The translations under genes and the position numbers were made by a program. A stretch of 64,000 bases of DNA from Methylomagnum ishizawai (lineage in GTDB: Bacteria; Pseudomonadota; Gammaproteobacteria; Methylococcales; Methylomonadaceae), in the NCBI GenBank assembly GCA_945861705.1, contig CAMAVM010000009.1, forward strand, positions 1 through 64,000. The letters run 5' to 3'. Positions 1 through 64,000 of the stretch are shown one piece after another. Under the pieces are notes generated by a model. The model was given only the letters and a program-made list of their open reading frames with translations, did not search any database and had not been told where the DNA came from. How positions within the stretch are numbered: the first letter of the stretch is position 1; each line of letters starts with the position of its first letter.

Positions 1-57
1 AATCTGGTATCTTTGTATCTGGGTTAGCTGTTTATAACCTTTCATAAGCTTCCTCAT
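1..57 (-). CDS. IS30-family transposase, N-terminal fragment cut by window edge
   Basis: The minus strand reads MRKLMKGYKQLTQIQRYQI with no stop. The pattern 'YKQLTxxQRYQI' is the characteristic opening of IS30-family transposases, the start of their N-terminal helix-turn-helix. Two in-frame ATG codons are possible, at 57 and 45; the second gives the more usual beginning MKGYKQLT. Only 15-19 residues are visible, so the catalytic DDE domain is not seen and it cannot be said whether the copy is intact. Confidence 0.65.
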   Translation of the reverse strand, partial: MRKLMKGYKQLTQIQRYQI

Positions 58-140
58 CTTTGGTCGGATTGAAAAAGCCTTGAACTATATCAGCTAACCT
101 CTTTCAATCACGTTAAAATGAATTGCACTTATGAGTTGAA
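1..140 (-). mobile_element. IS30-family insertion sequence, 5' end only
   Basis: Read on the minus strand, positions 57-1 open a transposase-like reading frame that runs off the window edge, and about 80 bases of non-coding sequence follow toward the inside. The boundary near 118-142 is an inference: it is where the interrupted receiver-like frame resumes (position 146). The second end of the element lies outside the window, so neither the inverted repeats nor the target duplication can be confirmed here. Confidence 0.6.
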
Positions 141-196
141 TCTAAGAAATATTATTAGAACAGAATAGTCAGAGCAACAGCAACAAGCCTGTAATC

Positions 197-1261
197 GTGT
201 TTTCAGTACAGGATTTTGTACAAGAAGGGATACTAAACGTAACCAAACCGGTAAAAACCAGCGAAATGCTAAAGGTTTTGGAGCAAGCCAAAACCATTAT
301 CGCTGAACGTTCAATAAAAGCGGCGGAAAGAGTCATGCCGCCAGATCCAAAAGCGGCTGAAAAAGATGTTTTGGATCTGTTCAATTACAGTTTGACGCAG
401 AATCAAGATGCGCCAGTACCGCAAACTAAACCTGAAGAAGCGACGCAACCGCCAGTCGAACCGGAACAGCCCGTACTTAAAACCTTTGTAGCCGATCAGG
501 GTGAGCGCAGCAAAACAGCAAAACATCAAACTGCGATGCGGCTGGATGAAAAAAGCTTTAATGAGCTAATTGGCGGAATTGACGGGCTTGACGCAAATGG
601 ACCTAAGCAATTTATCAACGATGCTAATTACAATCCCAAAGACTACTTTCAAGGTTTTTTCCAAGCCGCTATTGCAGAAGCTAAGATAAACAATCAAATA
701 ATGTTGCTGGAATCTAGCTGGTGGCCGATTACCTTATTTCCACGAACCCAAGAAATTTGGCTGGAGGCGGGTGATATTGAGCTGAAAGGTTTTGCGGGGA
801 TACAGCTCAATCGTAAGACTAAGACAGCAGAATTGTTTCTTACACCAGTAGACCCACAAAAAATGGATATAGGCGGTGCTTTGGATAAGTTTCAAAACAT
901 GGACGCGTTTTTATGGAAGCTGGCGTGCTGGACTTCAAGGGGACGCTATCCCCAAGAAATTGACTTCAAACTACCGATTTACTTAAAAAACTGGCCTAAT
1001 TTTACCCGCTTAGTGATTACGCCCCATGCACTTAGAATTGCATCCTTGCTCATTCAAGGTCCTAGGACGATGGTCAATGTCGCTCAGGCACTCAATATCA
1101 GACCGCAATATGTCTTTGTGTTTGTCAGTGCTGCGTATGCCGTCGGTTTGGTTGGTCAGGCAAGAAGGGCGGAGGATGTTCTCGTGCAAGCGCCGGATAT
1201 TCAACCAAGTAAAGCTAAGGGATTGTTGGGTCGCATTATGAGTAAATTGCGCGGTAATTAA
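197..1261 (+). CDS. N-terminally truncated receiver-like signalling protein (first gene of GTPase/roadblock module)
   Basis: The frame encodes 354 residues from a GTG at 197, but it is open back to 146 and those upstream codons read NKPVIVFS, which looks like beta-strand 4 of a response-regulator receiver domain. The following 'NVTKPVKTSEMLKVLEQA' resembles the strand-5 KP motif and helix 5 of the same fold. The phosphoacceptor half is missing, with the IS30 end immediately upstream. Residues about 50-110 are a Pro/Glu/Gln-rich linker. Residues about 115-290 form an unrecognised globular part, and about 275-340 looks like a small helical, perhaps winged-helix, domain. A GTPase gene follows 25 bases later. 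The start is uncertain because there is no ATG or clear ribosome site, so the gene may be broken or rescued from GTG 197. Confidence 0.6.
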   Translation: MFSVQDFVQEGILNVTKPVKTSEMLKVLEQAKTIIAERSIKAAERVMPPDPKAAEKDVLDLFNYSLTQNQDAPVPQTKPEEATQPPVEPEQPVLKTFVADQGERSKTAKHQTAMRLDEKSFNELIGGIDGLDANGPKQFINDANYNPKDYFQGFFQAAIAEAKINNQIMLLESSWWPITLFPRTQEIWLEAGDIELKGFAGIQLNRKTKTAELFLTPVDPQKMDIGGALDKFQNMDAFLWKLACWTSRGRYPQEIDFKLPIYLKNWPNFTRLVITPHALRIASLLIQGPRTMVNVAQALNIRPQYVFVFVSAAYAVGLVGQARRAEDVLVQAPDIQPSKAKGLLGRIMSKLRGN

Positions 1262-1286
1262 TTAGGTATAACGGAACATCGAGATC

Positions 1287-1823
1287 ATGAGTCAATATAA
1301 GATTATTTTTACCGGTCCCGTCGGCGCAGGCAAGACCACCGCGATAAATTCCATCAGCGATGTGCCACCGATTAAAACCGATGCCGCCGCAAGTGATATG
1401 ACCAAATCCAGAAAGGCTGCAACGACTGTTGCGATGGATTATGGCATTATGAATCTTGACGATGGTGAGAAAATTCATCTCTACGGCACGCCAGGCCAAG
1501 AGCGTTTCGACTTCATGTGGGACATCCTCGTTACTGGCGGGATTGGTTTGGTTTTGTTGCTGGACAATACCAGAGCCGATCCATTCAAAGATATGCGCTT
1601 CTTTTTGGAGGCGTTTAAGAAATATATCGGCGAAACTGGGGTTGCCATCGGTGTTACGCAAATGGACATCAGCAGCAAGCCGACCATTGCCGACTACCAC
1701 GCTCAATTGCAAATTTCAGATTTGAAACCGCCGATTTTTGCAGTTGATGCAAGAGTCAAAGAAGATATATCTTTGCTGGTACAATCATTGCTCTATTCTT
1801 TGGATCCTGGCTTGGCAGAATAA
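1287..1823 (+). CDS. MglA/Ras-like small GTPase (COG2229-type)
   Basis: A 178-residue single-domain GTPase. The P-loop GPVGAGKTT is at residues 10-18, the switch II motif appears as YGTPGQERF (the usual Asp of DTPGQE is Gly), and the G4 motif is TQMD in place of NKxD. This fits prokaryotic Ras-like GTPases used as switches for polarity, motility or signalling. It lies between a receiver-like gene and a roadblock gene, with 2 bases separating it from the latter, so the three are probably one operon. The roadblock protein is the likely partner, as in MglA-MglB. The target process cannot be read from the sequence. Confidence 0.85.
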   Translation: MSQYKIIFTGPVGAGKTTAINSISDVPPIKTDAAASDMTKSRKAATTVAMDYGIMNLDDGEKIHLYGTPGQERFDFMWDILVTGGIGLVLLLDNTRADPFKDMRFFLEAFKKYIGETGVAIGVTQMDISSKPTIADYHAQLQISDLKPPIFAVDARVKEDISLLVQSLLYSLDPGLAE

Positions 1824-1825
1824 TT

Positions 1826-2470
1826 ATGAGTACCTATACCCTATCCGAAGGTCTATTTTTATACCCCACGCCAGCCGGTGCATTTTATGCTGTCTCCTCT
1901 GGTGACACGGATAAGTCTCGGCAATTTCTCAGGAAAATGCTCCAGCAGCCGGTAACTCAGGCGTTAAATCTTGATAAACTCCAAGAAATGACTGGTCTTG
2001 ATGAGCCGGAAAAGTGCCTTGAGCTACTACATCAATGTCAAAAGCTGGGCTGGGTACAAGGCTTGAATGCCGAACGCAGCTATCCATCTGATCTGCTTGA
2101 AAATATTCTACCTGATTTGCTCAGTAAAATGTCTGAAAGCGGCAAGGTATTATTGGCTGATATGCAGGGCTTTTATCTTGCCAGCCACGGCTTTCCACAC
2201 GAAGTCGCGGAAGAGCTATCAGGTCTGAGTGCAGAACTGGCAACTGTTCATAGTCGGCGTTCTGGCGTGTTGATGAATAACCTCGGTGTAGCTAATCATT
2301 CCTGGGGAATAATCGACGTATTCGGTAACAACCAGATCGGCTTTTGGCCGCTGTTTATCGGTAAAAATCGCTTTGTTTTAGTTATTTCAGGTGTTCCCCA
2401 TTTTAATCAGCCGGAATTTGTCGATTTGATATGGGCATTATCCATACGTTATGCGGAAAAGGTGGGCTGA
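1826..2470 (+). CDS. roadblock/LC7-like domain protein, GTPase partner
   Basis: A 214-residue soluble protein. The C-terminal half, from about residue 105 (VLLADMQGFYLASHGF) to the end (LIWALSIRYAEKVG), has the pattern of a roadblock/LC7 fold: a strand with a 'D..G..l...G' turn, a helix of small residues, then strands ending in a long helix. The N-terminal half is a helical region that may be a winged-helix-like domain. It starts 2 bases after the GTPase gene. Roadblock proteins such as MglB bind Ras-like GTPases and often act as GAPs; the same role here is inferred from context. Confidence 0.7.
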   Translation: MSTYTLSEGLFLYPTPAGAFYAVSSGDTDKSRQFLRKMLQQPVTQALNLDKLQEMTGLDEPEKCLELLHQCQKLGWVQGLNAERSYPSDLLENILPDLLSKMSESGKVLLADMQGFYLASHGFPHEVAEELSGLSAELATVHSRRSGVLMNNLGVANHSWGIIDVFGNNQIGFWPLFIGKNRFVLVISGVPHFNQPEFVDLIWALSIRYAEKVG

Positions 2471-2758
2471 CTTGGGCAGTTATCTGAGTGAGTTTCACGT
2501 CAACCTGACAAAATTGTAAGGTAGTGACGTAAATTGTTACCACCATTCATAAATTTTGTGTAATCCTGCATTTGGAGCTATGATATTTTTTGAGAACTTC
2601 GTCACAAATATCAAAAAAATAGCGGCGGCTTTCACAACTTAATTGGACATGAATTTTGTGACAAAAGCGACAAATAGACTAAACTCGTAAGTGTTTATTA
2701 TTGTATTTCAATAGAATAGTGTTATTACGGAGTTATTAAGTTATTTTTTAGTAAAAAG

Positions 2759-3022
2759 GGTGGACTCGCTAGTAGCGGGGATTATGAGCGTTGCATCATC
2801 GTTGATGGCGTACGCTATGGGCATGTGTTAAATCCCAAAACAGGATGGCCGGTGCGGCATCTGGCGGCAGTTAGCGTGATCGGTGATTTTTGTGTGGTGG
2901 CAGGCAGTGCATCGACAATAGCTATGCTTAAGGAAGGTGAAGGAACTGAATGGTTGCAGAATTTGGGTTTACCTCATCTTTGGGTGGATACCCACGGTGA
3001 AACGGGCGGCTCAATGGGGTAA
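2759..3022 (+). pseudogene. apbE-like FMN transferase, C-terminal remnant
   Basis: The frame holding 2759-3022 reads GGLASSGDYER, then YGHVLNPKTGWPV, then a typical ApbE C-terminus (VVAGSASTIAML and WLQNLGLPHLWV). These match the conserved 'StSGdYer...HIlnPkTG.Pv' core of flavin transferases that attach FMN to Na+-NQR or Rnf subunits. The first two thirds of the protein are absent: the frame meets a stop at 2717-2719, and 2471-2716 holds no recognisable ApbE sequence. Residues expected to bind FAD and Mg2+ in the N-terminal part are missing, so this is a relic. No other coding sequence is seen in 2471-2758 or 3023-3224. Confidence 0.8.
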
Positions 3023-3224
3023 GATAGTTTTTGACTAAATACGAACCTCAATATATTAAGATTCCAGTGCATTAGCTATTGATTGGATCTTTTAAAGTTT
3101 GAGCCGTTAGCGGCGAGCTTGCACCGCATGCACTTCCGCTGGTCGTCGAACCATGAATGGAATCAACTTGTTAAGAGATTCCAAAAATTGAAAATAAGCA
3201 AAATAATAATTAGGTTAAAAGATA

Positions 3225-4775
3225 ATGACTGACAGTACTACCACTAGCCACAGCAAAACCTGGCTTTATTTCATCGTATTTCTGACTGGCGCATCGGTAA
3301 TGGTCATCGAATTGTTGGGAGCTCGACTAATAGCGCCGTTTTACGGTGCCAGTCTTTACGTCTGGTCATCCTTAATTTCAGTCACCATGATTGCCTTGGC
3401 GGTCGGCTATTTTGTCGGTGGGCGTTGGGCTGACCGGGCGCAACGTACCGGATTGTCGTTGATTATTGCTTTGGCTGCGATATTCACTTTACTAATTCCC
3501 TGGGCAGCACGTCCGGTATTACTGGCGACCGACCCGTTGGGTTTACGCGGTGGCGCATTTACCAGTGCGCTGGTGTTGTTTTTCCCCAGCTTGACTTTGC
3601 TCGGTATGGTGGGGCCGTTTGCCATCAAATTGGCGACATCACAACTGGATGGGGTTGGTAGCAGCTCCGGCACTATCTATGCGGTCAGCACCTTGGGCAG
3701 TGTAATAGGCACTTTGTTACTGGGTTTTTTTCTGTTCCCTTGGGTAGGTTCGCGGCAAATTCTGGTGAGTTTGGGGTTGTTGTTGTTCGTACTTGCCGTT
3801 GCCGTTGCTGTGTTTGAACAGAAACGCTTTGGCAAAACCATTGCTGTTTTGCCTTGTACGATTCTTGCGTTAGCAGGTTTGTGTTTGGTGCCAAAAATTG
3901 TCGGTGCGGGACATGTTCCACCTGATGGACGTTTTAACGTGCTTTCGGAGCGTGAAAGCTTATATGGCTATGTTCGTGTCATCGAGCAAAGTAGCCGCGA
4001 TTTGCGATTTCTCACCTCTGATGCCTCCATGATTGGTGCTGCTAACATTTCTGATGGTGCTAACCGGTTGACTTATCAGGATATAGTTGTCTTAATTCCG
4101 GCAATCAAACCGACAATCAAAAAAGCCTTATTGATAGGGCAGGGCGCAGGACACATGGCGATGGCACTGCGTGACAAATACGGTATTGTGACCGATACTT
4201 TGGAAATTGATCCTGCTGTCGCGCAAGCGGCGACAGACTATTTCGGCTTTAAATCGAACGGTAAAGCAATCGTGGGCGATGCCCGCTATGAAATCCGGCA
4301 TTTGACTGGGCCGTATGATTTGATTATCCACGATTGTTTTACGGGTGGTTCGGAACCGTCACATCTGTTGACCGTGGAAACCTTGCAACAATTGCAGGGA
4401 TTATTGTCTCCGCAAGGCATAGTCGCGCTTAATTTTGTTGCCTTCGGTCAAGGCGAAGGCCAAAAAGCGTTAGCTTCCGTTGCTAAAACTGTCGCGCAAG
4501 TGTTTCCGAACCAATCTTTGTTTGTCTCCGAACCGGGTGAAGATTTCAATGATTATATATTTCTTGCCAGCAGTCAGCCGATTGATTCAGCTTCACCCTC
4601 GCTCAATGCCGAACAAGCTGATTGGCTAAACAAGCGTAAATTCACCGTTGATGCCAGTAATGGCATTATTCTGACCGATAATCTTAATCCCTTGGAACAC
4701 TTACAAACCCATAAATCTGAGCATTACCGCCACGTTTTGGTGGACTGGTTTGGAAATGATTTGTTAGTGCGGTAA
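3225..4775 (+). CDS. membrane-fused spermidine synthase-like protein
   Basis: The 516-residue product has about seven hydrophobic segments over residues 12-225 (including TWLYFIVFLTGASVMVIELLG), followed by a soluble spermidine-synthase-like methyltransferase fold. The nucleotide-binding loop is LLIGQGAGHMA, followed by the acidic strand end TLEIDP and the motif VGDARYEI. This is the architecture often annotated as a fused MFS/spermidine synthase. The catalytic region reads HDCFTGGSEPSHLL, unlike the usual D..dP.gPa..L, so true aminopropyl transfer is not assured. It stands alone, with AT-rich sequence upstream and a small secreted protein downstream. Confidence 0.8.
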   Translation: MTDSTTTSHSKTWLYFIVFLTGASVMVIELLGARLIAPFYGASLYVWSSLISVTMIALAVGYFVGGRWADRAQRTGLSLIIALAAIFTLLIPWAARPVLLATDPLGLRGGAFTSALVLFFPSLTLLGMVGPFAIKLATSQLDGVGSSSGTIYAVSTLGSVIGTLLLGFFLFPWVGSRQILVSLGLLLFVLAVAVAVFEQKRFGKTIAVLPCTILALAGLCLVPKIVGAGHVPPDGRFNVLSERESLYGYVRVIEQSSRDLRFLTSDASMIGAANISDGANRLTYQDIVVLIPAIKPTIKKALLIGQGAGHMAMALRDKYGIVTDTLEIDPAVAQAATDYFGFKSNGKAIVGDARYEIRHLTGPYDLIIHDCFTGGSEPSHLLTVETLQQLQGLLSPQGIVALNFVAFGQGEGQKALASVAKTVAQVFPNQSLFVSEPGEDFNDYIFLASSQPIDSASPSLNAEQADWLNKRKFTVDASNGIILTDNLNPLEHLQTHKSEHYRHVLVDWFGNDLLVR

Positions 4776-4969
4776 TGTTTGTCCTGAAATATTTAACCCA
4801 AATCACAGCTTGACACTGACAGAATAAAATTCTCTGCTAAACTTAAGAAGAATTTAATATTTATTTTAAATAGTTTTCATAACCTATTGTATATAAATAT
4901 TATTTTTATATTTTTCAGTTATAAAACGCTAATCGATTTAACTCTGCTATCCAGAGTGAGGATGTCAAG

Positions 4970-5329
4970 ATGAAATGTTTTCGTTCAGTTTTAGTCGGTT
5001 TTGTGGTTGTGGCGTGTTTTTTTCTGACCGGATTTAAGAAACATATACCTAATCACGCATCATCAACAAAAAATCATCCCTCTATTGAAGAAGCAAAACA
5101 ACAAAAGCCTTTGGATTTGACAGTACCATTGAGAACTGTGAGCTTTGAGGATTTGCCCGAAACGTTGGCGATAGTGCAGGGGGAATCACCAGAAGCCCTT
5201 ATCAACAATAGCAAAAACAGAACAAGAGCGGTTGAGCTTCAAGGTAAGGTTATTATGTCGCAAGAACCAGAAGCCGGAAAAATCAAATCGGCAGATGGGG
5301 CAGGGATTGTAATCAATCTTCATAACTAA
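4970..5329 (+). CDS. small secreted protein of unknown function
   Basis: A 119-residue product that I do not recognise. It begins with a signal-peptide-like stretch (basic MKCFR, then the hydrophobic SVLVGFVVVACFFLTGF). The rest is polar, with no conserved cysteines or repeats. The ATG at 4970 has a purine-rich GAGTGAGG ribosome site 8-10 bases upstream. It is flanked by an AT-rich 194-base gap upstream and a hairpin downstream (5369-5386). It may be periplasmic; no function is proposed. Confidence 0.6.
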   Translation: MKCFRSVLVGFVVVACFFLTGFKKHIPNHASSTKNHPSIEEAKQQKPLDLTVPLRTVSFEDLPETLAIVQGESPEALINNSKNRTRAVELQGKVIMSQEPEAGKIKSADGAGIVINLHN

Positions 5330-5368
5330 TAGGTATTGAATACACCTTGTTAGTGCAGTGCAAGGATG

Positions 5369-5386
5369 CACATTTTTTAAAATGTG
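5369..5386. terminator. bidirectional hairpin between convergent genes
   Basis: CACATTTT-TT-AAAATGTG is a perfect 8-base-pair stem with T-runs in both directions. It lies between the small secreted protein gene (plus) and uvrB (minus), as expected of a shared terminator. The stem is AT-rich, so its strength is uncertain. Confidence 0.5.
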
Positions 5387-5431
5387 AGTAGTGTTTGGGG
5401 GCTTAATAAAATCCTCAATTCCACAAAACAA

Positions 5432-7441
5432 TCAAACCAAAGCGCGTTCCTGTAGCTCCTTAATTTCATCCCTGATCTTAGCGGCTTGTTCAAACTCCAG
5501 GTTTTTGGCGTGTTTATACATGGAATCTTCAAGTTGCTTCAATTTTTTGCCCAATTGTTTGGGTGACATTACCTGATATTCCGCTGCGCTTTCCGCGATT
5601 TTTCCTTGAGTTTTGCTGAATCCGGGCAATCCTGAGCCTGGAATGGCGATTTGTAAGATGTCGATGATGGATTTGTTGATGCTTTTCGGTTCTATGTGGT
5701 GCAGTTGATTAAACGTGTGTTGTTTTTCACGTCGGCGGTCGGTTTCATCAATCGCCTGCTGCATCGAGCGGGTGATCTTATCGCCGTATAAAATAGCTTT
5801 GCCGTGCAAATTTCTGGCGGCTCGGCCAATGGTTTGTACCAGTGAGACGACGGAACGCAAAAAGCCTTCCTTATCGGCATCTAGGATAGCCACCAAAGAC
5901 ACTTCGGGAATATCAAGCCCTTCGCGTAACAGGTTAATCCCAACCAAAACGTCAAACTTGCCTAAACGTAAATCCCGGATAATTTCGACGCGTTCCACGG
6001 TTTCGACATCGGAATGCAGATAACGCACCCGAATATCGTGTTCCGAAAGGTATTCCGTCAAGTCCTCGGACATCCGTTTTGTTAAGGTGGTGACGAGTAC
6101 GCGTTCGTTTACCGCCACGCGTTTATTGATTTCAGAAAGCAAATCATCAACTTGGGTTGAGGCAGGACGAACTTCTACGATGGGGTCAAGCAAGCCCGTC
6201 GGTCTGACGACCTGCTCGACAAAATCCCCGCAATGGGCTTTCTCATAAGGCCCTGGTGTTGCCGAGACATAAATGCGTTGGGGCGATTTTGCCTCAAATT
6301 CGTCGAACATCAGGGGGCGGTTATCTAACGCAGAAGGTAGTCTGAAACCGTACTCCACCAAGGTTTCTTTGCGCGAACGGTCGCCTTTGAACATGGCCCC
6401 AATCTGCGGCAGGGTAACATGGCTTTCGTCGATAATCACCAAGGCATCTTCACTCAGGTAATCGAACATAGTGGGCGGAGATTCAACCGCTTGCCTGCCG
6501 GATAAGTAGCGCGAGTAATTTTCGATACCCGAGCAGTAGCCAACTTCCATTATCATTTCTAGGTCGAATAAGGTGCGTTGCTCCAGGCGTTGGGCTTCCA
6601 CCAGCTTATTGGCAGAATACAGATAAGCCAAGCGTTCTTTAAGTTCTATCTTGATTGATTCGACGGCAGATAATAATTGCTCGCGGGGCGTGACATAGTG
6701 GCTTTTAGGGTAGACTGTGTAACGGACAATCCGGCTGATGATTTCGCCAGTTAAGGGGTCGAATAAGGACAATCGTTCGACTTCATCATCAAATAACTCA
6801 ACCCGTAAGGCTTCCTGTTCGGATTCGGCAGGGAAAATGTCGATCACTTCACCGCGTACTCGGTAAGTTGCCCGGCGCAGTTCAATGTCGTTACGGGTAT
6901 ATTGCATTTCGGCAAGCCGTCGCAGAATATCCCGTTGCTTAATCATATCGCCTTTTACCAGATGCAATACCATCTGGAAGTACGATTCCGGTTCACCTAA
7001 GCCATAAATTGCAGAAACGGTTGCGACTACAATGGTATCTTTTCTTTCTATTAATGCTTTGGTAGCAGATAGCCGCATTTGTTCGATATGTTCGTTTAAG
7101 GAAGCATCCTTATCGATAAAGGTATCAGAGGCGGGTACATAAGCTTCGGGTTGGTAATAATCATAATAAGAGACAAAATATTCCACGCTGTTTTCAGGAA
7201 AGAACTCTTTCATTTCGCCATATAATTGTGCTGCCAGCGTTTTATTCGGTGCCATAATCATGGCGGGGCGTTGCACTTGGCTAATGACATTGGCGATGGT
7301 AAAAGTTTTGCCCGAACCGGTTACGCCCAGCAAAGTTTGATGTACTTCGCCATCATTCAAGCCTTCGATCAGTTGCTTGATCGCCGTGGGCTGGTCACCA
7401 GCGGGTTGGAATGGGCTGTGGATTTTGAATGGCTTTTCCAC
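5432..7441 (-). CDS. uvrB: excinuclease ABC subunit B
   Basis: The 669-residue product matches UvrB throughout. The Walker A motif GVTGSGKT is at residues 39-46, the damage-probing beta-hairpin region follows ([12 protein letters not shown]), helicase motifs include IIDESH, VSATPG and QTIGRAARN, and the C-terminal UVR motif ([13 protein letters not shown]) binds UvrC. It is the helicase-like subunit that loads damaged DNA in nucleotide excision repair. The length is normal. A vanZ-like gene ends 5 bases upstream on the same strand, so the two are probably co-transcribed. Confidence 0.98.
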
Positions 7442-7446
7442 TTTGT

Positions 7447-7812
7447 TCAGTTCAGTTTTTGATAAGGGTAAAATCGTGTCAGCAAAACTATCGCCATAAA
7501 TGCACCAAAAGTATCAGCCACCCAATCCCAAGCATCGGCTGTTCGACCTACCACAAATGATTGATGCCATTCATCCGAGATTCCGTATAAACTGCAAAAT
7601 ACAACGCTGACAATTGCCAGTATAAAAGGCGGTGTAACAAAATGCCGGAAAGTGCGCCATGCCAACATCGCCATAATAAAATAAGCCGTTGCGTGGTGGA
7701 GTTTGTCCTGGTATTCGAATAGCATGGGTATAGGCAATGATGGCTTGTGTGAAAGCCAGAAAATTGCCGCGCAGTAAAGTAGCAACGTCAGAATATCGAT
7801 AATTTTAAGCAT
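7447..7812 (-). CDS. VanZ-like family membrane protein
   Basis: A 121-residue protein with about four membrane segments. The family signature is visible as a short N-terminal helix with IFWLSHKP, the [13 protein letters not shown] motif, and the [24 protein letters not shown] block. Members of this family are small membrane proteins of mostly unknown function; glycopeptide resistance belongs to only a few of them. It directly precedes uvrB. Its start is only 17 bases from the start of the divergent DUF455 gene, so the two promoters must overlap coding sequence or lie inside neighbouring genes. Confidence 0.85.
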
Positions 7813-7829
7813 AGTCCGTATTAAATTGC

Positions 7830-8630
7830 ATGATGAACAATATATTTGAGATAGCCGAAGCCTGTCTCCATAATCCCACTATCGATGAAAAACTGGCACA
7901 AACCCATCACGCCAAGTTGTTGTTAGATAATGGTCAATTGGATTTTAGTTCAAACCAAGCGGTACAAGCGATTGGAGGGGTAAAATTCCCCGAAAAGCCG
8001 ATTTTGCAAGCCCCGCGCAATATGCCCAAGCGCAAGATAACATCACCAGAAGGCGTAATTGCATTTTTTCACGCCATTGCCCATGTTGAATTCATGGCGA
8101 TTTACTTGGCTTGGGATTTGCTTTACCGCTTTCGTGGCTTGCCAGAGCAATTCTATCAGGATTGGCTGTGCGTTGCCGATGAAGAAGCCCAGCATTTTGA
8201 ACTCATCAGGCAACATTTACGCAGTTTAAACGTCGAATACGGCGACTTGCCTGCACATGGTGGTCTGTGGGATCACGCAGTTGAGACGGCAGATGATTTA
8301 TTGGCGCGATTGGCATTAGTCCCCCGTTGTATGGAAGCAAGGGGGCTGGATGTAACGCCCGCCATCATTACTAAATTTGCTGCTCAGGAAGATACTGCTG
8401 GAGTAGCGATTTTAAACCGCATCTTAAGTGATGAAGTTAAGCATGTAGAACGTGGTTCATATTGGTTTAAAACCCTCTGCAACCAGCAAGGGCTACAGCC
8501 AGAAACCCAATACCAAGCATTAATAACCCAGTATTACCGAGGCGGCAAACCCAAAGGGCCATTTAACCGAGAAATGCGGAAAATTGCGGGTTTTTCGGAT
8601 GCTGAATTGGATTGGTTGGAAATGGGGTGA
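7830..8630 (+). CDS. DUF455 family ferritin-like protein
   Basis: The 266-residue product carries a ferritin-like four-helix pattern with repeated Glu and His: FFHAIAHVEFMAIYLAW, then DEEAQHFELIRQHL, and later LSDEVKHVERGSYWF. The spacing of ExxH pairs suggests a di-iron site. The family is annotated as DUF455 and its substrate is unknown; some members are called tRNA hydroxylase-like. A tandem ATG-ATG at 7830/7833 leaves a one-residue start ambiguity. It is divergent from vanZ-uvrB and monocistronic. Confidence 0.85.
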   Translation: MMNNIFEIAEACLHNPTIDEKLAQTHHAKLLLDNGQLDFSSNQAVQAIGGVKFPEKPILQAPRNMPKRKITSPEGVIAFFHAIAHVEFMAIYLAWDLLYRFRGLPEQFYQDWLCVADEEAQHFELIRQHLRSLNVEYGDLPAHGGLWDHAVETADDLLARLALVPRCMEARGLDVTPAIITKFAAQEDTAGVAILNRILSDEVKHVERGSYWFKTLCNQQGLQPETQYQALITQYYRGGKPKGPFNREMRKIAGFSDAELDWLEMG

Positions 8631-8859
8631 TAAGGATTGAAAATGCTGCCTCGGAGCGATTAGGACTTATGGGTTTAGAAACCGCAGACCTGCAAGAATT
8701 TGACATTGCTCAATATTAGGCAAATTTGGTCTGAAAAAGTAAATCCACGGTAAAATCACAGTGTCCTTAAAAATAACGCGAACTTTTACAAAAGGCGGAT
8801 TCAAATTGGATGTTTTTTAGTTAATAAAATATTGTTAATTTCCACAGCGGAATGTGCAA

Positions 8860-9996
8860 ATGAGAAAACGCTATCTATTAATCGCAATTATCCTTATCGG
8901 GCTTATTGCGACTTATTTTTACAAAAAGCAGCCCGTAGCTATAGAAGTTGATGTCTATACGGTCGAAAAAGGAGAAGTTAAATCGACGGTTTCCAATACG
9001 CGGGTAGGAACGGTGAAAGCGTGCCGACGAGCGTTTCTTGCGCCAGCAACGGGTGGGCAAGTGGCAAAACTGCATGTGAAGGAAGGTGATCAAGTTAAGC
9101 AAAATCAATTATTGCTGGAAGTGTGGAATGCCGATTTAAAAGATCAGGTTAAGTTACAAGAAGCACAAATCAAAGCAAATAAAGCAACCGCAGAACAGGC
9201 TTGCCAGTTGGGCGCAAATGCGGGGAGAGAAGCGCAACGTATCTCCAAGTTGTTCAAAAATAATCATATCGTGTCTGAAGAAGCGGTAGATAGCAAAGTA
9301 TCTGCTGCCAAATCCAAACAAGCAGGCTGTAATGCTGCACGAGAAAGCGTTACGGTAAGCGAAAGAAGCAAGGATGCAGCACAAGCGGCAGTTGAACGCA
9401 CCTTGGTATTCGCGCCTTTTGACGGCACAATTGCAGAAATTAATGCGGAATTGGGTGAATTCGTTACACCTTCGCCGCCCGGAATATTGACATTGCCGCC
9501 CATTGATTTGATGGATATTAGCTGCCTATATGTTTCCGCGCCCATTGATGAAGTCGATGCACCGCAAATCAAGGCAGGGATGACAGCGTGTGTCTCACTC
9601 GATGCCTTTGCGGAAAAACGCTGTTCCGGCACGGTGTCCAGAATTGCCCCGTATGTGCTGGAAAAAGAAAAGCAGGCGCGTACTGTCGAGGTCGAAGTCA
9701 AACTGACCGATCCCAAAGACCTGAAAGAATTGTTGCCCGGCTACAGTGCCGACATCGAAGTTTTGCTGACCAGCAAGCCGCAGGCGGTCCGTATTCCGGC
9801 GGAAGCCGTCATGGAAAATAACCGCGTATTGCTGGTTAAAGACGATGGCTTGTTGGAAGAACGCAGTTTCAAGCCAGGATTGACTAACTGGAATACCGTA
9901 GAGGTGCTATCTGGTCTGAATGTCGGCGATAAAATCGTCAAATCAATCGGCCAAGATGGCGTGGTGGCTGGAACATTCGTCAAGGAAAAGCCGTGA
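8860..9996 (+). CDS. HlyD/MacA-type periplasmic adaptor of an ABC exporter
   Basis: A membrane-fusion protein of about 378 residues. One N-terminal membrane anchor (YLLIAIILIGLIATYFY) is followed by a biotinyl-lipoyl-like hairpin (LAPATGGQVAKLHVKEGDQVKQNQLLLEV and its partner FAPFDGTIAEI) separated by a coiled-coil region, then beta-barrel and membrane-proximal domains. The ATG at 8860 is preferred over the GTG at 8854 because AGCGG sits 9 bases before it. Its stop overlaps the start of the ATPase gene. It is expected to bridge an inner-membrane ABC complex and an outer-membrane channel. Confidence 0.88.
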   Translation: MRKRYLLIAIILIGLIATYFYKKQPVAIEVDVYTVEKGEVKSTVSNTRVGTVKACRRAFLAPATGGQVAKLHVKEGDQVKQNQLLLEVWNADLKDQVKLQEAQIKANKATAEQACQLGANAGREAQRISKLFKNNHIVSEEAVDSKVSAAKSKQAGCNAARESVTVSERSKDAAQAAVERTLVFAPFDGTIAEINAELGEFVTPSPPGILTLPPIDLMDISCLYVSAPIDEVDAPQIKAGMTACVSLDAFAEKRCSGTVSRIAPYVLEKEKQARTVEVEVKLTDPKDLKELLPGYSADIEVLLTSKPQAVRIPAEAVMENNRVLLVKDDGLLEERSFKPGLTNWNTVEVLSGLNVGDKIVKSIGQDGVVAGTFVKEKP

Positions 9997-10652
9997 TCCA
10001 ATTGGAGCATATCCACCGTTATTTTCAGGTCGGCGAACACACCGTCCACGCCTTGGATGACATCAACCTCACGATTAACAAGGGCGAATACGTATCCATA
10101 ATGGGTCCGTCAGGTTCAGGCAAATCCACCTTATTGAACATTATCGCCTTGCTTGATCGACCCTCTTCGGGGCGGTACGTGTTGAACGATCTGGATGTGA
10201 TAAAGCGCAGCGATGATGAACTGGCACAAATACGCCGGGAAAACATCGGTTTTGTGTTCCAGTTTTTTCACGTCATTCCCCGCCTGACCGCCGCAGAAAA
10301 CGTGGAAATGCCCATGATATTGGCAGGTATCGACAGCAAAGAACGCAAGCGGCGGGTTGAGGAAGCTCTTGTCGCCGTTAATCTCCAGGATCGAATGCAC
10401 CACAAGCCCAACCAATTGTCCGGCGGACAACTGCAACGGGTGGCGATTGCGCGGGCAATGATTATGCGCCCAGAAGTAGTGTTGGCGGACGAACCCACAG
10501 GCAACCTCGACAGCAAATCCGGCCTGGAAATTATGGAGCTATTGGAAAGCCTTAATAAGCAAGGTGTTACCTTGGTGATGATTACCCACGACCAAGCATT
10601 AGGTAATCGTGCGCCGCACAGGATCAGGATAGTTGATGGGCAGATTGCATAG
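9993..10652 (+). CDS. MacB/LolD-type ABC transporter ATPase
   Basis: A 219-residue stand-alone ATPase of the type VII (MacB/LolD/FtsE) class. It shows Walker A GPSGSGKST at residues 38-46, the signature LSGGQLQR, Walker B VVLADEPTGNLD, and the switch histidine in MITHD. Translation starts at a GTG that overlaps the adaptor stop by four bases, so the two are translationally coupled. The permeases it should energise are encoded on the opposite strand, with only 31 bases between the converging ends. Confidence 0.93.
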   Translation: MIQLEHIHRYFQVGEHTVHALDDINLTINKGEYVSIMGPSGSGKSTLLNIIALLDRPSSGRYVLNDLDVIKRSDDELAQIRRENIGFVFQFFHVIPRLTAAENVEMPMILAGIDSKERKRRVEEALVAVNLQDRMHHKPNQLSGGQLQRVAIARAMIMRPEVVLADEPTGNLDSKSGLEIMELLESLNKQGVTLVMITHDQALGNRAPHRIRIVDGQIA

Positions 10653-10683
10653 CTTGGATGAAACTCGTATGGCAGGAGATTGT

Positions 10684-11883
10684 TTATTCAGAATGCAATG
10701 CTTGCAAGGGATCTAAACGGGCAGCCTTGATCGCAGGCATCACCCCGGAAACAATGCCAATAAGCAAAGAAAGCAAAAATGCCGCTGCAACGTACGCCCA
10801 CGCCAATTCAGCAGGAAGAGCTGGCACTAGGATACCGATTAAACCGACCACCCCAATCCCGGCGATAACGCCTATTACGCCACCCACCGCACTTAATGTC
10901 AGGGCTTCAAACAAGAACAACTTGAATATTATCTTCCTTTCCGCACCTATTGCCTTGAGCAAGCCAATTTCCGATACCCTTTCTGATGCGGCAATCGTCA
11001 TGATAGTGATGATCCCAACAGAACCGACCAATAATGAAATTCCACCTAAAGCCGCCACTGCTAGCGTCAAAATATTCAGGACTGAATCCATGCTTTCTAA
11101 CATCTGGTTTTGGGTAATCAAGGTAAAATCTTCACCGCCATGCCTGGCGACTAATAACCGTTTAATACTGTTTTGCAAGGTCGCGACGGATACGTTATTG
11201 GCATACAGCAAATCTATTTCCATCAGGCTTTCCCTGTCGAACATCTCCAAGGCTTTTCCGGCGGGAATGTAGACCGTGTCATCCATATCAAAACCCAGCA
11301 TTTGGCCTTTTTTTTCCATCACGCCAATCACGCGGTAACGATCAGTACCGATACGTACGCGCTTTCCTAATGGACTTGTTTGCCCGAATAATTCGGTAGC
11401 CAGCTTATCCCCCAGGACGGCAAAGGCACGCGGGTTTGTTTCCTCACCAGCAGGCAAAAACTGACCTAGCGCTGGACGAATGTTCCATACTTTCGGGACA
11501 GCATCCCCAGCACCGATGACATTACTGCGCCGCTGTTTGTTGTCGGTCTCAACCCGCGCATTGCCCTGCACCACCGGCACAACGGCAACAATGCCGCCCA
11601 ACTTACTGATAGCAGCGGCATCTGCCATTGATAGGGGTCTTACCGTGTTCATGGTAGCGGCAGATAGCCCAAACGTGGACTTCTTGCCAGGATGAATGCC
11701 GATGATATTCGTCCCAAACTGGGTAAATTCAGCGATGACGAAACTGTGCAGACCACGGCCCAATGAGGTCAAAATGATGACCGCAGCAATACCGATAATC
11801 AATCCTAACGACGTTAACGCAGAGCGCAATTTATAGGATGTGATCGTCCGAAATGACAGCCGCAGTATGTCGATGAAGTGCAT
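10684..11883 (-). CDS. MacB-like ABC transporter permease (second)
   Basis: A 399-residue FtsX/MacB-type permease. One N-terminal membrane helix is followed by a periplasmic MacB_PCD domain (about residues 45-240) and three C-terminal helices with the FtsX pattern (ERVSEIGLLKAIGAERKIIFKLFLFEAL). It has no ATPase domain. Its start follows the end of the first permease by two bases, so the two permeases form a tandem operon and probably a heterodimer. It converges on the adaptor-ATPase operon. Confidence 0.92.
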   Translation of the reverse strand: MHFIDILRLSFRTITSYKLRSALTSLGLIIGIAAVIILTSLGRGLHSFVIAEFTQFGTNIIGIHPGKKSTFGLSAATMNTVRPLSMADAAAISKLGGIVAVVPVVQGNARVETDNKQRRSNVIGAGDAVPKVWNIRPALGQFLPAGEETNPRAFAVLGDKLATELFGQTSPLGKRVRIGTDRYRVIGVMEKKGQMLGFDMDDTVYIPAGKALEMFDRESLMEIDLLYANNVSVATLQNSIKRLLVARHGGEDFTLITQNQMLESMDSVLNILTLAVAALGGISLLVGSVGIITIMTIAASERVSEIGLLKAIGAERKIIFKLFLFEALTLSAVGGVIGVIAGIGVVGLIGILVPALPAELAWAYVAAAFLLSLLIGIVSGVMPAIKAARLDPLQALHSE

Positions 11884-11885
11884 GA

Positions 11886-13091
11886 TTATCGTTTTGCTAA
11901 TGCTATGATAGGATCAAGTCTTGCCGCTTTACGCGCAGGCAAAACACCAAAAATCAAGCCAGTCAAAATTGAAACACCTAATGCGGACAGCAATCCCCAG
12001 TTCGGTAGCTCAATAGGAAATTTCGGGTAAACAACGTGCAACAGTGCAATTGCCAATTGACCGAACAGCAAACCGACCAGCGCACCCGCCAACGATAATA
12101 AGACCGCTTCCGCCAAAAACAGCCACTGCACCTGGGTTTGGGATGCGCCCAATGCCTTTAACAAACCGATTTCAGCAGTCCGCTGGGTAACGCTGACTAA
12201 CATGACATTCATCACCAGCACACCCGCTACAATCAAGCTAATGCCGCCAATACTTGCGACTGCAATAGTCAGCGCAATCAGGATCTTATTGAACGCGCTC
12301 ACCACGCTGTCTTGCGTGATGATAGTAATATCTTCTTCACCTTCATGACGTAGCTTTATGATTTTTTTGACATCATCAACTGCTTTTATCATCGCGTCCC
12401 TGGATTTGGTTTCGATCAAAATACGAAACAGGGATTGCGTATCGAACAGGGCCTGGGCGGATGCAACCGGAATAATCACCATCTCATCAAAATCAACACC
12501 CACTGATTGGTCTTCCGAAGCCAGGATGCCAACAACACGAAAACGCCTGTCGTTAATACGCAACCATTGCCCAAGCGCGGACGTATTGGCGAATAACTGT
12601 TCGCGTATCGTTTGCCCTATTATGCAAACGGACAAGGCTTCATTGGATTCCGTTTTTGGCAAAAAACTGCCTTGCGCCATAGTCAAATGCCGTACCCGCA
12701 GCAGCTCATGCGTCGAACCAAACACATTGGTTTCCCGCTCTAGCCCTGCCGCCGTAACGGGCGCAGAACCAATCGTCAGCGGCGCAATCGCAGCAATATA
12801 AGGGCTATGCGACAAAGATTCCGCATCGTCTAAAGTCAAATCCCTGGGTGTTTCACCAAACACCGGCGGAGCGCCGCCCGTGGTTTCAGTTCGCCCTGGT
12901 AGAACAATGACAAGATGCGTACCCAAGGCTTCAAACTCATTGACGATGTAGGTACGTGCGCTTTCACTCAAGGAAATCAGCACGGTTACTGAAGTCACAC
13001 CTATGCTCATCGCCAATATAATCAGCACCGTCCGAAGCCATTGGGACTTGATAGAAGTTAACGCATGTTGGAAGGTGTCCGCAGGAAGCAT
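11886..13091 (-). CDS. MacB-like ABC transporter permease (first)
   Basis: A 401-residue paralogue of the next gene with the same layout: helix 1 (TVLIILAMSIGVTSVTVLIS), a periplasmic domain, and three C-terminal helices containing QRTAEIGLLKALGASQTQVQWLFLAEA. Two similar but distinct permeases suggest a heterodimeric exporter served by the ATPase encoded at 9993-10652. The substrate cannot be inferred; relatives export lipoproteins, peptides or macrolides. The upstream gap to ssb (13092-13282) should hold the promoter, but no convincing -35/-10 pair was found by eye. Confidence 0.92.
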   Translation of the reverse strand: MLPADTFQHALTSIKSQWLRTVLIILAMSIGVTSVTVLISLSESARTYIVNEFEALGTHLVIVLPGRTETTGGAPPVFGETPRDLTLDDAESLSHSPYIAAIAPLTIGSAPVTAAGLERETNVFGSTHELLRVRHLTMAQGSFLPKTESNEALSVCIIGQTIREQLFANTSALGQWLRINDRRFRVVGILASEDQSVGVDFDEMVIIPVASAQALFDTQSLFRILIETKSRDAMIKAVDDVKKIIKLRHEGEEDITIITQDSVVSAFNKILIALTIAVASIGGISLIVAGVLVMNVMLVSVTQRTAEIGLLKALGASQTQVQWLFLAEAVLLSLAGALVGLLFGQLAIALLHVVYPKFPIELPNWGLLSALGVSILTGLIFGVLPARKAARLDPIIALAKR

Positions 13092-13282
13092 AGAAGTCTC
13101 AAAAATCGGTATCCAATGGCTTTTCAGAAGCTACGAAATCAGGTAAAGCATACCAAAGCGACACTCGAACATTTAGCAGACAATATCGCTACCCTGATGT
13201 CATGACGAATATTTTAATGATAAATATTCAATTATTTCATGGGCTTAATTGTATTTTTTACAGTAGCTGACTCAGGCATCCG

Positions 13283-13711
13283 TTAAAACGGAATATCGTC
13301 ATCATAAGGTGTGTCAAAATTATCATGGCTACCGCTTTGTGGTGTCGATGGCTGTTTTTCTGATGCTTGATAGGCTTGCTGGGGTTGGCTGGATTCACTT
13401 CTTTTGCCAAGTAAATCAATAATATTGGCATTAAGTTCCAAGCTGGATTTCATCGTACCGTCATTGGCTTTGTACTCGTTTTGGGTCAATTCGCCAGAGA
13501 CAAATACTAGTTGACCTTTTTTCAGATAATTTTGCAAGCCACCTTCGGCACGTTTACCAAATAGTGCCACGCGTACCCATAAAGTCTGTTGTTTGTCCCC
13601 AAAGCCGATGTTGTTGGCGACCGTCACGCTCAATACCGCCAATCCCGATGGGGTGTACCTGACTTCCGCATCGCGGCCGACCGTTCCGGTAAAACTGAAT
13701 ACATTGCTCAT
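13283..13711 (-). CDS. ssb: single-stranded DNA-binding protein
   Basis: The OB-fold starts at MSNVFSFTGTVGRDAEVRYTP, so the start is placed at 13711; the open frame extends 26 codons further upstream, but those residues do not resemble SSB. The 142-residue product ends with the acidic tip DDDIPF that recruits DNA-repair and replication partners, after a Gln/Ser/Pro-rich linker. The OB-fold is shorter and more divergent than in E. coli SSB and could belong to an accessory SSB. Confidence 0.9.
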   Translation of the reverse strand: MSNVFSFTGTVGRDAEVRYTPSGLAVLSVTVANNIGFGDKQQTLWVRVALFGKRAEGGLQNYLKKGQLVFVSGELTQNEYKANDGTMKSSLELNANIIDLLGKRSESSQPQQAYQASEKQPSTPQSGSHDNFDTPYDDDIPF

Positions 13712-13870
13712 TGATTTCTCATAAGTTAAGTTAATGATACCGATATTATCATTGGGTTTTGCTATATGACCAATAGCTAATATGCCCAATCGCTGTATTC
13801 ACCAATTGAATGATGCTGTTTCAGGGTATATAGTTAGAGTGCACCACAATAAACTAAGAGGAAAAATCCC

Positions 13871-14404
13871 ATGCTCAATATCATACTATTCTTAATAATA
13901 ATTGGAATCATAGTGGTTTTTGTACTCGCAAACAGGCAGCCAGACGATTTTCGTATTACCAGAACAGGCACAATAACTGCGCCTGCCTCAGCCATATTCC
14001 CCCACGTCAACAACCTACAAAACTGGGAGGCGTGGTCGCCTTGGGCAAAGCTCGATCCCAATGCCAAAAATTCCTTTGAAGGCCCATCGGAAGGAGTCGA
14101 TGCAAAAATGAGCTGGGCTGGCAACAACAAGGTCGGCGTAGGCAGCATGACCGTCACCGAAAGCCGTCCTAGCGATTTCATCCAGTTCAGGCTTGAATTC
14201 CTGAAGCCGATGAAAGCTACCAACATCGCAGAATTTACCTTCAAGCCTGATGGCGATCAAACTGCCGTGACCTGGACTATGACCGGAATCAACAACTTCA
14301 TGGCTAAAGTCATGGGCTTATTCATGAACTGCGACAAAATGTGCGGCGGCATGTTTGAGCAAGGTTTGGCTTCATTAAAAGCGGTAGTGGAAGCAGGCAG
14401 GTAA
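13871..14404 (+). CDS. membrane-anchored SRPBCC (polyketide cyclase-like) protein
   Basis: A 177-residue protein. One N-terminal membrane helix (NIILFLIIIGIIVVFVLA) precedes a START/SRPBCC fold: the ITAPASAIFPHVNNLQNWEAWSPW pattern and the closing helix MCGGMFEQGLASLKAVVEA are typical of polyketide_cyc2 proteins. The ligand is unknown. A redoxin-like gene follows 12 bases downstream and may be co-transcribed. AAGAGGAA lies 9 bases before the ATG as a good ribosome site. Confidence 0.8.
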   Translation: MLNIILFLIIIGIIVVFVLANRQPDDFRITRTGTITAPASAIFPHVNNLQNWEAWSPWAKLDPNAKNSFEGPSEGVDAKMSWAGNNKVGVGSMTVTESRPSDFIQFRLEFLKPMKATNIAEFTFKPDGDQTAVTWTMTGINNFMAKVMGLFMNCDKMCGGMFEQGLASLKAVVEAGR

Positions 14405-14416
14405 AAACCGAATACC

Positions 14417-15079
14417 TTGATAAAAGTGCGTATAGGTCAAAAAGCCCCCTTATTTTCAGTATCTGACTGGGTTCAGGGTAAGCCAACCAATTTCGACCAA
14501 CTTACAGGCCAAGTCGTGTTGCTGGAAGTATTTCAGGTCAATTGCCCAGGCTGTTTCCTGTACGCCCTGCCGCAAGCGATAAGCTTGCACCAACGCTATT
14601 CAGGCAAAGGCTTAACCGTGCTTGGCATAGCCACCGCATTTGAAGATTTCGACAAAAACACCCTGGAAAATCTACTTCGGCTCGTCAAAGACCGCGAAGT
14701 CATCGGCGAAACCTTAGCTATGTTAAACCAACACGGCATCCTGGTGGATGGGCGTTTACCTTTTAGCATCCCTTTTCCGCTGGCGATGGACAGGCTGATA
14801 AAGCGGGATGCTGAGGCCAGTGAAGATGAAGTAAACGCCTTTATTGAGGAACAACTGCCCAATTTTGGAAACCAACCCAAAGCATATCAAGAAAAAGTCT
14901 TGCAACAAGTCCGAAGTTACCTGCAAAAACTGGAATATCACGCACAGACTTTTGAGCTGTTTAACCTGAAAGGGACGCCGTCCCACATTTTGGTCGATAA
15001 AAACGGAATACTGAGGGATTGCGCGTTTGGCTCACATCCAGAGCTTGAAACACAGGTGCAAAACTTATTGCAGGAATAA
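14417..15079 (+). CDS. TlpA-like thioredoxin-fold protein
   Basis: A 220-residue protein with a thioredoxin/AhpC-TSA-like N-terminal half and a CPGC active-site motif at residues 43-46 in the context VFQVNCPGCFLYALPQ. The late segment LFNLKGTPSHILVDKNGILRD carries the cis-Pro loop and a strand typical of TlpA-like redoxins. About 80 helical residues are inserted between the two parts. No signal peptide is visible, so it is probably cytoplasmic. The start is TTG at 14417, and the gene lies 12 bases after the SRPBCC gene. Confidence 0.78.
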   Translation: MIKVRIGQKAPLFSVSDWVQGKPTNFDQLTGQVVLLEVFQVNCPGCFLYALPQAISLHQRYSGKGLTVLGIATAFEDFDKNTLENLLRLVKDREVIGETLAMLNQHGILVDGRLPFSIPFPLAMDRLIKRDAEASEDEVNAFIEEQLPNFGNQPKAYQEKVLQQVRSYLQKLEYHAQTFELFNLKGTPSHILVDKNGILRDCAFGSHPELETQVQNLLQE

Positions 15080-15099
15080 TCGGTTCTTTGCAATTGATG

Positions 15100-15127
15100 T
15101 TGAAATAATACAAAAATGCCCTACAAT
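15100..15127 (+). promoter_or_regulatory. candidate sigma70 promoter of the RES-Xre module
   Basis: TTGAAA (15100-15105) and TACAAT (15122-15127) are separated by 16 bases. They lie about 34 bases before the antitoxin ATG at 15161, which is itself preceded by AAGAGG. Modules of this kind are commonly autoregulated by the antitoxin, but no clear operator dyad was found. Confidence 0.45.
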
Positions 15128-15160
15128 AATGCCATAATTACGTACAAAATAAGAGGCATT

Positions 15161-15526
15161 ATGAGTAACGTTGAATTCTTACATTCAGTTATCAACAACG
15201 AAGGTTACGTAGCTGCGAATGCACTTGCCAAAGTCTTGCATATTACCCAACATGACTTGGCAGATGTTACCGGCTTGTCGCATGATTCTGTTTCCAAAAG
15301 CGCACGGGTCAAAAGTAAGGCCACCCAAGCCAGATTAAGGGATACCGTCGAAATCATCAACCGTGTAACGGAATGGTCAGGTAGTTCAGGTCGTGCTTTT
15401 GCCTGGTTTCGATCACAACCGCTATCTTCCTTTGGCGATAAAACCGCTGAAGATCTCGTCAAAGAAGGCCGTGCCGATGCCGTTAAAACCTATCTTTCCC
15501 GAATTGCCGACGGCGGCTATGCTTGA
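15161..15526 (+). CDS. Xre/MbcA/ParS-type antitoxin (DUF2384)
   Basis: The start is set at MSNVEFLHS (15161) because of the AAGAGG ribosome site just upstream; the frame itself opens 15 codons earlier. The 121-residue product has an N-terminal helix-turn-helix (ALAKVLHITQHDLADVTGLS) and a C-terminal toxin-binding domain (WFRSQPLSSFGDKTAEDLVKEGRADAVKTYL) that matches MbcA/ParS/Xre antitoxins. Its stop overlaps the toxin start by four bases. It should neutralise the RES toxin and probably represses the operon. Confidence 0.92.
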   Translation: MSNVEFLHSVINNEGYVAANALAKVLHITQHDLADVTGLSHDSVSKSARVKSKATQARLRDTVEIINRVTEWSGSSGRAFAWFRSQPLSSFGDKTAEDLVKEGRADAVKTYLSRIADGGYA

Positions 15527-16077
15527 AAATACCCACTATTGATTTTTCTGGGATCGTTTACCGCGCCCATCACCCAATGTGGTCTTACCAGCCGCTTTCG
15601 GGGGAAGGCGCTAAAAGACACGGCGGACGTTTTAACCGCTCCGGCAAAAACGCACTGTACACCTCATTAGACCCAACCACCGCCTGGATGGAGGCGCAAC
15701 AAGGCTTTCCATTCAAACCGCAGCCCATGACTTTAGTCGCTTATCAAGTCGAATGCACCGATTTGGTCGATTTAACGCATCACAAAATTCAAGCCTTACT
15801 GGGGCAAACGACGGCAAGCTTGGCTTGCGCCTGGGAAGGGTTGGCATCACAAAATATGGAACCACCAAGCTGGATACTCGCCGATAAATTGCATGGCATG
15901 GGCATGGTCGGCGCAATCGTGCAAAGTTTTGCACCGGGTTGTAAGGAAGAAAACCGTAACCTGGTGTTGTGGGAATGGTCGGACACCCAACCGCATAGCA
16001 TTACGGTGATCGACGATTTAGGGCGGTTACCGAAGTCTGTGGAATCCTGGCACGCTGGGAAGAAAAGCCAGGATTGA
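15523..16077 (+). CDS. RES-domain toxin
   Basis: A 184-residue RES-domain protein. The conserved start VYRAHHPMW (Arg), the GGRFNRSGKNALYTSLDPTTAWMEA block (Arg, Tyr, Ser, Glu), and the later FAPGCKEENRNLVLWEW segment match the family. RES toxins such as MbcT and Res act as NAD+ phosphorylases or degrade NAD+, stopping growth. Translation begins at a TTG within the antitoxin stop region (TTGA overlap), a coupling that keeps the toxin level tied to the antitoxin. It appears intact. Confidence 0.92.
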   Translation: MKIPTIDFSGIVYRAHHPMWSYQPLSGEGAKRHGGRFNRSGKNALYTSLDPTTAWMEAQQGFPFKPQPMTLVAYQVECTDLVDLTHHKIQALLGQTTASLACAWEGLASQNMEPPSWILADKLHGMGMVGAIVQSFAPGCKEENRNLVLWEWSDTQPHSITVIDDLGRLPKSVESWHAGKKSQD

Positions 16078-16115
16078 GCGTTTTTGTCGTTTAAAAATAA
16101 TTCGTAGGATAGTCT

Positions 16116-16177
16116 GTAGGCTGGGCTGGTAAACCCAGCAAGTAGCCGGAAATGCTGGGTTTCGTACCTCAACCTAG
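16116..16177. repeat. palindromic intergenic repeat, Y-type 'CTGGGTTTCGTACCTCAACC'
   Basis: Between the RES gene and galU, CTGGGCTGGTAAACCCAGC forms a hairpin, and the following GCTGGGTTTCGTACCTCAACC resembles a repeat of GTAGGTTGGG/TTTCGTTCCTCAACC type that I recall from many proteobacterial intergenic regions. It may act as a terminator for the two converging genes. Confidence 0.55.
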
Positions 16178-16182
16178 TAGCC

Positions 16183-17064
16183 CTATAGCTTTCCCACAAA
16201 ATCCTTCAAATACGCCTTAAAGTCGTTTTTTAGCTCTTTATGCAGCAGTCCATATTCCACATTTGCCACTAAAAAGCCCAGTTTAGCACCGCAATCGTAA
16301 CGTTTTCCGTCGAATTCGTAAGCCAAAACTTGCTCGTCTTTCATTAAATCGGCTATCGCATCGGTCAACTGGATTTCGCCACCTGCACCGCGCCCGGTGT
16401 TTTTAATTTTGTCGAAAATGCCTGGATTCAAGATGTACCGGCCTACGACTGCCAAATTGGAAGGCGCGACATCCGGTTTCGGTTTTTCGACTATATGTTC
16501 GATAGCCGCGTAAGAACCGTTGCTTTCCCCCGTCCTGACGATGCCGTATTTGTCGGTTTCGGAAGGGTCTACCCTTTCCACACCTAATATAGATATCTGG
16601 GTTTGTGCGTAAAGATCGACCATTTGCTTCATGCAGCCACGTTCACCGTCTTCTATCAGGTCGTCAGGCAAGATGACAGCAAACGGTTCGTCGCCGACCG
16701 CAGGCAGGGCGCAATAAACCGCGTGACCCAGCCCTAACGCTTCAGGCTGGCGGATAAATACGCACTTGATATGGGGCGGAATAATGCTACGCAGCAAATT
16801 AAGGATTTCGGTTTTATTTCTGGCTTCGAGCTCCTTTTCCATTTCATACGCTTTATCGTAATGATCCATAATGGAATTTTTACTACGTCCGGTAATAAAA
16901 ATCATCGTATCAATACCTGCTGCAATGGATTCTTCCACAGCATATTGCATCAGTGGCTTATCCACGATAGGCAGCATTTCTTTGGGGACGGCTTTGGTTG
17001 CGGGCAAAAAGCGTGTGCCTAAACCAGCAACGGGAAAAACGACTTTGGTAACTTTTTTGGTCAT
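16183..17064 (-). CDS. galU: UTP-glucose-1-phosphate uridylyltransferase
   Basis: The 293-residue product has the nucleotidyltransferase signature VFPVAGLGTRFLPATKAVPKEMLPIVDKP at its N-terminus, AVILPDDLI at the metal-binding site, and IVEKPKP. It converts glucose-1-phosphate and UTP to UDP-glucose for polysaccharide, LPS and trehalose synthesis. The length is normal for GalU. It stands alone between a repeat and a long intergenic gap, so it is probably monocistronic. Confidence 0.96.
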   Translation of the reverse strand: MTKKVTKVVFPVAGLGTRFLPATKAVPKEMLPIVDKPLMQYAVEESIAAGIDTMIFITGRSKNSIMDHYDKAYEMEKELEARNKTEILNLLRSIIPPHIKCVFIRQPEALGLGHAVYCALPAVGDEPFAVILPDDLIEDGERGCMKQMVDLYAQTQISILGVERVDPSETDKYGIVRTGESNGSYAAIEHIVEKPKPDVAPSNLAVVGRYILNPGIFDKIKNTGRGAGGEIQLTDAIADLMKDEQVLAYEFDGKRYDCGAKLGFLVANVEYGLLHKELKNDFKAYLKDFVGKL

Positions 17065-17391
17065 GTGTCTTCCTAAGTGACTAATAAATAATGATTAATA
17101 AATGATTTCTTCAGGCATTCAGGGTGCTATTTCGAACAGCAATCTTAGCTACCTATACGTTTAATTCTAGCATTCCCAATGATAAACGCTTATGTTTTTG
17201 GTCTGCTTAAACTGGAAGGATAGCAAGTTTTTAATAATAAGTAAGACCTTAGCAGATTCACGAAAAATCGTTACCAAAAACGCAAAAGTTATGGCTGGAC
17301 ATTCAGCCATTGGCTCACTATGATGCTATTAACGCTCTTGTGTGCGTACAGATAACAATAATCAACTGATAATTACCTTGAGGAGATTTTT
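17065..17391. other. intergenic region between divergent galU and bcp
   Basis: These 327 bases contain no supported gene. They are AT-rich near both ends, as expected of divergent promoters. A perfect 7-base-pair hairpin, ATGGCTG-GACATT-CAGCCAT, lies at 17291-17310. GAGGAG ends 5 bases before the bcp start. Confidence 0.5.
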
Positions 17392-17856
17392 ATGTTAGAA
17401 AATCAACAGTCAGCGCCCAATTTCAGATCATTCAATCAAAATCATCAAATGGTCAGCTTGTCTGATTACAACGGTGAAAAAAACGTCATCCTATATTTTT
17501 ACCCCAAAGACGACACCCCAGGCTGCACCATAGAAGCCAATGATTTTACCGCGATGGCAAGCGAATTCGCCGCATTGGATACAGTCGTCATCGGCGTTAG
17601 CAAAGATTCTTGCGAAAGCCATACTGCTTTTATCGACAAATTCGGCCTGAAAGTGGATTTGTTGGCGGATACGTCGGGTGAATTGTGCGAGCTGTACAAT
17701 GTGTGGCGGGAACGTGAGAAAAACGGCGTGAAAAGCATGGCGATCTTGCGTTCAACGTTTATTATTGATAAACAAGGCAAATTGGTTGATGTGGAGTACG
17801 GGGTCAATCATGAAGGTCATGCCCAGGCTGTATTGGAAAAAATTAAAGCTTTGTAA
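17392..17856 (+). CDS. bcp: thioredoxin-dependent peroxiredoxin, Bcp/PrxQ type
   Basis: A 154-residue Bcp/PrxQ peroxiredoxin that reduces hydrogen and organic peroxides. The peroxidatic cysteine is C45 in YPKDDTPGCTIEANDF. The resolving cysteine found five residues later in many family members is asparagine here (N50), so this is a one-Cys-like form or uses another partner. FIIDKQGKL and the closing GHAQAVLEKIK are typical. AGGAG precedes the ATG. Confidence 0.93.
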   Translation: MLENQQSAPNFRSFNQNHQMVSLSDYNGEKNVILYFYPKDDTPGCTIEANDFTAMASEFAALDTVVIGVSKDSCESHTAFIDKFGLKVDLLADTSGELCELYNVWREREKNGVKSMAILRSTFIIDKQGKLVDVEYGVNHEGHAQAVLEKIKAL

Positions 17857-17873
17857 ATTAGGGGAACTTCTTG

Positions 17874-17900
17874 CCGTTCGTCCTGAGCTTGTCGAAGGAC
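17874..17900. repeat. core copy of the CGAACGG/TTCGAC palindrome family
   Basis: The minus strand reads TCCTTCGACAAGCTC followed by AGGACGAACGG. This is the shared core also seen at 26190, 28796 and 53011, here without long outer arms. It lies between bcp and the VOC gene. Confidence 0.6.
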
Positions 17901-17956
17901 TTAGTCAGGTCTTCCTTGAAACATTAAAATTAGCAAGTTACGTAAGATAGGAAATT

Positions 17957-18349
17957 ATGGCAGTCGCAGGAATAAACCACATTAACATTGAAGTTAGCGC
18001 AGAACAACTGCCTAAAGTAAAAGCGTTTTATGAGGATGTGTTGGGCTTGAAGCTAGGGTTCAGGGCAAAATCCAAACGGGATGGCGCGTGGTTATATGCA
18101 GGCAACACACCTGTGATCCATTTGTCCGTCACCGAAGACTGGATGAACGAAGCCGACAAAATCCATTTTAACCACGTCGCCTTCGCGTGTACCGGTTTGG
18201 CAGAGTTTATGGTGGATTTTAGCAAGAAAAATATTCCGCATACGCTGGAACAACGATCTTTAGCGGATAGGGAAATGACACAGATTTTTTTGTATGATCC
18301 CGTCGGCATCAAGATAGAACTTAATTTTGCGGGTGAAGCATTGTCTTAA
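17957..18349 (+). CDS. VOC superfamily (glyoxalase/dioxygenase-like) protein
   Basis: A 130-residue single VOC domain built of two beta-alpha-beta-beta-beta modules: GINHINIEVSAEQLPKVKAFYEDVLGLKLGF opens the first, and HFNHVAFACTGL with FLYDPVGIKIELNF form the second. Candidate metal ligands are H8, H73 and the Glu near the end (E123). The substrate is unknown. An SDR gene starts 18 bases downstream, so the two may act on related metabolites. Confidence 0.85.
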   Translation: MAVAGINHINIEVSAEQLPKVKAFYEDVLGLKLGFRAKSKRDGAWLYAGNTPVIHLSVTEDWMNEADKIHFNHVAFACTGLAEFMVDFSKKNIPHTLEQRSLADREMTQIFLYDPVGIKIELNFAGEALS

Positions 18350-18367
18350 TTTGATAGGAGTATCAGC

Positions 18368-19138
18368 ATGATACCTGAACAGACATTGGATTTAACGGGT
18401 AAAGTCGCCCTCATAAGCGGGGCGGCAGTTGGCATAGGTCGGGCGTGTGCCTTGACATTAGGCAGAGCCGGGGCTTTTGTCGGTATTAATTACCACACCA
18501 GTAAGGACGCAGCCGAAACCCTGATGGAGACATTCGCCCTGCAAAATCTCAAAGGGATGCTGTTACCCGCCGATTTAACCGACGAAGACCAAGCCAATGC
18601 GGTCGTTGATAAGCTGGTTGCAGAAACCGGACGGTTGGACATTCTGGTCAACAACAGCGGCGGCTTGGTCAAACGCGCAAAAATCGAAGAAACTACCCTG
18701 GATAACTGGCGCAAATCACTGGATATAAACCTGACCAGCGCATTTTTGGTGACCAAACACGCCATCCCACACTTACGTAATACCGGCAGCGGCCGTATCG
18801 TCAACCTGCTGTCCTTGTCCGTACAGACCGGCGGTGCGAACGGTGCTGGTGCTTACGCCGCACCCAAAGGCGGACTGATGGTATTCACCCACACCCTGGC
18901 AAAAGAACTCGCCCCGCACGTCCGCACCAACTCCGTCATGCCCGGCACCGTAGAAACCCAGCACCACGAAATCCACTCCACCCCCGAAATGCTGGAAAAC
19001 TACCGCAAACAAACCCCGTTAGGGCGTAATACAATGGCTGAGGAAGTTGCTAGCTCGGTGCTTTTCCTGGTCAGCGATATGTCGTCGCATATTAATGGTG
19101 CTTTGATTGATATTAGTGGTGGACGGTTTTTGCGTTGA
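18368..19138 (+). CDS. SDR family oxidoreductase
   Basis: A 256-residue classical short-chain dehydrogenase/reductase. The cofactor loop is SGAAVGIGRA (residues 17-26), NNSGG is at 94-98, the catalytic Tyr and Lys are Y162 and K166 (AYAAPKGG), with Ser at about 148. The family's usual YxASK appears as YAAPK. The C-terminal block VLFLVSDMSSHINGALIDISGG matches FabG-like enzymes. The substrate is not determined. It follows the VOC gene closely with a GATAGGAG ribosome site. Confidence 0.9.
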   Translation: MIPEQTLDLTGKVALISGAAVGIGRACALTLGRAGAFVGINYHTSKDAAETLMETFALQNLKGMLLPADLTDEDQANAVVDKLVAETGRLDILVNNSGGLVKRAKIEETTLDNWRKSLDINLTSAFLVTKHAIPHLRNTGSGRIVNLLSLSVQTGGANGAGAYAAPKGGLMVFTHTLAKELAPHVRTNSVMPGTVETQHHEIHSTPEMLENYRKQTPLGRNTMAEEVASSVLFLVSDMSSHINGALIDISGGRFLR

Positions 19139-19188
19139 ATATTGAAATTACCTAATTACAGTGTAAGGCGACATCAGGTAAGTTTATA

Positions 19189-19842
19189 TTGACGCGTGTT
19201 TCTGGTCAGCCAGTAGATGACGCTGAACTTTTGGCTGACTTAAAGCGCGTCGCCGAAATAATCGGTGCTTCGACAGTATCTCAGCAGAAATACAACGAAT
19301 GTGGTCAATACGATGTCAGCACTGTTCACAGACGCTTTGGTTCTTGGAACAATGCCCTACTTAAAGTCGGCCTTTCTCTCTCAAATGAAGTCAACATCTC
19401 CGATGAGCGCTTATTTGAGAATATTTTGATACTTTGGCAACATGATGGTCGACAACCCCGACGTAGCGAGCTTGCAAAACCACCTTCAACAATTTCCCAA
19501 TACCCTTACAATAGACGATTCGGTTCTTGGACTGCGGCATTAGAAGCTTTCATTGAGTATGCTAACGTTAATGGAACTGAAGCACCCGTAGCCGTAGAAA
19601 AAAATGTAAACGAACCTAAGACGGCGCGCGACCCATCGCTTCGGCTTCGCTGGCATGTTTTACAGAGAGACCGATTTACTTGCTGCACTTGCGGGGCAAG
19701 CCCTGCTCTATCGCCTGGTGTCGAACTTCATGTTGACCATATAGTCCCCTGGAGCAAGGGTGGCGAAACGTTTTTGTACAATCTGCAAACACTCTGCTCG
19801 ATGTGTAACCTTGGAAAATCTAATGTTCACTCAGCAAAGTAG
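19189..19842 (+). CDS. HNH endonuclease with two homing-endonuclease-associated repeats
   Basis: A 217-residue protein with two copies of the homing endonuclease-associated repeat. The first is at about residues 28-62 (YNECGQYDVSTVHRRFGSWNNAL) and the second at about 75-118 (RFGSWTAALEAF). These are followed by a C-terminal HNH nuclease (CCTCG, VELHVDHIVPWSKGG, NLQTLCSMCN). The repeats are thought to bind DNA. The TTG start at 19189 has no good ribosome site, so the start is tentative. It is not inside an intron and is followed at once by two palindromic elements, suggesting a selfish or defence-related gene. Confidence 0.82.
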   Translation: MTRVSGQPVDDAELLADLKRVAEIIGASTVSQQKYNECGQYDVSTVHRRFGSWNNALLKVGLSLSNEVNISDERLFENILILWQHDGRQPRRSELAKPPSTISQYPYNRRFGSWTAALEAFIEYANVNGTEAPVAVEKNVNEPKTARDPSLRLRWHVLQRDRFTCCTCGASPALSPGVELHVDHIVPWSKGGETFLYNLQTLCSMCNLGKSNVHSAK

Positions 19843-19847
19843 CAAGG

Positions 19848-19946
19848 TAGGGTGCATTCCATGCACCAAAAAACCATAAACCAAAAGACTGCCGAATTTG
19901 GTAACATTCAAAACACCAATGTTTTTGGTGCGTAAAACGCACCCTA
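19848..19946. repeat. inverted pair of GGTGC...GCACC hairpins
   Basis: TAGGGTGC-ATTCCAT-GCACCAAAAA at the left is mirrored by TTTTTGGTGC-GTAAAAC-GCACCCTA at the right. Each half is itself a hairpin, and together they form an element of about 100 bases with inverted ends. This is the usual form of REP/BIME-like elements. It follows the HNH gene and may stop its transcription. Confidence 0.7.
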
Positions 19947-19962
19947 TTTACTTTGATATAAG

Positions 19963-20055
19963 TATTAATAGTTTCATAAGTTCTTGCACCTTTTCATGCC
20001 TCAAACACTACTAATACATGCATCTTACATGCGACAACTTATGAAACTATTGATA
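19963..20055. repeat. MITE-like dyad with 16-bp perfect inverted ends
   Basis: AATAGTTTCATAAGTT (19967-19982) and its exact complement AACTTATGAAACTATT (20036-20051) enclose 53 bases; one or two more matched bases extend each end. No reading frame lies inside. The size and long terminal repeats suggest a small non-autonomous element, although no flanking target duplication is obvious. Confidence 0.6.
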
Positions 20056-20135
20056 TTGTCGGGGTTGCAATAGCACAAAGTTAAAAGGGATATGGGGTAT
20101 AATTGCACTCAATTTCGTTATTTATGTCACTGTGC

Positions 20136-20756
20136 ATGGCTCAGTTTTTTGCAATACACCCTGAAAATCCGCAATTACGTTTGATTCATCGTGCCGTGGA
20201 AATCATCCAGAACGGCGGCGTTATTGCTTATCCAACCGATTCGTCTTATGCGCTGGCTTGTCATATTGGTGATAAACAGGCGTTGGATAAAATACGCCGT
20301 ATCCGGCAATTGGATGACAAACACGATTTTACGTTGATTTGTATGGATTTGACCCAGGTCTCTACATTTACCAAAATGGGCAATAATGCCCACCGACTGA
20401 TTAAGGCTTTAACACCGGGGCCGTTCACGTTTATTCTGGATGCAACTCGTGAAGTGCCGCGCCGTTTGCAACATCCCAATAAAAAGACCATTGGTATCCG
20501 TATCCCTAACCACCCTATCGCACAATTACTGGTCAAAGAATTGCAAGAACCCTTATTCAGTTCTACGTTAATATTGCCTGGGGACGATGAAGGCTTGACT
20601 GATCCTTACGAAATCCGCGAACGATTGGAATATGAATTAGATTTGGTCATAGATGCTGGTGTGATACCGTACGAAGAGACCACAATCATCGCATTTACCG
20701 ATCATGATCCCGAAATCATACGGCAAGGCAAAGGCATTGCGGCTATGCTGAATTAA
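20136..20756 (+). CDS. YciO/Sua5/YrdC family protein
   Basis: The start is placed at ATG 20136 (MAQFFAIHPENPQ), matching YciO-type N-termini; an upstream TTG frame adds 11 unlikely residues. The 206-residue product has the YrdC fold motifs GGVIAYPTDSSYALAC, KIRRIRQLDDKHDFTL, LTPGPFTFIL and KKTIGIRIPNHP. True Sua5/TsaC enzymes make threonylcarbamoyl-AMP for the tRNA t6A modification; YciO relatives have the same fold with less certain activity. The M50 protease gene starts 17 bases downstream. Confidence 0.88.
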   Translation: MAQFFAIHPENPQLRLIHRAVEIIQNGGVIAYPTDSSYALACHIGDKQALDKIRRIRQLDDKHDFTLICMDLTQVSTFTKMGNNAHRLIKALTPGPFTFILDATREVPRRLQHPNKKTIGIRIPNHPIAQLLVKELQEPLFSSTLILPGDDEGLTDPYEIRERLEYELDLVIDAGVIPYEETTIIAFTDHDPEIIRQGKGIAAMLN

Positions 20757-20773
20757 CAGGAATTAAAACCATA

Positions 20774-21433
20774 ATGAATGAATTAACAATGGTGCAGCGC
20801 ATAGCCGTCTGGCTATTGCCGGTCGTCTTTGCGATTACCGTGCATGAGGCGGCACACGGTTGGGTGGCAAAAAAATATGGCGATAGCACGGCGGATAGAT
20901 TGGGGCGGCTGACTTTAAATCCCATCAAACATATTGACCCGCTAGGCACGATTATTCTTCCAGGCTTGTTGCTGCTAACTGGCACGGGATTCATTTTTGG
21001 TTGGGCAAAGCCTGTACCTGTTGATGCCCGTAACTTTAAAAAACCCTTGCACGATATGGCGATTGTTGCCTTAGCAGGACCTATTTCAAATATACTCATG
21101 GCCGTGTTCTGGGCATTACTTGCCCGTATTGGTGTTACGATAGGTGCAAGTGCGGAAAGTGTTTCTTTACCGCTGATTTACACAGGTATTGCAGGCATTT
21201 CCATTAACCTCGTGTTGGCGTTAATCAACCTGTTACCTATACCACCGTTAGATGGCAGTCGTGTGCTAACGGGCATTCTGCCCCCCAGATTGGCTTGGAA
21301 ATACAATCAATTAGAGAAATATGGTTTCATAATTTTGCTAATTTTACTGTATACCAAAGTATTGAATATTATTCTTGCTTATCCTATGTACATAGCCCAA
21401 AACCTGTTTTTGTCGTTAGCTGGGCTGAATTAA
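20774..21433 (+). CDS. site-2 protease family (M50) membrane metalloprotease
   Basis: A 219-residue polytopic membrane protein with five or six hydrophobic segments. The zinc site HEAAH is at residues 24-28 and the third ligand is in LPIPPLDGSRV. This is the compact, PDZ-less type often found beside scpA and the yciO-like gene. Its substrate is unknown. It sits in a run of same-strand genes (yciO-like, M50, scpA, scpB, rluB) with short gaps. Confidence 0.9.
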   Translation: MNELTMVQRIAVWLLPVVFAITVHEAAHGWVAKKYGDSTADRLGRLTLNPIKHIDPLGTIILPGLLLLTGTGFIFGWAKPVPVDARNFKKPLHDMAIVALAGPISNILMAVFWALLARIGVTIGASAESVSLPLIYTGIAGISINLVLALINLLPIPPLDGSRVLTGILPPRLAWKYNQLEKYGFIILLILLYTKVLNIILAYPMYIAQNLFLSLAGLN

Positions 21434-21483
21434 ATTCTTGAGATGTGTCCTTAGCCATTGACTTATTTTGTTGAAATAAAGCA

Positions 21484-22380
21484 ATGAATATGCCCGAAAG
21501 CACTATCAAACGACCGACAGCGCCGTCAGCTTATGCGATAGTCAATGGTGCGCCGTTCAACCAGCTGCCGGAAGACTTATATATACCGCCGGATGCGCTG
21601 GAGGTGTTCCTTGAGTTATTTGAAGGGCCGTTGGATTTATTGCTGTACTTGATAAGGCGGCAAAATGTTGACATTATCAACATACCGATAGCCCAGATAA
21701 CGCATCAGTACATTGCTTATATTCAAGTGATGGGTACTATGAAAATGGAATTGGCGGCAGAATATCTGGTGATGGCGGCGGTGCTGGCCGAAATAAAGTC
21801 CAGAATGTTACTGCCCAGGCAATCGGAGTCGGAAGACGAGGAAGAAGACCCTAGGGCGACTTTGATACGCAGATTACAGGAATACGAGTGCATTAAAAGC
21901 GTTGCCGAGGAAATCGACCTGATGCCACGGTTGGAACGCGATATTTTTGTCGCCGTCGTTGATGTCTCGAAATTGAATATCGAACAAGTACTGCCTGACA
22001 TCCAGCTAAATGAAATGCTGTTGGCATTTCAGGATGTCTTGAAACGGGTTGAGCAACTCAGCCACCATCACATCACTAAAGAGCCGTTATCTGTCCGTGA
22101 ACGAATGTCAGCCATTTTGGAAAACCTTAAAGGAGCGGATAGTCTCCTTTTTTCGCAACTTTTCTTCAGAAAAGAAGGACGACAAGGGGTCGTCGTCTCG
22201 TTTCTGGCGATCCTCGAACTCAGTAAAGAGCGTCTCATTGACATCTTCCAGTCCGAGCCTTACGCAGAGCTGCGAGTTAGAACTGCCAGCTCCACCCACT
22301 CCCTTGATAGAAATGGTGGAGTTGACGGAATTGGTGAAAGCGGTGGAATTACCGCAAGTACTGCCGGATCCGGTCATTGA
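21484..22380 (+). CDS. scpA: segregation and condensation protein A
   Basis: A 298-residue ScpA kleisin. The N-terminal Smc-binding region (FEGPLDLLLYLIRRQNVDIINIPIAQIT) and AAEYLVMAAVLAEIKSRMLLP are diagnostic, and the C-terminal winged helix ends near residue 266 (ELRVR). About 30 Ser/Gly/Thr-rich residues follow it and look like an unconserved tail. It works with ScpB and an Smc or MukB-like ATPase in chromosome compaction. The preferred start is ATG 21484; MPES two codons on is an alternative. Confidence 0.93.
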   Translation: MNMPESTIKRPTAPSAYAIVNGAPFNQLPEDLYIPPDALEVFLELFEGPLDLLLYLIRRQNVDIINIPIAQITHQYIAYIQVMGTMKMELAAEYLVMAAVLAEIKSRMLLPRQSESEDEEEDPRATLIRRLQEYECIKSVAEEIDLMPRLERDIFVAVVDVSKLNIEQVLPDIQLNEMLLAFQDVLKRVEQLSHHHITKEPLSVRERMSAILENLKGADSLLFSQLFFRKEGRQGVVVSFLAILELSKERLIDIFQSEPYAELRVRTASSTHSLDRNGGVDGIGESGGITASTAGSGH

Positions 22381-22396
22381 AATACTGGATGTCAAC

Positions 22397-23056
22397 ATGG
22401 AAATAAAACGCATCGTTGAAGCCATCATTTTTGCTGCTAACCGTCCTATGACCATCAAGCAGATTCAACAAGTGTTCCCTGAAATTGAACAGCCGGAAAC
22501 CATTGAGATACTGGGAGCAATCGAATCCATCACCGAAGATTATCGTGACCGCCCCATTGAATTAAAGCACGTTGCCAGTGGTTATCGTTTTCAAGTCAGG
22601 CAGGAACTGTCCCGCTGGGTATCGCGTTTGTTCGAGGAAAAACCGCCACGCTATTCCCGCGCCTTGCTAGAAACGCTGGCGATTATCGCTTACCGCCAGC
22701 CCGTGACACGCGGTGATATTGAAGACATACGTGGCGTTAGCGTCAGCACCAGCATTATCCAAACCTTGTTGGAGCGAGACTGGATCAAGGTGGTCGCCCA
22801 TAAGGAAGCCCCAGGCCGTCCTGGTTTATACGGCACGACCAAACAATTTCTGGATTATTTTAATGTTACCACCCTAAACGATCTACCGACGTTGCAAGAG
22901 ATACAAGACCTTGATTTATCGTTAGATAACCCGCAACACATCCTACAGGAAGAGAGTGAAGAACAAACCACCGACGAGCAAGACAACAGCACCCAAGCGA
23001 CCGCCGACAACCAAGAAGATATTGGCGAAGAACTCGGCGAAACTACAGCCGTCTGA
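22397..23056 (+). CDS. scpB: segregation and condensation protein B
   Basis: The start is set at ATG 22397 (MEIKRIVEAIIFAANRPM), which matches ScpB N-termini and lies 16 bases after scpA. The frame is open back to 22049, but that stretch is out-of-frame scpA sequence. The 219-residue product has two winged-helix domains (ALLETLAIIAYRQPVTRGDIEDIRGV and VAHKEAPGRPGLYGTTKQFLDYF), then an acidic Glu/Gln/Asp tail. The last 101 bases are shared with rluB in another frame. Confidence 0.93.
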   Translation: MEIKRIVEAIIFAANRPMTIKQIQQVFPEIEQPETIEILGAIESITEDYRDRPIELKHVASGYRFQVRQELSRWVSRLFEEKPPRYSRALLETLAIIAYRQPVTRGDIEDIRGVSVSTSIIQTLLERDWIKVVAHKEAPGRPGLYGTTKQFLDYFNVTTLNDLPTLQEIQDLDLSLDNPQHILQEESEEQTTDEQDNSTQATADNQEDIGEELGETTAV

Positions 23057-23885
23057 ACCGATTACGACCAGGAAAATCGACAGCAGTGAGGTCGATCTGG
23101 GTGAGCGCATCCAAAAAGTGCTGGCGCGAGGCGGTATTGGCTCAAGGCGGGAAATTGAAGGTTGGATAAGCGAAGGTCGGTTGAAAATCAAGGGCGTTAC
23201 GGTATCTTTGGGTACGCGCATCAAAACTGGCGATTATTTAACCATTAATGACCGCGTAGTACTGTGGGAAAAATTCACCATCCAGCCTACGCGGGTCTTG
23301 CTGTACCACAAACCAGTCGGGGAAGTTGTAACCCGCCGCGATCCAGAAGGTCGTCCCGTTGTTTTCACCCAATTGCCGAGTTTAAACGCATCGAGATGGA
23401 TAGCGGTAGGTCGTCTTGACATCAATACTTCTGGTTTGTTGCTGGTCACCAATAACGGCGAATTGGCTAATAAACTGATGCACCCGTCCACCCAAATTGA
23501 ACGCGAATATGCGGTGCGGCTTTTGGGTGAAATTCCTGATGCTGTCATGGCAAGGCTTAAGCAAGGCGTAGAACTTGAAGACGGCATCGCCAAATTTGAT
23601 GATATTCGTTTCTATGCGGGCGAAGGTGCTAATAAATGGTATTACGTGACCGTTAAAGAAGGCCGCAATCGGCTAGTCAGGCGCTTATGGGAATCGCAGA
23701 ATATTGTGGTCAGCCGCTTGATGCGAGTACGTTATGGGCCAGTGGTGTTGCCAGAACGTTTAAAGGCGCATTCTTTTCATGAATTAGATGCTAAAGAACT
23801 TGCGTTACTTTTTGAATTTGCTGGAATGCAGGAAGAACAATTTCAAACACCCATTAAACCTGACACAAAAAGACCCAATAGGTAA
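22956..23885 (+). CDS. rluB: 23S rRNA pseudouridine synthase B
   Basis: A 309-residue protein. A Lys/Pro/Thr-rich N-terminus is followed by an S4 RNA-binding domain (ERIQKVLARGGIGSRREIEGWI) and the RsuA/RluB catalytic domain, with VGRLDINTSGLLLVTNNGEL holding the catalytic Asp. RluB isomerises a uridine in helix 89 of 23S rRNA. The only in-frame starts before the S4 domain are GTG 22956 and TTG 23022, and both lie within scpB, so a substantial overlap is unavoidable. Confidence 0.93.
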   Translation: MKNKPPTSKTTAPKRPPTTKKILAKNSAKLQPSEPITTRKIDSSEVDLGERIQKVLARGGIGSRREIEGWISEGRLKIKGVTVSLGTRIKTGDYLTINDRVVLWEKFTIQPTRVLLYHKPVGEVVTRRDPEGRPVVFTQLPSLNASRWIAVGRLDINTSGLLLVTNNGELANKLMHPSTQIEREYAVRLLGEIPDAVMARLKQGVELEDGIAKFDDIRFYAGEGANKWYYVTVKEGRNRLVRRLWESQNIVVSRLMRVRYGPVVLPERLKAHSFHELDAKELALLFEFAGMQEEQFQTPIKPDTKRPNR

Positions 23886-23932
23886 GCAGAATAAATAGCG
23901 GATGTCAGTTACAAAAAACTGGTTATAAGCGA

Positions 23933-24148
23933 CTACTCATCTTCCAGGAGGTAAAGGTCTTCTATCAATGTCCGCTCCCCTGGCGTTAACCAAATGCGTT
24001 GTACTTCAGGTTCAACATTGCTTGGGGCAACAGGTAGCACACGACGGTCACTGGTTTTTCGCCGCTCCTCCAAACTTTGTTCTGTTGGCTTTTGCGCCTT
24101 GGGTGATCGACGTAATTTTTTACGTAAATCGGTCACGTTTAAGTTCAT
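23933..24148 (-). CDS. small conserved-looking protein of unknown function
   Basis: A 71-residue basic-then-acidic protein (MNLNVTDLRKKLRRSPKAQ near the start, an ERRKTSDRRVLPV block, and an acidic C-terminus LIEDLYLLEDE). AAAGG lies 4 bases before the ATG, and no larger frame competes on either strand. There are no membrane segments or cysteines. I do not recognise it. The ERRxxxDRR segment resembles short motifs of PilZ-associated tails, but that is only a resemblance. Confidence 0.5.
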   Translation of the reverse strand: MNLNVTDLRKKLRRSPKAQKPTEQSLEERRKTSDRRVLPVAPSNVEPEVQRIWLTPGERTLIEDLYLLEDE

Positions 24149-24289
24149 TTACCTTTAACCTCATTCTATCTGGCTATAAGTTTAGTTGAAAAATACGGAT
24201 AGTGTTTTGTGTTTTGGTACTAGAAGAGCATCTAATCCACCCCGAACTTTCGACATCAGCTGTGTGTAAAAGTGCCAATGCTAACTGTA

Positions 24290-24889
24290 CTAAAATGAAT
24301 CTGCCAAAGCGTTAAGCATTTCACTACCATGATTAAATACATGCCAGCCATCACCCAACAACACGGTTTTAATTCCTGGTAAATCAGCCATTCGTTGTAC
24401 AGATTGCTTGGCCTGGATAACATCAGTAAGTTTAGCTTCGGGTAGCATGCACAGCTCACCAGCGATATGACCACGGATTAAATCGCCAGTAATCAGGGTG
24501 CTATCTTCCAACACCAGAGCCAACTCACCCGGTGTTTTTGAGCCACCAAGTTGATACACAACCAACCCAGGAACAATCTCTTCCATATCGTGCAACCAAT
24601 GTTCGCAAGCGAATGGGAAGCTATCTTGTTCAAGTGCTGGACCATACAAAACAGCACCCGTTACTTTGGCGATATGAAAAGCATCACGGCAGTGGTCACT
24701 ATTGGTGACAATGATAAACTTTGCTCCACCCAGTTGCCGCAAATGGTTTTGGTCATGCGCTGATAAGGGCAAAGGATCGAACAACACATTGCCGTCCACG
24801 CGCACCCAAAGCACACTGTGAAAATCCAGGTTACGTTCAGGGTTAAATTCCGACCAGCCAAACAAATCTTTTCTGTGTAATTGTTTCAT
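24290..24889 (-). CDS. MBL-fold-like metallo-hydrolase superfamily protein
   Basis: A 199-residue protein resembling the beta-lactamase fold: HSVLWVRVDGNVLFDPLPL at the start, IIVTNSDHCRDA where the HxHxDH motif would lie, STLITGDLIRGH, and TVLLGDGWHVFNHG. The first histidines of the metal motif are replaced (NSDHCRD keeps only D and H), so metal binding is probably altered or lost. It stands alone on the minus strand. Confidence 0.75.
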   Translation of the reverse strand: MKQLHRKDLFGWSEFNPERNLDFHSVLWVRVDGNVLFDPLPLSAHDQNHLRQLGGAKFIIVTNSDHCRDAFHIAKVTGAVLYGPALEQDSFPFACEHWLHDMEEIVPGLVVYQLGGSKTPGELALVLEDSTLITGDLIRGHIAGELCMLPEAKLTDVIQAKQSVQRMADLPGIKTVLLGDGWHVFNHGSEMLNALADSF

Positions 24890-24978
24890 ATCGTTATCTC
24901 CAACGGTGCTGAGTATCTTAAGTTATCAAGATTTATCCATCTTTTGTTACACGGGGGGACAAGTGCGCTGTGCCATCT

Positions 24979-25791
24979 CTAATTCACTCTATCCACTTTC
25001 ACCAGAATATGCAGATTGTTTTGCCCTGACTGGTTATTGTAACCAAACGGCGTATTACCGCTACTTTGTGTGTTTTCATTAACGCCGCCTAAATCGACCC
25101 ATTCACCCAGGTTTGCCCTGATGGAGGTATTGGCTTCCTGGGTTTGGAATTGACCTTGAGCATTGATATTATCCGACCAAGGCGACACGTCCAACATGAC
25201 CTGTTGTCCTACCAATCTAGGTGTTACCTCAAATCCGGTCGTGGCTTCGACCAATTGGGTAGATCGGCTTTCATAAGGATAACCATAGCCGTCACGGTAG
25301 GTTTGATAGTTTGTTATTGGGACAATATTACCCACTTTGATGTGTGCCGGAATGCCTTCTAACGTCCTGATAGTTTGAGTGTTTTGGCGATTATTCTGGT
25401 CTTGGTATTGATTGTAATAACCTTGCACATTGCCCCTAACATTACCAGGTTGTTGCAGCGGCACTTGGATGTCGAAACCAATACCCGCATTGAGTTGTGC
25501 GGCAGTGACATCGCGGCTTTGGATGACGGTAATCAGCAGGTTATTCAGCGGGTTATCCAGTTTACGGATAATGTTAGTGATGGTTTGCACACGCTCCGAC
25601 GTAGTCTTTACGATAAGCGAATCGCCATTGGCGACAATTTGGTCGGTGTTCTCCAGCAAAGGCATGAGCAAAGGCTGGATTTCAGACGCGGGGCGGTTGT
25701 AGACAGAAATGACTTCGACAACGGATTCCGCCAAGGCTAGGGTTGAAACCATAAACAGCAACAGCAGCAAAGTTAATTGTTGGTTGTTCAC
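24979..25791 (-). CDS. orphan secretin-like protein
   Basis: The GTG at 25791 is chosen as the start because GGAG lies 8 bases upstream and a signal peptide follows at once (NNQQLTLLLLLFMVSTLALAES). The frame is open for 40 further codons that look non-coding. The 270-residue product has one secretin N-type domain (VVEVISVYNRPASEIQPLL, IVKTTSERVQTITNIIRKLD), a Gln/Asn-rich stretch, then a short secretin-like strand region (TTGFEVTPRLVGQQVMLDV). It is much shorter than true secretins, and no secretion genes are nearby. Confidence 0.75.
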   Translation of the reverse strand: MNNQQLTLLLLLFMVSTLALAESVVEVISVYNRPASEIQPLLMPLLENTDQIVANGDSLIVKTTSERVQTITNIIRKLDNPLNNLLITVIQSRDVTAAQLNAGIGFDIQVPLQQPGNVRGNVQGYYNQYQDQNNRQNTQTIRTLEGIPAHIKVGNIVPITNYQTYRDGYGYPYESRSTQLVEATTGFEVTPRLVGQQVMLDVSPWSDNINAQGQFQTQEANTSIRANLGEWVDLGGVNENTQSSGNTPFGYNNQSGQNNLHILVKVDRVN

Positions 25792-26080
25792 AAAGTCGTC
25801 TCCTATTGTTGTACCTTTGCCCCATAGTGTAACAATTATAGTTCTGGCTTTGAGAAGTTTTAAATTTCCGTTCGCTTTGTACCTGTCGTAATGCGGTGTG
25901 TGCTTGGACAAGGCTCTACTGATTCTATCAAAGAGTCCAAAACAATAACAGGCGGAGACTATTTATGCCATCGTATGGACATAATGCCGTTAACTTTAAC
26001 TGTTACCCCGATGGGTATTGCAACCTAGTAGTCGATCCGCCTATGAATAAATGCCCTCAAAGTTGTGTTAAACTTTATCT

Positions 26081-26122
26081 GAATTGGAATTGGAATTGGA
26101 ATTGGAATTGGAATTGGAATTG
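26081..26122. repeat. hexanucleotide tandem repeat, (GAATTG)x7
   Basis: Seven perfect copies of GAATTG occupy 42 bases and are followed by a degenerate GACTGAATTA. The array lies about 200 bases upstream of the SulP-carbonic anhydrase gene. Arrays this pure are prone to slippage. Confidence 0.9.
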
Positions 26123-26189
26123 GACTGAATTAACGCGGCTCTATTATAGTAAGCGAAACTATTGATTCGACCTTGTGAAGTATTAACTA

Positions 26190-26242
26190 CCGTTGAGCCT
26201 GTCGAAAGATGCTGTGTGCTTCGACAAGCTCAAGGCGAACGG
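26190..26242. repeat. TTCGAC/CGAACGG-family palindromic repeat
   Basis: CCGTTGAGCCTGTCGAA and TTCGACAAGCTCAAGGCGAACGG face each other across a short loop, with GAGCxTGTCGAA and TTCGACAAGCTC as the main stem. The core is shared with 17874, 28796 and 53011. Confidence 0.7.
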
Positions 26243-26318
26243 TTCAAACATTAAAAGGCCGAACCAATAAGAGGGCGATGCGGAATGCAAGCAATTATTC
26301 GATAGGATTTTTTGAGTC

Positions 26319-28535
26319 ATGGCTGAACTGCAACAGAAAAAATATCAAAGCGAGAATTTATCGCTTTTCGCCAATATCAGGGATGATATTCCGGCAGGGA
26401 TCGCCGTGTTTTTGGTCAGTGTGCCATTGTCTTTGGGCATTGCCTTGGCATCGGGTGCGCCACTGTTTGCGGGTCTAATCACGGGCATCGTGGGCGGCTT
26501 GGTGGTTGCGCCTTTGAGTGGCTCGGCTTTGGGTATCAGCGGTACGGCAGCTGGGCTTTCGTTGATTGTGTTGCCCGCCATCCAAAGCCTGGGCTTTAAC
26601 GGGTTCTTGCTCGCGGCCATCGTCGCGGGGGTGCTGCAAATCGTCATGGGGTTGGCGCGGGCGGGTGTAATTGCATATTACTTTCCGTCATCCGTCACCA
26701 GCGGAATGCTGACAGGCATCGGCATCATTATCTTTTTGAAGCAAATCCCCCATGCCATCGGCTACGATAAGGATTACGAAGGTGATTTCGACTTTGCCCA
26801 AGCGGACGATTACTCGTCTTTCAGCGAGTTGTTTCACATGTTGGGCAGCCTTCAACTCGGCGCGGTCTTGATCGCTATCGTATCTTTGTCGATTATCTTG
26901 CTGTGGGAAAGGTCGACCATGCAACAGCAAAAGTTTGCCCAGCTGCTGCAAGCACCCTTAGTGGCGGTGTTGTTTGCGGTTGTAATAAATGAATGGCTGC
27001 GGCAGTTTTATCCCGGGCTTGCTTTAGGTGAAAACCATTTGGTGGAGATCCCTGTTGTGCAGGATATTCCGTCCTTGTTGCAGCAATTGCATTTCCCTGA
27101 TTTTGCCCAGCGAGCCAATTTGCAGGTTTATGGGGTGGGCATTACTTTGGCAATCGTGGCGAGCGTGGAAACCTTGCTTTCGGTTGAGGCGGTTGACAAG
27201 CTCGACCCCTACAAGCGGGTCACACCATCAGACCTGGAATTGATCGCCCAAGGCGTAGGCAATATCTGCTCCGCCTTGCTGGGCGGTTTGCCCATGACCC
27301 AAGTCATCGTCCGTAGTTCCATCAACGTCCAGTCCAACGCAAAAACCAAGTTGGCGGGGATCGTCAATGGCTTGTTGCTGTTGGTGTCGATCCTTTTGGC
27401 ACCTACGTTGTTGAACAAAATCCCGCTGGCGAGTTTGGCAGCCATCCTGTTGGTAGTCGGTTATAAGCTGGCTACACAAACGGCTTTTAAAGCCCTGTAC
27501 CAATCGGGCTGGTATCAGTTCATCCCTTTTTGTGCCACAGTATTGGGCTTGGTGTTCACCAATATCTTGTTCGGCATCGTCATTGGCCTGGTCGTCTCGC
27601 TCTTTGCCATTTTGCTGGAAAACTTTAAAAGCGCGACTTATTTCAAGGAAATGCAAATCGGCAACAAGACCATTATCCGGTTAGCCGAACACGTTTCTTT
27701 CCTCAACCGGGCAAATATCCAGCAGACTTTGGAAGCCTTGCCGCCCAACAGCGAGGTGGTGATAGACGCAACGCGATCCCAATATATCGACTACGATGTA
27801 CATGAAATCATCCAAAATTTCAAAAGCGAAGCTCACCACAAGCACATCAAGATAATCCTGGAAAACATGCGCGGTTTTGGTTCCCTGCCGCCGCTCGAAA
27901 ATGTCAGAACGCACACTTACGAGACCCAGAAATCATTAACGCCAAACCAAGTATTGGACTTGCTAAAAGAAGGCAATGAACGCTTCGTCAACAATCTTAA
28001 ATCCAACCGTAACCTGTTGGAACAAGTGAACGACACCAGCGACGGTCAATTCCCCATCGCCATCATCTTAAGCTGCATGGATTCGCGGACATCGGTCGAA
28101 CTCATTTTCGATTTTGGTCTGGGCGATGTGTTCAGCACCCGTGTTGCGGGCAACATCATCAACGACGATATTTTAGGCAGCATGGAGTTTGCTTGCAAAT
28201 TGGCAGGTTCAAAGTTGATCGTGGTGCTGGGTCATACCCATTGTGGCGCAATAAAAGGTGCGGTCGCCAATGCTCAATTGGATCATCTGACCGGCTTGTT
28301 ATCCAAAATAAAACCTGCGATTGACTGTGTTCACCAAGATATTTCGCCTTCCGGCGGATTAAGTAAGGACGATTTTGTGCAAAAGGTGGCGGACAAAAAT
28401 GTCCAACTCATCGTTGGGCATGTCAGGAAGAAAAGTCAGCTTCTTGCCGCAATGGAAACGGCGTGGGAGATTGCAATTATCGGCGGCATGTACGATATTG
28501 AAACGGGGAAGGTCGATTTCTTTGAAGGCGGCTAG
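26319..28535 (+). CDS. SulP-type anion transporter fused to beta-carbonic anhydrase
   Basis: A 738-residue fusion. Residues about 20-445 are a SulP permease with ten or more membrane segments (IPAGIAVFLVSVPLSLGIALASGAPLFAGL at the start). A STAS-like stretch follows at about 465-535 (VVIDATRSQYIDYDVHEII). Residues about 545-735 are a beta-carbonic anhydrase with zinc ligands in SCMDSR and HTHCG. Such fusions are thought to couple bicarbonate or CO2 handling to anion movement. Both halves look complete, and the gene appears monocistronic. Confidence 0.93.
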   Translation: MAELQQKKYQSENLSLFANIRDDIPAGIAVFLVSVPLSLGIALASGAPLFAGLITGIVGGLVVAPLSGSALGISGTAAGLSLIVLPAIQSLGFNGFLLAAIVAGVLQIVMGLARAGVIAYYFPSSVTSGMLTGIGIIIFLKQIPHAIGYDKDYEGDFDFAQADDYSSFSELFHMLGSLQLGAVLIAIVSLSIILLWERSTMQQQKFAQLLQAPLVAVLFAVVINEWLRQFYPGLALGENHLVEIPVVQDIPSLLQQLHFPDFAQRANLQVYGVGITLAIVASVETLLSVEAVDKLDPYKRVTPSDLELIAQGVGNICSALLGGLPMTQVIVRSSINVQSNAKTKLAGIVNGLLLLVSILLAPTLLNKIPLASLAAILLVVGYKLATQTAFKALYQSGWYQFIPFCATVLGLVFTNILFGIVIGLVVSLFAILLENFKSATYFKEMQIGNKTIIRLAEHVSFLNRANIQQTLEALPPNSEVVIDATRSQYIDYDVHEIIQNFKSEAHHKHIKIILENMRGFGSLPPLENVRTHTYETQKSLTPNQVLDLLKEGNERFVNNLKSNRNLLEQVNDTSDGQFPIAIILSCMDSRTSVELIFDFGLGDVFSTRVAGNIINDDILGSMEFACKLAGSKLIVVLGHTHCGAIKGAVANAQLDHLTGLLSKIKPAIDCVHQDISPSGGLSKDDFVQKVADKNVQLIVGHVRKKSQLLAAMETAWEIAIIGGMYDIETGKVDFFEGG

Positions 28536-28648
28536 AGCATCGTTATATTTAGTAAAATCAATGACATGTACAAGACACAGATTCTGAGGACGAAAAGGTG
28601 CAGCTAACATCTTTCGGTAACCATGCTCGTTGAATTAAGGAATCTCTA

Positions 28649-28791
28649 AGAACCTGCTCAAGATCTACTGCGCCGCCGCCATTTGCGGTTGGGCGGTACT
28701 CGCAATCCTCATTTACAGCAAGTAAACTCCGGTTGCTGCGCTCCGTCCGCCCACAACTGACGACTGCTCGTGACGATCTTGAACAGGTTCT
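28649..28791. repeat. 143-base MITE-like element with 17-bp inverted ends
   Basis: AGAACCTGCTCAAGATC (28649-28665) and GATCTTGAACAGGTTCT (28775-28791) are inverted copies with one mismatch. The interior is GC-richer than its surroundings (CGCCGCCGCC, GCTGCGCTCCGTCCGCCC) and can fold further. No reading frame is credible. The size and ends suggest a small mobile or non-autonomous element between sulP and glgA. Confidence 0.65.
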
Positions 28792-28795
28792 AAGC

Positions 28796-28846
28796 AAGTT
28801 GATTCCGTTCAAGGTTCGACAAGATCAACGCGAACGGAATCAACTT
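28796..28846. terminator. palindromic repeat acting as likely shared terminator
   Basis: AAGTTGATTCCGTTC (28796-28810) and GAACGGAATCAACTT (28832-28846) form a perfect 15-base-pair stem around a 21-base loop carrying GGTTCGACAAG. It lies between converging sulP and glgA, 14 bases from the glgA stop, so a terminator role is plausible. It belongs to the repeat family with cores at 17874, 26190 and 53011. Confidence 0.6.
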
Positions 28847-28860
28847 ATCCTGAGTTATGT

Positions 28861-30294
28861 TTACAAACTCCGGTAAAGCATCAAATACTGCTCCGCACTG
28901 TGTCGCCAGGAAAAATCTATTGTCATAGCATTGGTCTGGATGCTTGCCCAGATTTTTTTGTCGCTATAAAGCAGCATGGCGCGTTTGACTGCTTCCAACA
29001 GTGAACTGGCACTGGCATCGTTAAAGACAAAGCCGGTGGCGGTTTGGTCGGCAATCGTTTCGGGCAAGGTATCGGTAACTGTATCGGCCAAGCCACCGGT
29101 TTTCCTGACGATAGGTAAGGTACCGTAACGTTGGCTGTACATTTGGTTTAAACCACAGGGTTCAAAGCGCGACGGCATGAGGAAAACATCCGAGCCAGCT
29201 TCAATCAAATGTGCCAAAGATTCATCATAACCCAAGGTAACTGCCATCTGGTCAGGATAAACATGCGCCAAGTTTTGTAAGCGTTGCTCAAAAGCTTTGT
29301 CACCCGAACCCAGCAACACTAGCTGCATGGGCATGGACAGCATATCGGGCAGGCAGTCGATAATCAGGTCTATGCCTTTTTGCTCTACAAGTCGCCCTAT
29401 TAAGCCAAATAAGGGGATGTGATCGTTTACGGGCAAAACGAATCGGCGCTGTAATTCAGACTTGTTATATTGCTTTTCAGCTAACGATGCGACATGGTAA
29501 TGCTGGGGGATAAAGGGGTCAGATTCTGGATTCCAGACTTCAAGATCAATGCCGTTGAGGATGCCAGTCAGTATATCTTTTTTATGCCTTAGCAAGCCCT
29601 CCAAACCGTAACCGAAGGTTGCGGTTTGGATTTCCTGTGCGTAAGTCGGGCTGACTGTGGTGATGCAGTCAGCATACACCAAGCCGCCTTTGATGAAGGA
29701 CAGCATATTATAAAACTCTAACCCTTCTGGATGCCATAACTGACCGGGCAGGTTTAAGCTTTGGGTGCTTTCTGCGGGGAATAAACCTTGGTAGGCTAAA
29801 TTATGGATGGTGAACACAGAAGCTGGTCGGCGTGGCTCTAACGATAAGAAGGCCGGCACCAAGCCACTTTGCCAATCATTACAATGGACTATATCGGGCT
29901 GCCAGTCCACTCCAGCCCTGTCCATAGCGACTTCCACAGCAATTCGGCAGAACAGTGCAAAACGGTCAGCATTATCCAACCAAGGTTCGCCGAGTTCATC
30001 TAAATACGGATTGCCTGGACGATTGTAGAATTCAGGGTAATCGACCAGCCAGACCTTAACTTGGCTATCGGGCATTTGCGTTTCAAGTAGGCTCACATCA
30101 CGGTTATCAACTCGTAAAGAACACAGAAACCGTAAATCTCCACTGGTTTTTATGGCCTGATAATTCGGCAGTATCAAGCGCACGTCTTGACCCAATTCAG
30201 CTAAGGCTTTAGGCAGACTGCCCGAAACATCGGCAAGCCCACCGGTTTTTATCAGAGGATGGGCTTCACTGGTGACAAACAATATTTTTTTCAT
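28861..30294 (-). CDS. glgA: glycogen synthase (ADP-glucose dependent)
   Basis: A 477-residue GT5 glycogen synthase. The ADP-glucose-binding loop KTGGLADVSGSLPKAL is at residues 16-31; FTIHNLAYQGLF and the C-terminal PSRFEPCGLNQMYSQRYGTLPIVRKTGGL, with the catalytic Glu, are clear. It extends alpha-1,4-glucan from ADP-glucose supplied by GlgC, encoded divergently. It lies 77 bases downstream of glgB on the same strand and the two are likely an operon. Confidence 0.97.
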   Translation of the reverse strand: MKKILFVTSEAHPLIKTGGLADVSGSLPKALAELGQDVRLILPNYQAIKTSGDLRFLCSLRVDNRDVSLLETQMPDSQVKVWLVDYPEFYNRPGNPYLDELGEPWLDNADRFALFCRIAVEVAMDRAGVDWQPDIVHCNDWQSGLVPAFLSLEPRRPASVFTIHNLAYQGLFPAESTQSLNLPGQLWHPEGLEFYNMLSFIKGGLVYADCITTVSPTYAQEIQTATFGYGLEGLLRHKKDILTGILNGIDLEVWNPESDPFIPQHYHVASLAEKQYNKSELQRRFVLPVNDHIPLFGLIGRLVEQKGIDLIIDCLPDMLSMPMQLVLLGSGDKAFEQRLQNLAHVYPDQMAVTLGYDESLAHLIEAGSDVFLMPSRFEPCGLNQMYSQRYGTLPIVRKTGGLADTVTDTLPETIADQTATGFVFNDASASSLLEAVKRAMLLYSDKKIWASIQTNAMTIDFSWRHSAEQYLMLYRSL

Positions 30295-30371
30295 AGATGA
30301 TTCTTGGCGATCATTTAACTAAGGATTGGGCGTAAGATCACTGATTATAGCGAACTTCTGATTTACAATAT

Positions 30372-32552
30372 CTAAGGTTTCAGGATAACCGCTCCTAAAG
30401 GCGGCAAGGATAAGCAAATCGAATTTTCCTGGTTCATCCAGGGAACTGGCTCTGATAGCACCGCGCCATTGCCAACGTTACTGCCATCATAATATTTGGA
30501 GTCGGAATTGAATATCTCCGTGTAAACTCCCGCTTTAGGTACGCCTATACGATAACTTTCTCTGGCTACAGGGGTGAAATTAAGCACGATACATAAATCT
30601 TCCTGCTCACTTTTACGGCGATAACTTATGATGGATTGCTGCACGTCATGGCAATCAATCCATTCAAAACCATTATGGTCAAAATCATGGTGATGCAAAG
30701 CCGGATGCGCTCTGTACAAGTGGTTTAAGTCTTTCACTAGCGTTTGGATACCGTGATGATGAGGGTAATCCAACACATACCAGTCCAATGCTTTGTTAAA
30801 ATTCCATTCCGTACCCTGACCAAATTCACAGCCCATGAACAACAATTTCTTGCCGGGATAAGTAAACATAAACGCCAATAAAAGTCGTAGATTAGCAAAC
30901 CGTTGCCATTCATCACCGGGCATTTTATTTAGCAAAGAACCTTTGCCGTGAACGACCTCATCATGCGAAAAAGGTAAGGTGAAATTTTCCGTGAACGCAT
31001 AGAGCATACCGAAGGTGAGCTGGTCATGATGATACTTACGATGTACGGATTCCTGGCTCATATAAGCCAGCACATCGTGCATCCAGCCCATATTCCACTT
31101 CATGGAAAAGCCTAAGCCCCCAGTCCACGTAGGTCGGGTGACTTGCGGCCAGGACGTGGATTCCTCCGCCATAATGACAGTTCCAGGGTGCTGGTCGTGG
31201 GTCACGGCATTCAATTCCCTTAGAAAATCAATGGCTTCCAGATTTTCCCGTCCGCCATAACGGTTAGGAATCCAATCTCCTGCTTCACGCGAATAATCCA
31301 GATACAACATGGAAGCGACGGCATCGACGCGTAAGCCATCAAGATGGAATTCTTCCAGCCAAAAAACCGCACTTGCCAATAAGAAGTTTTTGACTTCGTT
31401 ACGACCGTAATTGTAAATTAACGTCCCCCAATCGCGATGCTCTCCTTTGCGGGGGTCTTCGTGTTCGTATAAGGCACTGCCATCAAAACGAGCCAGGCCA
31501 AAGGCATCTTTAGGGAAATGTGCAGGTACCCAATCCAGGATCACGCCTATGTTGTTCTGATGAAAAGTATCGACGAAATAGCGGAAATCGTCCGGCGATC
31601 CAAAACGGCTGGTTGGCGCAAAATATCCCGTGGTTTGATAACCCCAGGAAGCATCAAGCGGATGCTCGGTAATGGGCAGCAGTTCAATATGGGTAAAGCC
31701 CAGTTGCTTTACATACTCGACCAATTGGTCTGCCAGCTCGCGGTAGTTAAGGAAATTGCCCAGTTTATCGCGCCGCCATGAACCCAGATGGACTTCGTAG
31801 ATGGACATGGGTGTGTGCAACCAATTACTGCTGGTACGTTCCTTAAGCCACTGGTGGTCAAACCATTCGTAACTATTTTCATCAACAACAATCGATGAAG
31901 TATTGGGGCGAAATTCAAACTGCTGACCATAAGGATCGGTTTTCAATAGCACTTCGTTGCTAAAGCGGTTTAGTATTTCAAATTTATAGAGACAGCCCGT
32001 TGTTAGTCCTGGGATAAACAATTCCCACAAGCCACCGCCGCCCAAACTACGCATGGGGTGACAACGGCCATCCCAGTGATTGAAATCGCCCACCACGCTG
32101 ACCCGCCCAGCACTGGGTGCCCAAACCGTGAACAAAACACCGTCGATGCTATCTGTATTATGGAGGTGTCCGCCCAGTTTTTGATAAACATGCCAATGTT
32201 TGCCTTCACCAAACAGGTGCTGGTCAAATTCAGGTAACTGCACCGGAAAATCGTAAGGATCGTAATCTATGTGGGTATTACCGCTTTTATCTGTCCAGGA
32301 TAATTGGTAATGTTGAGGTAATTGTTCCTTGCCAAGTACATATTCAAAAAAATCGGTATCAGTTATCCGAACAAAATCCGCACCATTATGGGTCAGTTGA
32401 ACTTTCTCTGCGTAAGGCAGGTAAACTTTGATATGCGTAGTACTATTTTTGTCGGTAAGGTGACGACCTAAGACCGCAAACGGGTCATGATGTCTGGCCT
32501 CGGCAATCTTGGTAGATTCCACATCCAGTGTGTTGATAGATGGTTTTTTCAC
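30372..32552 (-). CDS. glgB: 1,4-alpha-glucan branching enzyme
   Basis: The 726-residue GH13 branching enzyme has an N-terminal CBM48-type module, the catalytic barrel with motifs [24 protein letters not shown] and FSHDE, and an all-beta C-terminal domain. It introduces alpha-1,6 branches into glycogen. The start is a GTG at 32552 with GAGG 13 bases upstream. glgB and glgC diverge across 103 bases, which must hold both promoters. Confidence 0.97.
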
Positions 32553-32655
32553 CTTATGTTCGCCTCAATGTAGTAAAATTGTTTCCAACCCATAGTACCA
32601 AAAAAACACTTGCTCTGCGTCTATTCAAACCAAGCGCGAACTCAGGAGATAAATC

Positions 32656-33915
32656 ATGTCAGAACGTCATATCAGTCACCTAACCCGAAATACCATTGCA
32701 CTTATCCTGGCGGGTGGTCGTGGCTCACGTTTAATGAACATGACTGATTGGCGAGCCAAACCCGCCGTGCCGTTTGGCGGAAAGTTCCGCATCATAGATT
32801 TTCCCTTATCCAACTGCATGAATTCAGGTATTCGCAAGATAGGCATTTTAACCCAATATAAGGCTCACTCCTTAATTCTTCACATTCAGCAAGGCTGGGG
32901 ATTTTTGCGCGGTGAATTTGGCGAGTACGTCGAATTGTTTCCCGCCCAGCAACGGCATGATGAAGATTCCTGGTACAAAGGCACGGCAGATGCGGTGTTC
33001 CAAAACATTGACATCCTGCGGACGCGGCATCCCAAGCATATTTTGGTGTTGGCTGGTGATCACATTTACAAAATGGATTACGGCGCGATGCTCGCTGACC
33101 ACGTTAAAAAGAATGCTGACTTAACAATAGGTTGTATAGAAGTATCGCTAGAAGAGGCCGCAGCTTTCGGCGTAATGGATGTCGATGAGAATCGCAGTGT
33201 TAGGGCATTTGTGGAAAAACCTGCCAATCCACCAGTCATGCCAGGGCGTACCGACACTGCGCTGGCTTCGATGGGGATTTATATATTTAATGCCGATTTT
33301 TTGTACGAGCAATTAATTAAAGATGCCGATACCAAAGGCTCAACTCGTGACTTTGGCAAGGATATTATCCCGTCGGTTATCGAAAAGTACTTGGTTAATG
33401 CTTACCCTTTCCTGGATTTGCAAACGGGTGGACAAAGTTACTGGCGCGATGTGGGTACGATTGATGCCTACTGGTCTGCTAATATGGAGTTGATCGGCGT
33501 TAATCCAGAACTGAATTTATACGATAAAACTTGGCCGATCTGGACGTATCAAGAACAAAATCCACCCGCAAAATTTGTTTTTGATGATGAAGATCGCCGA
33601 GGAATCGCTATTGATTCAATGGTTTCAGGGGGGTGTGTTATTTCTGGCGCTACAGTGCGGCATTCCTTGTTATTTTCAAATGTCAGGGTAAATTCGTTTT
33701 CTACTGTGCAAGATAGCGTGGTGCTACCTGATACCACCATAGGTAGTCATTGTCGTATTACCAAGGCGATAATAGAAAAAGGCTGCGAAGTACCAGAAGG
33801 TACGGTGATTGGTGAAAACTTGGAAGAAGATAAGAAAAAATATCACGTCAGCTCAAACGGGGTGGTTTTGGTATCCCCCGATATGTTAGGACAAAAATTG
33901 CGCTATGTCAGATAA
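32656..33915 (+). CDS. glgC: glucose-1-phosphate adenylyltransferase
   Basis: The 419-residue ADP-glucose pyrophosphorylase has the GlgC signature [39 protein letters not shown], the [11 protein letters not shown] block, and a left-handed beta-helix C-terminus ([20 protein letters not shown]). It commits glucose-1-phosphate to glycogen and is normally the allosterically controlled step. AGGAGATAAATC before the ATG is a strong ribosome site. The GH57 gene follows 21 bases later. Confidence 0.97.
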
Positions 33916-33936
33916 AGAGCCGTTAAATTAAAGAAT

Positions 33937-35625
33937 ATGGAAAAAAATAAATTGAAGTTAGTATTGTGCTGGCACATGCACCAGCCTGAATACCGTGATT
34001 TGCACACAGGAACATTCAAGTTGCCGTGGACGTATCTGCATGTTATCAAAGATTATATGGATATGGCAGCACATCTGGAAGCCGTACCCAATGCAAAAGC
34101 AGTGGTCAATTTTGCGCCGATTTTGCTGGAGCAAATTGAAGAATATGCCAAGCAGGTTAGCGGCTACTTACATGACCGCATAGCCATCACCGATCCTTTG
34201 CTGGCAGCATTGGTTGACCCCAGCATACCAACATCGCCAGAAGACCGTATGAAACTGGTGAAAGATTGCTTACGGGCAAACCAGGAACGGCAAATCAACC
34301 GATACCCTGCTTATAAGCGACTGGCAACAATGGCTGAGTGGTTGGAAAAAAACTACGATTCCCTGGATTATGTGAATTCCCAGTTCATTTGTGACATTCT
34401 CGTTTGGTATCACCTCGCTTGGATGGGGGAAACCTTAAAGTTAACCGATAATCGAATAAAATACCTTATCGAAAAAGCCAGCGATTACACCTTGCATGAC
34501 CGAATTGAAATACTGGAAATCATTGGTGAGCAGCTTTCTACGGTGATTTGTCGCTACAAAGCGTTAGCAAAAAAAGGTCAAATTGAGCTTTCGGTAACGC
34601 CTTACGCCCATCCCATCATGCCGCTGTTGCTGGATTTGAATTCCACCCATGAAGCTATGCCGACTGCGCCATTACCGGATTTAAAAGCGTATCCTGGCGG
34701 TGAAGAAAGAATTCACTGGCATCTTGAAAAAGGCGTACACACCTTTAAACGGTTTTTCGGTTTTGCACCAGAAGGTTGTTGGCCTTCCGAAGGCAGTATC
34801 AGTGACAAAACCCTAAAAATACTGGGTGATTTCGGGTTTAAATGGACTGCCAGCGGCGGTTCTGTACTGCATAACAGCCTGCTGTTGCCGGAAAATGAAA
34901 AACCAATCAGCTTGCATTATCCCTTTAAGCTAAAGAAAACCACTATTCCCTGTTTTTTCAGGGATGATGGCTTATCTGACTTGATTGGCTTCGAATATTC
35001 AAAGTGGCATGCGGATGATGCCGTTGGTGATTTGATTAAGCATCTGGAGACGATTGCCGCCAATGAGCAGGAAGGTTCGGTGGTTTCCATTATTATGGAC
35101 GGTGAAAATGCCTGGGAATATTTCCCTGATAATGGCTATTATTTTCTGAGTGCTTTGTATAAGCGTTTAGCAATACATCCTGCCATTGAACTCACGACCT
35201 TTTCCGACTGCTTGAAAAATAAGGTAGAGGTTAAACCGTTGAATCGACTGGTTGCTGGTAGTTGGGTCTATGGGACGTTTTCGACTTGGATAGGTGACAC
35301 CGATAAGAATCGCGGTTGGGATATGTTGGGCGATGTGAAGTGGGCTTTCGATAAAGCCATTTCAGCGAAACGCTTGACCGATAAGCAGATCAAGGTAGCC
35401 GAGATTCAACTGGCTGTATGTGAAGGTTCTGACTGGTTTTGGTGGTTTGGTGATTACAATCCTGGCGAAGCCGTCAGTAATTTTGAAAAGCAATTCCGCT
35501 TGAATTTGGCTAATTTATACCGCTTATTAGGCGAAAAACCACCTGCTTATCTAGCATTGTCTTTTACGCAAGGTTTTGGTGCGCCTGCAATGGGTGGGGC
35601 GATGCGACCTGGAGCAAAAGAATAA
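33937..35625 (+). CDS. glycoside hydrolase family 57 protein
   Basis: A 562-residue GH57 enzyme. The N-terminal LVLCWHMHQPEYRD (residues 8-21), GCWPSEGSISDKTL with the probable nucleophile Glu, the SIIMDGENAWEYF block with the acid Asp, and GDWFWWFGDYN-like SDWFWWFGDYN match GH57 alpha-amylase/4-alpha-glucanotransferases. Together with MalQ it probably reworks or degrades maltodextrins. It is the second gene of the glgC-GH57-malQ set. Confidence 0.92.
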   Translation: MEKNKLKLVLCWHMHQPEYRDLHTGTFKLPWTYLHVIKDYMDMAAHLEAVPNAKAVVNFAPILLEQIEEYAKQVSGYLHDRIAITDPLLAALVDPSIPTSPEDRMKLVKDCLRANQERQINRYPAYKRLATMAEWLEKNYDSLDYVNSQFICDILVWYHLAWMGETLKLTDNRIKYLIEKASDYTLHDRIEILEIIGEQLSTVICRYKALAKKGQIELSVTPYAHPIMPLLLDLNSTHEAMPTAPLPDLKAYPGGEERIHWHLEKGVHTFKRFFGFAPEGCWPSEGSISDKTLKILGDFGFKWTASGGSVLHNSLLLPENEKPISLHYPFKLKKTTIPCFFRDDGLSDLIGFEYSKWHADDAVGDLIKHLETIAANEQEGSVVSIIMDGENAWEYFPDNGYYFLSALYKRLAIHPAIELTTFSDCLKNKVEVKPLNRLVAGSWVYGTFSTWIGDTDKNRGWDMLGDVKWAFDKAISAKRLTDKQIKVAEIQLAVCEGSDWFWWFGDYNPGEAVSNFEKQFRLNLANLYRLLGEKPPAYLALSFTQGFGAPAMGGAMRPGAKE

Positions 35626-35653
35626 TCCTTCAGAATAACCAAGGAATTTAGGG

Positions 35654-37132
35654 ATGTCTGCTATTTTAAACAAACGACGTGCAGGTATCCTACTGCATAT
35701 TACCTCGCTCCCTGGCTCAGGTGCAGTTGGAGATTTAGGGCAGGAAGCTTACGGTTTCGTAAGATTTCTACATGATACCGGCATTACTGTCTGGCAAACG
35801 CTGCCTTTAGGTATCACCCACGCAGACCTCTCCCCGTATCAATGCCTGTCAGCTCATGCGGGTAATCCCGAATTAATCAGCGTTGATTGGTTATGTAAAC
35901 AAGGCTGGCTGAGATTGGCTGAACTTTCTACGGAATCAAAATCCGCTTTCGATTACCCAAAAAGCTATCTGCTGACCAAGGCATTTCATGGCTTTTTGGT
36001 ACATGCCGATGAAGGCTATAAAAATGATTTTGCTGATTTTTGTCAGGCTAAAGCGTTCTGGCTGGATGATTTTGCCCTGTTTATGACACTTCGGGAGGAA
36101 TTTAAACAGCAATGTTGGAATCAGTGGCCTGAGCATTTTAAGAATCGGGAATTAAAAGCTTTGCAGGAAGCACGTCGGCGATTAAAACCACAAATCGACT
36201 GCATCAAATTCCAACAATACGTGTTTTTCCGGCAGTGGTTAGAGCTAAAAGCTTATGCCACCCAGCACGGTGTGTTACTTTTTGGCGACATTCCTATTTT
36301 TGTATCTTACGATAGCGCCGATGTTTGGGCAAACCGCGACGTGTTCAAACTGGATGATGATGGTGAAATGCTGGTTGTAGCCGGTGTGCCGCCGGACTAT
36401 TTTTCCGCAACCGGACAGCGTTGGGGCAATCCGCACTTTAACTGGCATTATTTACAGAAAACCAGCTTTCATTGGTGGATTGATCGTCTGCAAACCCAAT
36501 TGGAATTATTTGATATTCTGCGTATCGACCATTTTCGTGGCCTGGAAGCCGCTTGGGAAATTCCTGCAACAGAGGAAACCGCCATCAATGGGCAATGGGT
36601 AAAAGCACCGGGAAAAGCCTTGCTAAGTGCGATCAAGGTAGCGTTGGGGGATATTCCCTTGGTAGCAGAAGACTTAGGTATTATTACCCCAGAAGTCGAA
36701 GTACTACGCGATGAATTTAATCTGCCAGGCATGAAGATACTGCAATTTGCCTTTGGTGACGGCTCAGATAATCCCTATCTACCTTCTAACTACGTCTCAA
36801 ACTGTGTTGCTTATACCGGAACTCACGACAACGATACGACATTAGGTTGGTCGGAAAATCTCACCACCGAGGAGCAAGACAAAATTTACGATTACCTGGG
36901 CAATCCACAGACTTCAATACATTGTGCTTTGATCCATGCTGCATTAGGTTCTGTTGCCAATCTTGCCGTTATCCCGATGCAGGATATTCTGGAACTGGGT
37001 TCAGAACACCGGATGAACACGCCAGGAACGACCACAGGCAATTGGACGTGGCGTTTTCACTGGGATCAGGTAACGCCTGAGCGGTCAGATAGGCTAAAAC
37101 ATCTTATTAGATTGTTTAATCGGCAAGTGTGA
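35654..37132 (+). CDS. malQ: 4-alpha-glucanotransferase
   Basis: A 492-residue GH77 amylomaltase. ITSLPGSGAVGDLGQEAYGF at the start, LFGDIPIFVSYDSADVWANRD, ILRIDHFRGLEAAWEIPA with the catalytic Asp, LVAEDLGIITPEV with the catalytic Glu, and TGTHDNDTTLGW are all present. It disproportionates maltodextrins, linking glycogen breakdown to free glucose. It starts 28 bases after the GH57 gene. Length is normal for the short bacterial type. Confidence 0.96.
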   Translation: MSAILNKRRAGILLHITSLPGSGAVGDLGQEAYGFVRFLHDTGITVWQTLPLGITHADLSPYQCLSAHAGNPELISVDWLCKQGWLRLAELSTESKSAFDYPKSYLLTKAFHGFLVHADEGYKNDFADFCQAKAFWLDDFALFMTLREEFKQQCWNQWPEHFKNRELKALQEARRRLKPQIDCIKFQQYVFFRQWLELKAYATQHGVLLFGDIPIFVSYDSADVWANRDVFKLDDDGEMLVVAGVPPDYFSATGQRWGNPHFNWHYLQKTSFHWWIDRLQTQLELFDILRIDHFRGLEAAWEIPATEETAINGQWVKAPGKALLSAIKVALGDIPLVAEDLGIITPEVEVLRDEFNLPGMKILQFAFGDGSDNPYLPSNYVSNCVAYTGTHDNDTTLGWSENLTTEEQDKIYDYLGNPQTSIHCALIHAALGSVANLAVIPMQDILELGSEHRMNTPGTTTGNWTWRFHWDQVTPERSDRLKHLIRLFNRQV

Positions 37133-37287
37133 TTTTGGTCTTGTCAACAAATCTGCTTGCCTCCTAAGTTTTTCGTTATTCAGCCAATACAATCTCTAAT
37201 TCACACCTATTACTCAATTAGCTATTGCTGGATGGGGTGTTGCTGGTTAAACTCCCACAATCGCCATAAAACAACACAAGGATAACC

Positions 37288-38265
37288 ATGAAAACACCCG
37301 CCCACATAGCGGTAACAGGTGCAGCAGGCAACATTAGCTATTCCTTGCTGTTTAGGCTGGCAGCAGGCGAATTATTAGGTCCTGAGCAACCTATCATCCT
37401 GCATTTGTTGGAAATTACCCCTGCATTGAAAGCTTTGGAAGGTGTCGTTATGGAATTAAGCGATTGCGCTAATCCCTTGCTGCATCGTGTTGAAATAACC
37501 GATGATCCTTATAAGGCCTTTAAAAAAGTCGATTACGCCTTTTTGGTAGGCGCACGTCCAAGAGGCGCAGGTATGGAACGTAATGACTTGCTGACGGTTA
37601 ATGCCGAGATATTTGCTGCACAAGGCAAAGCACTCAATGAAGTGGCAAATAGGAATGTTAAAGTGCTGGTAACAGGCAATCCCGCCAACACCAATGCGCT
37701 TATTGCACTGCGGAATGCACCGGATTTAAAACCGGAAAATTTCTCCGCCATGAGCAGGCTTGACCACAACCGCGCTTTAAGCCAATTGGCGGAAAAATGC
37801 GGTGTACTCACAAAAGATGTCAAAAATGTGATTATCTGGGGCAATCATTCCGCCACCCAATATCCAGATATTCATCATGCTGAAGTCAAAGGTTTGGATG
37901 CGTTATCCTTAGTGGAATACGATTGGTTTGTTAACGACTTCATCCCTAAAGTGCAGCAACGCGGCACGGAAATTATCAACGCCCGTGGACAGTCCAGTGC
38001 CGCATCGGCAGCGAATGCGGCGGTAGACCAAATGCGAAACTGGGCTTTAGGCACAGACGAAGGCCAATGGGTGAGCATGGGCATCCCGTCTGACGGCAGT
38101 TACGGCATTGAACAAGGCTTGGTTTATTCGTTTCCCGTGCTGGTAAAAAACGGTGAAATCTCTGTAGTCAAAGGGCTGGACATCAACGAATTCAGCCTAG
38201 CAAAGATGCAAGTAACGGAAGCTGAATTAAAAGAGGAGCGGGATATTGTTAGGCATTTGCTTTAA
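37288..38265 (+). CDS. mdh: malate dehydrogenase (NAD-type, cytosolic-like family)
   Basis: A 325-residue MDH with the loop [19 protein letters not shown] at residues 9-27, [16 protein letters not shown] (substrate Arg residues), [21 protein letters not shown], and the catalytic His in [11 protein letters not shown]. This belongs to the group of cytosolic/chloroplast-like MDHs common in proteobacteria and actinobacteria. It interconverts malate and oxaloacetate in the TCA cycle and, in serine-cycle organisms, in assimilation. The ribosome site AAGGATAACC precedes the ATG. Confidence 0.96.
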
Positions 38266-38314
38266 TTAGCACCAGTAAATTGATTTGGATACAAGCCAAT
38301 CAGGCTTAGCCATA

Positions 38315-38641
38315 ATGAAAACAATCAATTACGTAATCGTTATCCTAGGCTTGCTCACCACTTTCAATGCCATTGCAACAACAAACCCGCAATGTGTCGA
38401 TGTCGCCATAGAACAGGCGAAAAGACTGGGTAAATTTCACGGCGTAGATTTAGCAATTGATAGCAAGGTAAAAGAGCTTCCCGCCATTAGCAATCCGGCA
38501 TACAAAAAACAGAAGTTTCAAGTCCTTGAGTTGTGGGGTTCGCAATACAAAGGAAATTACCGAATACGTTTGATTTACTTCCACATCAAAGCAGAATGCC
38601 TATTGATGGGGCAAGAAATTTTGGAGTATGCCAAACCTTAA
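38315..38641 (+). CDS. small secreted protein of unknown function
   Basis: The start is moved to ATG 38315 because a clean signal peptide follows ([21 protein letters not shown], cut expected near residue 21); the frame opens ten codons earlier. The mature part is about 85 residues with two cysteines that could pair. I do not recognise the family. It follows mdh by 49 bases and overlaps the end of acs by four bases in convergent orientation. Confidence 0.6.
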
Positions 38642-40575
38642 TGCGTAGCCCGATTTTTGATTATATCCTCAACCACAGCCGGATCGGCTAGGGTTGAGGT
38701 GTCACCCAGATTATCGAGTTCATTGGCGGCGACTTTACGTAAGATGCGGCGCATAATTTTGCCGGACCGGGTTTTCGGCAAGCCTGTTGCCCATTGGATA
38801 ACATCTGGCGTGGCTATCGCGCCGATTTCATGCCTGACCAGCTTGATTAGCTCTTTCCTCAGTTCTTCACTTGGCGTTACCCCTGCATTTAAGGTGACGT
38901 AAGCATAAATGCCCTGACCTTTGATGTCATGCGGATAGCCTACCACAGCGGCTTCGGCGACGTTCTCGTGCAGCACCAGCGCACTTTCTACTTCTGCCGT
39001 GCCTAACCTGTGGCCTGATACGTTGATGACATCATCCACCCGTCCGGTAATCCAGTAATAACCATCCTCATCGCGCCGTGCGCCATCGCCAGCAAAATAA
39101 TAACCGGGATAAGCCTTAAAATAGGTATCCACAAAACGTTGATGATCGCCGTAAATCGTCCGTGCCTGACCAGGCCAAGGCATTCCGATAACCAAAATCC
39201 CGGTTGCCTCGCCGACCATGATTTTACCCTCGCCGTCCATAATCTCAGGCTGTACACCAAAAAAAGGCAAGGTTGCAGAACCCGGTTTCAACGGGGTTAC
39301 GCCAGGTAAAGGTGTAATCAAAATACCGCCAGTTTCGGTCTGCCACCAAGTGTCCATAATGGGACAGCGACCATCACCAACTACGTGATAGTACCATTCC
39401 CATGCTTCTGGATTGATTGGCTCGCCGACACTGCCGAGAATCCTAAGACTGCTGCGGTCTGTACGGGTGACAAAATCATTGCCTTGCGCCATCAATGCGC
39501 GAATGGCGGTGGGTGCCGTATAGAAAATATTGACTTGATGCTTGTCAATCACCCGCCAGAACCGGTCGGCTTCGGGATAAGTGGGGACTCCCTCGAACAT
39601 CAGGGTAGTTGCACCATTGCATAAGGGGCCGTAGATCATGTAAGAATGCCCAGTAACCCAGCCTATATCGGCGGTACACCAGTAAATATCGCCGTCATGA
39701 TAGTCGAATACGTATTTATGGGTGATTGCCGCAAACAGCAAGTAACCGCCCGTGGTATGCAACACGCCTTTCGGTTTGCCTGTTGAACCGGACGTGTAGA
39801 GGATGAACAAGGGATCTTCAGCATCCATCTCTTCAGGTGGGCAAACATCTGAAGCTGCCGCCATCGCTTCGTGATACCAGATATTTCGTCTTTCATCCCA
39901 AGCTACAGGATTCGCCGTATTTTTAATGACGATAACCTTGTTTACACCTGAGCAATGCGCTATTGCCTGATCGACATTCGCTTTAATGGGGACGACCTTA
40001 CCACCGCGATAACCCTCATCGGCACACACCACCACCTTACAATCGGCATCCAGGATGCGATCTTTCAATGCTTCGGCAGAAAACCCCCCAAATACCACAG
40101 AATGCACAGCGCCTATGCGGGTACACGCTAGCATGACGACTGCCGCTTCGGCAATCATAGGCAAATAAATACACACGCGGTCGCCTTTTTTTACGCCCTG
40201 GTTTTTCAGTACGTTAGCAAATTTGCAGACTTGTTGGTGTAATTCCTTGTAGGTGATTTTCTGGTCATGCTCAGGATTATCCCCTTCCCAGATAATGGCA
40301 ACCTGGTCGCCACGCTGGGCCAAGTGCCGATCCAGGCAGTTAACACTAACATTCAGTTTACCGCCTTCAAACCAGCGGATAAAGCCTTTGGGGTAGTCGT
40401 ATTCCATGACAGTATGCCAAGGTTGACTCCAATCCAGGAACTGCTCAGCCTGTTCTGCCCAGAATTGTTCCGGTTCTTCTATTGAACGGCGATAGAGGGC
40501 TTGGTATTCAGCCTGATTGATGTTCACGGTTGCAGCGATTTCTGGTTTAACGGCATAGAGTTTGGCTTCGGACAT
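38638..40575 (-). CDS. acs: acetyl-CoA synthetase
   Basis: A 645-residue AMP-forming acetyl-CoA synthetase. P-loop [20 protein letters not shown], the acetate pocket [32 protein letters not shown] at the hinge, and the C-terminal [15 protein letters not shown] with the acetylatable Lys are all seen. It activates acetate to acetyl-CoA through acetyl-AMP. The stop overlaps the neighbouring convergent gene by four bases. No regulator or symporter gene is adjacent. Confidence 0.97.
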
Positions 40576-40670
40576 ATAGTTACTCAGTTTTTATCTGTAT
40601 GGTTTTACAAGTTTAACTCTTGATTTGGGCAAATCGGTAATCCATACCATTATCATACACATGGCATATC

Positions 40671-41564
40671 TTATGGATTGATGGCACGGCACAAAGCCAA
40701 AGCATCAGGACACCAATTTGCAATCGCCCAAGCCAACAGTTCATTAACTGTAGCACCATTAAGTTCATCAAGCGGATTTTGCTTAAGCAACACCAGCAAG
40801 TCAAAGAGTGTTTGATTAGGGGCTTTGGTATCGACTGCCGTTGCCAGGGTTTGTTTACTGAGTTTATAGCCGTGGTGATCGACGATAACAGGCACGTGCA
40901 TGTAATCGGGCGTAGGAAAACTCAATAGTTGTTGAAGATAGATTTGCTTAGGCGTTTCTTCGAGTAAATCACAACCGCGCACGACGCGGTTAACGCCTTG
41001 CAGATAATCATCGACTGCAACGGCAAATTGATAAGCGATAATGCCGTCTTTGCGTTTTAAAATGAAGTCGCCATGTTGCTCTGCCAAGTTATGGCTAACT
41101 GTGCCTTGCAATTCGTCATTGAAAGATAAGGTGCAATCGCTAGTTTTGATGCGGATGGCATGAGGCGTATCAGGGGAAATTGATTTATGTCGGCAAATAC
41201 CGGGATAAATACTGTGTTTGGTATTGGGGCTTTCGTCAGGGGGCAAGTGAGCCAATAATTTGCGGCTGCAAATACAACGATAAGTAAGCTGGTTTTGCGC
41301 CAGCTTTGCTAAAAAAGCGGCGTAATCGTCAAGATGTTGGCTTTGGTAGTGAACGCTACTGTCCCAATGCAGACCGAAAGCCTCCAGGGTTTTTAAGATA
41401 GCGGCAACTGAGCCATCTTTATTGCGCGGCAAATCAAGATCATCAATCCTGAGCAGCCATTTACCCTGTCGGGAACGGGCATCAAGATAACTGGCAAGTG
41501 CCGTGAATAAAGAGCCGAGGTGTAGCGACCCTGTAGGTGAGGGGGCAAACCGCTCGGTATAAAT
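40671..41564 (-). CDS. gluQ: glutamyl-Q tRNA(Asp) synthetase, start codon unusual
   Basis: The frame reads IYTERFAPSPTGSLHLGSL, then LASYLDARS and LLRIDDLDLPRNKDG, the N-terminus of GluQRS with the HIGH-like motif SLHLG; it continues with CICSRK and the KMSKS-like KLSKQT. The enzyme attaches glutamate to queuosine-34 of tRNA-Asp. There is no ATG, GTG or TTG between the upstream in-frame stop and TTG 41432, and starting there would delete the HIGH region. I therefore extend to ATT 41564 (about 298 residues, as in E. coli); CTG 41597 or ATA 41600 are alternatives. dksA lies directly upstream, as in E. coli. Confidence 0.85.
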   Translation of the reverse strand: MYTERFAPSPTGSLHLGSLFTALASYLDARSRQGKWLLRIDDLDLPRNKDGSVAAILKTLEAFGLHWDSSVHYQSQHLDDYAAFLAKLAQNQLTYRCICSRKLLAHLPPDESPNTKHSIYPGICRHKSISPDTPHAIRIKTSDCTLSFNDELQGTVSHNLAEQHGDFILKRKDGIIAYQFAVAVDDYLQGVNRVVRGCDLLEETPKQIYLQQLLSFPTPDYMHVPVIVDHHGYKLSKQTLATAVDTKAPNQTLFDLLVLLKQNPLDELNGATVNELLAWAIANWCPDALALCRAINP

Positions 41565-41599
41565 GTCTTGACCGGGCTTAAGTAGAGGTGGGATCAGTA

Positions 41600-42034
41600 T
41601 TAACCCATCTGTTTTTCACGAATTTCATCGAGCGTCTTGCAGTCGATACATAAGGTTGCAGTCGGCCTTGCTTCCAGGCGACGTATGCCTATTTCGATAC
41701 CGCACGACTCACAAAAGCCGTAGCTACCGGATTCAATCTCTTTAAGGGCTTCATCAATTTTTTTGATGAGCTTGCGTTCACGGTCACGCGCCCGCAGTTC
41801 CAGGCTGAATTCTGATTCCTGGGTGGCACGGTCATTCGGATCGGGGAAATTGGCAGCATCATCCTGCATGTGATGGACGGTGCGATCAACCTCCTTCATC
41901 AATTCCACTTTCCAATTGTTAAGGATGGTCTCAAAATGCTTTAATTGAGCATCATCCATGTATTCTTCGCCTTCCTTTTCAACGTAAGGCTTAAAACTGA
42001 AAGGCGACATACCCGCTCTGGGATTATCGGTCAT
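41600..42034 (-). CDS. dksA: RNA polymerase-binding transcription factor DksA
   Basis: A 144-residue DksA. The coiled-coil tip DPNDRATQE holds the two functional aspartates (D65 and D68, equal to D71/D74 of E. coli), and the zinc finger uses C108, C111, C129 and C132. It binds the secondary channel of RNA polymerase and works with ppGpp in the stringent response. AGGAG precedes the ATG. gluQ follows on the same strand, and its frame begins at or near the dksA stop. Confidence 0.97.
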
Positions 42035-42112
42035 TCAAGAACTCCTAAATGGCAAACTAAATAAACCGCGCATTTTTAGCAGAATAGTCAGCAGTTAGCA
42101 AGGATTATTGCT

Positions 42113-43312
42113 ATGATTTTGGACAATAAAACCAAACCTGCCTTTATGACGAGTCTATTAGCAAAACGTACAGCCGATATTGCACCCTTTTATGTTATGG
42201 AGATATTGTGTCGTGCGAAGGAATTGGAAAGCCAGGGGTGCGATATTATCCACATGGAAATCGGCGAACCCGATTTTCCTACCCAGCAAACTATCATAGA
42301 TGCTGGCATCAAACACCTGCAAACGGGTGACATCAAATACACGCCTGCCGCTGGCTTGCCGGAATTACGGGAAAAAATTGCGGCTTTTTATCAAACCCGT
42401 TATGCGGTAACTGTCGATAAGGAACGCATATTCGTAACGCCTGGTGCATCTGGGGCGTTTTTGTTGGCACTGGGTGTCAGCCTCAATCCTGGCGATGAAA
42501 TCTTGATGGCTGACCCTTGTTATCCCTGTAACAGCAATTTTATCAAGTTGTTTGAAGGCAAAGCGACAACCCTGCCTGTCGATGCGACAACGAATTATCA
42601 ATTAACTGCTAAGTTAATCAGGCAACATTGGTCGCCAGCGACAAAAGGTGTGTTGCTTGCCTCGCCATCAAATCCAACAGGCACAGTGGTTGAACTACAA
42701 AAGCTCAAAAAAATGCTTCATGCCGTTAAGCAGTTGGGCGGCTGTTTTTATTCGGATGAGATTTACCACGGTCTAGTTTACGGCAAGAGCGCGCACACTG
42801 CGCTGGAATATGCTGATAATGTTTTTGTTATCAACAGCTTTTCCAAATATTTTGGCATGACGGGCTGGCGAATCGGCTGGTTAATCGTTCCCGATGAATT
42901 TGTGGAAGCCACAGAAATGCTGGCACAAAATATATTTATTGCCACCCCAACGCTGTCGCAATATGCAGCATTGGCGGCTTTTGATATGCTTACCCTTCGT
43001 GAATTGGAAAAAAGGCGAGTCGAATTTTCCGCTAGAAGAGATTATCTTTATGACGCACTAATAAAATTAGGCTTTGAAATTCCCGTCAAACCCGACGGCG
43101 CTTTTTATATTTACGCTAATTGCGCGAAATTTACCGACGACAGCTATCAATTCGCGTTAGAATTTTTAGAAGCAGAAGGCGTTGCCATAACCCCAGGAAA
43201 AGATTTTGGTAGCTATCAAGCCCATCATCATTTGCGCTTTGCCTATACGACCACTATCGAACGCATGGCAGTTGCTATGCAACGATTAGAACACTTTATT
43301 AGCCGGATTTAA
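42113..43312 (+). CDS. class I/II aminotransferase (PLP-dependent)
   Basis: A 399-residue fold-type I aminotransferase. MEIGEPDFPTQ, YTPAAGLPELREKIA, SPSNPTGTV, YSDEIYHGL, and the PLP lysine in SFSKYFGMTGWRIGW are clear. It resembles AspC/AlaA-like enzymes and may act on aspartate, alanine or aromatic acids; the substrate is not decided by sequence. AAGGA lies 8 bases before the ATG at 42113. It is followed 16 bases later by a rhodanese gene, so the two are likely co-transcribed. Confidence 0.93.
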   Translation: MILDNKTKPAFMTSLLAKRTADIAPFYVMEILCRAKELESQGCDIIHMEIGEPDFPTQQTIIDAGIKHLQTGDIKYTPAAGLPELREKIAAFYQTRYAVTVDKERIFVTPGASGAFLLALGVSLNPGDEILMADPCYPCNSNFIKLFEGKATTLPVDATTNYQLTAKLIRQHWSPATKGVLLASPSNPTGTVVELQKLKKMLHAVKQLGGCFYSDEIYHGLVYGKSAHTALEYADNVFVINSFSKYFGMTGWRIGWLIVPDEFVEATEMLAQNIFIATPTLSQYAALAAFDMLTLRELEKRRVEFSARRDYLYDALIKLGFEIPVKPDGAFYIYANCAKFTDDSYQFALEFLEAEGVAITPGKDFGSYQAHHHLRFAYTTTIERMAVAMQRLEHFISRI

Positions 43313-43328
43313 CAAGAAGAGGATAACC

Positions 43329-43652
43329 ATGCCCATTAAACAACTCTCTGCCACCGAATTAAAAACTAAACTTCAGGATAAAGAGCAGTTCTTCCTGCTT
43401 GACGTAAGAGAGCCGAATGAATTTGAGTTTGCCCATATCGACGGCAGTGTTTTGATACCGCTAAACCAAATTCCACAAAGGTTGCAGGAACTTGATATGG
43501 ATCAGGAGGTTGTGCTGATTTGCCATCATGGTATGCGTAGTATGCAAGCCGCCAACTTTCTTACGCAGGTCGGTTTTAAGAATATCAGTAATCTGGTTGG
43601 CGGTATTGATGCGTGGTCGATTGAATGTGATAGTTCGGTGGCGAGATATTAG
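43329..43652 (+). CDS. single-domain rhodanese (GlpE-like)
   Basis: A 107-residue rhodanese domain. LLDVREPNEFEFAHIDGSVLIPLNQI and the active-site loop ICHHGMRSMQAA with Cys65 match single-domain sulfurtransferases. The loop HHGMRS is the form seen in 'rhodanese-related' proteins next to metabolic genes. It would carry persulfide sulfur; the acceptor is unknown. It lies between an aminotransferase and a MOSC gene. Confidence 0.93.
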   Translation: MPIKQLSATELKTKLQDKEQFFLLDVREPNEFEFAHIDGSVLIPLNQIPQRLQELDMDQEVVLICHHGMRSMQAANFLTQVGFKNISNLVGGIDAWSIECDSSVARY

Positions 43653-43695
43653 TTGGATTTACACGTTTGGGTTGAATTCGCTTCTTAACTAAACA

Positions 43696-44196
43696 ATGGC
43701 ATTCGAATCGCTTAATACTTCAGGTAGCATCATCGCCATTTTTGTTGCCCCAACCAGACACGCTGAACAATTAGCTGTTGAATCCGTGCAACTGAAAACA
43801 GGGAAAGGCGTGGTTGGTGACCGATTTTTTGGCTTTAGCCAAAAAATTCCTGGTCGAAATATCACTCTTATCGAGGTAGAAGTGATTGATGGGTTTAATA
43901 GAGCCTATCAACAATCCATCGAACTCAACGCTACCCGACGTAATTTTGTTACGAGGGACATTCGATTGAATGAATTGGTCGGCAAGACCTTCCGCGTAGG
44001 TGATGTGTTATGCAGAGGCATAGAATTGTGTGAGCCCTGCCGTGTGCTGGCACGGCAACTGCCGCAGGACTCATTAACACAAGCACAAATCATCAGGGCT
44101 TTTACAAACAAAGGTGGCTTACGGGCCGATGTGTTATCTGACGGTGTTGTGCGATTGGGCGATTGCTGCGTGGTGGATGATAAGCAATGCCGCTAA
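43696..44196 (+). CDS. MOSC domain protein
   Basis: A 166-residue stand-alone MOSC domain with the characteristic GKGVVGDRFFG, RNITLIEVEVIDGF, TRRNFVTRDIRLNELVGK and the cysteine-bearing LCEPCRVLAR. MOSC domains (as in MoCo sulfurase C-termini and YiiM) bind molybdenum cofactor or carry sulfur. The neighbouring rhodanese could feed it sulfur, which is an inference from position. It is followed by a repeat-rich gap. Confidence 0.9.
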   Translation: MAFESLNTSGSIIAIFVAPTRHAEQLAVESVQLKTGKGVVGDRFFGFSQKIPGRNITLIEVEVIDGFNRAYQQSIELNATRRNFVTRDIRLNELVGKTFRVGDVLCRGIELCEPCRVLARQLPQDSLTQAQIIRAFTNKGGLRADVLSDGVVRLGDCCVVDDKQCR

Positions 44197-44210
44197 AGTT
44201 AAGAAAGTAA

Positions 44211-44371
44211 AATCCCTCTCCTGTTGGATTCCTACATGGACAGATATTTGCTCCTGCAATATCTGCATTCACCACATCCATGTGGATTATGTAGGTTAGT
44301 AGAGCAACCCAGGAGCAGTTGCCGAGAGGATTGGGGTGAGGGGGTTAAAATCAACTGTTTAAATCCCCCTC
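44211..44371. repeat. composite palindromic repeat and probable terminator between MOSC gene and valS
   Basis: CCCTCTCC at the left pairs with GAGAGGATTGGGGTGAGGG to the right, and GCTCCTGC with GAGCAACCCAGGAGC-like sequence, giving a nested palindrome. It ends in GAGGGGGTT (44338-44346) facing AATCCCCCTC (44362-44371), a strong GC-rich stem between two converging genes that may end transcription both ways. The rest of the gap to valS (44372-44492) shows no gene. Confidence 0.6.
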
Positions 44372-44492
44372 ATTCTAACCTTAGCGGCGCAGGTTCCATA
44401 CCTGCTACTGCACTTCCGCCATCCCTGGCAGTCGTCCCCCAAAGGGAGAAGGGACTAAATCGCCTAAATGCCAAGCCAAGTACCGAGCTAAC

Positions 44493-47351
44493 CTACAACG
44501 CCCTGGTTTTCTCGCGCTGCACTTCAAGATTTTTAAGCGATGAGCGCAAATCTGCCAATTTCGCTTTTTCTTTTTCGATAACGTCCGCAGGTGCTTTATC
44601 CACAAAAGCCGGATTGTTCAGCTTGCCTTCGGCTCTGGGCAGTTCGTTGTTAATTTTCTGGATTTCCTTGTCCAATCGCGCTAATTCTGCCGCTTTGTCT
44701 ATCAAACCGGCCATGGGTATCAAAATTTTCAGGTTTCCGGCTAAAGCCATCGCCGATTCCGGTGCTGTCTCACCATTGCCTAAACAAGCAATAGATTCTA
44801 TGCGGCCTAGTTTTTGTAGATAGATTTTATTATTAGTCAAATATTGCTGGTCTTGCTCAGAAACATCCTGCAATAAAACAGGCAGCGGTTTTCCGAGCGC
44901 AATATTCATCTCGCCACGGATACGGCGAACCCCTAAGATAAAATTCATCAGCCAATCCATTTCGGTGACAACATCAGGATCATTTTGAGAGTCATCGACA
45001 CTGGGATAGGGTTGCAACATGATGGTTTCGCCCTGAATACCAGCAAGCGGCGCGACTGTTTGCCAGATTTCTTCCGTAATGTACGGCATGATCGGGTGCG
45101 ACAAGCGCAATAATTTTTCCAACACGGTTAATAAGGTTTTGCGTGTGCCGTGTTGTAAAGCCGCATCGTCAGATTGCAATGAAATTTTGGCTAATTCTAG
45201 ATACCAGTCGCAAAATTCGTTCCAGGTAAAGTCGTAGATTGCTTGTGCCGCCAAGTCAAAACGGTAAGTGTCGATAGATTGGCTAGTCGTCGCAATTACC
45301 TGATTTAAGCGAGTATTGATCCAGCGATCAGGGACAGAAAACTGAAGGCTGAGGACTGAGGACTGATTACTATCTTGGCATCTGTCTTCCGTCAACTGTC
45401 CTCTGTCCTCTGAAACATTCATCAAAACAAAACGTGCCGCATTCCACAGCTTGTTGCAGAAATTGCGGTAGCCTTCCACCCGTCCCATGTCGAACTTAAT
45501 ATCTCGCCCTGTGGAAGCCAGCGAAGCAAACGTGAAACGCAGTGCATCACAACCGTAAGGTGCTATACCGTCGGGGAATTCCTTGCGGGTGCGCTTGTCG
45601 ATTTTCTCCGCCATTTGTGGCTGCATCAATCCGCTGGTGCGTTTCGCCACCAGTTCATCAAGGCTAATGCCGTCGATAATGTCCAATGGATCAAGTACAT
45701 TGCCTTTGGACTTGGACATCTTCTGGCCTTCGGCATCGCGCACCAAGCCATGCACGTAGACGTTCTTGAACGGCACTTGCGGCGTGCCATCTTCATGCTT
45801 CATGAAGTGCATGGTCATCATAATCATCCGCGCCACCCAGAAGAAAATGATGTCGAAACCTGTCACCAACACATCGGTGGGGTGGAAGGTTTTGAGTTCC
45901 GGTGTTTGCTCCGGCCACCCCAAGGTGGAAAATGTCCATAAACCTGATGAAAACCAGGTATCCAATACATCTTCATCCTGACGTAGGGCAGTCTCGGCAG
46001 TTAGCGCATATTTTGTACGCACTTCCGCTTCATCGCGGCCTACGTAGACTTTGCCATTATTATCGTACCAAGCCGGAATGCGGTGCCCCCACCAGAGTTG
46101 CCGCGAGATGCACCAGTCCTTAATATCCCGCATCCATGAGAAATATAGGTTTTCATACTGCTGCGGCACGAACTTGATGTCGCCGTCTTCCACGGCTTTG
46201 ATTGCCGGTTTCGCCAGTTCTTTCGCGTTCACGTACCACTGGTCGGTCAGCCACGGTTCGATGACCACGCCGGAACGGTCGCCGCGCGGCACTTTCAAGG
46301 TATGGGGATCGATTTTTTCCAGCAGCCCCAGGCTTTCAATTTCTGCGACAATTTTCTTACGTGCTTCAAAACGATCTAGTCCAGCATAGGCTTCCGGTGC
46401 TTTTTCACCGTGCGTACTGGCATAACCTTCAAACGTTAATACGGTGAATTCGCTAACAATTTTGGCATCAAGATCCAGTACGTTAATCAGCGGAAGATTG
46501 TGGCGTTTGCCCACCTCGTAATCGTTGAAATCGTGGGCTGGCGTAATCTTGACGCAACCCGTACCGAATTCAGGATCAACGTAATCATCAGCGATAATAG
46601 GGATTTCACGATGGGTAATCGGCAGTAAAATCGTCTTTCCAATCAAATGCTGATAACGATCATCATTAGGATTAACCGCCACCGCCGTATCGCCGAGCAT
46701 GGTTTCTGGACGGGTGGTTGCAACAACAAGATGCCCAGAGCCATCAGCAAGTGGATAACGGAAGTACCACATCGAACCTTTTTCTTCTTCGCTGACTACT
46801 TCCAAATCGGAAATTGCGGTATGCAACTTCGGATCCCAATTGACCAAACGCTTACCGCGATAGATCAGACCGTCGTCGTACAATTGCACGAAGGCTTCCT
46901 GCACCGCTTTGGATAAGCCTTCATCCATCGTGAAACGCTCACGCGTCCAATCCACCGACGAACCCAAACGCCGCAACTGGCGGGTAATCGTGCCACCGGA
47001 TTCTGCTTTCCATTCCCACACCTTTTCCAGAAACTTGTCCCGACCTAAGTCATGGCGGGTTAACCCTTCGCCCGCCAATTGCCGCTCCACCACCATTTGC
47101 GTCGCAATCCCAGCATGGTCCGTACCCACCTGCCATAAGGTATTCCGTCCTTGCATCCGATGGTAACGGATCAGCGCATCCATAATCGTGTTGTTAAAGC
47201 CATGCCCCATGTGCAAACTGCCCGTCACATTGGGCGGCGGAATCATAATGCAGTATGGCTCACCTTGACCTGAAGGCGCGAAATAGCCTTTGGCTTCCCA
47301 ATTTTTGTACAGACGTTGTTCGATGTCGTGCGGTGCGTAAGTTTTTTCCAT
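44493..47351 (-). CDS. valS: valyl-tRNA synthetase
   Basis: The start is placed at ATG 47351 ([22 protein letters not shown]), which matches family N-termini; 47 further upstream codons are open but unlike ValRS. The 952-residue enzyme has the HIGH motif [12 protein letters not shown], the editing domain ([13 protein letters not shown]), the KMSKSKGN motif, and a C-terminal coiled coil ([24 protein letters not shown]). In the loop before DRWINTRLN it carries about 27 extra residues encoded by an inverted heptamer repeat. It charges tRNA-Val. Confidence 0.97.
45331..45413. repeat. heptamer-array palindrome inserted in frame in valS
   Basis: CTGAGGACTGAGGACTGA (45349-45366) faces CTGTCCTCTGTCCTCTGA (45396-45413), both runs of seven-base units, with weaker copies to either side. 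On the minus strand it is translated as [11 protein letters not shown] and [10 protein letters not shown] between the conserved RFVLMNV and PDRWI of ValRS. The length keeps the frame open. Confidence 0.7.
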
Positions 47352-47738
47352 GTAGCGTGTTGTTGTATTAATATGAAAGTTGAAGCATTTTAACAGACAC
47401 GTCTGAATTGCTTTTGAAATGTTAAAAGATTTTCCTAAGGTTGCAAGCATGATCTGGAAATCAGAATGACATCTGGATGAGCGCGTACACAATCAACAAA
47501 GCCCTAAAACTTGTACAATAGCGTGTTATGGCTAAAAAATTCGATAGTGTTTTAAATCTGTAAAATGATGTACGGCGGAGTGACAAACCTAGGTTTGTCA
47601 CACCAAAATACACGCGACTCACAGGCATGAGGTCGGTCAATTCATTAAAAATACAGGTTTATCCCACTACCATAGATTCAATGTGGCGAAGATGGCAATA
47701 ACTCACTTCGCTATTTAATAAGAAAAACGAGGAATAAG
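47352..47738. other. intergenic region between divergent valS and ppnN with 22-bp palindrome
   Basis: These 387 bases hold no supported gene. A perfect palindrome, GTGACAAACCTAGGTTTGTCAC, lies at 47580-47601, and CGAGGAA ends 4 bases before ppnN. The palindrome could be an operator or a loop-less repeat, and no other structure was recognised. Confidence 0.6.
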
Positions 47739-49109
47739 ATGAAATACGATGTGATAGATGCACAAATATCGCCTGATGGTCGATTGGAAGTGCTTTCCAG
47801 GCAAGAAGTCAGCAAGTTGCTGGACAGCAGCCAAGGAGGGCTGTACCAAATCTTCCGAAATTGCGCGTTGGCGGTTTTGAACTGCGGCAGCGAGATGGAT
47901 GATGGTAAGGAATTGCTGGAGCGTTATCCCGATTTTGCCATACGTGTCGTGCAGGAACAGCGCGGCATTAAGTTGGAGCTAAAAAGCGCGCCCGCACACG
48001 CTTTTGTCGATGGACACATGATTAAAGGTATCAACGAACATCTGTTTGCGGTAGTAAGAGACATTATTTATGTGAATGATGAGGTCAATCATAACTCACA
48101 CTTTGATCTCGAAACCTCTAACGGTATCAGTAATGCCGTGTTCCACATCCTCCGTAACGCCAATATTTTGCGCCCGATGGCTAACCCCAAGCTGGTCGTG
48201 TGCTGGGGTGGGCATTCTATTAATCGCAAAGAATACGATTACACCAAACACGTCGGGCATGAAATGGGTTTGCGCGGCTTGGATATTTGCACCGGTTGCG
48301 GCCCTGGCGCGATGAAGGGCCAGATGAAGGGCGCAACCATCGGTCATGCCAAGCAACGCATCAAAAACGGACAGTATTTGGGCATCACCGAGCCTGGGAT
48401 TATTGCGGCGGAATCGCCCAACCCCATTGTCAACGACTTGGTGATTTTGCCGGATATTGAAAAACGTCTGGAAGCCTTTGTCCGCACTGGTCACGGCATT
48501 GTGGTATTCCCCGGCGGCGCAGGCACGGCTGAGGAAATCCTATATATATTGGGCATTTTGCTCCATCCCGATAACAAGGATATGCCGTTTCCATTGATTT
48601 TTTCTGGCCCTGATAGCGCGAAAACGTATTTCGAGCAAATTGACAGCTTTATCTCAGCCACGTTGGGAGAAGAGGCGCAACGTAGATACCAAATTATCAT
48701 CGACGACCCTGCATCGGTTGCGCGTGAAATGCAGGCGGGTATCAGCCAAGTCAGGGCGTTTCGTAAGCAACACGGCGATGCTTATTATTTCAACTGGCTA
48801 TTAAAGATAGACCCCGTTTTTCAAGAACCTTTCAACCCGACCCACGACAGCATGAAAGCCCTAGCCTTACACAGCAATCAAGAAAAACACCTGCTCGCCG
48901 CCAACCTGCGGCGCGCTTTTTCAGGCATTGTTGCAGGTAATGTTAAAGATTCCGGCATACGTGCTATCGAACAATACGGCCACTTTGAAATTAACGGCGA
49001 TAGTCACATCATGACCTTGATGGATACTTTGCTGGCCTCGTTCGTCGCACAGCATCGGATGAAATTACCAGGGAAAAAGTACTCGCCGTGTTATCGGATA
49101 GTTACTTGA
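47739..49109 (+). CDS. ppnN: pyrimidine/purine nucleotide 5'-monophosphate nucleosidase
   Basis: A 456-residue PpnN (YgdH). An N-terminal DUF4478-like domain (residues about 1-130), a central LOG-type Rossmann nucleosidase with the PGGAGTAEE motif, and a C-terminal DUF3412-like part are all recognisable. The enzyme splits nucleoside monophosphates into base and ribose-5-phosphate and in E. coli is activated by (p)ppGpp. The length equals that of the E. coli protein. It is monocistronic and convergent with trhO. Confidence 0.95.
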   Translation: MKYDVIDAQISPDGRLEVLSRQEVSKLLDSSQGGLYQIFRNCALAVLNCGSEMDDGKELLERYPDFAIRVVQEQRGIKLELKSAPAHAFVDGHMIKGINEHLFAVVRDIIYVNDEVNHNSHFDLETSNGISNAVFHILRNANILRPMANPKLVVCWGGHSINRKEYDYTKHVGHEMGLRGLDICTGCGPGAMKGQMKGATIGHAKQRIKNGQYLGITEPGIIAAESPNPIVNDLVILPDIEKRLEAFVRTGHGIVVFPGGAGTAEEILYILGILLHPDNKDMPFPLIFSGPDSAKTYFEQIDSFISATLGEEAQRRYQIIIDDPASVAREMQAGISQVRAFRKQHGDAYYFNWLLKIDPVFQEPFNPTHDSMKALALHSNQEKHLLAANLRRAFSGIVAGNVKDSGIRAIEQYGHFEINGDSHIMTLMDTLLASFVAQHRMKLPGKKYSPCYRIVT

Positions 49110-49132
49110 TGAATGGTTGATAATAACTTTTA

Positions 49133-50152
49133 TCAAGAAGACTGATGGTGAGTTGTGGTGGGCAATGCCAGATTTTCTTGTTCTGCCGCGTATAGTCTGC
49201 GCTTTAATTTAGCTTCTCGTTTGGCTATCAACGCTTTGGCGGCATCTGTACCGATGTGGGTTTCGCCGCGTTGTTTAGCCAATCCCATCTGTTTTTCACG
49301 TTGTGCAAAACGCAATTTTTGTTCTGGCGACTTTTTGTCGTAACAATGTGGGCAACTTACGCCTTTTTCATAGGTATTGCTGGCTTTGTCAGCTTCGGTT
49401 ATCGGCATACGACAGGCGTTGCACTGGTCGTAACCGCCTTTTTCCAGCTTGAGGTTAACCGTTACCCGTTCATCAAACACAAAACATTCCCCTTGCCATA
49501 AGGTTTCTTGTTCAGGCACTTCTTCCAGATATTTCAGGATGCCGCCTTTGAGATGATAGACTTCTTCAAAGCCTTGTTCTTTAAGATAAGCCGTTGATTT
49601 TTCACAGCGAATGCCGCCAGTGCAAAACATGGCGACTTTTTTGTGTTTTACTGGATCAAGATGATCTTTTACGTACTGGGGAAATTCCCTGAAACTTTCG
49701 GTGCTGGGGTTGATGGCGTTTTTAAACGTGCCGACTTGATATTCGTAATCGTTGCGTGTGTCGATAAGTAGGACTTCAGGGTCTGAAATCAAGCTGTTCC
49801 AATCTTTAGGAGCAACATAAGTACCCACGACCTGTTTAGGGTCAATACCTTCAATGCCCATCGTGACGATTTCGTTTTTGAGCTTTACTTTGGTGCGGTT
49901 GAAAGGCGGGATGTCGGTGAAAGATTCTTTGCAGTCAAGCCCTGCCAAGCGCGGATCTGATTTTAGCCAATTTACTACCGTATCAACTGCAAATCGTGAG
50001 CCTGCAATTGTGCCATTGATGCCTTCACGAGCAAGCAAAAGCGTTCCTCTAACTTGGTTATTGTCCATAACATCAAACAAAGGCTGCCGCAATTGTTGGT
50101 AATCGGGCAATTCAACAAATTTGTACAGGGCGCAAACAACTATTTGGGGCAT
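49133..50152 (-). CDS. trhO: tRNA uridine(34) hydroxylase, rhodanese family
   Basis: A 339-residue TrhO (YceA). An N-terminal acylphosphatase-like domain ([18 protein letters not shown]) precedes a rhodanese domain with the active cysteine C177 in [14 protein letters not shown] zinc-like cluster follows (CNACRMPI and SCPHC). It hydroxylates uridine at wobble position 34 on the way to carboxymethoxy/methoxy-uridine. The basic C-terminal tail is typical. The gene is complete. Confidence 0.95.
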
Positions 50153-50206
50153 TGCTGGGTAAATCTTTTTTAAAATTAAGTGGATAAAACGAGGATGACT
50201 AAGTGC

Positions 50207-50671
50207 TTACATTTGCGATTGCAGATAATTTTGGATGCCAATGTTACCTATTAACTCAAACTGAGTTTCCAGCCAATCAACATGTTCTTCTTCATTTTCA
50301 AGGATATGCTGAAAAACTTCGCGGGAAATATAGTCTTTTATCTGCTCGCAGTAGGCGATGGCTTCTCTGAGCGGCGGAATGGCTTCAAGTTCCAGTTTTA
50401 AGTCGCACTTCAGCATTTCTTCTGGATTTTCGCCAATCCTAAGCTTGCCAAGATTTTGCAGATTGGGCAGTCCTTCAAGAAAAAGTATGCGCTCAATCAA
50501 CTGATCGGCATGTTTCATTTCATCGATGGATTCGTGATATTCCTTCTCATTAAGCTTGCTAAAGCCCCAGTTTTTGTACATTCTGGCGTGTAAGAAGTAC
50601 TGGTTGACCGCCGTCAATTCATTGGTCAGGGCAGTATTGAGGAATTCTATAACTTTAGGGTCACCTTTCAT
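50207..50671 (-). CDS. bfr: bacterioferritin
   Basis: A 154-residue bacterioferritin. The di-iron ligands E18, E51, H54, E94, E127 and H130 are at the E. coli positions, and the haem-ligand methionine M52 is present. It forms a 24-subunit iron store. It lies 20 bases downstream of bfd on the same strand, so iron storage and release are co-expressed, probably under the Fur-like box at 50935-50957. Confidence 0.97.
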
Positions 50672-50691
50672 CGGTCTATCTCGCTAGCTGA

Positions 50692-50904
50692 TTAAGCTGC
50701 GAGTATAGAGGGATTTGCGTTATTTTGCATCAAGGTTTGATTACGGCTGTGGTCATTCAGCAGTTCTTTTACATCGGGATTGCACTTGCCGCAACTACCA
50801 CCGACACCTAAACATTTGAACAGCTCACGCTGAGATCTCAGGCCTTCGTCAATGGCTTGCTTAATTTGGGTATCCGTTACTGCCTTGCAAACGCATACGT
50901 ACAT
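50692..50904 (-). CDS. bfd: bacterioferritin-associated ferredoxin
   Basis: A 70-residue Bfd with its [2Fe-2S] cysteines C4, C6, C38 and C41 (MYVCVCKAVT and GGSCGKC). It passes electrons to bacterioferritin to release stored iron. The last 20 residues, rich in Asn and Gln, are less typical. It precedes bfr, and the Fur-like box lies 31 bases upstream of its start. Confidence 0.95.
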   Translation of the reverse strand: MYVCVCKAVTDTQIKQAIDEGLRSQRELFKCLGVGGSCGKCNPDVKELLNDHSRNQTLMQNNANPSILAA

Positions 50905-50934
50905 GGAAATTTCCTGACTAGCTAAATGTTATGC

Positions 50935-50957
50935 TAATGATAACAATTCTCATTAAT
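50935..50957. promoter_or_regulatory. probable Fur box upstream of bfd-bfr
   Basis: TAATGATAACAATTCTCATTA resembles the Fur consensus GATAATGATAATCATTATC, with palindromic AATGA and TCATT halves. It lies 31 bases upstream of bfd. Placement fits iron-dependent repression. No gene is seen in the rest of the gap to copA (50958-51199). Confidence 0.55.
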
Positions 50958-51199
50958 AAGTCAAGAGGGCAATAGCATTATTTTTGAGAGCTTGGTCGCA
51001 ATTTAGCCAAAGAGCTTGAAAGCTGAATACACTAATGTTGATTAAAAACATAAGTTAGCTGCGTAAAAACACTATAATTGCACCCATTTTGTTGATTTTA
51101 GGTAGGGCTTGATCCACATAAATGGATTATGGGGGAAATATTAACTGATTGTTCTATAAGGAATTAATGGCTTAATAAGCCTTGATTGATAATTAACAA

Positions 51200-52987
51200 A
51201 TGACCATCACAACAAATCGCCTAAAGTCTTTAGCCAGCCGTTCACGCCGAAAATTCCTTAAAGGATTGTTCAACAGTTGCGTCCTGATAGCTACACTGCC
51301 TTATATCAAGCCAGCAAAAGCACAGGCAAATGCACAAGCCGTCCCAGTGCTGAATGGCACAGAATTCGACCTAACAATTGCCCATAACATAGTTAATATC
51401 AGCGGCACAGAAAAGTACGCTACGACCATTAACGGCACTGTGCCTGGGCCTACATTGCACTGGCAGGAAGGCGATATTGTTACTTTAAGGGTTAAAAACC
51501 TCCTTCCCGAAGAAACTTCCCTGCATTGGCACGGCATTATCCTGCCCTACCAGATGGACGGTGCGCCGCAAATCAGTTTCGATGGTATCGCGCCTGGAGA
51601 AACTTTTACTTATCACTTCAAGGTGCAGCAATCCGGCACTTATTGGTATCACTCACATTCCGAGATGCAGGAGCAGACTGGATTATATGGCGCTATCGTT
51701 ATTGATCCTTTAAAACCCGATCCTAATCAAGCTGACCGCGATTATGTGGTGTTAATGTCAGATTGGACGGACGAAGACCCGATGGCGGTATTTGCCAAGC
51801 TTAAAAAAGAAAGTGCTTATTACAACCACAATCAGCCGACGATTGTTGATTTGTTTGATGATGTTGCCGATGAAGGGCTTTCCTCAGCAGTTGAAAAGCG
51901 CCATGAATGGAACATGATGCGGATGAATCGAACGGATTTAGCGGACATTTCAGCATCGACTTACACGTATTTAGTCAATGGACACACCAGCACAGATAAC
52001 TGGCTAGGCTTATTCAAACTGGGTGAGAAAATTCGGTTGCGGTTTATCAATGCCTCCGCGCAATCGTTTTTTGATGTCCGCATTCCTGGACTTAAAATGA
52101 TTGTGGTATCGGCGGACGGGCAAAATATTGATCCGGTAGAAGTCGATGAGTTTCGTATCGGCTTGGCGGAAACTTACGATGTAATCGTAACGCCGGAAGA
52201 CAACGCTTATACCATTTTCGCACAGTCTATGGATCGCACCGGCTATGTTCGCGGCACATTAGCAACACAATCAGGCTTATCTGCGCCTGTGCCTGCGTTA
52301 GACAAAGCGCAGCCGTTGACGATGGGCGATATGATGGGTGCGATGGATCATGATATGGCGGGTATGGATCGTAGCAAAATGACACCTGAGCAAATGAGCC
52401 AGATGGATCACAGTATGCACGCTATGGCTGGCATGAGTGATGTCAAAACTGCCAGCAAGAAAAGTATCCAAGTTCACCATGCCAGCACGGAGTTTGATGC
52501 CAGTGTCGATATGCGGGTTGATACGCCACGTACTAATTTGGACGACCCCGGCGTTGGCTTAAGAAATAACGGCAGACGAGTTTTAACGTATGCTGATTTG
52601 CACACGGTAGGTGGAACGCTTGATGCCAGGTCGCCGACACGGGAAATGGAGCTACACCTTACTGGCAATATGCAGCGTTATACCTGGTCTTTCGATGGCG
52701 TGGAATATAACGATGCTAAACCGATTCATTTCCGATACGGCGAACGGCTTCGGGTTATATTGCACAACGACACCATGATGGCGCATCCGGTGCATTTGCA
52801 CGGTATGTGGAGTGAGTTGGAATCCGAGGACGGGCAATTTCAGGCACGAAAGCATACGATTATCGTGCAACCTGCCCAACGCGTTACCTTTCTGGTCACC
52901 GCCGATGCGCTAGGTCGTTGGCCTTGGCATTGCCATTTGTTCTACCACATGCACGCGGGAATGTTTAGGGAAGTGGTGGTGTCTTGA
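51200..52987 (+). CDS. copA: CopA-type copper resistance multicopper oxidase
   Basis: A 595-residue multicopper oxidase. A Tat signal (SRRKFLKG, then a hydrophobic stretch to PAKAQA) leads to three cupredoxin domains with the copper motifs HWHGIILPYQMDG, YWYHSHSEMQ, HPVHLHGMW and WPWHCHLFYHMHAGMF. A Met/His-rich insert lies at about residues 375-415 (MGDMMGAMDHDMAGMDRSKM). It oxidises and binds periplasmic copper. Its stop codon overlaps the open frame of copB. Confidence 0.95.
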   Translation: MTITTNRLKSLASRSRRKFLKGLFNSCVLIATLPYIKPAKAQANAQAVPVLNGTEFDLTIAHNIVNISGTEKYATTINGTVPGPTLHWQEGDIVTLRVKNLLPEETSLHWHGIILPYQMDGAPQISFDGIAPGETFTYHFKVQQSGTYWYHSHSEMQEQTGLYGAIVIDPLKPDPNQADRDYVVLMSDWTDEDPMAVFAKLKKESAYYNHNQPTIVDLFDDVADEGLSSAVEKRHEWNMMRMNRTDLADISASTYTYLVNGHTSTDNWLGLFKLGEKIRLRFINASAQSFFDVRIPGLKMIVVSADGQNIDPVEVDEFRIGLAETYDVIVTPEDNAYTIFAQSMDRTGYVRGTLATQSGLSAPVPALDKAQPLTMGDMMGAMDHDMAGMDRSKMTPEQMSQMDHSMHAMAGMSDVKTASKKSIQVHHASTEFDASVDMRVDTPRTNLDDPGVGLRNNGRRVLTYADLHTVGGTLDARSPTREMELHLTGNMQRYTWSFDGVEYNDAKPIHFRYGERLRVILHNDTMMAHPVHLHGMWSELESEDGQFQARKHTIIVQPAQRVTFLVTADALGRWPWHCHLFYHMHAGMFREVVVS

Positions 52988-53010
52988 GTTTTTTACTTAA
53001 AAAACATCTG

Positions 53011-53073
53011 GGCGATGTATTTATTCCACTCATGGTTCGACCAGCTCACCACGAACGGAATAAACACATCGCC
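53011..53073. repeat. TTCGAC/CGAACGG-family palindrome between copA and copB
   Basis: GGCGATGTATTTATTCC (53011-53027) and GGAATAAACACATCGCC (53057-53073) are inverted copies with one mismatch. The loop holds TGGTTCGACCAGCTCACC and CGAAC, matching the core at 28796. It lies between copA and the true start of copB. A degenerate further copy follows at about 53074-53125. Confidence 0.75.
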
Positions 53074-53148
53074 GTTCTACCTGAACCCTTCAACTATGCT
53101 CAGGAGAGCTTTGTCGAAGGACATAATAAGGCATTCCTTAATGTTTTT

Positions 53149-54060
53149 ATGAAGATTACCTTCGTATTGCTTGTCACTGTGTGTGCAAATGCCTGGGCAG
53201 AAATGCCTGAATCAAACAACATGGACATGATGCCAGGCCATGACCACCAAAGCATGGATCATTCCAAAATGATGCTTCACGAGCCTCTAACTGATGATCA
53301 AACTGAGGAACATAAAAATTACAGCTTAAAGCCAGACCAAGGCATTCAACAACTGAAAGACAACCGCGATCCCCATGCTTATACTGATGGTCACGATTAC
53401 AGTGACTTATCGAAACCAGTAATGGGGGATTCACACTATTTAGGTGCTTTTATTGTTGATCGTTTGGAAGGCGTAAACGCACGAGATGACTTTTCCATGA
53501 CTTACGACTGGCAAGCGTGGTACGGGCAAGACTACGATAAGTTAGTTATCAGGGCGGAAGGCGAAATCGACCAAGGTACATTCAAAAATAACCGTAATGA
53601 AGCACTTTGGGGTCATGCCCTGACCGCGTTCTGGGATACGCAACTGGGTGTTCGTGTCGATAGTGGCTTAGGAACTGACCGAGTTTGGGGGGCTTTTGGG
53701 GTACAGGGCTTTGCGCCGTATTGGCTATACGTAGAAGCGACCGCTTATGTAGGTGAAGAAGGCCGCACCGCCTTTCGTCTCGAAACAGAATATGACGTGC
53801 TTATCACCCAAAAACTGATACTTCAACCCCGCGTCGAAGTGAATTTTTATAGCCAAAGTGATCCGTCACGTTTGGTTAGCAGTGGTTTATCTAATATTGA
53901 AGCGGGATTACGCTTACGCTATGAAATCAAACGTGAATTTGCACCTTATATCGGCATAGAATGGGCAAGCACCTTTGGCTCAGCGGCTGATATAATTCAA
54001 TTCCAAGGTAAACAAGCCGAAGAAACCCGATTTGTTGCGGGTGTGCATTTTTGGTTTTAA
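53149..54060 (+). CDS. copB: CopB-type copper resistance outer-membrane protein
   Basis: The start is placed at ATG 53149 because a signal peptide begins there (MKITFVLLVTVCANAWA); the frame is open back to 52984, but that part is repeat sequence. The 303-residue product has a Met/His-rich stretch (MDMMPGHDHQSMDHSKMM) and a CopB beta-barrel C-terminus ending in Trp-Phe. It is an outer-membrane copper-binding protein. A ribosome site is not obvious, so translation may depend on copA. It converges on the next gene with two bases between. Confidence 0.88.
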   Translation: MKITFVLLVTVCANAWAEMPESNNMDMMPGHDHQSMDHSKMMLHEPLTDDQTEEHKNYSLKPDQGIQQLKDNRDPHAYTDGHDYSDLSKPVMGDSHYLGAFIVDRLEGVNARDDFSMTYDWQAWYGQDYDKLVIRAEGEIDQGTFKNNRNEALWGHALTAFWDTQLGVRVDSGLGTDRVWGAFGVQGFAPYWLYVEATAYVGEEGRTAFRLETEYDVLITQKLILQPRVEVNFYSQSDPSRLVSSGLSNIEAGLRLRYEIKREFAPYIGIEWASTFGSAADIIQFQGKQAEETRFVAGVHFWF

Positions 54061-54062
54061 GC

Positions 54063-54758
54063 TTATTTTTTCTGCAAGCGTGCGATGTCATCAGGGCTAA
54101 TTTTGCCATTATGCAGCGCAGTAGCTACTAAAGCTTGGTAAGTTCCTATGTGCGCTAATTTTATCAAATCCTCGTTGTCCCTTATGCCACCTGCGGCAAT
54201 GATTTTTTGTTGGGGATAGCGCTTGCGGTAAGCTGTTAAGCTATCAAAATCAGGACCTAGCTTGCTGCCCACTCTGGGTAAGCTCATGATAATAATGCTT
54301 TCAGGCCATAATTCTTGCTTAGAAAACAAAGTTTTTGCGCCCATTTCGCCAGTGGCTGAATAATCCAAGGATAGAATAAAACGGTTACCAAATTGTTCTA
54401 TTTCAGCAGTATTTTCATCCTGAAAAGATTCACTGCCTAACACCGGAAAAAAATTTTTGTGCTTTTGTAGACTCGCATCACATAAAGGATAACCGCTATC
54501 TACCCAGAACAGGAGGTGAGGAAATGCCGTTAGCACGTCATCCAGCAAGCTTGCATTATTGCCTAGTCGAGTAATCGCATTAAGGTCGGCAATGTAAATA
54601 ATCGAAAAGCCAAAAAGTGACGAAAAGGCATTGATTACGTCAAAAATATCTGAAGAAGCGCAAATGTCGGATTTCAATGGTGCATAGTCGTCGCGATTGC
54701 CGAGTTTGGCGTGAACGACAATGCCGTTTTTGAGGTCGATGACGGGGATTATTTGCAT
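54063..54758 (-). CDS. HisA-related TIM-barrel protein (COG1411 type)
   Basis: A 231-residue TIM barrel related to HisA/HisF (MQIIPVIDLKNGIVVHAKLGNRDDY, IIYIADLNAI, SLDYSATGEMGAK, AAGGIRDNEDL). The HisA substrate residues are not fully kept. It lies outside any his operon and is divergent from the ATP-grasp and H4MPT-linked genes. Homologues of this kind are found in methylotrophs with tetrahydromethanopterin-dependent C1 transfer, so a role in cofactor synthesis is inferred. Confidence 0.85.
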   Translation of the reverse strand: MQIIPVIDLKNGIVVHAKLGNRDDYAPLKSDICASSDIFDVINAFSSLFGFSIIYIADLNAITRLGNNASLLDDVLTAFPHLLFWVDSGYPLCDASLQKHKNFFPVLGSESFQDENTAEIEQFGNRFILSLDYSATGEMGAKTLFSKQELWPESIIIMSLPRVGSKLGPDFDSLTAYRKRYPQQKIIAAGGIRDNEDLIKLAHIGTYQALVATALHNGKISPDDIARLQKK

Positions 54759-54811
54759 AGCTTATCTGACCTTAATCCGCTGTCTGGGTGCGTGATGCTA
54801 GAATAGCGGCT

Positions 54812-55816
54812 ATGAAAAAGTTAAAAACTCTCGTGTTTGAGTATATCACTGGTGGCGGCTTCAATTCGTTCAAACTTCCCGAACCTTTGGCGCAGGAAGG
54901 CTTGTTGATGTTGCAAGCTTTGGTGGATGATCTCACCAGGATAGAATTAGTAGATCCTTTAGTCATGCTGGATTACCGCATGATAGGAAGGTTAACGCAC
55001 CACATTAACAGCCATATTATTAAACCGGAACACGAATGTCAGCAAAAATTCCTAGGTCTGTTGGCGGAGTGCGATGCAGTTTGGGTTGTTGCACCAGAAA
55101 GTGACGATGTTTTACAAAACTTATGTCAAACCGTAGAGAAGTCCGGCAAAATTTTACTGAATTCATCGTCCACCGCAGTTGCTGTTGCAGGTAATAAATG
55201 GCTGACTTACCAATGTTTGCAAAAGCATTGCATTGCGACTGTGCCAACACAAAAGCTGGTCGATTTTAGTTATCTGCCAGGTGAATGGATAATAAAATCG
55301 GTTAATGGAGTCGGCTGCACGGATAGCTATGTAGTTGTAGACGAACAAGAATTTACGTCGATAACAGAGTCGATTGACAAGCAAAAATACATTATCCAAC
55401 CCCACAAGCAAGGTGAAAAAACCAGCTTATCTTGCTTGTTTAAAAACGGTCGCGGCTGGTTGGTCTGCGCTAATCGGCAATATTTTGAGCGTATCGACCA
55501 GCAATACCAGTTAACCGGAATAACCGTGAATTTCACCTCAGATACCGCAAAATATCATATAGTCAGTAACATAGCCCTAGCAATGCAGGGTTTATGGGGT
55601 TATGTGGGCATTGATTTGATAGAAACGGCAGGTGAGATTCTTGTTCTTGAAATCAATCCGCGTCTTACGACATCTTATGCGGGTATACATGAAGCCCTGG
55701 GCATTAATTGCGCCAGTGCAGTCCTAGATTTATTGTCGGGCGATCCGCAACTAGAACCGACCCGTAATCAACCCGTTTACATCAATATCACGGGGCAGGA
55801 AAACCATGCAAACTAA
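54812..55816 (+). CDS. ATP-grasp ligase, MfnD-like (C1 cofactor synthesis)
   Basis: The start is set at ATG 54812 (MKKLKTLVFEYITGGGF); a GTG frame begins eight codons earlier. The 334-residue product begins with VFEYITGGGFNSFKLPEPLAQEGLLMLQAL, the motif of COG1821 ATP-grasp proteins, and carries ATP-grasp strands near the end (YVGIDLIETAGEILVLEINPRL). In methanogens the homologue MfnD joins glutamate to tyramine in methanofuran; methylotrophs make methylofuran. That function is inferred here. It overlaps the next gene by 11 bases. Confidence 0.85.
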   Translation: MKKLKTLVFEYITGGGFNSFKLPEPLAQEGLLMLQALVDDLTRIELVDPLVMLDYRMIGRLTHHINSHIIKPEHECQQKFLGLLAECDAVWVVAPESDDVLQNLCQTVEKSGKILLNSSSTAVAVAGNKWLTYQCLQKHCIATVPTQKLVDFSYLPGEWIIKSVNGVGCTDSYVVVDEQEFTSITESIDKQKYIIQPHKQGEKTSLSCLFKNGRGWLVCANRQYFERIDQQYQLTGITVNFTSDTAKYHIVSNIALAMQGLWGYVGIDLIETAGEILVLEINPRLTTSYAGIHEALGINCASAVLDLLSGDPQLEPTRNQPVYINITGQENHAN

Positions 55817-56861
55817 CATCATGGGTTGGGACATCGGCGGTGCTCATCTTAAGGCCGCGATTATTCAGCCACCATCGGACATCATTGCTGTCTATCAACG
55901 TCCTTGCCAGTTATGGAAGGGCATAGATAAACTGCATGAAGCCGTGCAAGCAATACTTAGCCAATCGCCAACGCACATCAATAAGCATGTGCTGACCATG
56001 ACCGGCGAATTGGTTGATCTGTTTGAGGGCAGGGATGATGGCGTTAAGCATATTCTGGTGGCAATGAGCCAGCTTTTACCGAATGCTGAGGTGATAGTTT
56101 ATGCAGGTAAAGACGGCTTTTTGCGGATGGCTGAGGTTAAACCGAAGCATTATGCCAACATTGCGTCAGCCAATTGGCTGGCAAGCGCGACTTGGGCGGC
56201 GCAAAAGATTGGCAGCGGTTTGTTTGTTGATGTTGGCAGCACAACTACCGATATTCTACTATTAAGTGGTGGCAAGGTGTTGGCAGAAGGTTATAGCGAC
56301 TATCAGCGGTTAATTTCGCAGGAAATGATTTATACCGGAATCGTGCGTACCGCCGTCATGGCAGTCGCACAATCTGCCCAGGATGAGGGCAAAGAAGTCG
56401 GCATAATGGCAGAATATTTTGCCACGATGGCAGACGTGTATCGGCTAACTGGCGAATTGAACGAATCGCACGACCAATGCGATAGTGCTGATGGCGCAGA
56501 AAAAACCGTAGCAGCCAGTGCCAAACGGCTGGCAAGAATGATAGGTTGCGATTATCACGATAATGAACTGGCTCGCTGGCAATGCTTTGCTAACAATCTT
56601 CGGCTACAGCAACTGGCAAGAATCCAAACTGCTTGTGAGCGACACGGGAAACGCATTCAATTAGCAACAAATAATAGCCCAATAATAGGTGCTGGCGTAG
56701 GGCGGTTTCTGGTCAAGCAGATAGCACAAAATGTAGGTCGCCCGTATCTGGATTTTGCCGAATTATGTTCAGACACGTGGTTTAACTCAGAACATACCGT
56801 AGCTGATTGCGCTCCTGCGATTGCGGTCGCTTGTTTAGCCGCTTCGTGGGATTCAGCTTAA
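55806..56861 (+). CDS. H4MPT-linked C1 transfer pathway protein, MfnF-like
   Basis: A 351-residue protein with the ASKHA-like signature IMGWDIGGAHLKAAI at its start and LFVDVGSTTTDILLLSGGK around residue 140, like the COG1548 family and NCBI's 'H4MPT-linked C1 transfer pathway protein'. The methanogen homologue MfnF makes a methanofuran intermediate. It overlaps the ATP-grasp gene by 11 bases, so the two are co-translated. Presence of this gene is good evidence of methylofuran or H4MPT use. Confidence 0.9.
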   Translation: MQTNIMGWDIGGAHLKAAIIQPPSDIIAVYQRPCQLWKGIDKLHEAVQAILSQSPTHINKHVLTMTGELVDLFEGRDDGVKHILVAMSQLLPNAEVIVYAGKDGFLRMAEVKPKHYANIASANWLASATWAAQKIGSGLFVDVGSTTTDILLLSGGKVLAEGYSDYQRLISQEMIYTGIVRTAVMAVAQSAQDEGKEVGIMAEYFATMADVYRLTGELNESHDQCDSADGAEKTVAASAKRLARMIGCDYHDNELARWQCFANNLRLQQLARIQTACERHGKRIQLATNNSPIIGAGVGRFLVKQIAQNVGRPYLDFAELCSDTWFNSEHTVADCAPAIAVACLAASWDSA

Positions 56862-57039
56862 TACTAGATTAAGCTTAATTTCCTATAAGAATATTAAGTT
56901 TGTGCTTTAAGTTATTGATAATATAGTTTTGTTAAAAGCGATGTTGATTGTTTATGATTGTAAAAAATGCGAGTTATCTTTGCTAATTTAGGGTATTTTT
57001 GGAAGAAATACTTTGTAGGTTAGAATGTCGCAAAACGGG

Positions 57040-57061
57040 TTCATTTCTGACTAGAAATGAA
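57040..57061. other. 9-bp hairpin upstream of the TPR lipoprotein gene
   Basis: TTCATTTCT-GACT-AGAAATGAA forms a perfect nine-base-pair stem with a four-base loop, 54 bases before the ATG. It may lie in the 5' leader or end the upstream transcript. The rest of the gap 56862-57114 is AT-rich, and no gene is seen. Confidence 0.5.
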
Positions 57062-57114
57062 TTGATTAGTCATTGTTCACGGCTTATGAAGTTTAAAGGG
57101 GTTTTCAATAACAC

Positions 57115-57891
57115 ATGCAAATCAGACACCTACTATTCGCTTTTTTCGTAACATTTCTGCTTACTGCTTGTGCGGATTTTGGTGGGCAACCGCCAGCACC
57201 GGTATTTGGCGGACAAGCTGGAAATAATGGCGATGACCCGTATCTGGGTACGCCAGACAATCCAGTCCAACATCAGCCACCGCAAATCATAGTTACTAAA
57301 CCGCTTGAAGGCTTAGGTAAAGCGCCGGAAATGGTAGAGATTAAACCTGATTTGCCGCCGCCAGTAGCACCTGGCAGTGACCCCACGCAACCTCCTGAAA
57401 CGACTGATCCATTTGGAACTGATCCAACGGCGGAAACAGGAAACCTGCCGGAAACAGAGCCCCCTGCGGATCAACCAAAACCCGCAGAGATTGTTGCTCC
57501 GATAGCTCCTCCAGCTCCGGTAGTACCGAAAGCACCCGAAGCGTTAGTCCCATTAGAAACCTTTGCTCCACAAACTCCCGCTGTAGGATCGCTAGTTATG
57601 GCGGCTAATGAGAATAGCCAAGGCGGCAATCAGGATTCTGCCGTTGCATCTATCGAGCGGGCTATTCGCATTGAGCCTAGAAATGCGACTTTGTACTATA
57701 AATTGGCAGTATTGCGCTTAAAGCAATCAAAACCACGATTAGCAGAAGATCTTGCCAGAAAAGCCGCGCTTTTGGCGGTCAATGACAATACCTTGAAAAA
57801 ACACAGTTGGTTATTGATAGCGAATGCCAGGGAGTTGCAGAAGAACGTTGGTGGTGCTAAGAAAGCTAAGGCTGAAGCGGCTAAATACTGA
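57115..57891 (+). CDS. proline-rich TPR lipoprotein
   Basis: A 258-residue lipoprotein. The signal ends in the lipobox LTAC (Cys at residue 19). Residues about 25-155 are Pro/Glu-rich and low in complexity, with repeats such as PPAPV and APVVP. The C-terminal 80 residues look like TPR repeats (SVASIERAIRIEPRNATLYYKLAVLRLK-like). It precedes a BepA-like protease by 86 bases and may serve it in the outer membrane. The AGGGG ribosome site supports the ATG at 57115. Confidence 0.75.
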   Translation: MQIRHLLFAFFVTFLLTACADFGGQPPAPVFGGQAGNNGDDPYLGTPDNPVQHQPPQIIVTKPLEGLGKAPEMVEIKPDLPPPVAPGSDPTQPPETTDPFGTDPTAETGNLPETEPPADQPKPAEIVAPIAPPAPVVPKAPEALVPLETFAPQTPAVGSLVMAANENSQGGNQDSAVASIERAIRIEPRNATLYYKLAVLRLKQSKPRLAEDLARKAALLAVNDNTLKKHSWLLIANARELQKNVGGAKKAKAEAAKY

Positions 57892-57977
57892 TAGACAAAG
57901 ATGTTATTTAAGCGACTATTTACTATTGAGAATTTTGAAGTACTGGAACTAAGCTTACCTACAACAGTCCCATCGCC

Positions 57978-59435
57978 ATGAAATTCATTACCCCTCGTAT
58001 TATTTTAGCGTTGGTGCTGGTCGTCTTCCCTGTTACCTATCAGGCTGAACTTAATACTAAGATTGTCTTGCCCGATATGGGCGATTCTTCCGGTACTATC
58101 ATTACTCCCGCAGAAGAAAAGGAATTAGGCGAATATTTTTTCAGGAGCCTGCATTCCCAAATTACCATCAACCAAGATGCGGAAATTCAGGAATATATCC
58201 AAACCATCGGTCAAAAATTGGTGGCTAACAGTGACGGCCCTAGTTTGCCCTTCCATTTTTTTGTCGTGTTGGAAAACGACATCAACGCGTTTGCAGGACC
58301 AGGCGGCTATATTGGCGTTAATTCGGGTTTGATCGTCTTGACCGAAGCGGAAAGCGAACTGGCTTCGGTGATGGCACACGAAATTGCTCACGTCACCCAG
58401 AGGCATTTGTATCGTGCCGCAGAAGCTGCTGGGCGGCTTTCAGTGCCTACAATGGCAGCAACCCTGGCGGCGATACTGTTGGGTACACAATCACCCGCCT
58501 TGGGGCAAGCGGCAATAATGGCGATTATGGGTAGCAGCGTACAATTCCAGATTGATTTTACCCGTGAAAACGAAATGGAAGCAGATCGTGTGGGTATGCA
58601 AACTTTGCAAGAAGCCAGATACGACCCCCGCAGTATGCCGACGTTCTTTGAACGCTTGCAACAGTCCAGCCGCTATTATGGCAAGGATGTGCCGGAGTTT
58701 TTACGGACACATCCGGTCACTGCATCGCGTATCTCCGATACTCGTGGACGGGCAGAAACCTATCCATACAGACAATATCCAGATTCCTTAAGCTATCAAT
58801 TAATCCGTGCGAAACTCAAGGTTTTAGCCAGTAATGACGATGCTGCAACGACAAAACAGTTTCAATCTGGCTTAACACAAGGGACAAGTGAGCAACGGAC
58901 TGTCGCACGATACGGCACGGGTTTGGTGGCGCTTAAAGCGCAAAGATACAGTGAAGCGGAATCGATTTTTCAGCAATTAGCAAAACAAAATCCAGGGCAA
59001 TCGCACTATGCAAATGCGCTTGCGCGTACCGCCCTTGAGTCCAAAAATTATCGGCTTGCGTTAGCGCGGTATCAGCAACTCACCGAGCAATTTCCCAGTA
59101 ACGAAGCCATTAAGCTTGAATATATTACCGCTTTGGTGCGGTCTGGGGATTCTGTTACCGCCAAGAAGAATTTATCTGCTTTGCCTTATAAAACCCAAAG
59201 TCTTCCGGTTTATTATGAATTGATGGCGCAAGTCTATAACGATCTAAAACAATCCGCAGAATCCCATCGTTATTTGGCGGAATACTATTATGCGATGGGG
59301 CAAATTCAGGATGCGATCTTCCAGATCAGGTTGGCACAGCAATCAAAAGGGCTTAATCCGCAGTTGAGGGCTATACTTAGAGGAAGGCATGATTTCTTTT
59401 TGAACGAGCAAATTGAAGCCAGACGCGAGCAATAA
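57978..59435 (+). CDS. M48 family metalloprotease, BepA-like, with C-terminal TPR
   Basis: A 485-residue periplasmic protease. A signal peptide (residues 1-22) is followed by an M48 catalytic domain with HEIAH at residues 134-138 and a third ligand in FTRENEMEADRVGM; the C-terminal half is made of TPR repeats (SEAESIFQQLAKQNPGQSHYANALARTAL). This is the layout of BepA/YfgC, which controls outer-membrane protein assembly and LptD quality. The gene is complete and probably co-expressed with the TPR lipoprotein. Confidence 0.9.
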   Translation: MKFITPRIILALVLVVFPVTYQAELNTKIVLPDMGDSSGTIITPAEEKELGEYFFRSLHSQITINQDAEIQEYIQTIGQKLVANSDGPSLPFHFFVVLENDINAFAGPGGYIGVNSGLIVLTEAESELASVMAHEIAHVTQRHLYRAAEAAGRLSVPTMAATLAAILLGTQSPALGQAAIMAIMGSSVQFQIDFTRENEMEADRVGMQTLQEARYDPRSMPTFFERLQQSSRYYGKDVPEFLRTHPVTASRISDTRGRAETYPYRQYPDSLSYQLIRAKLKVLASNDDAATTKQFQSGLTQGTSEQRTVARYGTGLVALKAQRYSEAESIFQQLAKQNPGQSHYANALARTALESKNYRLALARYQQLTEQFPSNEAIKLEYITALVRSGDSVTAKKNLSALPYKTQSLPVYYELMAQVYNDLKQSAESHRYLAEYYYAMGQIQDAIFQIRLAQQSKGLNPQLRAILRGRHDFFLNEQIEARREQ

Positions 59436-59595
59436 ACAGTTAACACTTTCCTGAACCTAAGCTTAACAGGATCGTTTTTAGGTCAGCCTCTGCTTACAAA
59501 TTTAATAGATAACGATTTATCACCATTTGTAACTAACTGTAATAAAAAGTGATTTTTAAGGAAGTGTTAATTATTTTAAAAAATGACTTTTTTTG
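59436..59595. other. AT-rich gap downstream of the BepA-like gene
   Basis: No gene is seen here. TTAACACTTTCCT (59442-59454) has a near-inverted copy, AGGAAGTGTTAA (59560-59571), about 105 bases away, and CTGAACCTAA faces TTAGGTCAG, which may form a weak terminator for the protease gene. Confidence 0.4.
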
Positions 59596-59624
59596 TTGGA
59601 CAAGAGCGTTTTTTCAGATATACA
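59596..59624 (+). promoter_or_regulatory. strong-looking sigma70 promoter of the candidate RNA
   Basis: TTGGAC (59596-59601) and TATACA (59619-59624) are separated by exactly 17 bases, a near-ideal sigma70 pair. The start of transcription would fall near 59629-59632, just where a folded RNA domain begins and with no open reading frame behind it. Confidence 0.6.
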
Positions 59625-59628
59625 ATAG

Positions 59629-59815
59629 CCCCAGCTTTTCGGAGCGATGCCGGTTTAACCGTCGGTATAGAGGGGGAAATAGCCTTTTAGGCTATTGATA
59701 TATAACAATAATAAAAAAGTAATTCTGCTTGAGTTGAGTTGTGCAGGCGACACACAGTACAACGAAATAATAACTATAATAAAACTCAACATGCCCACTT
59801 TATGTGGGCTTTTTA
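59629..59815 (+). ncRNA. candidate structured small RNA, about 185 nt
   Basis: The transcript would begin with a three-way junction. CCCC (59629-59632) pairs with GGGG (within 59672-59676) and encloses two hairpins: GCUU-UUCG-GAGC (59634-59645) and AUGCCG/CGGUAU (59647-59668). A further stem, AAUAGCCU/AGGCUAUU, follows at 59678-59696, and GUUGAGUU (59733-59740) can pair with AACUCAAC (59783-59790). It ends in the terminator at 59793-59815. No conserved protein lies in it. Promoter, several stems and terminator together make a real RNA gene likely. I cannot assign it to a known family. Confidence 0.6.
59793..59815 (+). terminator. Rho-independent terminator of the candidate RNA
   Basis: GCCCAC-TTTAT-GTGGGC is a GC-rich six-base-pair stem directly followed by TTTTTA. 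This is the clearest intrinsic terminator in the window. Positions 59816-59973 hold no gene. Confidence 0.85.
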
Positions 59816-59973
59816 TTGCCTGTTGGTTTTGTAAAAAAGCCTTTAACCCCTGCCATTTCAAGCAGACTGCTATAACTGCAAGTTACTTAACTAGCAGTAT
59901 ATTTCATTCCATTATTAAATGACCTCATTAGATTTTCAATTTAATACGCCTGAAAATTAAATCCACGAATAAC

Positions 59974-60369
59974 CTACTTAACAAAGCATTGTTTTTCTGC
60001 ATAAGCCTCAGCTTCTTTCAGTTGTTTCCGTAAATCTTTGGATTGCTGAGGATCGCGGAACACGCCACCAGCCTCGCCAGGCGTACTTTTTAACATTGAG
60101 AAAGTCCTGGCTGCTTCGTAATCAGCAAAACTGAGTTTTCCAGCGATATTATCTATTTTGCAGCCACACGCATACTGGGTGATGAAGGTGAGTCCACCGT
60201 GCTGGGCTACGCAATTTAAGACGTATTCGACACGATCACGGGTGGGGTAGTCGTTCGTTTTCACGGCGGCTTGCACTTGTTCAGGTGCTTTTTCTGGGAT
60301 TGTGGTGCAGCCGATTAATGTAAATACCGTAACCAAGCTAAACATTAGAGATTTGTTGTGTGTTTTCAT
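59974..60369 (-). CDS. cysteine-rich lipoprotein of unknown function
   Basis: A 131-residue lipoprotein with a lipobox LIGC at residues 18-21. The mature part keeps four more cysteines (LNCVAQHGG, YACGCKI and KQCFVK), which could pair or hold a metal. A helical tail follows. I do not recognise the family. It is on the minus strand downstream of the DUF302 gene, with 46 bases between them. Confidence 0.65.
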   Translation of the reverse strand: MKTHNKSLMFSLVTVFTLIGCTTIPEKAPEQVQAAVKTNDYPTRDRVEYVLNCVAQHGGLTFITQYACGCKIDNIAGKLSFADYEAARTFSMLKSTPGEAGGVFRDPQQSKDLRKQLKEAEAYAEKQCFVK

Positions 60370-60415
60370 GAAGACTATTTTTCCTTTTAGTGGACATTTA
60401 TCGAGATTCTAAGGC

Positions 60416-60871
60416 TTATTCTTCCGCCGCAAAATCGACAATTTTTTTCAAAACCTGGTTCATTTTAACCGAAAACGCATCCAATGCTTTGTTGTCGGTG
60501 TCCGTGGGCAACAAATGAGTCCTGACGATGGTCTTATCTTGAAATTGGTAGGCGATTACATTGCAGGGCATGTGCCTGATGGCCTGTGGGGACATCAACA
60601 GTATGGTTTTGGCTTCGGTCAGGTTACAAAACTGGATGGTGTCGTATTCGGGGAAATTTTTGGTGCCACGGTCACGGATCACTTTGCCAACGCGGCTATG
60701 TCCGGTTATCCTGAAATTGTTTTCGGCGATGGCGATTTCAAGTTCCGCCAACACATCATCGTAAGGTTTGTGCGTTTCTACCTGATAATAAGACACAAAC
60801 TCACCTGCTGGTTGGGTAGCGCAGCCTGCAAAAAACAATAAGCTTGCGAAAATGATACAACGTGCAATCAT
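60416..60871 (-). CDS. DUF302 domain lipoprotein
   Basis: The start is set at ATG 60871 so that the product begins with a lipoprotein signal (MIARCIIFASLLFFAGC, lipobox FAGC); 17 codons upstream are also open. The remaining 130 residues resemble DUF302: YDDVLAELEIAIAENNFRITGHSRVG, EYDTIQFCNLTEAKTILLM and MPCNVIAYQFQDKTIVRTHLLP. Two cysteines in the domain are conserved in many members. The function is unknown. It is divergent from mobA with 39 bases between starts. Confidence 0.8.
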   Translation of the reverse strand: MIARCIIFASLLFFAGCATQPAGEFVSYYQVETHKPYDDVLAELEIAIAENNFRITGHSRVGKVIRDRGTKNFPEYDTIQFCNLTEAKTILLMSPQAIRHMPCNVIAYQFQDKTIVRTHLLPTDTDNKALDAFSVKMNQVLKKIVDFAAEE

Positions 60872-60910
60872 CTTACTAACACTCGTTAAATAGAAGCAGA
60901 GCTTAACATT

Positions 60911-61507
60911 ATGGACATGCAAACAAAAGTGACGGGCGTGATTCTTGCGGGAGGGCTTGCTCGGCGCATGAATAATCAGGACAAAGGCTTAATCAGCTTT
61001 AAAGGCCAGCCGATGGTGAGTTATGCCATTGCTGCAATGAGTACGATTGCAGGCCAAACTATCATCAATGCCAACCGAAATATCGTCGAATACCAGCAAT
61101 TTGGGTTACCAGTTGTCAGCGACCAAACAAACAATTTTGATGGCCCACTGGCAGGCGTATTGACGGCGATGCTATTTGCAGAAACGGGCGTATTGCTGGT
61201 CATGCCGTGCGACTCGCCCTTAGTTAAGGCGGGGCATCTGCAAAAATTGCTATCAACACGTGCAGAAAACGATGCCGATGTTGCGGTGGCCTTTGACGGT
61301 GAACGCTTGCACCCGGTTTTTTTGGCGATAAAAACGACATTAAGATCCAGCCTGCAAGAGTATTTGCTCAGTGGACAACGCAAAATCGACCTTTGGCTAG
61401 CACAACACAAAATGGTCAAAGCCGATTTCAGTGCCGAGCCGGAGATTTTTGTCAATATCAACACCCTAACGGAATTATCCGATTTAGAGGCGCAAGATGA
61501 AGGGTAG
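60911..61507 (+). CDS. mobA: molybdenum cofactor guanylyltransferase
   Basis: A 198-residue MobA. The nucleotide-binding loop VILAGGLARRMNNQDKGLISFKGQPM is at residues 10-35, with MPCDSPLV for metal binding and INTLTELSDLE near the end. It adds GMP to molybdopterin to make the bis-MGD form used by formate dehydrogenase and nitrate reductase. It overlaps fdhD by 11 bases, so the pair is dedicated to the formate dehydrogenase cofactor. Confidence 0.95.
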   Translation: MDMQTKVTGVILAGGLARRMNNQDKGLISFKGQPMVSYAIAAMSTIAGQTIINANRNIVEYQQFGLPVVSDQTNNFDGPLAGVLTAMLFAETGVLLVMPCDSPLVKAGHLQKLLSTRAENDADVAVAFDGERLHPVFLAIKTTLRSSLQEYLLSGQRKIDLWLAQHKMVKADFSAEPEIFVNINTLTELSDLEAQDEG

Positions 61508-62357
61508 GGCGCATCAATCAGGCCGACCAGAATCCTATCAACCCGACATGACCAACGCCGGGCTGGCTTTTTCCATGACTACGGTTGCCGTCGATGAAAA
61601 TGGAGAACCCCGTGATATAGAGCTGGTCGGGGAACGGGCATTGACCCTTTACGTCGATAAACAGGAAATAGTCACCTTAATGACGATGGGTACGCATCCC
61701 GAACTGTTAACCTTAGGCTATCTAAAAAACCAAGGCTTTTTCGACAATATCGGCGATATCAAAATAGTGCAGGTTGATTGGGCTACCGAAGCCGTAGCCG
61801 TTGTTACCCAACATCAAAATGAACAACTGGCAGAACAATTGACCCAGCAAATGGCACAACGTACCGTTACCACAGGTTGTGGGCAAGGCACGGTATTTGG
61901 CAAATTGCTGGAAAAACTGCAAGCCATCAAAATTCCAGCTTACGCCATCAAGCAATCCACGCTTTACGGCATGTTGGATGCGTTAAAAAACTATAACGAA
62001 GTGTATAAAACTGCCGGTGCGGTGCATGGTTGCGCTTTATGCAGCGGCACGAACATCGACTTTTTTATTGAAGACGTGGGCAGGCATAACGCCGTTGATG
62101 CCATCGCGGGTTATATGTGGCTGAACAATATTTCCGGTGACAATAAGATATTTTATACGACAGGCCGCCTGACTTCGGAAATGGTGATTAAGGTCTCGCA
62201 AATGGGCATACCCGTATTGCTGTCGCGTTCCGGTGCAACCCAAATGGGCCTGGAAATGGCGAAACAATCGGGCATCACGCTTATTTCACGCGCAAAAGGC
62301 AAACATTTTCTGGTGTTGAATGGCGTTGAGAATGTTGAGTTTGATGGAGCCGTCTGA
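61497..62357 (+). CDS. fdhD: formate dehydrogenase accessory sulfurtransferase
   Basis: A 286-residue FdhD. The active-site cysteines are C179 and C182 in the HGCALCSG loop; FFIEDVGRHNAVDAIAGY and IFYTTGRLTSEMV are further hallmarks. It passes sulfur from a cysteine desulfurase to the Mo-bis-MGD of formate dehydrogenase. In methylotrophs formate dehydrogenase completes C1 oxidation to CO2. It follows mobA with an 11-base overlap. The formate dehydrogenase genes themselves are not in the window. Confidence 0.96.
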   Translation: MKGRAHQSGRPESYQPDMTNAGLAFSMTTVAVDENGEPRDIELVGERALTLYVDKQEIVTLMTMGTHPELLTLGYLKNQGFFDNIGDIKIVQVDWATEAVAVVTQHQNEQLAEQLTQQMAQRTVTTGCGQGTVFGKLLEKLQAIKIPAYAIKQSTLYGMLDALKNYNEVYKTAGAVHGCALCSGTNIDFFIEDVGRHNAVDAIAGYMWLNNISGDNKIFYTTGRLTSEMVIKVSQMGIPVLLSRSGATQMGLEMAKQSGITLISRAKGKHFLVLNGVENVEFDGAV

Positions 62358-62463
62358 GCCAAAATAGGTACAGTTATTTGATATACGAGAGAAAGCGGAT
62401 TTAAGTGGCAGGAAATGAATAAATTTCCTAAGAAGTGAGGGGGTAATACCAAGTTATTTAATA

Positions 62464-62519
62464 AACGGTAAGATACAAATAAGAATCATTTGTATCTTAC
62501 CGTTCATTTGTATTATACT
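62464..62519 (+). promoter_or_regulatory. promoter with overlapping 17-bp perfect dyad upstream of porin
   Basis: AACGGTAAGATACAAAT (62464-62480) and ATTTGTATCTTACCGTT (62488-62504) are exact inverted copies around AAGAATC. A -35 like TTGTAT (62490-62495) lies inside the right arm, and TATACT (62514-62519) follows 18 bases later. A dyad on the -35 box suggests an operator, but it may also be a repeat or an RNA hairpin. The rest of the gap from 62358 shows no gene. Confidence 0.55.
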
Positions 62520-62556
62520 CTGTTCACCAGTTTTAATAATGAACGGAGAAATAGCT

Positions 62557-63966
62557 ATGAAGATTAACCGAATGGCACTTGCAAGTATTGCAGTAATAGT
62601 GCTGTTTACATTAAACGTACCCAGTTATGCCTTGGAAAAACCAAAAACAATGGATGATATGTGGAAGATTATCCAGGCACAGCAGCAGGAAATTCAGGCG
62701 ATGAAAGTACAAATGGCTAATGCACCAGTAAGCGATCACCCGCCGATTGCAGATGCGCCAGCTCCAAGCAACGTGAAAAATTTGGAGCGCAAAACCGACG
62801 TGTTAAGTCAGGAGGTTGAAAAGTTACGCACCAACCTGGCAATTCCGGAAGAAGCCAAATACAAAAGCGCTTATGGCTTAGGGCCTGCGGCATCGAAAAT
62901 TTATCAAGTTGGCAAAGGGTTATCTATAGGTGGGTATGGCGAAGCCAATTATCAAGCGAATGTCGGCGACAAGAAGAATAATGTCGATAATGCCGATATG
63001 GAACGCTTAGTGTTGTATGCCGGTTACAAATTTACCGATAACATCCTGTTCAATAGTGAAATTGAATTTGAACATGCGACGACTGGGGAAGGCTCAGAAG
63101 AAAAAGGTGAGGTGTCTGTTGAGTTTGCGGCACTGGATTTTTTCATTGATCCCTTGGCGAATATCAGGGCGGGTTTGGTGTTGATGCCGATGGGGTTTAT
63201 CAACCAGATTCATGAGCCGCCGTTCTTCTTTGGCAATAACCGCCCTGAAGTTGAGCGCCGCATTATTCCCAGTACTTGGCGCGAAATTGGTGTGGGTTTG
63301 TTCGGGCAAATCACGCCAGAGCTGACGTATACGACCTATGTGGTCAATGGCTTGAATGCGGCGGAGTTTAGTTCTAGCGGTATTCGTGATGGGCGTGGTA
63401 GCGGGAGCAATGCCAAGGCAGAAAATTTTGGCTATGTTGCTCGTATGGATTATGCGCCTGAGGTATTGCCTGGTGTGTCTGTTGGCGGTTCTGCTTATGT
63501 CGGAAATTCAGGGCAGAACCAAACCTTTGCAGGACAAACGCCGGATGTGTTAGTCCAGCTTTACGAAGCTCACGCCCAATGGAAATACCGGGGTTTAGAA
63601 TGGCGCGCATTAGGTTCATGGGGGCATGTTAACAACGCCGATCTACTAAGCGCCGAAAAAGGTGAAACCGTCGGTTCAGAGAATTACGGTTGGTACACTG
63701 AGGTCGGCTATGATGTTTTGCCGCTCATATTCAAGGATACAGCGCAGTATTTAGCACCGTTTTTCCGCTATGAACAATTTGATACGATTGCGACGGCACC
63801 GAATGGCTTTCTTGATAATGCGAATATGGACAGGCATATTTATCAGTTTGGTTTGCAGTACAAACCGATTCCTAATGTCGTGATTAAAGCGGATTATCGT
63901 AACATTGGTGCTAAAAAAGGCAGTGTGCCAGATGATTTCAACTTAGGCTTTGGCTTTATTTTCTAA
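62557..63966 (+). CDS. outer-membrane porin with N-terminal coiled coil
   Basis: The start is set at ATG 62557 because it begins a signal peptide (MKINRMALASIAVIVLF, cleaved near SYA) and has GGAG upstream; an ATG six codons earlier is possible. The 469-residue product has a short coiled coil (MWKIIQAQQQEIQAMKVQM and LERKTDVLSQEVEKL) and a beta-barrel of alternating hydrophobic strands ending in aromatic GFGFIF. It resembles phosphate-selective (OprP-like) porins. The ligand is unknown. The gene is complete; only about 34 bases follow it. Confidence 0.8.
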   Translation: MKINRMALASIAVIVLFTLNVPSYALEKPKTMDDMWKIIQAQQQEIQAMKVQMANAPVSDHPPIADAPAPSNVKNLERKTDVLSQEVEKLRTNLAIPEEAKYKSAYGLGPAASKIYQVGKGLSIGGYGEANYQANVGDKKNNVDNADMERLVLYAGYKFTDNILFNSEIEFEHATTGEGSEEKGEVSVEFAALDFFIDPLANIRAGLVLMPMGFINQIHEPPFFFGNNRPEVERRIIPSTWREIGVGLFGQITPELTYTTYVVNGLNAAEFSSSGIRDGRGSGSNAKAENFGYVARMDYAPEVLPGVSVGGSAYVGNSGQNQTFAGQTPDVLVQLYEAHAQWKYRGLEWRALGSWGHVNNADLLSAEKGETVGSENYGWYTEVGYDVLPLIFKDTAQYLAPFFRYEQFDTIATAPNGFLDNANMDRHIYQFGLQYKPIPNVVIKADYRNIGAKKGSVPDDFNLGFGFIF

Positions 63967-64000
63967 CGAAACCCTCAGTATTCCGTATAGATTTCACTTT

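Follow-up and report, generated by a model that had tools for sequence, protein, structure and literature searches.

Class II sRNAs engage both faces of Hfq, following the ARN code of the distal face and offering a U-tail to the proximal face (PMC9037510). CrcZ binds the distal face of Hfq with its A-rich stretches, and crcZ is transcribed from an RpoN promoter with CbrB (PMC4063720). The RNA gene described here shares with the class II Hfq-dependent sRNAs of the ChiX type its (ARN)n tracts, a U-rich tail after an intrinsic terminator, a promoter of its own and an intergenic location, but differs from them in having two tracts parted by hairpins, a longer and more structured body and a conserved motif of purines instead of pyrimidines; it has no sequence match in Rfam, and its dependence on Hfq is putative. 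With CrcZ, CrcY and CrcX of Pseudomonas and Azotobacter it has in common recurring AANAANAA-type tracts that lie open between hairpins and several paralogues in some genomes, but it is half as long, has fewer tracts, a sigma-70 instead of an RpoN promoter and a conserved purine motif, with no CbrB link or dedicated Crc seen. Like CsrB, RsmY and RsmZ, it would be a stand-alone structured regulatory RNA with GGA at some unpaired places, whereas GGA is not enriched in it, the sites are few and conserved A-rich tracts are present instead.

A small RNA gene with its own promoter and terminator

The window analysed, 64,000 nucleotides of contig CAMAVM010000009.1, belongs to the 2.45 Mb draft genome (92% complete) of a gammaproteobacterial methanotroph. 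Direct reading of its sequence places at 59597-59817 (+) a promoter, a folded non-coding RNA of ~183 bases and an intrinsic terminator. An earlier note on this DNA had proposed here a new structured small RNA gene of no known class; covariation, order-wide homologues with promoter and terminator, and the lack of any Rfam match for the window all support this proposal. The locus and its neighbours comprise the following features:

57978-59435, + strand: bepA-like M48 peptidase gene, upstream neighbour of the RNA gene
59597-59602, + strand: -35 element TGGACA, conserved in relatives (TAGACA/TGGACA)
59621-59626, + strand: -10 element TACAAT, conserved in relatives (TATAgAAT/TTTAGACT)
59633-59817, + strand: small RNA, from the predicted start to the terminator T-tract
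59634-59645, + strand: P1 hairpin GCUU-UUCG-GAGC, 5' end of the RNA (fold and covariation)
59647-59668, + strand: P2 hairpin, 6/6 modelled pairs changed on both sides in relatives (covariation)
59670-59677, + strand: purine motif GAGGGGGA (GAGGRGGR across the order), the most conserved unpaired element that is not A-rich
59678-59696, + strand: P3 hairpin (fold and covariation)
59704-59717, + strand: A-rich tract 1, AACAATAATAAAAA, AAN repeats of the Hfq distal-face type
59717-59730, + strand: P4 hairpin AAGUA-AUUC-UGCUU (covariation)
59729-59735, + strand: P5 long-range stem, 5' strand UUGAGUU, two bases contested with P4
59738-59763, + strand: P6 hairpin GUUGUGC...GUACAAC, enclosed by P5 (fold and covariation)
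59766-59784, + strand: A-rich tract 2, AATAATAACTATAATAAAA
59783-59789, + strand: P5 long-range stem, 3' strand AACUCAA
59793-59817, + strand: intrinsic terminator GCCCAC-UUUAU-GUGGGC-UUUUUAUU (DNA GCCCAC-TTTAT-GTGGGC-TTTTTATT)
59974-60369, - strand: small lipoprotein-like ORF, downstream neighbour of the RNA gene

The promoter had been read as TTGGAC (59596-59601) and TATACA (59619-59624), 17 bases apart; both hexamers are present, but relatives conserve a slightly shifted pair, TGGACA/TACAAT, with a spacing of 18. Of 73 homologues, 70 are preceded by a -35-like T[AGT]GAC[AGT], where shuffles would give ~10, and this conservation shows the promoter to be the RNA gene's own, sigma-70-type by its elements. 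From the spacing of the conserved pair, transcription would start near A59633, so that the RNA would begin directly with the P1 hairpin. At the other end, the strong intrinsic terminator described in the earlier note is indeed present, and its T-tract is conserved among homologues. Most homologues in the family remain conserved past the T-tract (59810-59822, TTTTTATTGCCTG), and the reason is not apparent.

As the earlier note had suggested from the window alone, the RNA does not seem to encode a protein: 47 of 73 homologues, that of the window included, lack any ORF of at least 20 codons inside the RNA and no positionally conserved ORF was found among the remaining ones, and a small protein was rejected on this ground. 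An own promoter, an intrinsic terminator, the lack of a protein product and a conserved structure, the general features of trans-acting sRNA genes, are thus found together at this locus.

Conserved secondary structure

A 186-base stretch folds at -46.8 kcal/mol (z -2.5), and its minimum-energy fold contains the UUCG hairpin, the second hairpin and the long-range stem that had been predicted, as well as a third hairpin. The proposed three-way junction did not hold: its closing helix (CCCC 59629-59632/GGGG 59672-59675) is not conserved, being found mainly in close relatives, and does not covary (2 two-sided cells versus 2.0 expected); it probably lies upstream of the transcription start.

A lack of covarying stems across relatives had been named in advance as evidence against the RNA, and the signal is strong. 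Seven helices carry compensatory changes, each helix including pairs in which both sides have changed. The structure-fitted alignments, which lean towards the model and are compared with shuffles that ignore relatedness, contained 236 two-sided cells versus 74.8 shuffled (56 sequences) and 244 versus 71.5 (78 sequences, three of them chance-match rows), and the signal was lost when partner columns were slid by one to three positions. In a plain MAFFT alignment based on sequence only, 89% of the cells of a hand-drawn structure pair, and 27 changes are two-sided, compared with 10.8 in shuffles. The consensus reads cCAgCUUnanRGAR - P2 - GAGGRGGR - P3 - AUAAYAAYAAYAAA - P4 in the 5' part, followed in the 3' part by P5 enclosing P6 and a second tract, AUAAYAAnAAUAAUAA, and then by GCCCGCuUYauGCGGGC-UUUU. 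The sequence of P5 varies by lineage (GAGU/ACUC, GUUCA/UGAAC and CGUCC/GGACG, as judged by eye) and still encloses the second A-rich tract.

Distribution and genomic setting

When 201 genomes of the family were searched at the DNA level, 137 gave matches, ~30 of them spanning most of the RNA and several including the promoter. The covariance model search over Methylococcales that the earlier note had suggested extended this picture, recovering homologues with promoter and terminator across the order. Of 201 genomes of the order, 151 gave a match to model R1, built from 29 sequences, with nearly every family sampled represented; model R2, built from 56 diverse sequences, detected the RNA in 169 of 201 Methylococcales genomes of at least 90% completeness (42 of the 48 genera sampled). 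In the window, both models match 59628-59813, R1 with a score of 191 bits. Outside the order, each model matched 3 of 366 other genomes of the class, weakly (E about 6e-4 for R1); on direct reading, the three R2 matches proved to be common terminators of the GCCCGC type, preceded by coding or AT-rich sequence. The sole weak second match in the window genome is likewise a terminator, after ilvC (gene name assigned by eye). The exact 3'-end pattern was not found in viral contigs, where exact matches only were sought for a possible phage origin.

Comparative sequence analysis therefore indicates that this is a genuine, conserved gene of a small, folded non-coding RNA, retained throughout Methylococcales evolution. 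The family is new; the kind of RNA is already known. Rfam 15 scans of the window and of 20 diverse loci yielded no family above gathering score, barring rRNA genes adjoining one copy. No such family was found in the methanotroph sRNA literature searched, with most subscription journals and supplements outside that search, nor did any sRNA family described for Methylococcales come up there, and the main text of three large ncRNA surveys does not mention Methylococcales.

The bepA gene is constantly found upstream of the RNA only in the family of the window. In four other families of the order its genomic position is different, and the RNA gene, beside other neighbours, keeps its promoter and terminator. 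Since the linkage is limited to one family, an element of bepA was rejected. In the window, a sequence resembling a terminator of the bepA-like gene (59436-59480, TCCTGAACCTAAGCTTAACAGGATCGTTTTT) would part this gene from the RNA gene. Downstream of the RNA gene are found a DUF302 protein (60416-60922, -) and mobA-like and fdhD-like ORFs for molybdenum cofactor/formate dehydrogenase (60911-62357, assigned by eye). At four loci of other families (L058, L063, L064 and L096), the RNA gene is divergent from a gene related to an ABC substrate-binding protein of the type found in PQQ-dependent alcohol dehydrogenase systems (TIGR03863, score below cut-off).

A-rich tracts, purine motif and probable mode of action

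At least two separated AANAANAA tracts occur in 70 of 73 homologues, compared with 2.9% of dinucleotide shuffles, and overlapping AANAANAA sites average 6.0 per RNA versus 0.41 in such shuffles. Folding predicts these A-rich tracts to be 87% unpaired in the ensemble. Both sequence hallmarks of class II sRNAs, an (ARN)n motif and a U-rich 3' end, are found. With AAN repeats matching the ARN code of the distal face and the U-rich 3' end matching the proximal face, we infer binding to Hfq; the retention of AT-rich spacers might in principle also have other causes, for example S1 binding or RNase E sites. An Hfq gene is found in 17 of 17 complete relatives and in the window genome, whose Hfq passes the NCBIfam Hfq cut-off and has F at the position of E. 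coli Y25.

Likewise invariant is the purine motif, with GAGG[AG]G occurring 1.04 times per RNA versus 0.06 in shuffles. It is not unusually open in single-sequence folding (0.48 unpaired versus a mean of 0.50), and among known sRNA seeds, C/U-rich ones outnumber purine-rich ones.

We consider it rather probable that the gene encodes a free-standing Hfq-dependent regulatory sRNA of class II-like type whose purine motif pairs with targets. The RNA of ~183 bases would be transcribed from its own sigma-70-type promoter, ended by the intrinsic terminator, and would offer Hfq two single-stranded tracts of AAN repeats for its distal face and a 3' end rich in U for its proximal face. Held by Hfq through tracts and tail, it would pair by GAGGRGGR, located between P2 and P3, with pyrimidine-rich stretches of target mRNAs, thereby altering their translation or stability; Hfq sponging may come as a side effect or be what the RNA mainly does. 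The main rival is a decoy of the CrcZ/CrcY kind, in which Hfq is titrated by the two AAN tracts, so that mRNAs repressed by Hfq are released without any need for a pairing seed. The tracts are of the same sequence kind as the A-rich stretches of CrcZ, almost every homologue has two of them, and some genera have paralogous copies. We nevertheless regard such a decoy as unlikely: there are two tracts in ~183 bases versus six in 407, the promoter is sigma-70-type and not the RpoN promoter with CbrB of crcZ, and the CrcZ model of Rfam gave no match at gathering or E<=10. No Crc-specific gene was found in the 92%-complete window genome, whose sole Exo_endo_phos protein is closer to the solved exodeoxyribonuclease 2jc5 than to Crc. 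A pure sponge would not need the purine motif and leaves the strongly conserved GAGGRGGR, P1 and P2 unexplained, which favours the class II-like pairing sRNA.

Sponging of CsrA/RsmA in the manner of CsrB/RsmY, through the GGA in P1 and in the purine motif, appears very unlikely. CsrA is present in 15 of 17 complete relatives and GGA does lie within the motif, but with only 2-3 copies per RNA it is not enriched over shuffles (2.85 versus 2.64; ANGGA 0.78 versus 0.85, below them), the P1 copy is missing in several clades, and the many GGA motifs in loops typical of the CsrB/RsmZ family are not found. GAGGAGG is also a near-perfect complement of the usual 16S anti-Shine-Dalgarno sequence, so that the RNA might face the ribosome, with the conserved motif acting as a Shine-Dalgarno mimic beside A/U-rich single strands that engages the 30S subunit without a start codon; the tolerance of A-to-G changes (GAGGGGGA) in the clade of the window and the lack of a conserved ORF after the motif make this reading just as improbable as CsrA sponging. 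Least credible of all is that there is no separate RNA and the sequence belongs to the bepA-like gene as an attenuator or 3' UTR element, serves a neighbour as its leader, or is a small mRNA. The gene does follow bepA in the family of the window, but it has its own conserved promoter, persists in other families where bepA lies elsewhere, is followed in the window by a gene on the opposite strand and contains no conserved ORF.

A more specific possibility, to which we give little credence, is a core regulator particular to Methylococcales in which the strict GAGGRGGR beside Hfq-bound AAN tracts would pair with pyrimidine-rich mRNA leaders or mimic a Shine-Dalgarno sequence on the 30S subunit; we know of no sRNA family working by such an arrangement. 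More generally, as it is built like RNAs that work with Hfq and is kept order-wide, the RNA is a good candidate for a core regulator in methane-oxidising Methylococcales, and its retention across almost all genera of the order suggests that it likely regulates something central. Much of the methane that is oxidised biologically in lakes, wetlands and seas is consumed by these bacteria, which also find use in biotechnology. Promoter, structure, A-rich tracts and purine motif are sufficiently well defined to allow deletion, mutation and pull-down.

Paralogues

In several Methylococcales genera the RNA has paralogues that end in a GCCCAC terminator; one large genus shows 2-8 matches in each genome. 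In nine paralogue loci (L104-L107, L109-L112 and L114), a palindrome, TGYGACAnnnTGTCRCA, is found just upstream of the promoter, ~40-60 bases from the RNA. It is absent from the window and from main-type loci, and the paralogue that bears it is therefore probably under the control of a transcription factor.
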